Shown: piece after piece, positions 1-64,000 of the stretch
Layout: the number at the start of each line of letters is the position of its first letter
Position numbering within the stretch: the first letter of the stretch is position 1
NCBI RefSeq assembly: GCF_022458985.1
Contig: NC_061789.1
Coordinates: forward strand, 11,872,175 to 11,936,174
Direction of reading: 5' to 3'
DNA: 64,000 nucleotides
Source of the DNA: Mugil cephalus
Lineage: Eukaryota; Chordata; Actinopteri; Mugiliformes; Mugilidae
Notes under the pieces: generated by a model
What the model was told of the DNA's origin: nothing
The model's input: only the letters and a program-made list of their open reading frames with translations
Databases searched by the model: none
Position numbers and translations under genes: made by a program

Positions 1-3047
<3,047 letters not shown>

Positions 3048-6000
3048 GACGCTACACCGCCCGCTGCCGTGACGACCAATACCGACCGACCGACCGTCCG
3101 ACCGACAGCCAGCAGAGAAAAGAAACACCAACGACAACACAAAAACTTGAAACACAAATGCAAGACAGATAACCAATCAGCTAGGAAGAGAAAACAATCC
3201 AATCACAGCTAAGAGGAAACACCACGGGTCTGGGTGGGGTTCAAAAAACAAAGAAAAAAAAAACACAATAAACGCCATCACATTATAGCTGACTTAACTA
3301 CTTAACGTATACAAAAGAGGGTACAAATAAACCTATTTATTACAGATGTACATGTAAATGTATTGAACATATGAAACAACACATGGGTTAGCTACCTGTA
3401 AAAACTGATGACCTATAATATAACATTTACTTGTTTGTTTGTTTTGCCTTTTTCCTTATTTTTTAACGGTTTCTTTCGTTTTTCGGGAGTCTCCGAGGGC
3501 AGTGATGGTGACGGCTGCCGGGTGTGAGTTCTGCGGGGCTAATCTGTCCGTTAGCTTCTGTCGCTCATTGGGCCTTCTGGAACACATTGATCTCAAACCA
3601 TTCCGAAAACTCCAGAACCACCCGGAGTTCCGTTCAGGAACAGAGGGGTTTGGCTCCGGAATGCTGCCAGTAGCTCTGGCGCTTTGCGAAAGGTCGCCCC
3701 GCAGGACGAGCGCTCTCCGGCTGTGCTAGAACCAGATTTGTTCCCTTGTTTCTGGGAGGGAGGGACCGACCTCGCCGTTGGCTCAGCCTCTTTAGACCAC
3801 CTCTCATTGGTTGCCCATTCCTGTCATTCACCTTAGTCAGCCTGTTAAATTAAATTAGCTTAAACTGGCAAAGCCCAACCTGCCACATGCTGTTTAGAAA
3901 TCAACAAGGAAAGAATGTGACACGCTTCCCATTGAGATGTTTCCACAGCCAGCCAATTGGTTGAGCTGAGTAGATGAGGGGGGAGGGGGGTGTCACTGCA
4001 ATGTGACGGGTTTCCACGACAGCAATTGCCCCTTCTTGTCACACCTATCTAACCAAAGAGCAGTGGGAGGGAGGACCTCTCGTTGTCCTGCTGAATCTGA
4101 CTGGCCAGCAGCAAATAAAAAAAAGTTTGACTAACTGGTGAACGCCGGGAAGGAAAAGGTGGTAGGAGGGTTAAAAGGAGGGTGGGAGGAGATGGACAGT
4201 TAATCTATGCAGTTACGATAGGAGGAAACTACTTGTCCCGCCTCCCCAAACCAAGATAGCCAATGAGGATCAGGGATTCACGTTACCGTAACAACATGCA
4301 CATCGCGCCGATCGATGTAGAAACATGGTGGTCGCGGCCGGGCGTCATCTCCAAGCTGTCGCAGCTGTTCTCCCGGAAGATTCTTTAAAAAATGGAGAGA
4401 ACACATTAAAAAGTGAAGAAGAAAAATACAATATGAATTTAACAAACAAGCCAGAAAATGTAGGAAACCTGTAGACGCTGGTTGCCCTGGTTACGTGAGC
4501 GTCGCGGTGATATCGTTGCCGTTTTATTATTTGATGGGAACGTTTGTTGCTTCGTTGTTTCCGTGGTGCTGCTGTTTTGGTGCGTGTGTGACGCGTCCGT
4601 GCTTCTTGGCCTGACATTGTTTAGCAGGTTAATGTTTAGTCTGTACGTTATGATGCATTTGCCTGTTTCCTCCCTGCATCCCTCCTTCTCCGACCCGACC
4701 GTGTGTGTGTGTATGTGTGTGTGTTTTATTCATACCATTGGATTGGTCGAGTTGCACAGGTGCTATTGAACAGCAGAGGATTTTCCTATTGGTGGATTTT
4801 CTCTGTGGAAGGTGGAACATGTGACACACACACATTCATATACATCCACATCAAAGACACCTCAGATATTCATTTCAGTTTTCATACCGGAAACTCCCCT
4901 TAACACATGCACATCACTTTAGTGTTAGAGATAGACTGTGTTGCTTAGCATGTTACAGCATTAGCTTGTGTTTCATGTAGATTGTGTAGAAGCTGCTTGT
5001 TGGAGACTGCTCTCAGTTTTCTGGTCTTTTCTGGTCTTCTTTAAAGTTTTCTGTCTGGTGTCCGGTGTTGAGAAAAGCTGGTTCAAAGTTTCAGAAAGTT
5101 AGAAAGCTAGCAGCTAGCTAGTGAGGCTATTTTGTCAAATTTGAAGAAAAGCAGTTTACTTTTCCACAGACCTCTTTTACCAACATACATATATACATAC
5201 ATTTTCAGTGTCACTCTGTGTTAGCATTAAACATTAGCTATATTTCCTCACAAGAACAAACGAATATCCCTCTTTGCACAAATGCACATGCTAATTAAAG
5301 TAAAATAAAAAATTATTATCAAAGACCAAATGTAGGAACAGAGTATTTGGTTTTGTTGATTATAATGAGGTCTGTGTTGAGAAGAAACTGGACACGTGGA
5401 TGGGTTGAATAACGACCACACTGTAGCTTTAGATTGAGATGGGTTCGTCAGCGCTAAGGCTCTGTGATACGGAGGTTCGTCTTCTTCTGTTGAGGCCTAC
5501 GCTGGACGGCAACAACCACAATCACCACGAGCTCACATTACACTCAGTGTCAAAGCAATAAGATTAGTGTAGTTTGACAGAAAACGTGTATGCTAGCTAC
5601 CTAGCGCACTCTGTCTGGATTCAGCCTCCAGTTTAGCAGCTGTGCTTTCTCTGGTCTCATTTCTGCATGTTAGTCCTTTGACTGATTTTTTTATTGGCTA
5701 ACAGTTGGCTAACGGTTGACTTTCTATTAAGTCGCTATGCAGCTCTGTTTCTCTGGAAGGCCATGCTCTGGCTAAAAGTTAACATGACGTGTTATTGCTT
5801 TGTCGTGGCTAGCATGCGCGAACATGAGTACGTAGTCAGTGCTTTGTGGAATCATGTGTTTTCTCAGGAGTCGTAGTTGTTAGCGCCATTAGTTTTAGAT
5901 GTCTGTGATGCTGTATAGATGAAAAAAAAAAACAGGATGTTTAACTTCTGGTGTGGAGATGAGAGGAGCTTTTGTTTTATTCTTTGGATTCCCGAAACCA

Positions 6001-8642
6001 AAACTTGACTTCTGTGTTCACCAAAGCTTCACAGATGCCCCCAAGTCCTCAAAGCCGAAAACTCCAGCAGATGTCTGTTCAAACGAAGTTTCTGTAAACA
6101 ATTTCTCTGCTGTCGTACTGTCAACATTTGCGGCTGCATTCTGGCGTTACGAGAGTTTTCCATCTGGTTTTTAGATGGTGGTAGATTAAATATACGTTCT
6201 CCTTTAAATCAAACCAGTCTGCATGTTCTGCCTACATTTCCACATCTCATCTGACTCTTTTAGAGTCTGCAACACACAATATTTAATCCAGTTCCATGTT
6301 CGCGATGGTCGATGGTTGTCCAGGTGGCGTCACAGTCGTCACGGTAGTCTTGCGATTGGTTCGGCGGTGGATAAAGATCAACAATGAGAGGATGCCGTCA
6401 TAGCACCAGCCAGTTTGTTGACACTGATATTGCTTTGCCGTGTGTGTGTGTTTCCTGTCAAGTTCCTGCTCCTGTCTTGTAGCTATCCATCAGGCCCTGC
6501 CACTATCCTCTGAAAAACAAAGACAAATGTCACAAAACCACAGAGGCAGTAAAGCTAAACGGTTAAAAAAAAAAAACTGCTCGGTGAAGGTTTGATGGTT
6601 TGTCCAGGTGTTCGGCCCCCTGTCCTCTTGTCTTTCCTGTTCCTGTTGCGTTGTAGTTGTTTGGTACAAAAAGACGACGTTGAGGGCCGGGAGTCTGCCA
6701 ATCCCCTTCCCCAGCAGACCCCGCCCATCCTGCTGTGTGTAATAATTATAATAATAATAATAAAAAAAGGCATGCAAAAGCGTTGTGGAGTTTGCATGAT
6801 GGTGTTTTTTGTACCCCACCCCACGCCCCGCCCTCCATGTCGTGCACTTTACCACTCATGTGACCAATCTGGTTAGCACATCAGTAGTTACCGACAAAGT
6901 ACTTGTTCCTAGCTAGTCTGCATTTTTATGTAAAAGTCACACACATGTTATTTTAAAGACTCATATTTTAATGTGAAAGGCTACATTTTCACACATACTG
7001 TCATCCTGCGCCCACCCCACCTTAACACGCCCTCCAAATCTCCCGCTAGGTCTCATACCACCATTAGCCACTGATGTGTGTTCGCTTTCGCTGCTGCATT
7101 TGTGTTTGTGGAAGAATTGTCTGAGCACTCCGTCACCCAGCGTTGTGTGTGCAGCATGACTCCCTTCCTCTTCGGTGAAACAAGACGTCCAAATGTGTTT
7201 ATGAGTGTGTGTGTTAGTGTGTGTGTATGTTGGAGCAGCACAAGTTTGTTTAGATGTGTGAAGTGTCTGATCGCAGGTCGGCGGTTTGCAGCCGTGTCAA
7301 AAAGTTCCACTATGATTTTTTTTTTTTTTAAATCGCGACAGATGAGAGATCAGACACATGTAAGGACGCCATGATCACTGTTACTGTTGTATTTATTCAA
7401 TTCAAACCAAAGCGTTTTCGCCCCTCCCTCATGTGTTCTCAAAATGTTCGCCGCTACTATCAAAGAGCACAACGCAAGTCAAGTTTACACTGAGATATTT
7501 GTAACGGTAATTTGTAATGGTGAAGTACTAACAAAATACAAAACCACTAATGCAATCACAAACTACAAAAACAAAAGCCCAGCCCCCCCTCGCCCACCAC
7601 CAGCCCTCACTGCATGTTGGTCTGTCCATCAATCAAACCCAAAAAACCTGTCCGACACTTATCTTATGCCACAACAACGATGTCTGCCTCCACCCTTCCT
7701 TCTCTTTCCTTTCTGCCTGTAGCTGTTAGTTTAGTGGAAAAATATGATGCATATTCATAATCTTGTCCTTCACTTGAGGCACATACGGAGACAATGGTGG
7801 TGCTTTCTTCTTCTATTGATTAATTGCTGTTATTCTTGTTATTTTAGTGTCATTGTTTTCTTTAAGACCAGCCCGTGGCAACACTTCAGGATCAACGGCC
7901 CGCCTGCAGGTTTTAAGGCTCTGCTAGCTAAAACATGGCCGACTTGTCGAAGCCAACCAATCAGATGATTGATCCTAAAACTGGGCGCTGACAAATCATC
8001 GCCATCTATTGTCCAGCACTTTCTAATTAGGTAGCTAGCTGCCAAAAAACCTACAGGGGGCCTTTTTCCTGGGTGAAAAACGGCTGCGGCCTTGTCTACT
8101 GAAGTCACATATATAGGCAAGAACATATATAAATCTTACACCAACATACTGCTTTTCTCTACCTGTATGTACGTGGCTGTGTAGCCTTTATTGCTTCTGT
8201 TGGTTGTGTACAGTTCCTGTCAGAGCGGGGTGCGGAAAGCAGGAAAAAATCATCCGGAGAGAGTTTGAGTGCGACACCTAGACCCAAAGATTGACTTAGC
8301 GTTAGCTGTTAGCCATTAGCCCAAGTGTGGAAGTAACATGGCGTGTTGTTTCACACCGATATTGGCTCGCGGCTCCAGGCTGTTCACGCGTGGAGGCAAC
8401 ATGCCTTGCCGTTATTTCTGCAAATTAACTTTTCAGACCAGCAGCACAGCGTCTACAGACGAGTGTCTGTCTTCCAGGTTTGTCGTCAACAGACACAGAG
8501 TTCAGAGAGAGGCGGGAGGTTTTTGTTCCTCCGCTGTCGGACAGTTAAACTCTTCTCTGCGATGATTTTTGTCTTCCTGAAACAATTTTCAAAAACCAAA
8601 AGCTGTTCAGTGTCCTGCTCTGGATCATGACAAAATGAAAAT

Positions 8643-8673
8643 GTTTGTTTGTTTGTTTGTTTGTTTGTTTGTT
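8643..8673. repeat. (TTTG)n microsatellite
   Basis: About eight uninterrupted copies of TTTG lie inside the non-coding stretch downstream of stx1b. Confidence 0.9.
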
Positions 8674-10983
8674 GTGGCTTCAACCTGCTCTCGTCAGCAG
8701 TCGCAGCTGCAGCTTGATATTGACTGTTGTTTCTGATGATGATTTTGTTGATGTTCCGCCCAGACGTCTTTGTGCTCTCTTCATCGTAAAAACAGTATTT
8801 GGTTTGTATCAGTGTTTTTTTCCCTAGTGGGAGGGGTGGGAGGAGTTATGGGAGGGGTCACATTGATAGGCCACACCCACACAATCCCTGCCATAGCAAG
8901 TAGGAAAGACACTTAAATAACATAGTTATCATTATCATTATGATTATTGTTATTATTATTATGATTACTACCATAAATTACAAATAAAATGCAGTAAAAC
9001 ATTTGCAAAAACCCAGAGGGAACGAGAACGGCTTCACATGAAGAGATCTTTAAAAAAGGGAGGTCATGATGATTCTATAATAGCAATGATTTAAAGTACA
9101 AACGGAGTTATGTTATCATAAATAATAGTAGTAATATTGAATATTGAATGCTCGCAATTTTGTCAAACTGAAACTGGATTCTTTGTGTTATGTAATTATT
9201 GTAAATAACTTCAAAGAGAGAAAAAATGACTTGCATGTCTATGTATAAATCTACTGAGATATCTATTCCCGTCAAAGTTGACAAGTAGTTCGATCTCTGT
9301 CCTTTTTTGTCACTTTCGCCCCTCCCCTCGTCAGCATCACCCGCCCTCACCCCTTCCCCACGATCTGCACACTCCTTTTATTCTTTAAACGTGGGAGAGA
9401 GGCGCCAGCAGAGAGACAGAGAAACATAGCTTCCAGCGTCGTCGTCGTCGCCGCCGCCACCCGCCGCTCCAAGTCCAGACGCCGTGTTTACAGCCGCCTG
9501 CAAGAAAAGCTACGGCAGCGCTTTTAGACGCGCTGCCGGACCTTTTCAGAACACTCTGATCTTTTTCGTTTGCGTCTGAAACGAGCTGGAGAGCTCCGGC
9601 TGGTTCAGACAGAAACGAAAACAACCTCCATTGTCGACAGGTGTTTGTGGAGCAAACGCAGACACGCCCACAGCTCCATCCATCACCCCAGTTCCAGAGG
9701 CTCCACCCACTGGCTCCTCTGATGAAAGTGCTTCCCTCCATATTAGGAAAATTAGTCCCGCCTCCAGGGCTTTCCAGGGCCACGCCCCCGATCACTTTGG
9801 AAGCCCTGTTAGCGGTTTCCGGACTCTCTCTCTCTCTTGCTGTTTGGCTGTCTCTCAACCGCAGCTAGCTAGCCAAACAACACGCCGATAACCTGGTCTC
9901 TCCTCCTGCCTGTTTTCCACAGAGATTAGCCCAGCCCCGAAACAACGTACTTGCTCTGCCACTTAGCGGCCGTAGACAGTCTGAGCGACCATCAACCGGA
10001 CAATATCAATCAATATCAATGACCAAGTGTCGCAGTGCCATGTTGCTTACACCCGTCGGATCAACGGTGCCACTAAATCCAGTTTCGCTATAAGTTGCTC
10101 GTCGATTTAAACGTGTCTTTTTCTTAACCGCAACCAAACCCCCATGCGACCCTGCTGTTTCCCAAAGAGGTCTTGGTCCCCATATACGAAACCAAGACAG
10201 TTAGCCTTTGAGCGCTTTTAGGAAAAGTTTTGAAATGCCGTCCCATGTTTCCGCGTCCGCTAAACCGTCCTGACAAACCACTACAGTCTTCCTTCCACGT
10301 TTCTTTTTCTGTCTTTCAGTCCTCAACAGTTTCCTGGAGGAGATCTTAGCGCAGAATTCCTCAAAGGTGTCCAAGCGCAAGAGATCACACGAGAGGTCTG
10401 AGAGAGAGTCAAACTTAAGCTGCTTGTCTCTCTGGACAAAGGAAACTTTTTGATTTTAGCTACCCAGACTTCTGATCTTGATCTCAGCTTCACGCCTTTG
10501 ACGGGTTTGAGGAACATCATCCCATCGTGCTCCCGGTGTCGCCACCTAACTCGTGGCCCGGTCTCTTGCCTCACACAGGCCTATCGTAACAAAGCGTGCA
10601 ATATTCAGAGAAACAAGGGCTTTCTTTATCATGCAGAGGCGATCAGGCCGGCCACAGAGCGCAGACCTCCTGCAGGAACTCCTTCAACCAAATCATCTGT
10701 TTCAGAAAATCAAGGGACCTCCTGCAGCGTCCGTTAAGACCCTGAGCGAGTACGTTGTTGGGGGGGCAGAAATAAAGAGAGGAGCTCTCTGGGCGGAAAC
10801 GGCAGGTGAGAGACAGAGATGTGACGTTGGAAAGAAAATGTCCAAACTCTAAAAAAAAAAAAAGCTACAGAAAGAGGACAGGGCCATCGCTCTGAAAACA
10901 CAACTTTGACCGGAAATGCAACTTGTGTCCCGTTTTTTTTGTGTGTGTGTATGTGTGCGTAGCGTAATGTAAAAGCGATCTGT

Positions 10984-11234
10984 CCCCCCTCCCCACCCGC
11001 CCCCTCTAAAAAAAAAAAAATAAAAATGAAAAACACGCTCCGCCTCCCTCCCCTCCAGCCCTGTCTCCCCCCTCCTCCCCCCTCTCTCGTACTGCTGTTG
11101 GCTGTTCTGTTTAGTTCATGTGACGTGCCAGTATTCCCCCTCCCCCCTTCTTTTCCTATTTGATCCGCGCCCTCCCCCCACTCTCCCCTTTCCTCTCTCT
11201 CTTGCCCCCTCCCTCCCCCTCCTCCCTCTCTCTT
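10984..11234. repeat. C/T-rich polypyrimidine tract
   Basis: About 250 bases are strongly C/T-biased on the plus strand, broken by an A-run and a short mixed stretch. Many C3-C6 runs occur. The complementary strand between about 11195 and 11235 has four or more closely spaced G3-G5 runs. The tract sits about 130 bases before the candidate stx1b poly(A) signal. Confidence 0.7.
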
Positions 11235-11361
11235 CATGGATCTTTAAGATGACAACTCTATGCAGATGCTGTCTTTTATAAGTGTGTCAAAAATTTTAAT
11301 TTAAAATAAAAACTTAAAAAAACAAACCCTGACAGACATATTGAAATGATAACAAAAAATG

Positions 11362-11367
11362 AATAAA
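11362..11367 (+). terminator. Candidate distal poly(A) signal for stx1b
   Basis: AATAAA lies in an A-rich context and is followed within about 15-45 bases by a TGTT/GTGTACT/TGATGTG region typical of a downstream GU element. No other plus-strand gene is recognisable between stx1b and this point, so stx1b is the natural owner. This is inference. Confidence 0.45.
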
Positions 11368-12369
11368 GAAAAGGATTGTTCAGTGTACTCCTCTGATGTG
11401 ACGGGATCTTTATTGCTTTGCCTTTTTGATCACTCTCTGTCCTCGCTTCAGTATCATGTCCATGTTTTTCTGTTATTCATTTAAATCTGCTCCCTGATAA
11501 AAAAAATATTTAACCTTTTCTAAAATGTCTGACATGATGACTTCATGTTGAACATTGAATAAAGGAAGTGGATGTGCTACTCACAAACAAAATGTTTATA
11601 AAAAACTCATAAGTATTAATTCTCTGTAAGATATCTGACTTTCACTTCAAAAGGTCAGTTCATTGTCTACGACTCACTACTACTACCTCTACAGGTAACA
11701 GGAAGTATAGCACAGCTGTGGCCACATGTATTTGTTTCAGCACCATAGCCACTTGTTCAGGCTACGTGTTAACGTAGACTAAAAGTTAGTCTACAGAGAA
11801 AAGAGAACAGCAGCGATGTGTCAACCAGAGACCATGAAAAATTGGAGATATGAAAAGTGGGTTCAACTAATCCCAGGTTTGACAAACGATGGATACAGGT
11901 GACTGGCTAATATTTTCTTCCAGGAAACACCATTCACAACTTTTTGGTTTTCCACTAAATGCTGATAGCGAGCTTGTTTCATTCAGAAATATTTGGGGTT
12001 ACCTAGGAAACCAGAGCTCGGATGTCTACTAGAGACCAACTGTCAACTACAGAGAGATGCACGATGAGAGAATCGCTTTGAGAGAGTAATCATTTCTGGT
12101 GATGTACATAAAAGAGCACAAAGCTGGTGTAGCGGGGAGGTCGGGGTGGCTCTATGGGTCAACCTTACAGTTAAATGAAGTTCAGGTTAAAAATAGAAAA
12201 CAGTCGGTAACATCGAGCTATGCCCAAAATTCGACTATCTGAATGCGGTACTTGTCCCAGTTTACATGCAACGGAGAAAATTGAATAACTGACAGGAACA
12301 TCCTCCTCCTCCACACTAGGTGGCGATATGAGTCTTTTCAGCCGGTTAATACCCTTTCCGGTTGACCTA

Positions 12370-12571
12370 CAGTGGGGGAAATAAGTATTTGATCCCCTGC
12401 TGAATTTGTAAGTTTGCCCACTTCCATAGAAATGATCAGACTCTGGTTTTTATGGTTGTTTACTGGTTATGGGTATAGACAGAATATCAATCGAAAATGC
12501 ATAAAAAACACAAAATCTAAAAGTTATAAATTGTTATGTATTTTATTAAGGGAAATAAGTATTTGATCCCC
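12370..12571. repeat. Left terminal inverted repeat of the Tc1 element
   Basis: This 202-bp repeat is complementary to 13774-13975. The outer core motif lies at about 12376-12398 and the inner one at about 12549-12571; these are the expected transposase-binding direct repeats. Confidence 0.92.
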
Positions 12572-12585
12572 AAGCACAACACAAG

Positions 12586-13659
<1,074 letters not shown>

Positions 13660-13773
13660 TTATATACATGACGAGTTAAGATCAGGAGTATTGGTAATTA
13701 GTTGACTGAGCACAGCTGTGTGCCACATGCGCACCAGCCAATCTGTAGGAGCCTGAATTCTAAGTGAATTGTT

Positions 13774-13975
13774 GGGGATAAAATACTTATTTCCCTTAAT
13801 AAAATACATAACAATTTATAACTTTTAGATTGTGTGTTTTTTATGCATTTTCGATTGATATTCTGTCTATACCCATAACCAGTAAACAACCATAAAAACC
13901 AGAGTCTGATCATTTCTATGGAAGTGGGCAAACTTACAAATTCAGCAGGGGATCAAATACTTATTTCCCCCACTG
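13774..13975. repeat. Right terminal inverted repeat of the Tc1 element
   Basis: This is the mirror of 12370-12571. The inner core motif differs from the left copy by one visible base (TATTTTATCCCC instead of TATTTGATCCCC). It ends at the TA target duplication. Confidence 0.92.
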
Positions 13976-14651
13976 TATTACATCATATAATAAGCAAGAG
14001 CTGTTCATGTGGCAGACCAGCATTAAAGATGGATAGTAATTTTTTTTTAATCTTGTACGTAATGTGCGTGCTACTTTTGATGCAGGTAAGACATGCGCTT
14101 TCCCCCAGGTGGTTCTTCTACCAGCTCTGTCTATCTTCTTCTTCTGCGACCATTTGTTTTGGATGTTTTTGCTCCAAGACCACACGCCAGTGCAGCGGTT
14201 GTGGAGTACGCGCATACGCATTGTCTAGTTAAAGTCCGATTAAGGCGTATACGTGTCGGAGAAAATTAGTTTCCAATCACATTATCTTATTGTCTAATTT
14301 GGATAAGGAGAACTCTGATTTTAGTCGGAGTCACATGTTTACGTGCACTCAAGTTGTCCAGTTAGAGTCGGGTTAAGGCAATAATTTGTTTATTTGTGCG
14401 TGTAAACGTACTGATTGTTTTGTTGACCATTGATCCACCCTGACCTCCTCACTACACCAGATTTTTATGGTATTTTAACTGTTTCACCAGAAATTAGACC
14501 AGAGCTGCTCAGGTTCTTTCTAAAGTTTTTAAGTAAACCCTGCTATTGTATGTGATTTAATATTGAAGAGGAAATAAAGTCAGCAAACCAGAAAGTTTTG
14601 GTAAATACTCACGGCACTGAAGCATGCCATGGCGTGTTGTTTCTGCTGCAG

Positions 14652-14690
14652 AGAGAGGTGGAAAAGACCTTTAACGAGCTGAACGAGCAG
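14652..14690 (+). other. Exon-like 39-base segment, unassigned
   Basis: The acceptor context TTTCTGCTGCAG and donor CAG/GTGAGT bracket 13 open codons reading REVEKTFNELNEQ, a charged, helix-favouring peptide. The length is a multiple of three. I do not recognise the protein, and no neighbouring exons were found, so this may be chance or a relic exon. Confidence 0.25.
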
Positions 14691-15806
14691 GTGAGTGAAC
14701 TCAGGTGCTGCTGAACATTTCATATGTGGTTCGTTTCTGACCAAACTTCTTGAATCTCAAATAATACGTATCATTTTTAAAACAATTTCATGACACCTTA
14801 CAACGGACTTTCGGGTTGTACATCATTCTCCAATGAAAAATAAATAATCATTTTAGAAGCATAAACACATTTGTTTATATCTTTTATACACTGTTTATAT
14901 ACCTGTAGATATAAAAGGTGATACAGAGGTACAATAACAATACATGATCATCAAACCAGCACCAAGACTTCACTGCTACGTTTCTACTAGCTTTCTACTG
15001 CACAATTTTGCATCCCCAACTAAAGTAAACCAGATTATTCCAGGGGGCTTCATTTACATGGACTCTAATATTATATTAAAAAATAAATAAAAATGTCCAA
15101 TGTACCCACCTAAATCACAATATGAATTGTCTGAGGGGAAGATAGGTCAAAAAGTATTTATTTGCATTAATATTATGGGGAATTGTAAACATAAATATCT
15201 TCTTAAATTTATGTAGCATCCATGTAAAAGGTTTTCAGCTCTGATAACGATCAAGAAATATTGTCTGTGTAAGTCAGTGATGTGCATGAATCGGTTGTCA
15301 AAAGTTTGTAAAATTTATATTTGATTTTTTTTCTTTATGTTTGTCATAATTATAAATATTGGATTATATTATTCTAAATGTAGTTAAAAGCAAAATAAAA
15401 GCACCATAAATATGAGAATAGAAGATTATGTTTACTTTCTCTGTTGTTGTTGAACGCATAGATAAGGGTTTGGTGAAAGGACCCAAAATGGCTGACACAC
15501 TGACTGCAGTTTTCTGTCACTTTTTAAAACACAAATTTCTGAATCTCAGCTGTGTTTGAAATGTAATGTGGAAACTGGTAGTTTTAGTTTATATATATAT
15601 ATATATATGACAGTTTGTGAAAAGATTCTCAAATTTGAGATAAAAATTCAAAGAAATTAGTTTACTTACATTCTGTTCAAGGAAAAATATATTGCTTAAA
15701 TGGACAGATTGTAAATAATCCAACAATAGCTGGCTGTAATACATTAAGGATGACAAAACACTGTACATGAACATTCATTCATTCATCCAGGTTATTGTTA
15801 ATGTAT

Positions 15807-15808
<2 letters not shown>

Positions 15809-15847
<39 letters not shown>

Positions 15848-15848
15848 A
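15809..15848. repeat. (TTA)n microsatellite
   Basis: About 13 uninterrupted ATT/TTA copies lie here, followed by degenerate AT-rich sequence. Confidence 0.9.
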
Positions 15849-17568
15849 TTAATAATATTTATTTATTTTTATTTTACTTCATGATCCATGGCCTTTCCAG
15901 TTTTTTGTTGTTTAGCGATGTTTGATTCTTGTTACGTGCTTCTTATCCTTTTTTATTTCTCTCCGTTTTTTACGTATACGGAGAAATATAAATAACGTGA
16001 GATGAAGATGTGGCGCCATGTCTTTGAATCACATCTACAGAGTGGACCTATTTTGTGTTTATAAAAAATCAATAAAGAAGATATTGTTTAAAAAAACAAA
16101 AACAAAAAAAACCCCACAAATTATTTCATCAGATAAACCACGTTAAAACTTTAAAACAGCTCCAGATTGTCGCTGAGTGAAAGCAACACACACACAATCA
16201 TCATCATAGTTACTTTGAAAAGCCTACTTTTCTCTAGTTTGTACCACAACCCTTTAATTATATTTCTCTCTGTATATATATGAGAGATATCAGGCACAGA
16301 ATCAGAAAATACAAGTGCCCAAAAACTACCTGACTACATTACGAGCACAAGGTGACAAAGGTTGATCTCTGACGTTGCTGGTCTTCAGGCTGAAGTCTGT
16401 TTTAGGGAGTTTCCTCAGAGACAAAACTGCATGGCTCCCGACATCAGCTTTGTCCGTGAAAGAAACCCATGACGAGACAGAATGGGTGTGTAGAGGCCAT
16501 GTTGTTGAACTGTTGTTTGGAGAAACTCACTTGTGCCGCAGAAAAAAAAAAACTGTCATGACCCTCTGGGCTGGTGAGGAAACAGGTGACAACACAGGTG
16601 AGGATGTAGTTGAGGAGACAGGAGAAGAAACTGGCAAGCAAACTGTTGAAGAGAGGTGAAGAAAAGTCTGATTTTGACCTCAGCCTAATTCAGAAGAAGA
16701 GGATGACGTCAGTAGTTCAACAAGTAGAGGTAACAGGAGTTAAAGGATTCAAGTGCATCTCATGTGTTGGCTTAGAAACACCAAGCAAAAACATAGTAGC
16801 AAAGTACATAGATAGTATTCAAAGAGAAGACGATTCAGCTCTCATCTGCGGTACAAAAACTGAAATCCTGAAGTTGAAAAAAATACAAGACCCATAATCC
16901 TTCATGGTCCGGAGTGCGTCAGTGAAGCTTCCAAGCTCTGAAACTCATTTACTGTCCATGGGGACAAGCGGGGGTCCATCTGTGGCCGAAAAGGAGTTTG
17001 TGGGTTTACCGTGGAAACAAAAGAACACGAGCCTGATAAAAGTACTGTACATTTACCACCGATGGAGAGAACTCGACAAACACAGCATTTCAGTTTGTGC
17101 GAAGGGAGAGTTTCAGTTTCCAGGTGGAGCTGGTTTGGAAATGCTCTCACATTTAAATGTTACGTCAATACCTATCTATCAAAAGGTTTTTCTCTTCCAC
17201 TTAAAAGGTAGAACGTGCTTATTTTGTTTGATTAAAGATAACCAAATCAAAAATTACAGAATACTAATTTCATATCCTGCCACATTTGAACTCGCTGGAC
17301 TCTACGATGTGCTGTCATACCAGCAACAGCCTCAAACTGAAGTCCTACCCATGTTAAGACCTTGGACCCAACAGCTGGATTCAGCTTTTATGATTCAGGA
17401 TTAGACTAAATGTTCAAATTCTGTTTCAGATCTCAACGTGAACGTGGTTAAATTTCACAATCAGGTATTCAAGCTGCAGTTTTCCTCAGGAGTCTATGTG
17501 GTCCGGGTCTGGTGTGTTTGTCCCTCCAGTCCAGACCGAGGTTTAGATCAAACAGTGAGTCCAGACAT

Positions 17569-18004
17569 TCAGAAAGGCCTGGAGGTAACGGCGAGGAAGG
17601 CGGACGATGCTCCTCTGGACAGCGACGCTCCTCTGGACAGCGACGTTCCTCTCCAGTGCACCTTCATGTGGTGCCTCAGGTTGGACTTGGAGGAGAATCG
17701 CTTGTCGCACTGCTGGCAGGAAAACGGCTTTTCCTTGGTGTGGATGCGGCGGTGGCAAACGAGCGCCGTGGACACCCTGAAGGACTTCCCACATTCGGGG
17801 CACTGGTAGCGCTTGGGCTCGGTGTGGATGCGCCGGTGGTTCTTGAGGGACATCAGGTTAGGGAACTCCTTTTGGCAGGAGTTGCAGAAATAGGCCCCGG
17901 TCTTGTGGCTGTTCTTGTGGTTGAGCAGGGAGCTGGCGTGGCGGTAAGAACGTCCACACTCGCTGCAGACGAAGCTCTTGGAGGTGATGCTCGAACCCAC
18001 TGGA
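17569..18004 (-). CDS. Partial duplicate of the znf646-like terminal exon (four C2H2 fingers)
   Basis: An open frame of about 144 codons encodes four C2H2 fingers: FVCSECGRSYRHASSLLNH, YFCNSCQKEFPNLMSLKNH, YQCPECGKSFRVSTALVCH and FSCQQCDKRFSSKSNLRHH. DNA and protein are nearly identical to the last four fingers of the terminal exon at 23224-24112. Differences cluster in the third finger (STALVCH against STQLICH). The tail is unrelated, with a short in-frame repeat giving RGASLSRGAS. The usual-looking acceptor (exon start 18011) leaves a phase that does not match the phase-2 donors of the znf646-like gene; a weaker AG seven bases inside (exon start 18004) would match. It could be an alternative last exon, a separate small gene, or a young pseudo-exon. 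The sequence similarity is certain; expression is unknown. Confidence 0.55.
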
Positions 18005-21000
18005 CTCAGATCTGAGAGAAGAAAAAGACCAGTTTCAATTCAGACGACCTCGCAGAGGGAAAGTTACCGCAGCTTTTAGATCAGACTCACTGTGCCATCA
18101 CATTAAAGAAATTCTAGTCAGAAACTGAAGCTGATTACCAACACAGGAGTAACAAATTTACTCCACTAAAATAATTTAGCTGAGTGTGCATAGTTAACAA
18201 TTTGACTTGCCGTCCGTTACGTTAGCTAGCTAATATTTGACTGTCCTTTACTTTAGCTAACTACTATTTGACCGGAATTTACTTTAGCTAACTACTATTT
18301 GACTGTCCTTTACTTTAGCTAACTACTTTTCCACTGTCATTTACTTAAGCTAACTCCTATTTGACTTTACTTTAGCTAACTACTATTTGACTGTCATTTA
18401 CTTTAGCTAACTACTATTTTACTGGAATTTTCTTTAGCTAACTACTATTTGACTGTCCTTTACTTTAGCTAACTACTATTTGACTGGCATTTACTTTAGC
18501 TAACTACTATTTGACTGGCATTTACTTTAGCCAACTACTATTTGACTTTGTTTTGAGCTAACGACAGTTTGGTCGTTTGTCCTTTAGACTTGACTAGCCA
18601 GTACTTTTAAGTTACTGAACAGTTTGTCCAGTGCATTTAACTAACTGACAGTTTGTCCACTATTGTTAGTTGAGCTGTTACCTAACATTTTCAAATATTT
18701 TTCCATCACTTAATATAATAATAGTGACTTTACCGCTTTGGTTTAATTCTCTCTGTGTCACCAAGTGGCTTTTAAGTCATACATTAGCTAGCTAGTGAGC
18801 TATTGCTTTAGGATTAAACTAATCAGCATTTTCTATGGTTATTTTCCTCCTGAATATACATGTTTTTTTAAAATGTTTTTTTTGTCAATTGTACTAATAC
18901 TTGAGTACAGGTAGCTTTGACGAAGAACCACATATTTAAATCAGTGTTTCCTCTTTTCAATCGTAAAATCAAGAGGGACAACACAGTACGTATTTATCTT
19001 ACCTAGAGACAAGTGTGATGCAGGATTTTAAAAACACTGAGCTCCAGAGATCAATACAAAGTAACAACCACAATTTTGATGAACCGTAATTCAGTATAAA
19101 TTATTGTCATCTTAATTTTTTCCCCCACAATTTATGTTTTCGTACATTCCAACTTTCTGTTTAAACACCTGTACATTGTGATGGCAGAGAAAAACTAAAA
19201 CCTTTTTATTAAGACCCAAAGTTACGATCATCCCAACTGATTCTTTTCCAAATATTTGATCAGTTTTTATACTGAGCTATTTCAATGAATGATACCATTC
19301 AGTCCTCTAAGAGCTTCCACTTCACCACTAACAAGGGATTAATCCACTGGTGAAAACAGTTCCTTCTGTTTATGTCACAACAGCCACAGAGACCTACTGT
19401 ACGTTTAAATGTCAGAGAACTGAGCTCTTTGCTTCATCTTCTCAGGTTTCTGTTTGCCCATTATGAAGTTGTCGATGGTACCACAGAGGAAGGAAAGAAA
19501 TCACTTAATTCATGCAAAACCAGGACAAGGTTACAAATGTGAATTATTAATAAACTGTATGTGTGCAATAAACTACAGGTCGTTAACTTAAAACTTAATA
19601 TGTGCCACATAAAGCATAGAGATGCTTGGTCAGCTGGAAAAAACAGAAATAAGTAAATGATTTCTATAAAGCTACATGAAACAAAGCTATGCTGACCTTT
19701 AATTATCTACACCAAGGGGCTTTAGTGTGGTTAAAACCTTATGGACATACAGACATTAACTTCATGTATTAAAATGTAAAGACTAAATTCATTCCTTGAG
19801 TTATATTTTTTCTCGGCACTAATATATATGTTTTTCAGCTCAACCTATTAAGTACAGAGTTGATTTTTTTTTCCCTATTGCATTTCAGTTTTCATTAAAA
19901 TGTGTTGATGTGAACATGTTACAAGTGAAAAAACAAAAAACATTTAAGACCGTTAACACCAGCTAAAGGTAAATATAAGGAACCTGAAATCAGACCAGAT
20001 TGAAAACACTGAGCTCCGCTGTGTTTTTTCAGCTATTTATTTTCAGTACTCAGCAGTAAGGGTTATAGTATATGGACAAGTTTTTCTGTTAAGAAATGAA
20101 TTATCAAAACATAGTTTATAAAAGTGTATAGTAAGCATTACATATATATGCATGGAAACAAAACGTTAGAACTTCAAACAAAAAGGGGGGTTATAGTTGT
20201 TCCAAACCAATCTTCTTCTTCGTTTTCTCTAAAAACTACTTGAAATGCAGGCGGGAAAGTGTCCAAACAACAAAAACCAACCGTGGAGGAAGAAACTGGC
20301 AAAAATAAAAATAGAGAATGTACAGTTATTATTTCTGTGTTCTAGATCACATGGACTCCTACAGCACTTGACGGTCACTGCACGGCTTTTCACTTTTTAT
20401 CTTTTTTTTTTTTTTTTTAAAACTAGCACCAGTGCTCCTGAAAACGCTGACAGACGGTGTTTTTTTTTTAAACACACAGAGGCTTCCAACAGTCCAAAAA
20501 CAACGCAATTAAATAAAGAGGAAAAAAACAAACAAAAAACAAAACACCAATAAATACAAGAGGTTACCATAAAGTGTAACATAAAAAAAGGACTGAATGC
20601 ACCGAGGCGTCCCTTTCAACGCAAGTCTGATGTCTGACAACGGGGGGAGGAAGGCGAGGGATGGGGGGAGTTCAGTCAAAGTCAACGAGAAGATAAATAT
20701 GGAGGAAGAGGGGGATGATGGGAAGGCTCGGCTGAGAAAGACCATCACAACATCACTTTTATAAGAAGGCGAGAAGAACGTTGTGTCCTCAGAGTCTCCG
20801 TGGAGCCTGTCAGTCCTTCAGCTCCACAGAACAGGGGCATTGTGGGTACAGGAGGGAGGGGGTGTTTACATTAACACAGCTCTAAACTCACACATCCTAA
20901 AGACTAGCGCTGTCCATTACAAGTGTTAATAATAATAATAATAATAATCATATAAATAAATGCATTACTACACGATCCGTCGTCTTTTTTCCTTCTGCAG

Positions 21001-23223
21001 AGAAACAATGATTACATTACAGGAGCCGACTCAATCCTCACACCGTTCTTCTTTTCTTTCAGTCGAGCCAGAGGCGGGGCCGCGGCCCGCGGACTCGATC
21101 GGGTGATCACTTCTTGTTCACACGTGCGGACTCAAAAACTGGACCAGAACAAACCTCCTCCACCTGCAGGAGCGACTGTTGTTTTATTACCGATTAGTCG
21201 ATTGATTTGTCTAGAAAATGCTGGAGAAATAACAAGAGTCACTGATTACTTTTGACAATTCAATAAAGGTTATTCCAAAAAGAAAAAAGAAAAAAAAACT
21301 CTTGCTGACAGAAAGAGAAAAAGGCAGCATTACTTTGTGCAGCTCTGACGCTTTAAAACTGTCCCAGTAAGAATTATGAACAATTAATTGAAAGTTGTTC
21401 CTTTTTTTTTTCCAGATATTCAAATGTGCTTGTCATGTTTTTTTTTTGTTTTATTCTGTTGAACTGCAGCTTAAATTGAAGGATGAGAAAGTTACAGCCG
21501 TGAACCTGCAGACTGAGAATCTCGCACTGAAACATTAATGGTTCAGTCTTTTCTCCTTCTTTGCAAATCAGGACCGAGTCAAACGTCCTGGAGTCAATGA
21601 AAACACCAGCGAAAGTTGACATCACCAGGAGGAAGGACGCTTTATCTTCTGTCCAACATCCAGAAGTTTGGATAAGTTGAGAGGGACGAGCGCTCGCTCA
21701 CTATTGTAACAGCAGCTTCTGTGACCTGCGGCGGCAACAAGCGGCCGTCAGGAAAAACACCGACGTCATTTCCACTGTGTAGTTTTTAGTTTGCAGTCAA
21801 AGTGAGTCAGGACGACTGAATGTCCTGCTTCAGCTTTGATAGTCAATCCCTGTAGATCCCGTCTGCTGATCAGTCACCATTAAAACTGTTAAAGCTGATT
21901 CTTAAATATTAAGTTACATGTTTAGTTTCACAAAATGAAATCAATTTAACAAATAAACAGGTTAAAAAGGTTTGACGAAGGACTGAAACCTTCACTAAAT
22001 AAATAAGTTTTTTTCACTCTGACAAATGAGAACAGAACTCCAAAAACTCACTGCTCAAAAACCTCAGCACATGTCAATAACATGTTCTCAAACACAGGAA
22101 CGTTAAAAACACTTCATACAAACAGTTTTCCTATTTCTGAACAGCTGATCGCTGCTTCATCAAGCTTTCAGGAGCTACAGAAGAAAAATAACTTTAACAT
22201 GAGAGAACGGCTCAGTGAGCGTTTCCGAGTCCACACGTGTGAACGAGATGTTTGAAGTGGTCGAAGCTACATCACGCACATACACACACACACATACATA
22301 CATGCACACGCACAGACACACACATTTAAAGCAGCCCCCAGAGACCTAACCGTCCGTCTTGAGTCCTCAACGTTCCCACAAGCCATTGCTGCCTCCCGCC
22401 AAAACGAGAAGGTACAAAGAAAAAAAAAAAAACCCTGATCCCACATGTTGGAGACAGAAACAGTTTAGACTGACTCAGTCTGAAAATGGTTTAAAAACAC
22501 TGTGACGAAGGCCACGAGAACATTTCATCCAAACGAAACTCCCTAGAAACACCATCAGAAACGGGATGGAGGCAGGAAACAGGAAAAAAAAAACAACTGC
22601 AACGGTGGACCAATCAGCTCCTGGGATCAGAATGATTAGATGAAAACAAGCATCAGACTCCTTCACACCTTCAGCGGACCCTCAGAGCTCCGACAGTCAC
22701 CTGCACAGGACCCCACCAGTCTCTCTAGCTGGGCTCTACAGTCTGGGTGCAGCTGTGCGGGGGCCTGGTCCACACCAAGAAGAGTTCAGAGAAGCTCAGT
22801 TTCACAGGGCAACATGCAGCAGGAAGTAAGGCAGGTGTAGTGAAGTCCTTCCAGTTCATAGAAACTACACTGTGTCTGTCTATAGTCCAGTCTGCTGTCA
22901 GTCAGTCTGTGGGGACAGCCGGACTGATCTACCAGGGCCTCATGGGAAAATCGGTGAGAGGGAGTGTGTGTGTGTGTGTGCATGTGTGTGTGTGCACATC
23001 CCCCATTTTCAGTCCTGTGTGTGCAAGCGTCCATGTAGTGTGTATGTTGTCAAGCAGCATGTCCTCCACACACACCACAGACACACATGGACAATGAGAA
23101 AGAGGAGGGTGAGCAGGAGGAAGATTAGGCTACATTTTGGCACCTCGAGAAACCTTGGCAAGTGACTGCCCCCGACCCCCCGCCCCCCCCCACATCCCCC
23201 AGCACCCACCCTCATCCCTTAGC
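18005..23223 (-). other. Spacer and probable 3' UTR downstream of the znf646-like gene
   Basis: This stretch contains no convincing coding exon. It holds the 31-bp minisatellite (18201-18550), AT-rich sequence, several poly(T)/poly(A) runs, (TAA)n near 20928-20948, a CA/TG-rich patch near 22266-22325 and a TG tract at about 22967-22998. The part next to the stop at 23224 is presumably the 3' UTR of the minus-strand zinc-finger gene. I could not fix its poly(A) site. Confidence 0.5.
18201..18550. repeat. 31-bp minisatellite, about 11 copies
   Basis: The unit is roughly TTTACTTTAGCTAACTACTA followed by TTTGACTGTCC. It is repeated in tandem with point changes and a few indels, with more degenerate copies at both edges. 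It lies just upstream (minus-strand sense) of the duplicated zinc-finger exon. Confidence 0.9.
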
Positions 23224-26200
23224 TTATATGAAGGGGCCGCCGGGCATACCCAGGAAGTTGGGCGCACCCATGGCCATGGGAGGGGGCGCCGTCGAGCCGC
23301 TCCAGTGCACCTTCATGTGGTGCCTCAGGTTGGACTTGGAAGAGAATCGCTTGTCGCACTGCTGGCAGGAGAACGGCTTTTCCTTGGTGTGGATGCGGCG
23401 GTGGCAGATAAGTTGAGTAGAGACCCGAAAGGACTTCCCGCAGTCGGGGCACTGGTAGCGCTTGGGCTCGGTGTGGATGCGCCGGTGGTTCTTGAGGGAC
23501 ATCAGGTTAGGGAACTCCTTTTGGCAGGAGTTGCAGAAATAAGTCCCGGTCTTGTGGCTGTTCTTGTGGTTGAGCAAAGAGCTGGCGTGGCGGTAAGAAC
23601 GTCCACACTGGTCACAGACATGGGACTTAATAATCTCACTGTTACCCCCTCTGCTGCGGGCTTTGGCCATACTGCTGGGGTCAAGTCCTTGCTCTTGCAT
23701 TAAGGTGAGATCCAGACCTGACCCCCAGCCCAGCTCCTGGGAGCCCCCGGGACGGGGCTGCTGGGGTCTGGGCTGGCGGGGCTGCGGTGGCTGGCCGTGG
23801 GTGATCTCCATGTGAAGCCTGAAGCTGGCCTGTGTGGGAAAGGCTCTCTGGCAGGACCGGCAGGTCAGCTCCCGCTGCTTCTGGTGGACACGTCGGTGGT
23901 TGTAGAGCTGAGAGGAAACGCGAAAGGCCTTCCCGCAGTCGTGGCAACGGTGGCGCCGTGTCTCGGAGTGGATACGGCGGTGGTTCTTCAGGGCAAGAAG
24001 GTTGGAGTAGGTCTTGAGGCACACGGCACAGTGATAGATGCCAACAGTGTGAGTGTTCTTGTGGTTGAGGAGGGAGCTGGCGTGGCGGTAGGAACGGCCG
24101 CACTGATCACATCTGTGCAGATTCAAACAAGGAAAAACAAGAGGGAGGAACAGGGGGGATGGGAAAGAGAGGGAATGCACAAAGAAAGAAAGGGGAAGGT
24201 TAGTAACTGAAGATGGATGTTTTTCACTGTTCCAGCCAAATGAATCTCAGTTACTGGTTACCACTTTTTCTTTGAATTACTGAAATATACTACTGATCAG
24301 CTAAGACCTTATGCATACAGGTATATGATCTGAAATCCGGCTCAAATCTTTTAAGGATGACTACAAAGTGGTTTACCATTTAACGTTATGATTTCTAAAT
24401 GGGTTATATGGGAAAAGATTTCTTGGGGGTGGGAGGGACATGGGAAAAACTACAGCTGGGATTTCTGTGGAAAGTGGGAGGTATCTGCTGCTTCCTGCAC
24501 TGCACAAATCAAACAGCTTCATTCACAGTCTGAACAGTTTCTAAAACCTTCTTTCTAAGCCTTCTTTGGGGTGATTTCTAAATTATGAATGCAATGATGA
24601 GAAATCAATCAAACATGCCCAAAGAACTTCCACCCTGTCAGTTGTGACAGCTACTATACTGTAGTGAAGAAAACATTCACTTTGGACATGTGCAGTGCAG
24701 CTAGCTCCAAATACTTCCTACGCTTCCCTTTCAGACGTCAAAATACAACAGCCCCATCACAAAACTGCAGTTTCTAGTCTAATAACTGGCCAGTATCAAA
24801 ACAATCACAAACAAATCAAAGACTACAGTCAAAATCAGAACAAGAGCAAGGAACAGACAACATCAATACTTCATCAAAACAAAGCATGTAAACAGTGCAT
24901 CTAGACATGAAATACTTGAGGTAACCTAAAAACTAAAGTGTGTGATATATGCTAACTGAAAGCAAATGGGGTTGACTTATCTGGTCTCTCCACTAATTCA
25001 ATTTGTCCAAACTTCAGAAAAATCCGAATTCCGGCACGCGTATGGTCCCAAGGAAGCCGGATTGGAGATCATATACCTGTAATAGACATGTAGAGACCTA
25101 AATTTATCTTCACTATTTGCTTTTTCAACTTCGAAGAATCACAAACAACTGACGAGAACTCACGTGTACCGACACTCTTCGCCCTCTCCCGTGGGTGCAG
25201 TGGCCTTCCTCCTGACTTCCATGCCTACCTGGTTGTCCCCGCAGCGGTGCCTGGCCAGACCAGACCTCCCCTGGAAACTCTTCCCACAGGTGGGGCAGCC
25301 AAAGGGGGTAGCCCCCTCTTCGTGGACCTTCTGGTGGTTGCGGAGAAACCTGGCCAGCCGGAAGGCTTTCCCACATGTGTGGCAGATGTGCTTCTTCCGT
25401 TGTGTGTGGATGCGCATGTGGTTACGTAGGGCCATGTAGTTGGTATACGGCTTGTCGCAGAAGTTGCACCGGAAGTTGCCCGTCTTGTGGGTGTGCTTGT
25501 GGTTCAGCAAGGAGCTAGCGTGTTTGTAAGCACAGCTGCATAAGTCACAGGCATAGGGTCTCTCATCAGAGTCCATGTCCACAGAGCTTCTCTCCATGCT
25601 AATGTTGGTGGAGCTGTTGGTGGAGGAGGATGAAGGAAGGTGCTGGGCTGGGCAGTCATGAGCTGCAAGCTCATCAGCTGTGGCAAAGCCTTCACAGCAG
25701 CCATCACACTCAAAATCCATTTGAGCTCCTGGGCCCTGAGGACCTTTGCACAGGCCAGCTGTAGTGTGGGTAGCTAGTTGCCTCTGGGTGCGGAAGCCCT
25801 TGCCGCACTCTTGGCAGTTGTGCTTCTTCTGGGCAAAGTGGAGACGAAGATGGTTTTTCATTGCCAGCCTATTGGGATATGTAGAGTTGCATACGTTGCA
25901 GTGGTACTCCCCAATTTTGTGAAGGTTCTTATGATTGGCCAGGCTGCCTGCATGACGGTAGGTCTTCCCACATTCTTCACAGGCAAAAGGCCGACGTCCA
26001 CTTTCAGCAGGGTCAAACTTCTGTGGTCTAGATGTACCAGCTGAAGAGTAGGGCTTCTTGAAGCCTTGGTGGCTGTATTTGACTCCCATCGCTTGGCTCT
26101 TTGATGCCTCTCCTCTCATAGTCTGCATTTGAGATGGACCAGGCTGCTGGAAGCGGGACCCATTGGGACCAGTCCGAACAAGTCCTTTGGCCCGGTGTTC

Positions 26201-29200
26201 TTCATGGAGACGAAGGTGGTTGATCAGCTGCTTTTGGATTTTGAAGGCTTTGCCACATTCTTCACACTTGTGCCTGTAGCAGGGACGGGCAGAGGTGAAG
26301 AAAACACAGAATATCGAAATGAATCTAATTAATACATTTCAACAAATAGTAAGACCTCTTCAGTTGTGGCCAAGAGTCAAATTTCTCATAAAGAAAGCAG
26401 TTTCGCAATTATGCAATTGTGGCTGGCTTAAGTGCAAATGGTTTGGCAATTAACTATTCACTCTTTAACATAAAACATAACACAAAGACATAATACAAAC
26501 TCTCACCAGACTATACAACAAGTTCCAAAGTCACAAATGTACACCGATCCTTAACCTTACTAACCACCACATGAAATGCAGCAGTTATGCTTCGTCTGAA
26601 CTGGCAATTGGCCAGTGATATAACAAGTTTTAGTCTTCATACTTGGTTTTCACTTGTACAACTAGAGCAGCACATGATGTAGACATATGTTGAATTTAGG
26701 AATTCTGATACAATCTTAAAACTCTCTGCACAATCTATCCAGACAAAATCAAAAATGGACAGAATGAGCAACCTACCTCTTCAAGTCAAAGTGTGTCCTT
26801 TGGTGATTCTTGAGAGCCAGCAGATTGTAGTAGCGTTTCTGGCACACCAGGCAACGGAAAACACCAGTCTTATGGGATTTCTTGTGGTTGAGGAGTGAGC
26901 AGGGGTGTCTGTATCCTCGCCCACATTGGTCACACTTGTGGGGCTTGTCACTTTGGTCAACCATTGGCCTGCGTCCATCGCCACCAACATCACGACTTCC
27001 CCCCGCAACCCCACCACCAACGCCATCTCCTCCAGATATCCCTTTGGCTCCATTTAGGCCTGACTTGCTCAATGAGCTTGCCCTATTCTTTCCAGGGCAC
27101 AAGTGAGTGATAAGGTGGTGGCGGTCAGCAAAAAACATGCCACAGTCAACACAAATGTGGTTGCGACCATCCATCTTCTCATTGCCATTTGCTGAACTAC
27201 CTGCCATACCCTGTTGCTGTCCATCTGGCCTTTGGGGTCCATGCACTAGCTGGTGATTCAAGAGGTCCTGCTTCCTGGAGAAGCTCTGTCCACAGGTGGA
27301 GCAGATCATCCTCCAGTCCTGATCCAGGCTGGATGGTCCTGGCCCTGTCGGATTATTGGCGTGGCTACGCAGGTGACTCCTGAGGGCTCTGAGGCTGGCA
27401 TAATGGTTACCACACACTGAGCACTGATACACTTCTCCGTCATCATCGTCATCTTTGTCATTGCTCCCCATTCTCTTGCCTCCGCTTTGAGAGTACTGAC
27501 GTTGGCTACTACCTTCTTTCAGGTTGTTGGAACTTCCAGAAGGCAGCGAGGTTCCGCCAGAACTATGGTAATTCATATTACCCATAAAACCATTAGACAT
27601 GTTACTCTGCGGCTGTGGCTGCTGGCTACGGCGAGGACACATGTGTGACTTAATGCCAGATACATCTCCATACATCTCACCACAGTCAGCGCACACATGT
27701 CTGTCAGCCTGCCGGTGAGCAGAGTTACTCTGGGAGAGTGAGCTGCCATCAAAGCGATCATGGAACTCAAGAGAGTCCAACCCACTACTGTGGCCCCCAT
27801 CTGGTACAAAGTGGGCAGCATCACCAAGGTTTCCTGGTAATGAGATTGGAGTGGTGGCACCACTGCCTTCCTGGACATAGCTCTGCTGGGAGTCCAGAGT
27901 TAGTGGCTCTGGAGATAGCCAGTCACTGCTGTCGTTACTGATAGGCTGGTTAGAGGGACGCCCCTTGTGGCTTCGTAGGTGGCTGTGTAGCGCTGCTAGG
28001 TGAGGGTACTGCTTACAGCAGATGGTGCATTGGTAGTGACCTGTCTGGTGGCAACGCTTGTGATTAACCAGGCTTCCTGCGTGCCGGTAGCTTTTGCCAC
28101 ACTCCCCACATTTGAATCGCCGCTCTCCATCATCTGGTGAATTAGCTTGGGGCACACGGCCTCCTGAGGGAGAAGCCACGGAGCCCTGAGATCCAGAACT
28201 TAGAGTGTCTGAGTTGAGGATGGAGCTGTCCTGATTATGTGAGGCTGGGTGAGGATCATGGGTTAGATAGTGGACTTTCAATGTCTCCAAATCTGGGTGT
28301 CCTGCGCCACAGTATGCACATGTGTAAATGGGGTTGTTGACTGGAGGGCCCATTATGGGGTCATAAGGACCTCTTTTCTCAGTGGGCAGAGGTGGAAGGG
28401 GCAGAGGGTCCCCCAGGGCCGGGGTGTAAGTTGGCGATCGAACCGCACTTAGATTGTGGGGCATGATGCCTGGGAAACTGCGTGGCAGGCCAAGGGAGGG
28501 CGAAGCAGTGTTGTGCAGCAGAATGTGCTCTTGGAAGTCCGCCTTATTCGGCAGCGCTACCTGGCACAGGTGGCAAAAACAGGAGGTGGTGTCCTCACTC
28601 TGGGTGCCAGTAGTGCGCTCCGAGTCATGGAGGCTGCTACTGCTACTGCTGCTGCTCACCATGGATGCTCCTGGGGTCTTGAACTTCGAGTGAGTTCTCT
28701 CGTGGCTGTTTAGGGCAGCCAGGTTGCTAAATTGTTTAAAACACACAGAACACTTAAAAGTTCCTTGCTGGTGACACTTCTTGTGGTTCACCAGGCTACC
28801 GTGGTGCCGGTAGGTTCTGTCACACTGGTCACACTTGAACGGTCTGTCCCAAGCGTCGTCTGATTCAGGGGAGCCTTTTTTTCCGTGATCGTCTGTCTCG
28901 TGGCTTTGCAGGACACTATGTCCCATACCACTATTGTTTAAATGTGAGCGCCCAAACCCGTCCGAGAGGTCCTGGGCGAGGCCGTAGTCCCTCTCGTCGT
29001 GGCCTGCCTCTTCGGGCACTTCCTCGCTCTCCTCTTCTGTGTGTGCACTACTAGGGGACAAAGTATGGATCCGCAAATGGTTCTTCAAAGCTACTGCGTT
29101 GGGAAGTGTACGTGTACAAACAGGACACTGAAATGAACCCACTTCGTGGGACTTTTTATGATTGGCAAGGCTAGCTGCGTGCTTGTAAATTCTACCACAC

Positions 29201-29340
29201 TGTTCACACTCAAAACGACCGGTATCTTCTTGCTGATAATGTGCTTTCATATGTTCTAGGAGACTTGGAGTACTCGGACAAACCATATCACATTCTTTAC
29301 AGGGGAAACCCTTGGCACGACTCATATCATGCATTGCCAT
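23224..29340 (-). CDS. znf646: ZNF646-like poly-C2H2 zinc-finger protein, 3 coding exons
   Basis: The exons are 29340-26777, 26273-25164 and 24112-23224. All junctions are phase 2, and the product is about 1520 residues. I count about 32 C2H2 or near-C2H2 fingers: about 15 in exon 1, 9 in exon 2 and 8 in exon 3. Many alternate between a YRHAxSLxNHKxxH type and an xNLxALKNHxRIH type, the pattern I remember for mammalian ZNF646 (about 1830 aa). Several fingers are irregular, ending SHMC, THLC or RHRC (CCHC-like). Linkers carry Ser/Gly-rich low-complexity segments and an acidic run in exon 1. Likely role: a nuclear DNA-binding regulator; targets are unknown. The start is the first ATG of a long open exon, MAMHDMSRAKGFPCKECD. 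In human, ZNF646 is a near neighbour of STX1B, which supports the name. A partial copy of the last exon lies at 17.6-18.0 kb. Confidence 0.85.
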
Positions 29341-29563
29341 AGTACTCTAACGCAAATCGGTTGGAGGGAATCACAGTTCACAACATAGCAATGAACAGTG
29401 ATGTTAGCACGGTGGGGGAGGAAACAGTGGGCTTATCTCTTCAGCTGAAAGTGTAGCTGGCGGCCATCTTGTCCCCAAGAGCCGTCAGTGCTGGTCCAGC
29501 CAATCAGGGCCCACCTTGGGAGGTGGCGGGCCTCTGGGGGTCACACCAGCCAATGAGGTATCA
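29341..29563 (-). promoter_or_regulatory. Predicted 5' UTR exon part of the znf646-like gene
   Basis: On the minus strand a good acceptor (CTCTTGTTTCCACAG) ends at 29564 and is followed by non-coding sequence up to the ATG at 29340. The segment contains a YY1-like GGCCATCTTG at about 29461-29470 and ATTGG boxes. It could therefore be either a spliced 5' UTR segment or a proximal promoter; the two readings are not separable here. Confidence 0.45.
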
Positions 29564-30469
29564 CTGTGGAAACAAGAGAAAACAACATTACTGAAAGTGC
29601 AGTGAAAAAAAACCTCTTGAAACAATCACTTTAGCAACAGTAACATGGTTTAATTCATATTCATCTGATTTCAGAGCATTTTGACACAACACAAACACTA
29701 CAACCGTCAATCTGTCAGGTCTGCTTATTTAACAACTGGTTCACGCTACTAAAATATGGGTATTTTGCAGTATTGCCTGGAAAAAGCCCTGAACCTTTCT
29801 GCTGCTTTTCTTAATCATACATTATAAAGAATATCTGCAGTGTTTTTGGCCACTGGATTTGTGAAGTACAACTTTGAGAATGACACTGAACCTTGCCAAA
29901 ATCAAACAATCACAAAATGGACTGATTATTCACAAATGAAAATTAATCACAAAAAAAATGATGAACTTTGTTGCAATCCTACATGATTATTTGTTTGCTT
30001 TTGATTTTGGTGCTCCGCTCAGCAATATAGTCGAAATATGTCAAACTATTTCGACGTGTAGACGTGGTTGTCAACAAAAAAGCATATATTTGTATTTCTC
30101 CAATATTTACTCACTGCTGTTTGTTTCAGGCGTCACATGACAGTCATAGGTGCACCTGCCACGAGGTGCACAATGAAACTACGACCTCCGACATACACCT
30201 GTCCTCAGACATGACAAGAAACTATTTGCAGTGAAGGCTACAACCACAGTTTTAACATTACATTTAAGTAACCAGAGAATCTTTTTTTATTTTATTAGCG
30301 GGTTAATTATTATTAGTATTCCATTTCGTACTCTGTTGTCCGAAGACAACACAAACACAACATATTTTGTTTGCGCACAGCCTACACACACACACACACA
30401 CACACTCTCTCTGACCAGTCAGTAATCAGATCAATACTTGCTTAAAGTGAGTGAGTGTCAGTTTTAACA

Positions 30470-30506
30470 GGCTATTCTGTAATCTGTAGCAGATTACAGA
30501 ATAGCC
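30470..30506. repeat. Perfect 17-bp inverted repeat with 3-base loop
   Basis: The left arm 30470-30486 (GGCTATTCTGTAATCTG) and right arm 30490-30506 are exact complements separated by TAG, so a cruciform or RNA hairpin is possible. Confidence 0.9.
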
Positions 30507-32319
30507 GTCATCATCTCGTTACAACCACCAGGATTCAAACTCTTGCTCGTGTTACGTTCAAGGACTCTGAATGACTTTCAAGGATTCTTCTGAGGACACA
30601 GATGGGAGAGAAATCCCACTGAGAAACCAGATCCGCATTTCCTGCACGATTCAGATTAAAGATCAATTTGACACCACCTGATAATCCTGCACTGGTTTAA
30701 CTCCTCATCCTACCACAGCTGCTCATCAGTCAGCAGGCCTCTACCAAGTTTTATATATATATATATATATATATATAAATTTTAACAACTGAAGGTCAGC
30801 GCTTTCAAGTTTAGTGAGTGTGAGAGGATTCATCAATAGAGTTCAGTGTGGATGTACAGAGGGAACTGCTCTTTCGAAACTACCTTTAATCTTCATTAAC
30901 TCATTGCAAACGCATGCCTACCTACATTTACTATCTCTTAAAAGCTTATTTTTACTTGAATCCAGTGAACTATAAAGAATCAGCACTGCAGTTAACAAGT
31001 GTGGTTTAATGATATTTAAACACATAAGATTGTCCATAACATGCAGCTGTAAGGAATGTATTGTAGGTTAGCTGTAGTCCACAGCACTTCCTGTTTAACA
31101 ACACAGAGTTACAGGTGTGCTCCTTAACCGTCTGTACAGGCTGCACAGACTGTAACGCACAGTCTCAACGTGAAGCTGTTAAAATCTGTCGGCTCAGCCA
31201 ACTTAATTAATTAGTACACAAACACTTCCTCCTACAGCCTCCATGTCTCAACACACACAAAAAAAACAAAGGTGTTCAGGATTTGATCCAGGTGACTGTT
31301 TTGTCTCCTTCTTAATCATGTTTACGAGAATCTGACAAAAAGTCAGTCAGTGTAATTAATTAGTAAGATACTCGCTATGTGGAGCTTAAAGGGCAGATGC
31401 CACCTTGAAATCTGGTATGAATCTTCTCATACACCCGTGGAGCTGGTTGCACTAACAAACAGGTTCCACGTGAGCAGGCAGACCAACATTATAGCGTTAG
31501 CAGTATCGCGGTTTAAAGAAACTATGAATGGACTCATCTTGGGTTGCAACAACCCATCCACAACATTTGTGTACAACGCATCAACTATTCGCAGCCAGGT
31601 AGCTGACCACTTCCTAAAAACGAAACCGCCGACCACAGCAGCTGAGCGAGTAGTATAAAGAGAAGACCTACAAAACGAAAGAACACTGATTTACAGTAGC
31701 ATTACACTCCAAGTGGATATAAGCAACCTTTTACAGATAATAATATAGTTACAAGCAGCACAGAGTGGTCACATCAGGTCCTGACTGGTATCAGGTCTGA
31801 CCAGACATTTTTAAAATGACCAACAAAGGAAAAACTTAGTTATTAATTTCAGGTCGGCCAAAATACAAAACCATGTCCCTGTAGCGACAACAAGTCTTAT
31901 TCCTATTCAGTGCATCAAAGCTGCCAAAAAAGATTCAATATTAGCCACAAGATTCAATATTAGCCGTACAATCAGGTGCTGCATTTAATAAAGGACAAAA
32001 CTATCAGATAGGCCGATACTGATTATCATCAGATAGTATCGGCTGAACATCTGCATGTTTTCATTGTACCTTCCTCTCAAACGTCACAGACCTGCACATT
32101 TAATTGTTTGTCTAAATTAATTGATTAATTAATGACAGAATATGCCATCAGTGACACTAGTTGAGAGTTAAAGCTCAAATTCAGTCATGATTATATTTTA
32201 GAATAAAAGTTTAATCAAATTAAACAGGAAGTAATCAATTAACCGTCAGTCAATTAAAAAAACATTTGTTGTCAATTTTGATTAGCTATGAACAAAAAAA
32301 AAAGATGTTGGTAAAATAT

Positions 32320-32610
32320 ACAGAGGGAAAGAAAAACCAGCAGAGGAGAGAGAGTGGGGGGACGAATGGGGGAGGGGAGATAGTTGGTGGCCTGTACAGG
32401 TTGGAGAAGGGGATGAAGGACGGGAGAAAAAAAAAAGCACGGGGGGAAAAAAAGGGAAGCGAAGAAAATAAAGGTGTGGAGGAGGATTTGATTGGTGGTA
32501 GAGGAAACCAGAGGAGGGAGGAAAATGGGAGGATGTGGGGGGGGGGAGGCAGAGCTCCGGAGGAGCTGTGGTCTGACGGTAGAAAGGAAAACCAGAGCAG
32601 GGAAAACGAA
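32320..32610. repeat. Purine-rich tract
   Basis: About 290 bases are dominated by A and G on the plus strand, with G4-G10 and A7-A9 runs. This is a candidate for triplex or other non-B structure, and for low-complexity repeat masking. Confidence 0.75.
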
Positions 32611-34849
32611 TGAATGAACGATGAGTGAATAACAATTTTATTCCTCTTTAACCCAAACTAACACAGTTCACACACACTTCATGTTTAATCTTCTTCCTTT
32701 AGTTCTAGTTTAGATTCAGTCAGTTTAACATATAACAAAACATTGTTTCTTCATTAAAGCGACTTCCTCAGTTACACTGATAACAGACTGTGAAGCTGCA
32801 GCTCATTAATGTTCATAACTCTCCATTAAAACCTACATAAACACCAACGCCTTCACATATAGTTTGAACTAATACTCAAACATATTTAGTTTCCCACATT
32901 ATCTGAAACATCTGGAGCAACACATTCAGTAAAAAATAATCGTAAACTAAACAAACATCTGCTGCTGTGCTGCCTCGTCTCACCGACAACAACGTTTCTT
33001 ATCTCAGGTATTTAACAGCTGGAGCCACAAGTTTCTTCAAAATAATTATTATTCACCAGCCTCAGACACGGAGTCAAAAATAAAATGTGTAGTTTTACAG
33101 TAAAAAATTAATTATCAACTGAGAAAGTAATACGTAGATTAGATTCAAATCTACTGAATACTGTTGGTTGCTTTTGTCCAAAACTACTTTTTTCCTTTAG
33201 TTTTTAAAAACAATGCAGTCTGACAAAAACATTAAATGATGTCACCATAACGGGATTCTTTATTTTAAATAGTTACTTTTAACTGAATTCAGTGATTAAT
33301 CAATAACAAAAACAATTGTTCGGAGCTGGAGAAACATTAACAGGACACGATCCAGATGTTTGATGCGGCTTTAACACCGACGGGGCAGAAAGTAATCTAA
33401 AGATCGCCTGCACCACTGCTCCAAACAATAAAACTAATCATTTTATCTGTGAATAATCCACTGGTTGTTCCGTGACTTTCTCTGAGAGACGTCTTCAAAG
33501 ATGCTCAGCAGCTGAGACAGAAACCAATAAACGCTTCACAGACACCGCGGAAATTACACAATTAAAACCAATAATCATTTAAACGAATCAAAACTTCCCA
33601 TCTTCATGTGTGAATAACATGCGTGTCTTTCGCAGTGGTTTTAAGCCGGTCTTTTTATCAGCGCTGTGGAGACGCATCGACACCAACACACAGGCCTCTC
33701 CGCAGACAGTAACCGACACCGCGGACGACAACACGAACACGCGCAGGCTTTCAGGCAGCGTCTGAACCGTTACGCTTCGATTTCTGAGCGACTTTCAGGA
33801 GGTTTGTTTGCATTTGTTTACTTCCTGTTTCAGTTTGTCTCTTGCAGATCAGATTAAAGTCCCGGCCGAACGATGAGACAAAATTAAAGAGCTGCAGGAA
33901 TATTTTCTTCCACATCCCTCTGTATCACACTTTAGTAATCCAGTTTAATGAACGAACTAAATTAGGATAATCTACATATTAATATTAAAATCATATTAAT
34001 ATATTAAAAAAAAGTTGTCCCAACATATAACATCTTAGAGTTAGTTGTTCAGATTTAAATTATTAAGTGATGGAGCATTAAAACAGCCAACGAATATGTG
34101 GTTGAACAAAACCAGGTGTTCAGCTCATTATATATTTTAATAATCAGAAAACTGTGCTTTATTCACAGTCCTTATATTTTACTACGTATTTGTACAAATT
34201 TTATATTAATATAAATTGCATTAAAATAATTCAATGTGACAATTATGCCGAGTTACACCCGTCGCCAATTTGTTTTCTGGTGTTTACTTGAGAGTTACTG
34301 TATATTGCATATTCTTCATGTACTCATCCAGATGCACCAGTTTCAGTCCTAAACCAGGTTAATATCTGCAGCTTTCGGTTGTGTTTCCATCACCCATAGA
34401 AATGGGCAAAACCGAAATATCGCAACGGAAAAAAGAAAAGGAATGGAAACAGGCTCATTTCAGAAAACCTCAAATACCACGATATAAGTTGCAGCTCATT
34501 TGCAAAAACACCTTTCAATGGAAACACGCGCAATATTTATTGAAATTTCAGAAATATCGCTTTAATTTCTTCAAAAAAAAAAAAAAAACTAATAGAAACG
34601 CAGCTAGTGATTCACTGCTTTTCTTTCTCTATAAAAAAGTTTTCGGGACTTCTTTTCAATTAAAACATCCGCTTCAGCTCTGACCTTTTATTAAGCAAAC
34701 TAGTACTAACCTGGAGATTAATTGGTCATTACCAGCCTCTTTTGACGCTGCACGGCTGAATCACAAACAAGTTTCCCTGAAGGATTAATGAATTATGAGC
34801 GAATGACTTGGGAGTTTATTTACATATTTTCTCGTGCTTCCTCTCCCTG

Positions 34850-36430
34850 ACACACCTCCGCCTCTGGTTCAAGCCCAAATGATCCGCAGTGATTTCTCAG
34901 TCAGATCTGAATCCGAGCAGCAGCCAGTCGCAACTTTTTCTCCCCCCCATCATGTAAACAAAACAGCTCCCGGCTCATTAAACTCCAACTTCATCCACCC
35001 TCTACGTTAAACCGTCTCCTGGATGAAAACAATCCTCCCACATTACATGCGTGCACAAATCCGCCGAGGCTGTTTTGTTTTCCCATCGGCTTCGGCTTTT
35101 CCCTCCACATTTAGCTCAACGCTGACTTTTCATAATAGGAGCAGATCAGACACGGGAGCCCCCCTGGGGCCGCAGCGGGGCTCCCTGACCTTGGCCCGTC
35201 TCTTCTCGGTCGGGTTCAGCCTCGGATTGAATTTGTCGGGACAAAGCGGAGCATCCTCACCGCCGGGACCCCAGCGTGACTCTCTGACCGGGAGACTGCG
35301 GCTTCATCCCGGCCGAGCGAGAGAGCGGAGAAGGGGGGTGGGTTTGGTGGTCACGAGGAGCCTCTGGCTGTGGCCGTGTGCTGCCGACATGATGCTCCCA
35401 GCAGAGCAGGGACAACACCTTCAGCCATCAGCCCGCTTTCACTGAGACCCCATTTCCATCGGAAAATGGCTTTCGAGCAGCGAGCCATTTTCAACCGAGC
35501 TAACGGGCTCAAGTCGCCCCTTAAGTCGCACAAACACAACCCGCCGACGCCCCACAGCCAAAGCCCCAGCGAAGCCCACCCGACAAAAACGGGGTTTAAA
35601 ATAACAACAGGGGCAAACCTCGTTTATTTACACGAACAGCGCTCCGCGGAGGAGACGCGAAAAGCACGGCCGAGCTAGCGTTAGCATCGGGGCCTGGCTA
35701 GCCAGTTAGCATCCCTCTGCGTCCACTGAAAACACCCGAAACCGAAGAGTTCAAAACAGGCAAACGACAAACAGAGACACACAACTAGCCCCCGTGCAGG
35801 GTTGCTCACCGGGTCCGGTCTACGGGTTTAACACCAGCGACCCAAAGGCGGCGGAGGGAAGGCGACCACCGCTGCAGGAGCTTAGCACCAGTAGCATTAG
35901 CAACCCGAGGCTAGCCCGGAGCTACACAAAGATCTCGACAAACACACCGCGGCCCCCCTTTGATGGAAAACCGCGTTTTCCGCCGTTTACTGCAGCCCAC
36001 TTACCCTCAAATGGCCCCCGCGCCCGGAAAGTCAACGATTCTCGGCGAGGGGGTGCAAAATGTGCCAGTTTCACGGATTATGCATGGTTATTTTTTTTCC
36101 TCCTATTTAACCACCGACTTTTGGTTCTTGGCTCTGTCCCCCTCCTCTCTCCCTCCTCCTCCTCCTCTTCAGCAGGATACTTCCTGCCGAGCCGAGCGCG
36201 GTCACGGCCGCGTCATCATGCGCAGAATAAAAATTTCGGGGGCAACTAAAACATCGCGTTGAGCTTCTAGCACCCAGTTGTAACGCCAGGTCAGTCATCT
36301 GTGGCAGTTTAGATGGTGAAGGGTCGGGCCGAACCGAGCCGAGCCGAGCCGGGCCGGGCCGGGCTGCTGCAGGGCCAGATGACACTCCGAGGTCAATAAT
36401 GAGCTGCAGACCAGCACACCTGGACATCTC
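34850..36430 (-). promoter_or_regulatory. CpG-rich region, candidate promoter and first exon of the znf646-like gene
   Basis: Base composition shifts sharply to GC with frequent CpG. On the minus strand a strong donor (CCCG/GTGAGCAAC) lies at 35810/35809 and could end a 5' UTR exon spliced to the acceptor at 29564. A TGCGCA-type NRF1-like half site lies at about 36220, and a short GCCGA/GCCGG pentamer array at about 36328-36364. No long conserved protein frame is seen. The promoter role is inferred from composition and the donor. Confidence 0.5.
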
Positions 36431-37850
36431 ATTCACAGGTGTGTTTGTCTGCAGCTAATATTCATCTTCCATTCATCCACCACTGTCGCTGATTAGTTTC
36501 CCCCTGTGACAGACTAACTCATTTTACTCAGTGAAATACTTGGAAAAACTAAGTTTCAACCCAAGAATGTGATCATAGGACGTCAGAATACTGATTTATT
36601 TATTCATTTATTTTTAATTTTCATGGAGAAATTCAAGATTAATTGAATTAATTAATTAAATTAATTGAATTAATAATTTAACATACATGGTTACTTATCT
36701 TGAAGTGGTAAACAAATGGAGATATATTTTAGACCATTAGAAAATAAGGGCTGATTCAGGCACTTGTCAACATCATGACATTAGACAACATTAGAAACTT
36801 TTTCGTGGTATCTAACGAAGCAGTTGTGCTCAGTGTTCATGCAGATCTAAACCTTAAAGACCACATTTGACCTGAGAGTGTTTCCTTGATCTTATCTGAT
36901 TGGCTGAATGTAAACCACATGCTTCGAAACCTCTGCGGGGAACGCAGCTTAATATGCAAGCTGAAGCAACCTAATATAGTTCCTTGCCCCATAAAGGCTT
37001 TATTGAAGGGGCATCTGGTCACAGACCCAGAGATGCAGAGACCAAGTGGTGCAAAGGCTCAGAGAGGGGTAAATAATGACACATAGAACAGAAATGAGAC
37101 TAAAAATATAATACAGTGATGACAACACACAGATAAAAATCTCCTCCTCCAGGTTTGTTCGTACGATTTTAGGAAGTGAACTTTAAGTGTGATACATCTG
37201 ATGTTAAACACTGATCTAGTTTGAGACTCAACGGTTTCTGTCTGAAACCTTTATGTATGTGACAGCAGATCCCTGAATAAAGGAAAAAAAATGTTTATTT
37301 CTGCAGTAACGCTCGGATGTATGCTATCTGGATTCTGATTCAGTCCTCCATTAATTGGCTCCTTAACATTTATACATTGATTCACACTATGTATGTAATA
37401 TTGCCTTCATGTGATACAGTCAGAGACGGCTTATTGTCACTGCTCTGCAACTTTAATCAATTAACAGATAAAATGATACAATTAAAAATTGATTAAATAA
37501 TGAACAAAGAAAAAGCTAGTTGATTAGTTATTTTCATTTTTATCCTTCTTCTCAATTCTGTAAATTTTGGATTATCAGTAATTAAATATTATATTTTAAT
37601 TTATTTTGTATTAATTTTGTACAAAGCTGCACATATGTGGAATATATATGCTAATCATTTAATGTTTTCTTAACCTTTTATTTTTTGTCTTAGTTAATAA
37701 AGTTAATAACTTATATAAACTGGTTGACAAGCACATTAAATACAAAACATTTTATCTACTCATATGTACACAAATAACTATTTAAGTTATTTATATTTAT
37801 TAGTCGTATCTTATTTTTGTGAAATGCACGATTTCCCCTATTTTTTTCAA
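36431..37850. other. AT-rich intergenic stretch
   Basis: This stretch has no gene, RNA or recognisable transposon. It includes an ATTAATTGAATTAATTAATT-type simple stretch at about 36640-36680. It separates the divergently arranged znf646-like CpG island and the thoc6 promoter. Confidence 0.6.
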
Positions 37851-38022
37851 AATCCGGCCGCGTGATTGGATACTACACGTCCCAGAATCCCGTGCGTTGG
37901 CGCTGACGTCATATTCCGTCGCCTCCACTCGTCTCTTTCCCTCTTTGAGCAGACGCCGCTGTGTTTCTCTGTTTTCTGAATTTTGTGCATTTTAAAGAGT
38001 CCTCGGAGTGTTTGTGAGCAGG
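37850..38022 (+). promoter_or_regulatory. thoc6 promoter with ZNF143-like and CRE motifs
   Basis: A ZNF143/STAF-like site, ACTACACGTCCCAGAATCC, lies at 37872-37890, and a perfect CRE palindrome TGACGTCA lies at 37904-37911. Both fall within 160 bases of the thoc6 ATG in a locally CpG-containing, TATA-less setting. ZNF143 and CREB/ATF sites are common at housekeeping promoters (established). Use at this gene is inferred. Confidence 0.6.
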
Positions 38023-41000
38023 ATGGGTCCCGTAGAGGTGAACTTTATTAACTTCTCATTCAAACAGAAGCATCTGACAGAAAATAAAGAAACTAAAATT
38101 GAAAAGTAACTCAAATCTTTCGCTGAGCTCCAGTCGCGCTGTTGTTCTCAGAGATGCAGCTGCAAACGGTATCTAAAATATACCTGTTTGATGGGTAATG
38201 GGGAAACTCACTGCAAGGCAGTAGATTTTTCAAGACGTTTTAACTTTTTCTAACAGCTGAGTTCGTCTTTTGTGGAAGATCTACTCATACCAAACTCTGT
38301 TTAAATTCTGCTAAATTTATATTTGATTCCGTATTTATTGAAGCACACTCACTAAATAGCTCGTTTTAAAACATTTCCATATTAAGACAAGCCTCTTGTT
38401 TAATTCGGGGTGTGGTTGGTGAACGTATACATTATCAATCAGATCTGTTGATTAGTCTGTTTACACTCGATCAACGACGATCATCTGTTTAACGTAATTT
38501 CACATTTAACCTTTTATTATTCGGAAGTGTTGGATTCAGACCAGGTGAGTGTCTTTGTCTGCTAATAGAAGAAAGAGGAATTAAGTCTAATATATGTTTG
38601 TTGTTGCAGCTTCTTCACATGTCGGTGTTCTCTCAGAGCTTCTCTCCCTGCGGTCGATTCCTGGCAGCCGGAAACAACTACGGAGAGATCGCACTGTTCA
38701 GGTGGGATGCATCAAATTCACATTTCATCAGGGTTTGTATGAGATTCAAATGTTTCAATCATCGCCACTGTTTTTGTTTCAGTTTGTCCGCAGCTCTGAG
38801 TCCAGACGCCACTGAATTAAACAAGAAACCGGTTCTGACGTTCACCGGTGAGTTCTTCTTCAGTCCTCCCGGTTACGGACAGAGTTCTTCTTCTGTGGTG
38901 GATTAAAAGTCTCAACATGAAGGGCTGATATCTGTGTTTCTCAGTAGGAAGTACAATTTGTTAGTTTCAAATAAATAAAATAATTTCTGTGAACAGACAA
39001 CAAAGCAAATCACGGATATTGGTTTAAGTTTCAGAGGCTACTTAACACCAGTCATCGAACAACACTGTAATAAAATTTTCCATGTGCCTGTAGTGTGATA
39101 CTGAACACTGGCTGCAGAGTATATAGCTCCCATTGTAATAAACTCATCATTATGATTAGTCAAATAATTGCAGCTAATCGTTGAAATGATTGCTGACATA
39201 TTAACATGCTGTAGCACCCGTTTCAGCCACCAGGTGGCGCCACTCGCACAGAACAGATTCTCAATTAATTCAGAGGATTCACATTGATCAGCTGTTTTGT
39301 TTTCATCGCCTTGTCTCAGCTCATGAGGGTCCAGTGTTTTCTCTCCTCACCACTGACTGTCAGCTGCTGAGCGCTGGAAACGGAGAGGTCAGCGCGTGGA
39401 ACTGGAACGAGCTCATCAAGAAGGTAACGCTCACATCAAAACTTCAAACCAAAAACAAAAGTGTTGATCTGTGTACGTTTAATCTGACGCCTGACTCCGT
39501 GTCTCCTCAGAACGTCAAACCTTTGTGGACGAAGAGACCAAACTACAAGTGAGGAGCGGCTCTTAAGTCTTGCTGTCTGTCCTGAGGCGCTGCAGGCTGC
39601 TCACTCTGATCCGTTGTTTCTGTCTGCAGGTCCAGTCTGGAGATCCCAGAGATCAACTCCATGGTCATCAACCCGCGGGTGAGGACAGCAGCCGATCACC
39701 AGCACTTTTAAAGAACAAACCAGTGATTATAGCTAACGTCAAATGAATCAGTTTAAGGCAAGGATGCTGACCTGAAGCAGCTTTGAAGGCACAAACATCA
39801 CTGTAGATCAGTTTGATACCGGGCTGCAAAAATCGAATAACAATAAGTAACAATAAGTAAAACAGCAGTAAACTCAGAATGAGACGAAAGAGTCTGATAT
39901 CTAAGTTTACCGATATGGATTTTTTTTTAGGGCCGATACCATTTTTTCCCTGAGCCGATATTGCGTTTTCCCTCCATCTACATGATAAAAATGACACAAT
40001 GAAAACAAATGTAACAAGTCTCAATTTAACCAATATCGACACCAGTAAAATAAGCAAGTATCGGCCCAATATCTATCAGCCGTCTCTTGCTACATTCTAC
40101 AGTTGAGTAGTGACTAAGGTTTCTGTTATTGGAGCAACACACCCACACACGTTCTGTGGAAACATTTTCCTGCATGCAAGGAGTGGTTGCTGGTATTAAA
40201 AACAGGGTTGGAAACCGCTGCTGTAGATGAGAGTGACTCTACAGATATTAAAGTCTCTCATGTTGCTTCTGACAGTCATTTAGATACAGTTTAACCCTCA
40301 TACATGATTGTAAAATTGTTATGTTGATACCATTAAGGGACAAAAAGCGTCCTCTTCAATAATGCCATAAAAATAGCATATGTCAATGATCAGTATCAAC
40401 ATTGATGTTTTTTTGTTTTTTTTGTAGTGTCTGATTTACAAAAATTGTTCACAGTAGAGCAACAGTAACATAGAAAGAAAACAAATAGTACATAGATGAT
40501 ATAAATATTAGGGTGCTTTTGAAAAGGACAATTTAGGAGATTAAACAGTGTAAAAATGGAGCATTATGGGATTCGAGTTTGAAAAAGACGCATTAGGGTC
40601 AAATAAGTGTCTCTTGTGTGTCAGGACAACACTCTGGTCCTCGGAGGAGGAGACAACAACATCCACATCCTGGACCTGGAACACGGAGTCTTCAAGGTGA
40701 CTGTGTCAGACATTTCTCTGTGACCTTCTATCGTTAACAGGATCTCTTTCGCTTTCTCCTCACCGGCGCCGAGAATGACCTTGACAGTTTTGTGCGTTTT
40801 CTGCTCAGTCGGTGCTCCAGGGTCACTCCGACTACGTCCACTGCGTGAGCGTGAGGGAGAGGGAGGCCGAGATCCTGTCGGGAGCGGAGGACGGAGCCGT
40901 GAGGATATGGGGTGAGTGCGGGCGGCCGCGTTGGCCTGAAGTGTGTCAGCTGACTGACGGTGGTGGTGGTGATGATGACGGTGTGTTGTTTTTGTTCAGA

Positions 41001-41886
41001 CAGCAGGACGGCTCAGTGCGTTCACTGCATCGAAGTCTACAAGTACGAGGTGAGACCTCGTCTTCCTGCGAACATCTGCATCCAGCTGTTCCTATTATTT
41101 ATTTATTTATTTTTTTTTTTTTTGCATTTCAGAGCTGCGCGCGGCCTCAGCACGGGAAGTGGATCAGCTGTGTGACCGCCGACTCTGACTGGATGGTAAG
41201 TAAACGTACTTTCAAGTCCTCCTGAGTGAAAACGCCGTCCTCTGTGCACGATCAGCTGATGACTCTGTGTGACGTTTGCGTCCAGCTGTGCGGCGGGGGT
41301 CCGTCTCTGTCCCTGTGGCACCTCCGCTCTCTGTCCCCCACCTCGGTCTTCCCCCTGAGGGGCTGCCAGCGCCAGGCCACCTTCCACCAGGACAAGGTGA
41401 GGACACTTTTTAAAAGCGCTAAAAGTTCCACTCCTGGTTGAACGGCCGCCGACACCGTGTCTTGTGCCGCCGCGTTTAGATTCTGGCCGTGGGCGAAGGA
41501 GCGTTCGTGTCCCACTGCCTACTGGGCGGAGAAGTCAAGGCTCAGATCCCCTGCACTCCGCAGAGCCTCAACACGCTGCAGCTCAACTCCAACAGCACGG
41601 AGCATCGGGTAAGACCTTGAACGCAACTCGCTTTTCTGTTCAACACACACTGTTCCCTGAATGTCGCATTTGTATTGTCAGTGAAAGACGAGAGAGGCAT
41701 CAAGAACATAACTGTTCTTGCTTGAAAAAGAATTTTTGATCATGTTTTTGTTATTCTAAAAGAATCAGAAGTGCGAAGTGTCTAAGTGAACGTGTTGTGT
41801 TGCAGGTGCTGACAGTGGGAGGCAGCAGCAACCACATCGACGTGTTCACCAACATGTCCTACAGAGCGTTTTCGTTCAGCTTCTGA
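38023..41886 (+). CDS. thoc6: THO complex subunit 6 (WD40 protein), 13 exons
   Basis: THOC6 is a seven-bladed WD40 subunit of the THO/TREX complex, which couples transcription to nuclear mRNA export. The exons are 38023-38037, 38610-38701, 38783-38847, 39320-39423, 39511-39548, 39630-39678, 40625-40696, 40809-40911, 41000-41049, 41133-41195, 41286-41396, 41480-41608 and 41806-41886. All phases agree and give about 323 residues (human 341). Diagnostic stretches are [76 protein letters not shown] and the C-terminus [11 protein letters not shown]. The 15-base first exon (MGPVE) makes the N-terminus shorter than in human, so an extra or alternative 5' exon is possible. Intron 6 contains a dispersed repeat with GATATCGGCC-type motifs at about 39890-40080. 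Confidence 0.95.
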
Positions 41887-41944
41887 CCGCTTTTCTTTTA
41901 CCTCTGTCTTTTCTGTCCCGTTTCTGAAGATGCTGTCGTTTCTT

Positions 41945-41950
41945 AATAAA
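41945..41950 (+). terminator. thoc6 poly(A) signal
   Basis: AATAAA lies about 60 bases after the thoc6 stop. It is followed by a GTGTTCTGAGTGTCTGTTTCTG GT-rich region, split here as GTGTTCTGAG and TGTCTGTTTC. It implies a very short 3' UTR. Confidence 0.8.
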
Positions 41951-42064
41951 ATTATAAATAACCAGAGGAAAGCGGCGTGTTCTGAGTGTCTGTTTCTGAT
42001 CCTCTCGACTCAATTCAGCGACAAAACTAATTCATTTTCTTGAAAGACTGGAACTGAACAGATT

Positions 42065-42070
42065 TTTATT
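42065..42070 (-). terminator. med15 poly(A) signal
   Basis: TTTATT on the plus strand (AATAAA on the minus) lies about 395 bases after the med15 stop at 42465. It leaves only about 115 bases between the converging poly(A) signals of thoc6 and med15. Confidence 0.65.
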
Positions 42071-42464
42071 AATGATAGAAAAACATTTACATAACAGACA
42101 AACCTGTGCGTTCCTGTCTGCAGAAGGGAAACTGGTTCCTTCTCTAACCTAACAGGAACAGACTCGTGATGCATTCAGGGAGCGGGAATATAAGCGGTGT
42201 CAGAAACATGCATGTCTACATATCAGATCTGCCGTCTGACTAATGGACCTCTGAACGCAGCGGGTGCAGTCTCTGACCGCCGACTTGAGCGAGCGGCAGG
42301 TTTAGAAAACAAGGCCAAAAAAAATTACCCAGAATGCACGAGGAATAAAGTCATACGCAAGTGATGCAGTCTCTCCTATAACAGTCCTTAAATGAGCGGC
42401 CGCGTCCGTGGAGACGGTGTGTCAGTTGCTGTGGCTGCAGGTGAGCTCGCGGCCGGACGGGGCT

Positions 42465-45400
42465 TCAGGCCGCGGACAGACAGGCCTGGCGGACGCTCTG
42501 AGCCCAGGTGTTGAGGAGCTCCGTCACCGAGTGTTTGTCTGGCAGCTGCAGCAGTTTGGACGTCATGTTTCTGTGGACCGTCTGCAGGAAGCTGTTCGCA
42601 CCTAAGGGACACGCACACGTTTTACAACACAGTTAAAAACTACCCGAAAACACGCATTATCACGTGAAGGCCACGGTTAATTAATTCTAAAGTGTTTTCC
42701 AGTCGTCGGAAGGCGTGCAGCTCATCTGCCAATCAAAATGATCTGATTATCTTCAGGTTTATTTTACTGGTGTATAAACACCTACAGGTTGCTTGGTTAC
42801 CACAGCGTGAAGAGTGATCAAGTCAAGAAGGTGCTGCCTTTTAATCAGCGTCATTATTGATTGTTTAACTACACTTTGATGAGTTTTTATTTGGGGCAAT
42901 AAGTTGCTTTAACACGAACAGCTATTCATCCAGTTAAAAGAAGAGTTGACCTGTTGCACGTTTTTGCTGCTTCAGTCTGAAACCGACAGACATATTTTAT
43001 AGTGAACTATAATTGATGCGTTTGACTTTTTTTTTTAAAATATATACGGAGCAGCGAATCCGAGTCAGAGTGAACTCGGCAAAGCGGACGTTTCTCACCG
43101 TATTGCTCTCCGTCGTCGGCCCAGTACGGACTCTGATCGGGATAATCAGCAGGGACGCTGAGCTGCAGAGGAGGGACACTGGGCAGGTTTTTATCGTCTG
43201 AAACGGAAAAGAAAATGACATTTCAGCACCCCGCTGTCACGCTCTTACTCCGACTAGTTCAGCAGAGAAACATTTATTTAGAAAAACTGGAACATCACAC
43301 ACATACTTGCTCCTTTCCACTGTTGTTAGTTTAAGCATTTAATCTATTTATAGCATCGCTACATAATTAACAGGTGGTAAACTAGAAGCTATACTTAATA
43401 CGCTTATTTGTGCCTAATTAACTTTACTTGCAGGAAACATGTTGACAATTGTCTATAATCATTATCAATCAATGTGTATCGGCCGGAGCTCTGCAGCCTC
43501 ACCTAGTTTGCAGACAAGGTGCACGGTGCCGTTGTTGCTGCAGAACGAGGGGTCCAGGTTGACCAGGAACTTGACATCAAGGCGAGCCACCTCTCCCTGC
43601 AGGATGTTGGGGATGGTCTGCCGCTCGTCGTCCTCGTGCTTCCTCTTCCTGCCGGAAACGTTGGGGCCCCTGGACGAGGAGGAGGAGATCGGTCCATTAA
43701 AACCGCAGAGAAAGCAAACAGCCTGCACACAATGTGAGGAAATACCTACGTGATGGGCGGCCCGTGGATGGCGCTCATGGCGGGGGCGAAGGTTCGGTAC
43801 AGGGAGTGGTTGAAGACCGGGGAGCGGATGTTGGCCATGACGGCGTCCAGCAGCGGTTGGCACAGATACTGCTGCTTGGTGGGGACTGGAGGGGGCGGGG
43901 GCGTCGGCTGAAACGACACGACGCTCGTTTAAAAGACGCCTTGACCCGAGACAACGGCTCTTTAAATAATATGAAATGTTTAAAAAGAAGCCCGAGGAAA
44001 CGGGAGAAACGTTTACCACGGCCATGTCGTTCTTTAGCTTCTCTAAAGCAATTTCACATTTCTGCAGAGTCTTCAGAGGACACCTGCAGGACAGAGGGCG
44101 GACACAGAAATGATGCTGATCCTTGACGCTGCACTGTGTTCACGAAAGCTTATGTTTGCTTCTTTTTTAACTTACTTGATGTGTGTTGTTGTGACTATGT
44201 GAAGCCTTACATGACAGAATAAGTGCGGAGAGGACGGGTTTTTACCTGGTGTTTGGATCAGTCAGGATGTTCAGAAGACTCTTCATTTTACTAAGGTCCT
44301 TCTTCCTGTCTGAAAACAAAACATCTGTTTTTATCCAAAAACTCTCACTGGGTCGCATCATTGATCCTCAATACTTTTAGTCAGTTATATAATAATAACT
44401 ACACACAAAAGATAGAAAAGATCGTGACTTGCTTATGTGTGACCATCTACCTCAGAGAACGACAGTTTGTTTGTATAAAATCATTCACAAATAAGTACAG
44501 TAAGGACGCTGGTTGATGTATGATCTCTGTGAGAAGAAGCCATGTGAGCAGGATGCAGGACCCACCTTCATTTTTGTCTATCTTGTTGATCATCCGGCGC
44601 AGCGGCTCAATGTATTTGGAGAGCTGTTTGAGTTTCTCCATGTACTGCTGGTCCTCCAGAGAAGAGGCTCCAGCCGGACTCATGACGGAGTTGGGGTTAC
44701 CTGAGGGCAGCAGGAGGAGGGAGGAAGTGATGTAATATTACTGGCCCAATACCAGAGTCATGTTGGTGTGTTACGTGGAGTGTTACCTGGTGTGTTGTTA
44801 GTGTGTTACCTAGAGTTTTGTTGGTGTGTTACCTGGAGTGTTGTTGGTGTGTTACCTAGAGTGTTGTTGGTGTGTTACCTGGAGTGTTGTTAGTGTGTTA
44901 CATGGAGTGTTGTTAGTGTGTTACCTAGAGTGTTGTTGGTGTGTTACCTGGAGTGTTTTTGGTGTGTTACCTAGAGCGTTGTTGTTGTGTTACCTGGAGT
45001 TTTGTTGGTGTGTTACCTGGAGTGTTGTTGGTGTGTTACCTGGAGTTTTGTTGGTGTGTTACCTAGAGTGTTGTTGGTGTGTTACCTAGAGTTTTGTTGG
45101 TGTGTTTTACCTGGAGTGTTGTTGGTGTGTTTTACCTGGAGTGTTGTTGGTGTGTTACCTGGAGTTTTGTTGGTGTGTTACCTAGAGTGTTGTTGGTGTG
45201 TTACCTAGAGTTTTGTTAGTGTGTTACCTGGAGTTTTGTTGGTGCGTTACCTAGAGTGTTGTTGGTGTGTTACCTGGAGTTTTGTTGGTGTGTTACCTGG
45301 AGTGTTTTTGGTGTGTTACCTAGAGTGTTGTTGGTGTGTTTTACCTGGAGTGTTGTTGGTGTGTTACCTGGAGTTTTGTTGGTGTGTTACCTTGAGTGTT

Positions 45401-47788
45401 GTTGGTGTGTTTTACCTGGAGTGTTTTTGGTGTGTTACCTAGAGCGTTGTTGGTGTGTTACCTGAAGTGTTGTTGGTGTGTTACCTAGAGTGTTGCTGGT
45501 GTGTTACCTGAAGTGTTGTTGGTGTGTTTTACCTGGAGTGTTGTTGGTGTGTTACCTAGAGTGTTGTTGGAGTGTTACCTGGAGTTTTGTTGGTGTGGTA
45601 CCTAGAGTGTTGTTGGTGTGTTACCTAGAGTGTTGTTGGTGTGTTACCTGGAGCTTTGTTGGTGTGTTACCTAGAGTGTTGTTGGTGTGTTACCTGGAGT
45701 GTTGTTGGTGTGTTACCTGGAGTGTTGTTGGTGTGTTACCTGTAATATTACTGCCCCAATACTGGAGTATTGTTGGTGTGTTACGTGGGGTGTTACCTTG
45801 TGTGTTGTTAGTGTGTTACGTGGAGTGTTGTTGGTGTGTTACCTGGAGTTTTGTTGGTGTGTTACCTAGAGTGTTGTTGGTGTGTTACCTAGAGTGTTGT
45901 TGGTGTGTTACCTGGAGTGTTGTTGGTGTGTTACCTGGAGTTTTGTTGGTGTGTTACCTTGAGTGTTGTTGGTGTGTTACCTTCAGTGTTGTTGGTGTGT
46001 CACAAGGGGTTTTGTTGGTGTGTTACCTAGAGTGTTGTTGATGTGTTACCTGGAGTGATATCTGGTGTGTTACCTGGTGTGTTACATAGTGTTACTTGGA
46101 GCGTTACCTGGAATGCTGTTGGTGTGTTATAGGGAATGTTGTTGCTGTGTTGTTATTGTGTTACGTGGAGCGTTGCTGTTGTGTTACCTGGTGTGTTGAG
46201 CGGCCCAGGTGAGGGGACTCCATAGTTCTGGGGGGTCCTGGAGTTGGCGGGGCTCGGTGAGGGCTGGGGAGACGGGCTGGGCTGAAAGCCTCCTGGAGAG
46301 GGAGTGGGACCAGAGCTGGCGAGAGAAGGCATCAGATAGTTTAAACATCTGGTGGACGGTGAGGACAATTTACCAGACAGAAGGAGTCAATACTGGTTGC
46401 CAAGAGAGGGATCAGGTCTGTCGTACCTGGCTGAGTTGGGCTGTGAGGTGGGGGGTTGTGGTGACGGCTGAGGAGGAGGCAGCATCGACTGTGGCGTCTG
46501 GACCTGACCAGGTGAGGGTGAGGACATCATCGCATGTTGCACCTGCGAGGAAGGAAAATGAGCCAATCAGAGGCAGAGCACAGACCATCTACTGCCCCTG
46601 TGAGGGCAGGCAGGAGATTTTCAGTCTGGATTTTGTACAAAGCATAATCAAATGCTTCTTCACGGCAGAAAATCTCACTAACAAAAATCTGCGTTAAACT
46701 CTCCTGACTGCTACGGTGTCTTATAAAAGCACACAGGACAACGCGATGAAAAGCTGCTGACAGACAGAAGCAGAGCGTGGACAGGTGGAGGTCAGACTGG
46801 AAGTCAGTACCTGCTGTGGCATCGCCTGTCCTCCGACCACAGCAGCAGCAACGTTTGGAGTAGGTATAGAAGCGTTCGGGGCAGCTCGAGGCAGCCGGGC
46901 CGGAATCTGTATCAGAGAATCAGGACGTACCAGCTTCAGACGAGGACACACAGCACAAGAGGACACAAGAGGACAAGTGAGCAGAGAGGACGCAGACAGA
47001 CACCGCAGAACACACCTGGATTCATTAAGCTACGACACTCGAGGCTTTCTGTTTTTTTCAGTTCGAGGACGTACATCATTTAGTGATGGAAAACCAGCAG
47101 AGATGATTTAACCTGTAAAAATCATTTATTTGGGATTTTTTTCGGGAATAATCGTTTCCAAACAGTCGAGTAGTTCAGGAGAGGAACTAAGGATTTAAGA
47201 ATGAGTTCTGCATGTTGGTTTTCATAATGCTGAACGTTTGCACTTTGCACTGTCACGGTGTCGATTGTTTTATTATTTACGATGACTGGTTAATCTGAAT
47301 TATCTCACAGTCGTATTTTTAAGGGCTGGAAAAAGGAAATATTACTCTAAACGACTCTGAGTCTCTAAATATGTGTGTTACAAACACGTCTTATATTTGG
47401 ATCCATACAGTAAAAGAGGAGATAAAGATCCTTTTAAATCTGTGTGTCACCAATGAGACATTTACAGAAATAAGTGGAAAATTATATGACTTTAATATTT
47501 CGCATCACTTTATTATTTAATATTATTTAAGAAAGATGTTGTTGATTGACAGAATGACCTCCACATGGTTAATTATCTGCTGCTCAACCTGGGAACTGAG
47601 CAGCGACGTCGTGTGACTTGATTTCGAGCTGACGCACATGAAGCACCTGGGCCTGTGGCCGTCTCACCTGTCCAGGTACAGCGCCGGCAGCTGCAGCGGC
47701 TGCATTGAGCTGTGCCTGGGCGGCGGCCTGCTGCGCTGCTTGCTGCGCCTGTTGCTGCTGCAGGACTGCACGAGCCTGCTCGCACACA

Positions 47789-47834
<46 letters not shown>

Positions 47835-50800
47835 GGCAAAGCATGCAAGCAGAGGGAAAGGTGAGGATGTGCGTCGGTCTCTGAACTAGTAACAAGTGGC
47901 TCTGTGCTGCCAAGAATCAGAAAAAGCAAAAGGCTGAGTCGCAGTGACATTTTTTACTAAATGAGACACATTGGGAAAAAAAAGCACTATCTTGATCACA
48001 AAGCTAACTCTGAGTCAGACCTCAACCTTCTTGTTGGTTTGGTTTATCACTTCCTTTCATCCATGCAATCTCCTGAGGGTGTTTCACTGGATCCAGATCA
48101 GCTACATAGGGAGGACCAGTTTGTCTCTGAGGCCTTATAAAAATCATCTCAACCTTCTGCTGCCCAGCGTTACAGAGCCTGGGTCCATGGTTTTCTGCTG
48201 TAGGAGTCCTTCCACCTCCAAGCTGTTGAGCCTGAGATACAGTTGTTTCTTCTCCACCAGTTCAGAGGCCCATTCTGAATCAGCTCCTCTTCATAATGAG
48301 GTGACATCTTTACCGGCACTGCTACAGTATCTCCTTCTCCTTCTCAAACATCTTCTAAGAGTCTCTACTGAGCTGCTGTTAATGGTTAATGGTAATGTCA
48401 ATGGATCAGTTTATGTTCAGGTCACTTCCCGTTGGAGCTGCTGGTCTTTGAGGGCTGCTGAGGCTTCAACACTTGGTGTGAGGTGAGCGACCAGATGCCT
48501 CCCAGCTGCCGTGGTGTGGACAGGCCGACTCTTGTTTTAGCGCTCCCCCGATGCGTAACTGCAGAGTGAGTCCGGTGCAAAATAACTCCAGTAATCTTCT
48601 TCTCTGAGACGGATCCCTGGTCAACACGTGTGAACGCAAGATCTAGTCCAGAAATGTGCTGTCGCTGTCACGCAAGCATCCGTCGTCTGTGACGTCCACA
48701 TGTGCCCAATACTTACACACTCATCTTAAACCTATAGTCCAAAGTCAACTGAACACCTGCTACAGTTATACATAATACATTGTGGAGATATTTGTAACTA
48801 ATTTTAGTTCTATATGGTGCACAGAAGAGCAGAAACACGGTACTAATCAGAGTTACAGAGTCTCTGACCATTCAAAAAGGCACTCACACTTAAAAGCTGC
48901 ACATAATTCAAACATGGAAACTGTGCAATAACGTCTTGTCTCACCTGGAAAGCGTAATTATTCAATGCCGGCTGCTTCTGCTGCTGCTGCTGCTGGCTGA
49001 GTTGGTTGGAAACATGCTGGGCCGATGACATTTGTCCGGCTAGAGACTGAGGCACCAAGCCGGGAAGCTGCTGCTGCTGCGAGTGTGGAGCCATCTGACC
49101 CTGAGGCTGAGCCTGAACCTGTTGCTGCTGCACTTGCACCATGTGGTGAAGGGACTGGGCCTGTGTCTGAGCCTGAGCCTGGGCCTGAGCCTGAGCTTGG
49201 GCTTGGGCCTGAGCTTGGGCCTGAGCCTGAGCCTGGGCTTGAGCTTGCGCTTGAGCTTGAGCCTGAGCTTGAGCCTGTGCTTGGGCCTGTGCTTGAGCCT
49301 GAGCTTGGGCCTGTGCTTGAGCTTGTGCCTGGGCCTGAGCTTGAGCTTGAGCTTGAGCTTGTGCCTGGGCCTGAGCTTGAGCCTGAGCTTGGGCCTGAGC
49401 TTGAGCCTGAGCCTGTGCTTGGGCCTGCGCTTGTGCTTGAGCTTGAGCTTGAGCCTGAGCCTGGGCCTGAGCTTGAGCTTGGGCCTGAGCCTGAACATGT
49501 TGAAGGTGCAGCATCCTTGTCTGGTGCATCTGCAGGCACAGAAAGCAAAGTCTGAATTAGATTCAACTGTGCTGAGTACAACAACGGAACCAATGAAATC
49601 CAGTCAGCATCTAACTGAACATCCAACAGGATCAATGGGGAAGAAGTTCTTCCTGCGTCTACTGATGAGGGAACAGAAGTGTAACAAGGGTTATCCATCA
49701 GAGAGACAGAACTCGGACTCTCTAACCCACATCCAGGATGTTCACAAAGCTCAACATTTTGTGACACTTTTTGGGTAAACAGTGTGTCAGCAGTTCAATG
49801 GCATGGCACCTGGTTCGGCTGCTGCTGGTTCTGGGCCTGCTGCTGCTGGTGGTTCTGGTGCTGCTGCTGGAGCTGCTGGTTCTGGTGGTGCTGCTGCAGC
49901 TGCTGCGCCCTCAGCTGCTGCTGCTGCTGCTGCACCTGAAACTGTTGCTGCATGGCAGTCTGCTGCTGTTGCTGCTGCTGGAACTGCTGGAACTGCTGCT
50001 GCTGCACCATCTGCTGCATGGGCATCTGGCCTGGACCCCCTACTGCAGAAACAGACAGGAGCTGAAGGACTCACCGAGCTTTACCACACAGAACCAGCCT
50101 GAAAAAAGCCTCTGGAGTTTCAAACATGCCAAAGCAGAGGCTGAAAATTAAACCAACTCTGACGCCAAAATGTTGTCATTCAGACGCAGCCGGCACCCGC
50201 GGAAGATGTGCATTTACAGCAAACACACCACATGGAGGAAACACACTCACTGGCTTGTGGGTTTCCAGCCACCCCTGCCATGGCATGCTGGCCCATCTGC
50301 ATCTGCCCCATGGCCCCCATGCCACCTACTGGAGCCCCGGTGGGGCGGGGCCCCATGCCAATGGTGCCCGGGCCCCCTCCAACCCCTGTCAGGTTAGTCA
50401 GGGCATTCATGGGATCTAGCAGAAGGGTAGACAACAGACATATATTACGCAGCTCCAACATGCACAGCAAGAAATCATGAACGCCAAGACTTTGGTAGTG
50501 ACAGATCCAGCAGAGGACAGAACACAGCAAAGGAAATCAAAATAAAAAAAAAGAAGAGCGAACGGGGACAAAACGTCGACTCACCTGGACCTCCCAGAGC
50601 CTTCTTATCTGGAAAGAAGACACAGCAGTCAATAACACTGGTCCCGAGTACACTTAAAATGCAGCACAATCAACAAAACGCTGGATGAGGGGGAAATTAT
50701 ATGATATGATAAAATGGTATATTTGTTATTTATACCGTCGGACTGAGAGAATTAACTTACGGATGTCTCTGAAGTGAATGATCAGTCTCGCCACCAGAGA

Positions 50801-52303
50801 TAAATAATCCTCCTGGAAAAGAGAGAATGTACACGTACAACTCCCTGTTGTCAATTTGTCTGTATCAATTACTTTTTAATATCATAACCATATAATAATG
50901 ATAATAACAACATGACCTGGACGTCTGTTTTGCCGTGTACAAAACAGACGTCTGGCCCAGAGCCCTGAACTTTTGAAGGGTGAAGCTCAGTCAACAAAGC
51001 TCAGTCCAGGTAGAGACTGACAATATCCAACAATAAACAACTGATCAGATGGTTACGAGTGGCTTAGTTTTCTATGAGAAAGACTTCTTAAAGCATTTTT
51101 GACCATCCATCAGTCCGTTTACATTCATCTTCGCTGCAGTCGGTACTCACTCTAGTTTTGGCTTTGACATAAACGTGGTTTTCCATGTCGGTGCTGGACT
51201 TGTGCGTGGTGTTCGCGTTTCCAGCTTTTCTCATCGCTTCTTCACTGGAGGAAAACACACAAGTCACAAGCATTATTTTTTTTTTTTTTTGCACACGTTT
51301 TACAGTAGCGTCAACGCCTGACTTGCATTTTTCTCTTTAATTTCTGTGCAGGATTTTAATTGTCAACAATATAGCACAGTTTCCATCTAATTTCATATAA
51401 ACGACTTGACAGTTTTAGCTTCTGAAGAATGAATGTAACTGTACAAATCAATATCTTCCCTTTGGGTTTTTGGAGAGTTAGCCTGCTAATCATTTTCTGA
51501 TCTTCTGTGGCCAAAAATAAATCAATAACTGATAATTACTGATCATGGACATAAATTTCTATAAACACACGAGCACAAAAACGTTAAATAACGCAACGGA
51601 TCAAAATAACTAAACAACATTTGTGTAATTCGTCTTGTACAATTCATCTATGCCACATACACATAAATTGTAGAAATAAACGTGATTACAGAAAACACAA
51701 TTACGTTTGTAAAATGTGCTTTTTCTCAGCAATAAACTGGAATCGTGTATATGAGATGCATAATTATTAGGCATATAACTAAATCTGAAGTTAGCATGTA
51801 AAACATCCTTAGAGAGTGAGAATGAAACCAGACTTATAACGTTACCTCGTTTTATATAAACTTTTATTGCGAAACAATGATGTCTCTTATAGATACAGCG
51901 ATGACAACATGTATTAAAATATAATTACGGAGACGCCAATCAACCAAAACGAACGCTAACTCTAACGGCATTTTGAACTGATTAGCACTAGCAACTAAAA
52001 AAAGAAAGTTGACAGAAGAGTTATTTTTAACACTTGGTCCCGGTCGATTTATAACCTAGATGGGGACTTTTCGTGCCATATGTTATGTCCCGTTTACGGG
52101 CTCGTGTCAAGTTTTTTGACAACTTGTTCTGAAATTTCTCTCCCAGTCGAGCTAGCGTTAGCCTAGCTCCCGAGGCTAACGGACACCGACAGTGATTTTG
52201 CTTCTAACAATGAACAATGAACTAAGGTTTCTCACATCTGAGCCACGACTTTTTGTCGGAACTGTGGGCTCCTCCAGTCGCTGTCCGAACCGGGGACATC
52301 CAT
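42465..52303 (-). CDS. med15: Mediator complex subunit 15, 18 exons
   Basis: MED15 (ARC105) is a Mediator tail subunit that receives activators, including SREBP and SMAD factors in animals. Exons: 52303-52236, 51244-51151, 50812-50761, 50608-50585, 50415-50251, 50042-49810, 49529-48945, 47775-47668, 46906-46811, 46542-46427, 46315-46188, 44700-44566, 44309-44246, 44083-44017, 43907-43750, 43669-43503, 43197-43099 and 42601-42465. Phases agree; the product is about 831 residues. The N-terminal KIX domain is clear: [32 protein letters not shown] and [15 protein letters not shown]. The middle is Gln-rich (exons 6-10), including 54 Gln-Ala dipeptides in exon 7. The conserved C-terminal half shows [48 protein letters not shown] and the end [17 protein letters not shown]. 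Odd points: intron 11 is almost entirely minisatellite, and exon 8 follows a (TG)n run. Confidence 0.96.
44731..46187. repeat. 23-bp minisatellite filling med15 intron 11
   Basis: The plus-strand unit is about GTTGTTGGTGTGTTACCTGG plus AGT, repeated some 55-60 times with variants (CTGG/CTAG, GTG/GTT, GTGTTACC/GTGTTTTACC). The array occupies nearly the whole intron between exon 11 and exon 12 and runs right up to the exon 11 donor. Read in the gene's sense, each unit contains CCAGGTAACAC or CTAGGTAACAC, which looks like a 5' splice site. A 90-base segment with the non-repeat sequence TGTAATATTACTG occurs at 44731 and again at 45741. Confidence 0.93.
47791..47832. repeat. (CA)21 directly upstream of the med15 exon 8 acceptor
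   Basis: On the transcribed sense this is (TG)21, ending about 15 nt before the AG that starts exon 8 (47775). The repeat occupies the place where a pyrimidine tract would normally lie. Confidence 0.9.
49170..49493 (-). repeat. Coding hexanucleotide tract for 54 Gln-Ala dipeptides in med15 exon 7
   Basis: CAG/CAA-GCT/GCC/GCA hexamers on the minus strand are uninterrupted in frame between HLQHV and QTQAQSLHH. Synonymous interruptions (CAA for CAG, GCC/GCA for GCT) are scattered throughout. Most teleost and mammalian MED15 proteins carry polyQ here; a pure QA run this long is unusual to my knowledge. Confidence 0.95.
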
Positions 52304-52480
52304 GGCAGAGATTGTGTTTTTTTTGTGTTTTTTTTTTTTTTTTTTTGGAGGATTTTAGTTGAAAGAGTTGAATGTTTTCCCTCTGCTCTTCCTTCTTCCG
52401 CTCAGAGGATAATGGCGGCGGTTGCTGAGCAGGTAACAGACGCTACCGCCTCCTGCCGGACGGAGCGGCAACAACACGCT
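52304..52480 (-). promoter_or_regulatory. med15 5' UTR and proximal promoter
   Basis: Upstream of the med15 ATG (52303) is a T-run (plus strand), then a GC-richer block with a YY1-like GCCGCCATTAT on the minus strand at about 52410-52420. On the plus strand the same block reads ATGGCGGCGG...GAGCAG/GTAACA, which looks like a tiny first exon with a donor. Whether a divergent transcript exists is unknown. A diverged copy of this block lies at about 54490-54560. Confidence 0.5.
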
Positions 52481-52789
52481 GCAGCAACAGCAGCAGCACT
52501 CAGTCAACGGACGTCCCCATGGACCCCAAGGGAAGGCCCCCCGGACCAAATGTTGTGAATGTATTTTGCGTCTCCAAATCCATTTAAAAAGGCAACGGGA
52601 CTTCTAAAGTTCAGAGAAGGTGAGCATCTTATTCAGTTCTAAGGGACGAGTGGGAAGTTGAAGTTTACATAGGAAACTCTGTGGGTGTAATCTGGTGGTT
52701 ACTGGAACAAAGGGTTGACGAATTAGAGGAGACGATCTTATAATCACTGTACTAGAGACGAAACATTAAAGCTAAACCAACAAGGTGAG

Positions 52790-53470
52790 GATGTGCCATC
52801 TGAGGAGCTGTTGATCAATTCCTGTCAAGTAAAAACATTCATCTGCCGCACTCTTCCACCACCAAGGGCACAACTGAGGTTCAGGAGGACAGAGCACGCT
52901 TCTCTGCTTATGCGAGGGGAGGTGGTCGAGCATGTCAGGGACATCAAATTCCTGGGCATCCACATCACATCTGACCTGGTCTGTGAACACAGCACATCTG
53001 GTGAAGCAGGCCCACATCAGCTGTACCCTTCCTGGCTGAGAGTCTGAAGCTTCAGGCATGTTTCCTAAGTTAGGTTCCTTGTTTTAGCCATTTTTGTCTG
53101 TGAAGAACTTTCAAATGTAGTGGCTCTATATAGACACAACACAACAGAAAAAATTGGATCCCTGGAACAAATTTTCTTATGTGTTTTTATGGAACCAATC
53201 AATTGTAAGTTTTTAATGGCTGTTTTAGGTTTTCTTCAGTATTTTGACTGAACTAAAAGCAGTGATAACAGTGATTCTTAATTCAATATTTCACAAATGC
53301 ATGGGATGTCCGAAAACTTATTTCTACCACTTTTGTACTTTATTATATAGTGTCTTCTACTGTTTTATATTTGCAGTGTTTCAACCAGGAGCTACCATTC
53401 AAAAAGTTCATTATGTACACACATAATGACAATAAATGATTCTTAAATCTTGAGTGTAACAGACAAAAAC
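52790..53470 (+). mobile_element. Degenerate LINE-type 3' fragment
   Basis: A short frame reads IKFLGIHITSDLVCEHSTS. This resembles the motif downstream of the reverse transcriptase in fish non-LTR elements (FKFLGVHITSDLxWxxNT). It is frameshifted and short. The tail near 53430 (TGACAATAAATGATTC) looks like a LINE 3' end. Family not assigned. Confidence 0.5.
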
Positions 53471-53675
53471 AAACAGCTCTACCCAATCATTTCATTAAGG
53501 ACAATAAGGTGATTAAAAACACGAATAAAATGTCAAATTAATTTAATTCATTTTTTGTAAATATTCAGGGCCTCTGCAGATTTCAACAAGTCAAATTTAA
53601 GACTTTTTAAGACTTTTTTAAGACCATAATGAATACATTTTAAGACCCATTTCATATAGATAGGTTTGGATTAGA

Positions 53676-54560
53676 TTCAAACGTGCTGAGTACGAGTACA
53701 ACAACAGAGTCAATGAAACCCAGTCAGCATCTAACTGGAAGTCCAACGGGATCACTCAGCCCTGGGGAAGAAGCTCTTCCTGAGCCTGCTGATGCAGGAG
53801 CAGAAGTGTAACAAGGGTTATCCATCAGAGAGATAGAACTCAGACTCTCTAACCCAGAGACAACATACTTTTTGGGCCAAGGATCCTCAGACTGATGACA
53901 AAATTAAGTAGAACCGTCCTACCAATTATATTCTTTTAAATTTACATTATCATTATGCATTCAATATTAAGCTCTGCATGTAAACGCACTGATTTATTTT
54001 TAGGGGTGCTTGACATGCCGATGAGTAAAAAACGGAAATACTGGCCCCCCTATATCAGCTGGCCGATATATTGGTGAACACAGAACAGAACACAGCAAAG
54101 AAAATAAAAATAAAAAACAGAGCAAACAGGGACAAAACATTGACTCACCTGAACCTCCCTGAGCCGTCTTATCTGGAAAGAAGACACAGTGATCAATAAG
54201 TCTGATCCTGAGTACACTTAAAATACAGCATAATCAACAAAATGCTGGAAAATGAAATGATATGATAAAATTGTATATTTGTTATTTATACCATTGATTC
54301 TCTGTTCTTGTTGTGTTGTTGACATTGTCATATAATTTTGTTACATTGTTCCCTTTTCTTATTTTTGCACTAATGACTTTTTTTTCTAAAACAATCGTTT
54401 GTTGTAAAATTTAAACTGTTAAATTGTTTTATATTGTAATTAGTTAAGAAAAACGGTTTATTTGCCTTAATATTTGTCCTGTATCAGAGCATGATGTCGG
54501 CGGCTGCTGAGCAGGTAACAGACGCTACCGCCTCCTGCTGGACGGAGCGGAAACAACACG
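53676..54560 (-). pseudogene. Decayed partial duplicate of the med15 5' region
   Basis: Three blocks are collinear with med15 sequence, in the same order and orientation: about 53676-53870 matches 49557-49745 (intron 6, itself repeat-like), 54080-54300 matches 50515-50735 (exon 4 and flanks), and 54490-54560 matches 52410-52480 (promoter/5' UTR). The pseudo-exon 4 (about 54157-54180) keeps both splice sites but has amino-acid changes. Exons 1-3 and 5-6 are missing. This is a deleted tandem duplicate. Confidence 0.75.
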
Positions 54561-54736
54561 CATCATTATACCATTCAGGGCAGTCTACAACAGCGGTGTC
54601 AAACACAAGATCCACAGGCTATAGTTTGTTTGCTTAAAATTTTAAACTTTATTTTATATTTTAGTCCAGAAAATTGCAGTAATTTTTATGGTGTATAAAG
54701 TTATTATATACATTAGGCTTATTAGGCTAATATTGT

Positions 54737-54766
54737 GATAGATAGATAGATAGATAGATAGATAGT

Positions 54767-54854
<88 letters not shown>
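54737..54854. repeat. (GATA)n microsatellite
   Basis: About 29 GATA copies with one GTTA interruption lie just upstream of the nr1d1 promoter region. Confidence 0.95.
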
Positions 54855-54879
54855 GAGCTATTGATTCATTAGTACAAAA

Positions 54880-55385
54880 AACACTTCAGACAAAGCTAAA
54901 ACAGTGTGTCACATGTACATTTTCCTCTGTGGACCACAAAAATGAGTGCCCCGCCTACATTTCCCACAATCCTCGGCCGAGAGCATCGGCAGCTCCACGT
55001 GCTCGGAGATTTAAACGGGTGTCTGGCGCACACAGGAGGGCGGGAAAGTGTGTCACTGGGGCACGAGGCTCTCCCCGCGGTCACACGGTCCCGTTTTCTG
55101 CCGCGTGCGGGCACTCACATCAGCGTCATCGTCGCCCGGCTGCGCGCGCGCCCTGTTTGAAAGAAGAAGAAGAAAAAAATAGCGAGAGGAGCTCGTGCAG
55201 CAGATGACAAGCTCCTCGTGCAGAGACACACCGTTTGATTCAGGGCGAGAGCGACCATGAGACTCATCTTCTTCTTCTTCTTCTCCGGTGGTGCTCAGTG
55301 CTCCTGTTGACTTCTCCTCCTGCACTGCGATGAAATCTGGGATTTGTACTAAACGCACTGCCTCCTGAATTCCTTGGAGCTCAGC
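54880..55385 (+). promoter_or_regulatory. nr1d1 5' region with a CACGTG E-box
   Basis: This is CpG-rich, TATA-less sequence upstream of the nr1d1 ATG. A canonical E-box CACGTG lies at 54996-55001, about 390 bases before the start codon. Rev-erb alpha transcription is driven by CLOCK/BMAL1 through E-boxes in vertebrates (established); use of this one is inferred. The exact transcription start is not visible. Confidence 0.55.
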
Positions 55386-58300
55386 ATGACGACCACTGCC
55401 ATGGACACAAACAACAACAACAACAACAACAACACAGGTAAACATGTCTCTTCTCTCATTTAAAGCCAAGTGACGCGGCTCGTGTTTAGCTTTAAAGGAC
55501 CTATCCGAGAGTGTGAGTTTGAAGGTCTGTGGGGAGTTCAGAGGACATGGCAGGTTGACGGTTTTCTTGTGTTGGGTTTTTTAAGTAGTCGAAATTTAAT
55601 TATATATATATCAAAAGATTTTATTCCTAGTTTTACAGAAGTCAGGACGCGGGTAGAGCGCAGCGTCAAAACGCAACCAGCGGCTTAAGTTTTTGTGTCA
55701 GATTTTGTTGTTACAGTTTTAAAAGTGACCCGGAGCTGCGGGATACGATGAATTAGTTCACTGATAAATAAACCTGTTGTCTCTGCGGTAACCCCCCCCC
55801 CCCTCCAAAAAAACAAAGCGGGCGCCAACATGCCGCATTATTTTTGACGCATCCACCGCTCGTCTCACGGTTGCCTAAACTAGAAACTAGAAACGGTGGT
55901 TTAAAAGTTCCGGTGCCGCACTCTGCTGCCACACTGGCCTCGTTAAACTGTAAATAGGTGACATTGGCCCAGCTATGGTGGAGGAGGTAGTGGAAGGAGG
56001 AGGAGGTGGTGGTGGTGGTCTGGGGTCTTAGTGGAAGAAGACGCCCCGGTCCTCACATGTCTGAGGCGCATCATCACGGGGACCGTCGCCGTGACGATGC
56101 GTCCGTGTTTCGGGGAACTGGGTCACGATGGCAGCGCCGGGTCGGTGGGTCGCTCAGTGTCAGGTGGACGACCAGGAGGATGCGTACGTGTGTACGCGCG
56201 TGCACGGGCGCGGGGCTGCGCGCGCGCGCGCGAGCCACTACAGCGTCCGTTGCCGGTTCACATGGAGCAGCAAACCGAGCCATGTGCGCTTTGTTTTCAC
56301 GGAGCTCCCCGCGCTGTGATTGGCTGCCGGTCAGACTGAGCTCATTGCATAATTCTCCTCCTCCTGCTGCTGCTGCTCAGCGTGTTTGGTTTCCTCTTCC
56401 CTCCTGCACGCTTTGATATGAGCTGAGACCGACGAGGATCCATTGATTTTTTTTATTTTTTTACGGTTTAAACACAAACGACAAAACATTTGTGTATGTG
56501 CGTGCAAATTCTACAAGTAACAGTGGTGAATTAAAGTGGAACTGATAGAAGAGTAAACTACCATAGCATTTTAATGATTCAATTCAGTTTTTTTATTTAT
56601 ATAGTGTCAAGCCAGAAGGCACAGTGACATGGATAAACTCCCTTTTAACAGGAAGAAACCTTGAGAAGAACCCAGCTCATATGGGGGGATCCATGTGCTT
56701 AAGGCCGAGATGAGAACAGCAGGAGAAACAAGATAAACACTCATCCGTCATAGATGTAAACATCTGACTAAAGCAAACGTGTAGAATCTCTGATAACAGC
56801 ATAACAACCGGATGATGTCTATTTCTTTTTCCTACGATTATTGACCACATCACGTGTCATTCCAGCAGATAGCTCAGCCCGTCAGCGCGCCGTCCGAGCT
56901 GCATTTTGGAGGTGATGGGACGTCTGAAGGCGTGACCTCGACTGACTTACGTCCCTCAGCTGAAGGCATGAACCGTTCTGCTGCGGACAAACAAATATGG
57001 GGTTCGAGTTCAGGTGTTTTTTTTTTTTTCCGTATCCGCTGCGTTGCCCGCGCGCCTCGGCTGCTGTTGCTGTGCAGACGGATTCCCCGCAGCCTGTTTC
57101 CATGGTTACCGAGTTCATCTCGTGTCTTATCGGGTCTCTTCTGCCGTTCACATGTCCGTAGGATTCTTGTACACGTCGTCTGCTCGTGAGTTTCATTCAG
57201 GCCCGGCATGTGTGCGGCTCTCCTCACTGGGAAACAACGTGAACAGACTCAAATATTTGTCTATGTACGACAGCGAAGGGTCTGCAGGAGGTCAGGGCGG
57301 ATGGAGGGCCAACAGTGTCCAGAGACCAGGCTCGTCACCTGGTTCTCCTTCAAAACACGTTGGCTGCGGCGGTTTATTTGCATAGCAATGTGATGTCACA
57401 TGCGGCGTATTCAGTTTCGTGTTGGATGTGCTGCGGGTGAACTCGGTTCATTCGCGCGTCCCGGCCTGAATGTGTGCGGAATGAATGGGGGGAACGTGAG
57501 AGGGTAGTGCAGAGGGACGGGGAGGAGTGGATGTGGGTGGGTCGGTCTCGTTGTGGAGCCGGCTGTGTGGAGGAGGCACGTGGCTCGAGGGCGTGACAAC
57601 TGAGAGCACACGAGCCTCCCGCCGAGTACGCACGAGGGAGGGTGGGAGGGAGGGTGAGGCAAGCAGAGAGAGATCTGCAACAGTAGCGGGTTGATCAACA
57701 CTGATCTCGTTTCTGCTCCCGCTGAATGTCGGCCTCTCCCACCAGAGACGTTATTTTCCGTAATCTCCGTTCTGTTTCTTGAGAACTGACGTCCGCCCGG
57801 TTCAGAATATCGTCAGAGCTTCTTCAGTCTCTGTTTCCTCCTCTTTCGTCGCTCTCCGAGCCTCGAGGTGATTCCAGCCCCTCTGGTTTTGCGCGCCCCT
57901 TTGTAGCGTCTTAGCGTGGAGCGGGTGAAAGGTATCTTGTTCGTCTGACCCAGTTAGGCAGTTCTGACTTCATTATGTAATGGATCAGACACTGGATGGT
58001 CCTGTCCTCATCCTCAGTTTTAAACCTGCTGTCTATTCAAGTTCACCTTAAACCCGTGTGGACACCATTCAGGCTCCTGTGTGGACCAATGCTAAACACG
58101 GATTCTGTTGTTTTATTGTCTTGTTCCAGAGTAAACGTTCTCCAGAATTAGCCTGTAAAAAAGCCACTAAGCTCACTGCGCCTGAATGACGATGAACCAA
58201 CCATCAGCATTTAAAGGGCCTATTTGCATTTGCGCGTACAGCGACACATGATGGGAGGACACAAAACAACGCAAAGAAGACACAAAGCGGGTGCAAAAAG

Positions 58301-61300
58301 ACATAAAACGACACCAGACGGACACAAAATTATACAAATACGGATAAACTAAATGACCACAAAGACGAAAACCGACCACGAAGAGACGCAGTGACGCAAC
58401 GATCTCAACCGTTGTGCCCATTGTGTCATGGTTCCTGATAATTGATAAAAAACTGATTAAAGTAAAAAGGATTTTTAGTTTCGAAGCACTCAATCTAATA
58501 AACTGCATTTTATAGACCAAGTCAACAATATATAACAAATTATTACTGACAAATATTAGACAGGCTTTAATGATCCACAAGAGAAATTAATTGGTCAAAG
58601 TATCTTAATTGTTACAGAAAGATGAGCTGGTGCACAGCTGGATGGAGTGGGAGTAAAAGAAGTTCTGTAGCGTTCGCTATGGCAACGGAGCTGAGTCATT
58701 CTGCTGGAGAGTGAGCTCCTCTGACCCTCCAGTGTTCAGTGTAGTGGATGGGATGGATTGTCCATAATAGGGGAGCTGTTTATTCAGTGTCCTCCTGTCT
58801 CTCACCGAGACAAACGACTCCAACTCCCCCACCAATCACATGTCCAGCCTTTCCGGATCAATTTGTTGATCCTGCCGATGTCTTTTCTGCTCGTGCTACT
58901 CCCTCAACAAACCGAGGGAGATCAGGTCCTTCCTGTCCCCAGCATCCCTGTTGTCCCTCCCGTCCAGCCTGTTGTCCATGTGGACTCCCAGGTGCTTGTA
59001 GTGGTCCACTTCCTTCCATCTTCAGGCCCTGGATGTGGAAGAGAGATGTTTACCCTAGCGGACAAGCAAGGAGTAAATGATGAAAAATAAACCGCTTAAA
59101 TCTTTCATTTTAGTTTTTTAATGTTTGACTATATTTCAGATATAGTTTTCAGTACAAGGACCATTTCATTTCCCCTTTTTAAGACGTGGTTTCATTAAGA
59201 GAACCAAGGCTGCACGTATTCAGTCTAAAGGTGAAGACGAGTGTGGACGCATGAAGAACTCATGTGAACTGACGGATAAAGGACTCATCCAGGTGTGGAG
59301 GAGCACGTGTCGATGGGACGACCCACGCCACAGACTTGTGGGTGTGTGTGTGTGTGTGTGTTTTCTGCTTTGTTTCTGCTCTGAACGTGTAAAGACAGAC
59401 CATGTGTCATTCAGACAAAAGGAGGCATCATCACGTGCAGCTCTGACACGTGCAGACGGACAGACAGCGGCAGCATCACATGAACAAATCGCATCACGAT
59501 CGAGCAGCGTGGTGCCTGAAGTCCTTCTCTTCCTCCTCTTCTTCTTCTTCTGCGCTTCTGATCTTGTCGATTTCCAATGAACCTCTGCAGCAGAGGGAAC
59601 CTTTGACGTGACTTAAGAAGGAGAGATGTTGACCGAATGTGTTTTATCAACCGAACATTTGGTGGAGACCAGAAACGGCGCTAAAAGGAAAAAAAAAAAA
59701 AAGAGAGAGGGTCTCGTTTACAAAAACTGACTCTAGATGTTTCCCTGGGTGTGGAAATATGCAGATTAACTCCATAACTAAAACGTTTGGAGACCGTGAC
59801 TTCATGATACGATCCCCTGGACGCTTCCTGCCAGTCTGCACCGTCACTGTCGTCACCTCTAATATGAAGACGTCCTGCTGTCAGGGTGTGGGCAGCGAAA
59901 ACCTACTGCTTCCATCTGTTCGTCAGTCTGTTTCTGCTGCTGCTGAGACTCACGTGGAGCTGCCATCTGCTTTGTTGTTTTGTCAATCATCCCTCCATCC
60001 ATCCATCCATCCATCCATCACCCATTCATCATTTATGTTGGTCCCTTAATCCTCATTTTTGGATTTCCAGTGGTGCGGACAAGTTACAGATCTTAATTCG
60101 TAGAATGGATTCATTAATTTAACCCTCTTCTTACCTTTTAATCTTTCTAACACTTTTTATCCTTGGTCTCAGTTGGACACCAATTGACACCAAGGAGCGG
60201 CTTTATATTAGATTAGATTAGGTTGATTCAGCTTTACAGAGCAACGACATGCAGGTAGGCATCTAACCAGAAGTGCAATAAGCAGTAAGTGCATGTAGCA
60301 TCAATAGTGTGGTGTATGGTACAGGTTGTTTTTATAGCACATGGACAATATTTACAGATGGAGACATATGTCCAGGACACAATGATCGATTGAGGTGTTA
60401 AATTTAAGTAGACTATGAAGAGGAACTGTAACATAATTTACACCAGAGGAAGTGGGCAGATTCTAAGTACATATTCTTGTCATCTACATCATTTGGTATG
60501 AAAAATTAGGAAGTCATTAAATATGAAACTAAAACATGATCAAATGTTTAAAGACGTTAAACATTGCAAATTGTTAAATTGACCCCAAATAATGGGAGCT
60601 TTAACGTTTCATTAATTATATTTATTTTATCAATATATTTCTCAACTAAAGTAGTGCATTATGATAATAATAATTATTATTTTTTACTGTTAAAATGTTA
60701 AACTGAACTCCTTCGACCAACGAGCCAAAGGCTGAGAAACATGTCTCTCATGTTCAGTGTCTCTCTGACTCGTTTGCTCCATTAGGGGAGGAGTGAGTCC
60801 CCCTGTCCCTCCTTCCTCTGTTCCTGAAATTCCTAGAAAGACTCTTTGTTTTGAACATGTACTACAGACCCTCCCACTACTCTACATCTCCGCCCCCTCA
60901 GTCACCGCCCCCTCAGAGCCAGACTGTGTGTGAGGCTACTGCACTGATCTGGGAGCAGCTGAAATCTTAGTTCGCAGTTTGTAGTGTGAGTGGATGGGGG
61001 ATCATCATTATCATCTCACAAACTGATTCAAAACTATGAACTCATTCATATATTTATACTAGTGCTGTCAAATCATGAATTAATCACAGGATTGCTGTGG
61101 ATTAATTTCGATTAATCACAATTAAATATTCATTTTCACCATTAATCACATTTCATTTTGCATGAGTAAACAGACTAAGAAGAAAGGAATACACCTTTAG
61201 CAGTTTCAACAAAACATCTTAACAACTTTTTGGCTCTTTTTTTTTAAACATTTACCCGTTACTGTTCCTCCTCTTTCTAAGAGCCACTATGACAAACTAA

Positions 61301-64000
61301 ATGGCCTGCAACTCAGAACAGTTTCTGCAACAAAGTGGTTGCAGGAATGGCTAGGGTGTCTTTGTCTTGTTTTTTCTTGCACCCTTTTCACATCAAAAAT
61401 ACCGGGTTGACACAGGAGTTTCAGACATCGCGTTGACAATGTCATCATTGCACATCTCCTCTTCTCCACGGATGCAGAGCCGCTAGCAGATCTCACGGTC
61501 TTGCCAGTGCGCTGCCATGATCAATAAAAAAGTGTGCTTTTTGTGTACTTAGCTTTACAAGCTGTATATAAACACAGCCATGTGCGCGGTTCACATCAAG
61601 ATTCCCAGGTGCCATTTCCCAAACATGACGTAGGGCTAATTCACCTATTTCATTAACGATTGTGCGAGAACACATTTGATTTGTGTGATTGAAAAAAAAA
61701 ATGGACAAAAACCTCTGCCCTTCAGAGGTCAGTCTCTTATGGGAGTAGACCAAAACTTCGGTCCATTTTTGAGCTGCTTGCAGCCCTGGAGCTTCTACAA
61801 TGACACAGTCTGACAGGCTGTCCAGTGACAAAACCAGATTGTGACAGACAGGTACATCAATGTCATCGTGTAAATTGGCGGGTAGACGCAGCATTCCTGT
61901 TCACATCGAAGCCGAGCTGAGCCGTGTCGATAAAATTCTGGGTAGATTGTCCCTTTCACATTGCTTTGGGGCTTTGGCTCGTCGTGAATGGTGCGAACGT
62001 GTTAGCCAAAGTGCTAGCAGACTCCCTGACTAGTGTATGTTTAGCGTTAATGTGGTATTTAAACCTGAAAGTGCTTCTGTGAAAAGAAAACTCCATCCTC
62101 CAGAGTGTGCATAATACTTTATGTCAGTCGACTGTTCTGCCTTGTTTGTTTTTTTTTGGACTCAAACTACCGGATCAACTGCACATTTGCACATGCACGA
62201 CGGTAACTCTACTTGGACAAACTGCCCGAAAAGTGTGTCAGTGCGTTAATATTGACAGCCCTACTTTATACTCATTTTAGTCCAATCCCTTCAGTCACTG
62301 GGTCAAACCTGCAAGTCGAGTGCAACACGAATAAAACATGATTGAAGTGAGTCCTTCCTGCCGTCTCTCTGACTTTAACCCTGACCTCCTCCCTGTTCCC
62401 CTGCAGGAGGCGTGATCTCCTACGTGGGTTCATGTGGAGGCTCTCCGACCAGGACCAGCCCGGTCTCCATGTACAGCGAGAACTCCAACTCCCAGCCCTG
62501 CTTCACCTCATCCTCCTCCTTCCTCAGCAGCGGCTCCAGTTCAGGCTCTGCGGGGGACGACGGCTCCTCCTCGGCCTCGTCCTCGGCGGGAGGTTCACCT
62601 CGAGGCCGGGACGATGGCGGCCCTCTGAGGTCGTCGCCCAGCAAGTCTGTGGCCAGTCTGACCAGTAAGTAGCCAGTCTGATTGTCGGACTGATTTTTGA
62701 GTTGAACATTTGTGTTGTTTGAGTCCAGCTCGAACTTCAAACCACTTCCTGTTTTCAGGCTGAAGCTAACATGCTAACGTCAGGCTTCACTCTTACCTGT
62801 GGATTCCTCCCATTTTTGCAAATAATCTGCGTGTTGCAGAACAAAAAGTACAGGAAACTTATAGATACACATGAGAAGATATTCTCCTAAAGTTTAAACG
62901 CTAATAGGAACTAACTATCAACTCAACTGCATCAGTGAGTCAGTGGGAATAATTTCCACATGTTATCATGCTAATAGCCACCAGGTCTGCATGAATAAAA
63001 TGTAATGTGCTAAGCTAAGCTCTCAGAGCAGTTTGAATTTACTTTGTGTCCTACGTGACTCTCTTTGTCAGAACTGAATGGCATGGTGCTACTCTGTAAG
63101 GTCTGTGGTGACGTGGCCTCTGGTTTCCATTACGGAGTTCACGCCTGCGAAGGCTGCAAGGTGAGATGTGATACACGCTGACTTACATCACCGCCACTGA
63201 TCACGATTCAGCAGGAGCATGCGGATGTGAGAATAGGAAGTCTTTAATGAACCGACGGATCCTTGTTGTTCACTTAACCGCTGCGGCCCAGGTGGGGTTT
63301 GTCTGACCTCCGCCTCCATCTCCTCCTGCAGGGTTTCTTTCGTCGCAGCATCCAGCAGAACATCCAGTACAAGAAGTGTCTGAAGAACGAGAGCTGCACC
63401 ATCATGAGGATCAACAGGAACCGCTGCCAGCAGTGTCGCTTCAAGAAGTGTCTGTCGGTGGGCATGAGCCGAGACGGTGAGCACTAACCCTTGTCTGCCG
63501 GTTCACCTGTCCGTCCCTGTGACTAAATTTCAGTCGTACCGAGCATCTTATCAGATTCTCCTCCAGTCTGAACTGGAATGACATCTCCTCCTCCTCTTCC
63601 TCCTTCATCCACAGCGGTTCGTTTCGGTCGGATCCCAAAGCGCGAGAAGCAGAGGATGTTGGCTGAGATGCAGAGCGCCATGAACAACATGGTCAACAAC
63701 CAGCTGCAGAACGACTTCCAGCTCGCCAGCTTGTCCTCCTCCTCCTCCTCCTCCTCCACTTCCTCCCCCTCCACTTCCTCCTCCTCTTCCTCCTCTCCGT
63801 GTCCAGGGGTGACCATTGCTCCCCAGCCCCAGCCCTCGGCCTTGCCACTCGCCCCGTCCTCCCCCTCTCCTCCTGCCCCAGCATCAACTTCCTCCCCCTC
63901 TCCTCTCCCTCCTCCCCCTTGCCAGAGCCCCTCCCCCTCCCCGTCCCCTCATCCGCCACCCAGCCCCGGGGTGGACTCCACCATCAGCGCCATCGCCCGC
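55386..64000 (+). CDS. nr1d1: Rev-erb alpha nuclear receptor, exons 1-5 (3' end outside window)
   Basis: NR1D1 is a heme-binding nuclear receptor that represses Bmal1 and metabolic genes in the circadian clock. Exons: 55386-55437, 62407-62664, 63072-63160, 63332-63476 and 63615 to the window end (about 310 codons seen). The N-terminus [20 protein letters not shown] and then [16 protein letters not shown] matches NR1D1 (MTTLDSNNNTGGV-, SPSRTSPESLYSDNSN) rather than NR1D2. The DNA-binding domain is complete: finger 1 [20 protein letters not shown] with the P-box, finger 2 with CQQCRFKKC, then the extension [15 protein letters not shown]. Exon 5 continues into a Ser/Pro-rich hinge with a long Ser run. 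The ligand-binding domain lies to the right. Intron 1 is 7 kb, carries transposon remnants and is rich in E-boxes. An nr1d4-type paralogue is a less likely alternative. Confidence 0.92.
56181..56233. repeat. Alternating purine-pyrimidine (CG)n tract
   Basis: A near-continuous run of alternating GT/GC steps ends in a (GC)n stretch at about 56217-56232, within nr1d1 intron 1. This is potential Z-DNA. Confidence 0.75.
56570..56730. mobile_element. Dispersed fish repeat fragment
   Basis: The phrases TTTTTATTTATATAG, AACTCCCTTTTAACAGGAAG and AAACCTTGAGAAGAACCCAG are recognisable as an old interspersed repeat common in percomorph genomes. Class not assigned. Confidence 0.6.
57972..57981 (+). promoter_or_regulatory. 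D-box-like ATTATGTAAT in nr1d1 intron 1
   Basis: This palindromic PAR-bZIP/E4BP4 consensus (TTATGTAA core) is a known circadian element type that can drive Rev-erb genes. A single occurrence could be chance. Confidence 0.4.
58555..59075 (-). mobile_element. Degenerate retrotransposon fragment
   Basis: A TTTAATGATCCACAAGAGAA-type tail is followed by sequence resembling the 3' coding part of fish non-LTR elements (ATCAATTTGTTGATCCTGCC, GACTCCCAGGTGCTTGTAG). Frames are broken, and the family was not resolved. Confidence 0.5.
59304..59956 (+). promoter_or_regulatory. Cluster of four CACGTG E-boxes in nr1d1 intron 1
   Basis: CACGTG occurs at 59304-59309, 59432-59437, 59447-59452 and 59951-59956. 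The middle two are separated by 9 bases. Further copies lie in the same gene at 56851-56856 and 57577-57582. They are candidate CLOCK/BMAL1 or USF sites; function is inferred. Confidence 0.45.
59992..60020. repeat. (CATC)n microsatellite
   Basis: About seven CATC/CCAT copies lie in nr1d1 intron 1. Confidence 0.85.
60200..60340. mobile_element. Dispersed repeat fragment
   Basis: Sequence such as ATTAGATTAGATTAGGTTG and GGCATCTAACCAGAAGTGCA is typical of a common fish interspersed-repeat 3' region. A related sequence (CAGTCAGCATCTAACT) recurs at 49.6 kb and 53.7 kb. Confidence 0.5.
61060..62263. mobile_element. Non-autonomous hAT-type DNA transposon in nr1d1 intron 1
   Basis: The 12-base terminal repeats TAGTGCTGTCAA and (complement) TAGGGCTGTCAA bound 1204 bases. 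They are flanked by 8-bp target duplications ATTTATAC (61052-61059) and CTTTATAC (62264-62271), which match at 7 of 8 positions. An 8-bp duplication and short repeats of this type fit the hAT superfamily. An internal 133-codon minus-strand frame (61493-61894) was not recognised as a transposase. Confidence 0.75.

Follow-up and report, generated by a model that had tools for sequence, protein, structure and literature searches.

The intron that follows exon 11 of med15 in Mugil cephalus is probably a minisatellite anchored at the splice donor, a largely passive variable number tandem repeat (VNTR) that is spliced at its first donor. This reading is drawn from genomic sequence, in a window that comprises the whole stretch of 64,000 nucleotides analysed. 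By analogy with ABCA7 intron 18 and IFI6 in human, the array looks like a known type of repeat. What is new here are further donor-anchored arrays, which seem to recur in this genome, two of them identified through Pfam-confirmed exons and four by eye.

The joined translation of exons 11 and 12 aligns with human MED15 (7emf_O) over 88 of 88 query residues (E = 1.9e-38) and contains the Pfam domain Med15_M (E = 1.4e-10); exon number 11 follows the original prediction. Splicing of the 1487-nt intron is deduced from the sequence together with the protein match, with junctions CACACCAG/GTAACACA at the donor and CTGCCCTCAG/GTAACCCC at the acceptor (a slash marks the splice junction). Feature coordinates are collected in Table 1.

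Table 1. Features of the med15 exon 11 to exon 12 region, in window coordinates.
Feature	Position	Strand	Details
med15 exon 11	46188..46315	minus	128 nt; 3' end ...AACACACCAG
med15 intron after exon 11	44701..46187	minus	1487 nt; A 43%, C 35%, G 10%, T 12%
Real exon 11 donor, GTAACACA	46180..46187	minus	exon end before donor is CACACCAG
med15 exon 12	44566..44700	minus	135 nt, a multiple of three; starts GTAACCCC
Main 23-bp donor array, unit GTAACACACCAACAACACTC(C/T)AG	44776..46083	minus	
Irregular array start, 10-12-bp sub-units	46050..46107	minus	two exact tandem GTAACACACCAG (46085, 46073)
Copy of the unique intron tail inside the array, GTATTGGGGCAGTAATATTACAG	45740..45762	minus	divides the array into two
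Terminal copy of the intron tail, GTATTGGGCCAGTAATATTACA	44731..44752	minus	5' of the pyrimidine tract

The 23-bp minisatellite fills the intron, with 58 recognisable units past the real donor, 52 of which keep an intact AGGTAA. TRF reports a period of 23, with 41.6 copies at 44776-45742 and 12.9 copies at 45786-46083. The original prediction had estimated some 45-50 GGTAAC copies and a few GGTAAAA in an intron of about 1.49 kb, and this count proves accurate: the intron holds 47 GGTAAC, alongside 52 GGTAA, five GGTAAAAC, 21 CCAGGTAACAC and 17 CTAGGTAACAC. The span that it assigned, 44731..46187, is the array proper, whose register begins at the real donor (46187). The repeat is not a product of chance, because 42 copies of GGTAACACA lie in the intron, compared with 43 on the entire minus strand of the window and none on the plus strand.

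Many of the repeated donors equal the real one, as had been claimed. The 9-mers at the 66 GTs of the intron include CAGGTAACA (25, counting the real donor), TAGGTAACA (17), CAGGTAAAA (five) and AAGGTAACA (four), so that the real donor's 9-mer has 24 identical copies downstream. At 30 downstream GTs the U1 duplex energy is equal to or better than that of the real donor; the units do not score far below it. The array RNA is also weakly folded, with a minimum free energy of −63 for 600 nt vs a mean of −158 over 20 random stretches.

The original prediction further suggested that the array had grown from the exon 11 junction. We infer the same from the in-phase register, the exon-end and intron-start sequence that the array shares with the donor, and a direct repeat at the donor. 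The first interval of the array measures exactly 23 nt and starts at intron position +1. The exon end matches the upstream flank of a unit within the array at 9 of 12 positions, and intron positions +6 to +20 match the unit at 14 of 15; of the window's other 440 AGGT sites, one attains the former match and none the latter. An AACACA direct repeat spans the donor at an offset of 12 (AACACA-CCAGGT-AACACA); a direct repeat of at least 6 in the same range is present at 3 of 72 other AGGTRA sites. The 12-bp unit predicted from this repeat, GTAACACACCAG, is present in the array, and the tail sequence of the intron occurs twice, one copy lying within the array. The exon-side match is weak on its own, because shuffling the mononucleotides of this CA-rich exon end also gives 9 of 12 in 837 of 20000 trials, and there is some circularity in the intron-side match and the direct repeat, because the first unit itself belongs to the array. 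A derivation of the 23-mer from two diverged copies of the 12-mer is weakly backed, with 213 of 5000 shuffles scoring equally well. The first copies probably arose by slipped-strand duplication across the AACACA repeat; the 23-bp unit would then have been amplified through unequal exchange, and the array plus tail copied by a later duplication.

Two further donor-anchored arrays adjoin exons confirmed by Pfam, one plexin-like and one calcium-channel-like, for which the PDB yielded no match. Four more (L043, L044, L045, and L051) are probable, as judged by eye. Pfam gave nothing above cut-offs for the exons at these four, and the best PDB match to the L044 exon was no better than E = 0.9; brambleberry-like and HCFC1-like are presumably the identities of exons among them. 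The plexin-like array has a 33-bp unit, 27 bp of which are copied from the exon end, and stays in frame over seven units, so that transcripts could gain 11 residues, VTHTFTCTTHQ, at a time; the L043 unit includes 14 bp of the apparent exon end. At the seven anchored places, of which med15 is one, open frames upstream of the first donor extend over 44 to 134 codons, and at L043 and L051 the frame taken as coding differs from the longest open frame. Such a frame is no proof of an exon, because, of the 125 AGGTRA sites counted across the window, 24 are preceded by one of at least 60 codons.

Across the genome, AGGTAAC triples number 574 vs 15 for the reversed pattern, and AGGTAAG triples 76 vs 598; these counts overlap inside arrays and hence are not numbers of arrays. 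The AGGTAAC count proves nothing by itself, because AGGVAAC triples reach 1808 for three letters. The consensus donor (CAGGTAAGT in three copies) gave 2 matches vs 21 for the reversed pattern, and neither of the 2 is a long array. AGGTAAC arrays were taken from the matches listed on a single contig, C1, and the med15 array is not among them; the nine AGGTAAG arrays were picked by eye among the matches listed, where L053 resembles L054 and L056 resembles L057. Plasmid records contained no match to the med15 intron, as expected.

These figures bear on one alternative, an ordinary intronic minisatellite whose donor-like motif arose by chance and which adjoins the exon since it fills the intron. 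The AGGTAAC triples do not exceed the AGGVAAC figure, and anchoring in 5 of 9 AGGTAAC arrays vs 1 of 9 AGGTAAG arrays is no significant difference (P = 0.13), with four of the six anchors judged by eye. We nevertheless consider this explanation unlikely, as the register starts at the donor, the donor flanks match the units, and apparent exon end lies within the unit in the plexin-like (27 bp) and L043 (14 bp) arrays. hnRNP L binds CA-rich RNA, and the 152 ACAC and 60 ACACA motifs in 1487 nt would suit a CA-rich splicing regulator, with hnRNP L or LL on ACAC as the relevant ligand and the donors incidental. The chance of this appears small; any CA-rich repeat would act likewise, and the donor motif would go unexplained.

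Selection might instead keep the array as a functional U1 decoy or buffer, in which bound U1 blocks premature cleavage, retains the pre-mRNA on chromatin or sets the level of med15. Weakly folded RNA with roughly 30 sites that match the real donor, and the AGGTAA kept in 52 of 58 inner units, agree with such a role, but we find it improbable. None of the 11 types of poly(A) hexamer sought across the med15 intron is present, so that there is nothing to protect and the block of premature cleavage first envisaged has no visible target; telescripting was dropped on this ground. The sites are weak (+5C), the U1 duplex of the real donor having −8.0 kcal/mol vs −14.0 for a consensus donor. The donor core is not significantly better conserved than the remaining positions of the unit (P = 0.13), and selection on the core was likewise set aside. 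Together with the premature stop that results from all 59 of the 59 downstream GTAA(C/A) donors tested, this gives no indication that decoy activity is a function. A ladder of recursive splicing, in which every CT(C/T)AG/GTAAC is acceptor and donor combined, is hardly credible. AG/GT is present in intact units, and the real acceptor, given the GTAACCCC start of exon 12, too can be read as CAG/GTAAC. However, the array units lack the pyrimidine tract that goes with an AG directly before GT at recursive splice sites: pyrimidines before array AGs average 51% with 1.3 T per 17 nt, whereas the real acceptor has 88% and 5 T, and this candidate was discarded accordingly. The intron, moreover, is merely 1.5 kb long.

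For a passive, donor-anchored minisatellite, the CA-rich, weakly structured RNA would present some 30 U1 sites on a par with the real donor, while exon definition and first-come co-transcriptional commitment would hold splicing at the first. A minor share of transcripts may use a later unit and thereby acquire a stop codon. Variation in copy number is expected and, by analogy with ABCA7, may modestly alter exon 12 inclusion or med15 output. Near-identical donors past one real donor amount to a natural test of how the spliceosome chooses the first among equals.

More tentatively, splice donors could be sites where minisatellites have arisen repeatedly in this genome, through slippage at donors between short CA-rich direct repeats, above all near present or former chromosome ends, with med15 as one member. 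The weak +5C form CAG/GTAACAC would arise because such donors lie between these repeats. If so, every array multiplies alternative donors and at times creates an expandable coding repeat, as with the seven in-frame 33-bp units of the plexin-like gene. Were donor-anchored arrays common, splicing variation would have in them a general source that varies in length, and the disease-linked ABCA7 VNTR is one human example.

In human ABCA7, the intron 18 VNTR has a 25-bp unit and its first GT is the canonical exon 18 donor (PMC5954066). The donor one unit inward is used in some transcripts, causing one-unit retention, a frameshift and a stop (PMC5954066). The VNTR spans ~12 to ~427 units, and longer arrays show more exon 19 skipping and lower expression (PMC5954066). 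One-unit retention is constant across these lengths (PMC5954066), and this precedent therefore gives no backing to an influence of array length on the use of inner donors. The 23-bp med15 unit is likewise of minisatellite size and in tandem, the real donor of an exon assigned by protein match provides its first GT, and the downstream donors are comparable to it. The ABCA7 repeat is described there as a C-rich region, whereas the med15 array is CA-rich; length variation and splicing effects were measured for ABCA7, whereas med15 is known from the sequence of one assembly. Variable internal tandem repeats in human are, like the med15 array, minisatellites; their mean unit is 30 bp, and some lie at exon-intron boundaries and alter splicing (PMC2812944). 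That study deals with genes in segmental duplications, with ~4 units on average and half of the repeats in coding exons (PMC2812944); novel introns formed there, whereas med15 has a long donor array within one intron. Among the literature matches listed for decoy and for competing 5' splice sites, none came closer than ABCA7. Turri et al. (1995) is said to concern the human IFI6 (6-16, G1P3) minisatellite. Two downstream repeat units of human IFI6 serve as donors (PMC4526556). These produce distinct protein isoforms, whereas the downstream med15 donors tested all lead to a stop; with regard to protein-changing units, the plexin-like array is nearer than med15 to IFI6.

Exons 11 and 12, which lie on the minus strand of the window and are numbered as in the original prediction, give a translation of which 88 of 88 query residues align with human MED15 (E 1.9e-38) and which matches the Pfam Med15_M family. 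The intron between them is a minisatellite with a 23-bp period and the unit GTAACACACCAACAACACTC(C/T)AG. TRF confirms the array that had been predicted there, and 66 GTs are counted within the intron. A copy of the intron tail at 45762-45740 (compare 44752-44731) divides the array in two, suggesting that array and tail probably once duplicated together.

Coordinates of the med15 intron, its array blocks and the plexin-like array L009 (numbered in the window, except for L009)
Feature	Coordinates	Strand	Description
med15 intron between exons 11 and 12	46187..44701	minus	1487 nt
Array block in med15 intron (TRF)	44776-45742	minus	41.6 copies
Array block in med15 intron (TRF)	45786-46083	minus	12.9 copies
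L009 array	L009 4786-5600 = C1:27282785-27283599		33-bp unit CACACCTTCACCTGTACTACACACCAGGTAACA, 24.7 copies

Exon 12 itself starts with GTAAC, so that the acceptor reads CAG/GTAAC and the spliced junction spells the donor again as CACCAG/GTAACC (window 44691-44703). Also in the med15 region, a minus-strand hexamer repeat at 49155-49494 lies in an open frame and encodes a very long run of Gln-Ala dipeptides. The window holds a second minisatellite (18217-18547, period 31, 10.8 copies), whose plus-strand consensus lacks the AGGTRA donor motif.

The 9-mer CAGGTAACA is shared by the real donor and 24 further GTs of the med15 intron, 25 in all; TAGGTAACA, CAGGTAAAA and AAGGTAACA account for 17, 5 and 4. 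The real donor is weak, with C at +5. Its duplex energy with the U1 5′ end is -8.0 kcal/mol versus -14.0 for the consensus, and 31 of the 66 GTs, the real donor included, reach -8.0 or better. On splice-site score, the repeat units thus do not fall far below the real donor, because any model that reads only the 9-mer must score the 24 identical copies equal to it. The array RNA is weakly structured, with a 600-nt MFE of -63 versus an average of -158 in 20 other stretches. Over 54 donor-like sites the unpaired probability averages 0.66, and at the first it is 0.58.

The array likely arose from the exon 11 junction, as originally proposed, judging by its register and flanks. After the real donor, the next GTAA follows at a spacing of exactly 23 nt. 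Intron positions +6..+20 match the array unit at 14 of 15 bases, equalled by none of 440 other AGGT sites in the window. Exon positions -15..-4 match an in-array flank at 9 of 12 (equalled by 1/440), a weak result on its own because shuffling the CA-rich exon end gives an equally good match in 837 of 20000 trials. Two copies of AACACA, 12 bp apart, flank the donor; a direct repeat of at least 6 in the same range occurs at 3 of the window's 72 other AGGTRA sites. The 12-mer predicted from this repeat, GTAACACACCAG, has exact copies at 46085, 46073 and 45507. The 23-mer might itself be a diverged dimer of the 12-mer, but the case is weak, with 213 of 5000 shuffles as good.

The original prediction further suggested that the copies could act as U1 decoys, a function that no sequence test supports. 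Among 60 GTAA(C/A) donors tested, the real donor alone keeps an open frame; with any of the 59 downstream, the frame meets a stop in or ahead of exon 12. Of 11 poly(A) hexamers looked for, none occurs in the intron, and the array AGs are not preceded by a pyrimidine tract. AGGTAA is retained in 52 of 58 inner units, and excess conservation of the donor core is not significant (2.1 vs 5.6 changes per column elsewhere in the unit, P 0.13). No test gave a sign of selection for decoys, and splicing at inner donors should be wasteful. Most probably, the present array is passive, probably variable in length, and spliced at its first donor.

The med15 intron is a further case of an arrangement already known from human genes, since ABCA7, IFI6 and other boundary repeats provide relatives. 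The IFI6 minisatellite is reportedly the subject of Turri et al. 1995. The ABCA7 intron-18 VNTR (PMC5954066) has the same arrangement, with a 25-bp unit and the exon 18 donor as the first GT of the array. An isoform that retains one unit occurs there (2 +/- 1%); longer VNTRs give more exon 19 skipping and less expression, with one-unit retention unchanged. Downstream IFI6 units serve as donors (PMC4526556), and repeats at exon-intron boundaries are treated in PMC2812944. A literature search, with most subscription journals outside its reach, returned no report in which donor-anchored arrays (those starting at an exon's real donor) form a recurring class within a single genome.

Across the genome (634.8 Mb, 24 contigs; window at C20:11872175-11936174), three AGGTAAC spaced 5-35 bases gave 574 matches versus 15 for the reversed pattern. 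The matches listed cover C1:27.03-28.18 Mb only and comprise nine distinct arrays (L009, L042, L043, L044, L045, L046 with its copy L047, L048, L049 and L050). Among these, an exon donor is the apparent array start in five: L009, L042, L043, L044 and L045. The L042 exon encodes a calcium-channel C-terminus (Pfam E 7.6e-15), the match extending to residue 36 of the 37 that precede the junction. L043, L044 and L045 appear to start at the donors of candidate exons, by our own reading; family searches gave no confirmation, and open frames before the first donor do not settle exon status at anchored loci. At L043, 14 bp from the end of the apparent exon recur within the 30-bp unit. At L046/L047 an acceptor-side repeat, on the opposite strand, adjoins a glutamate-receptor-like exon (Pfam ANF_receptor), and L049 is antisense, ahead of an apparent exon; no contact with a donor was established for L048 and L050. 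L046 and L047 (C1:27324196 and 27401036) are near-identical loci separated by about 77 kb, and both have this short acceptor-side repeat of 36 bp.

The AGGTAAG triple gave 76 matches versus 598 for the reversed pattern. Among nine such loci chosen by eye, one (L051) looks, again by eye, donor-anchored, not significantly different from 5/9 for AGGTAAC (P 0.13). Of the seven anchored donors, four (med15, L009, L042, L044) have a direct repeat of at least 6 bases that spans the junction within 15 bases, and L043, L045 and L051 have none; the comparison is partly circular because the array has already begun on the intron side.

VNTR polymorphism is reported to be enriched in human subtelomeres (PMC7608644). 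Of the nine AGGTAAG loci chosen by eye, eight are no more than 2 Mb from the end of a contig, and the remaining one is at C1:28.46 Mb. C1 is 54.5 Mb long, versus 16.3-31.9 Mb for seven other contigs, and its cluster is inferred to mark a former chromosome end, possibly a fusion point. The donor-motif minisatellites there lie mid-contig, at C1:27.03-28.46 Mb. The position of med15, at 11.9 of 22.3 Mb, is at odds with a chromosome-end pattern.

The motif CCAGGTAACACA has 263 matches genome-wide versus 105 read backwards, and a run of it on C1 forms L009. The exon at L009 and the one following match the plexin TIG_2 domain (Pfam, E 8.8e-8). The array begins 27 nt upstream of the donor, so its unit repeats 27 bp of coding exon end. 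A stop intervenes from 5142 onward, preceded by two donors that are open but out of frame; the seven before these (4846 to 5044) are open and in frame, each step adding the 11 residues VTHTFTCTTHQ.
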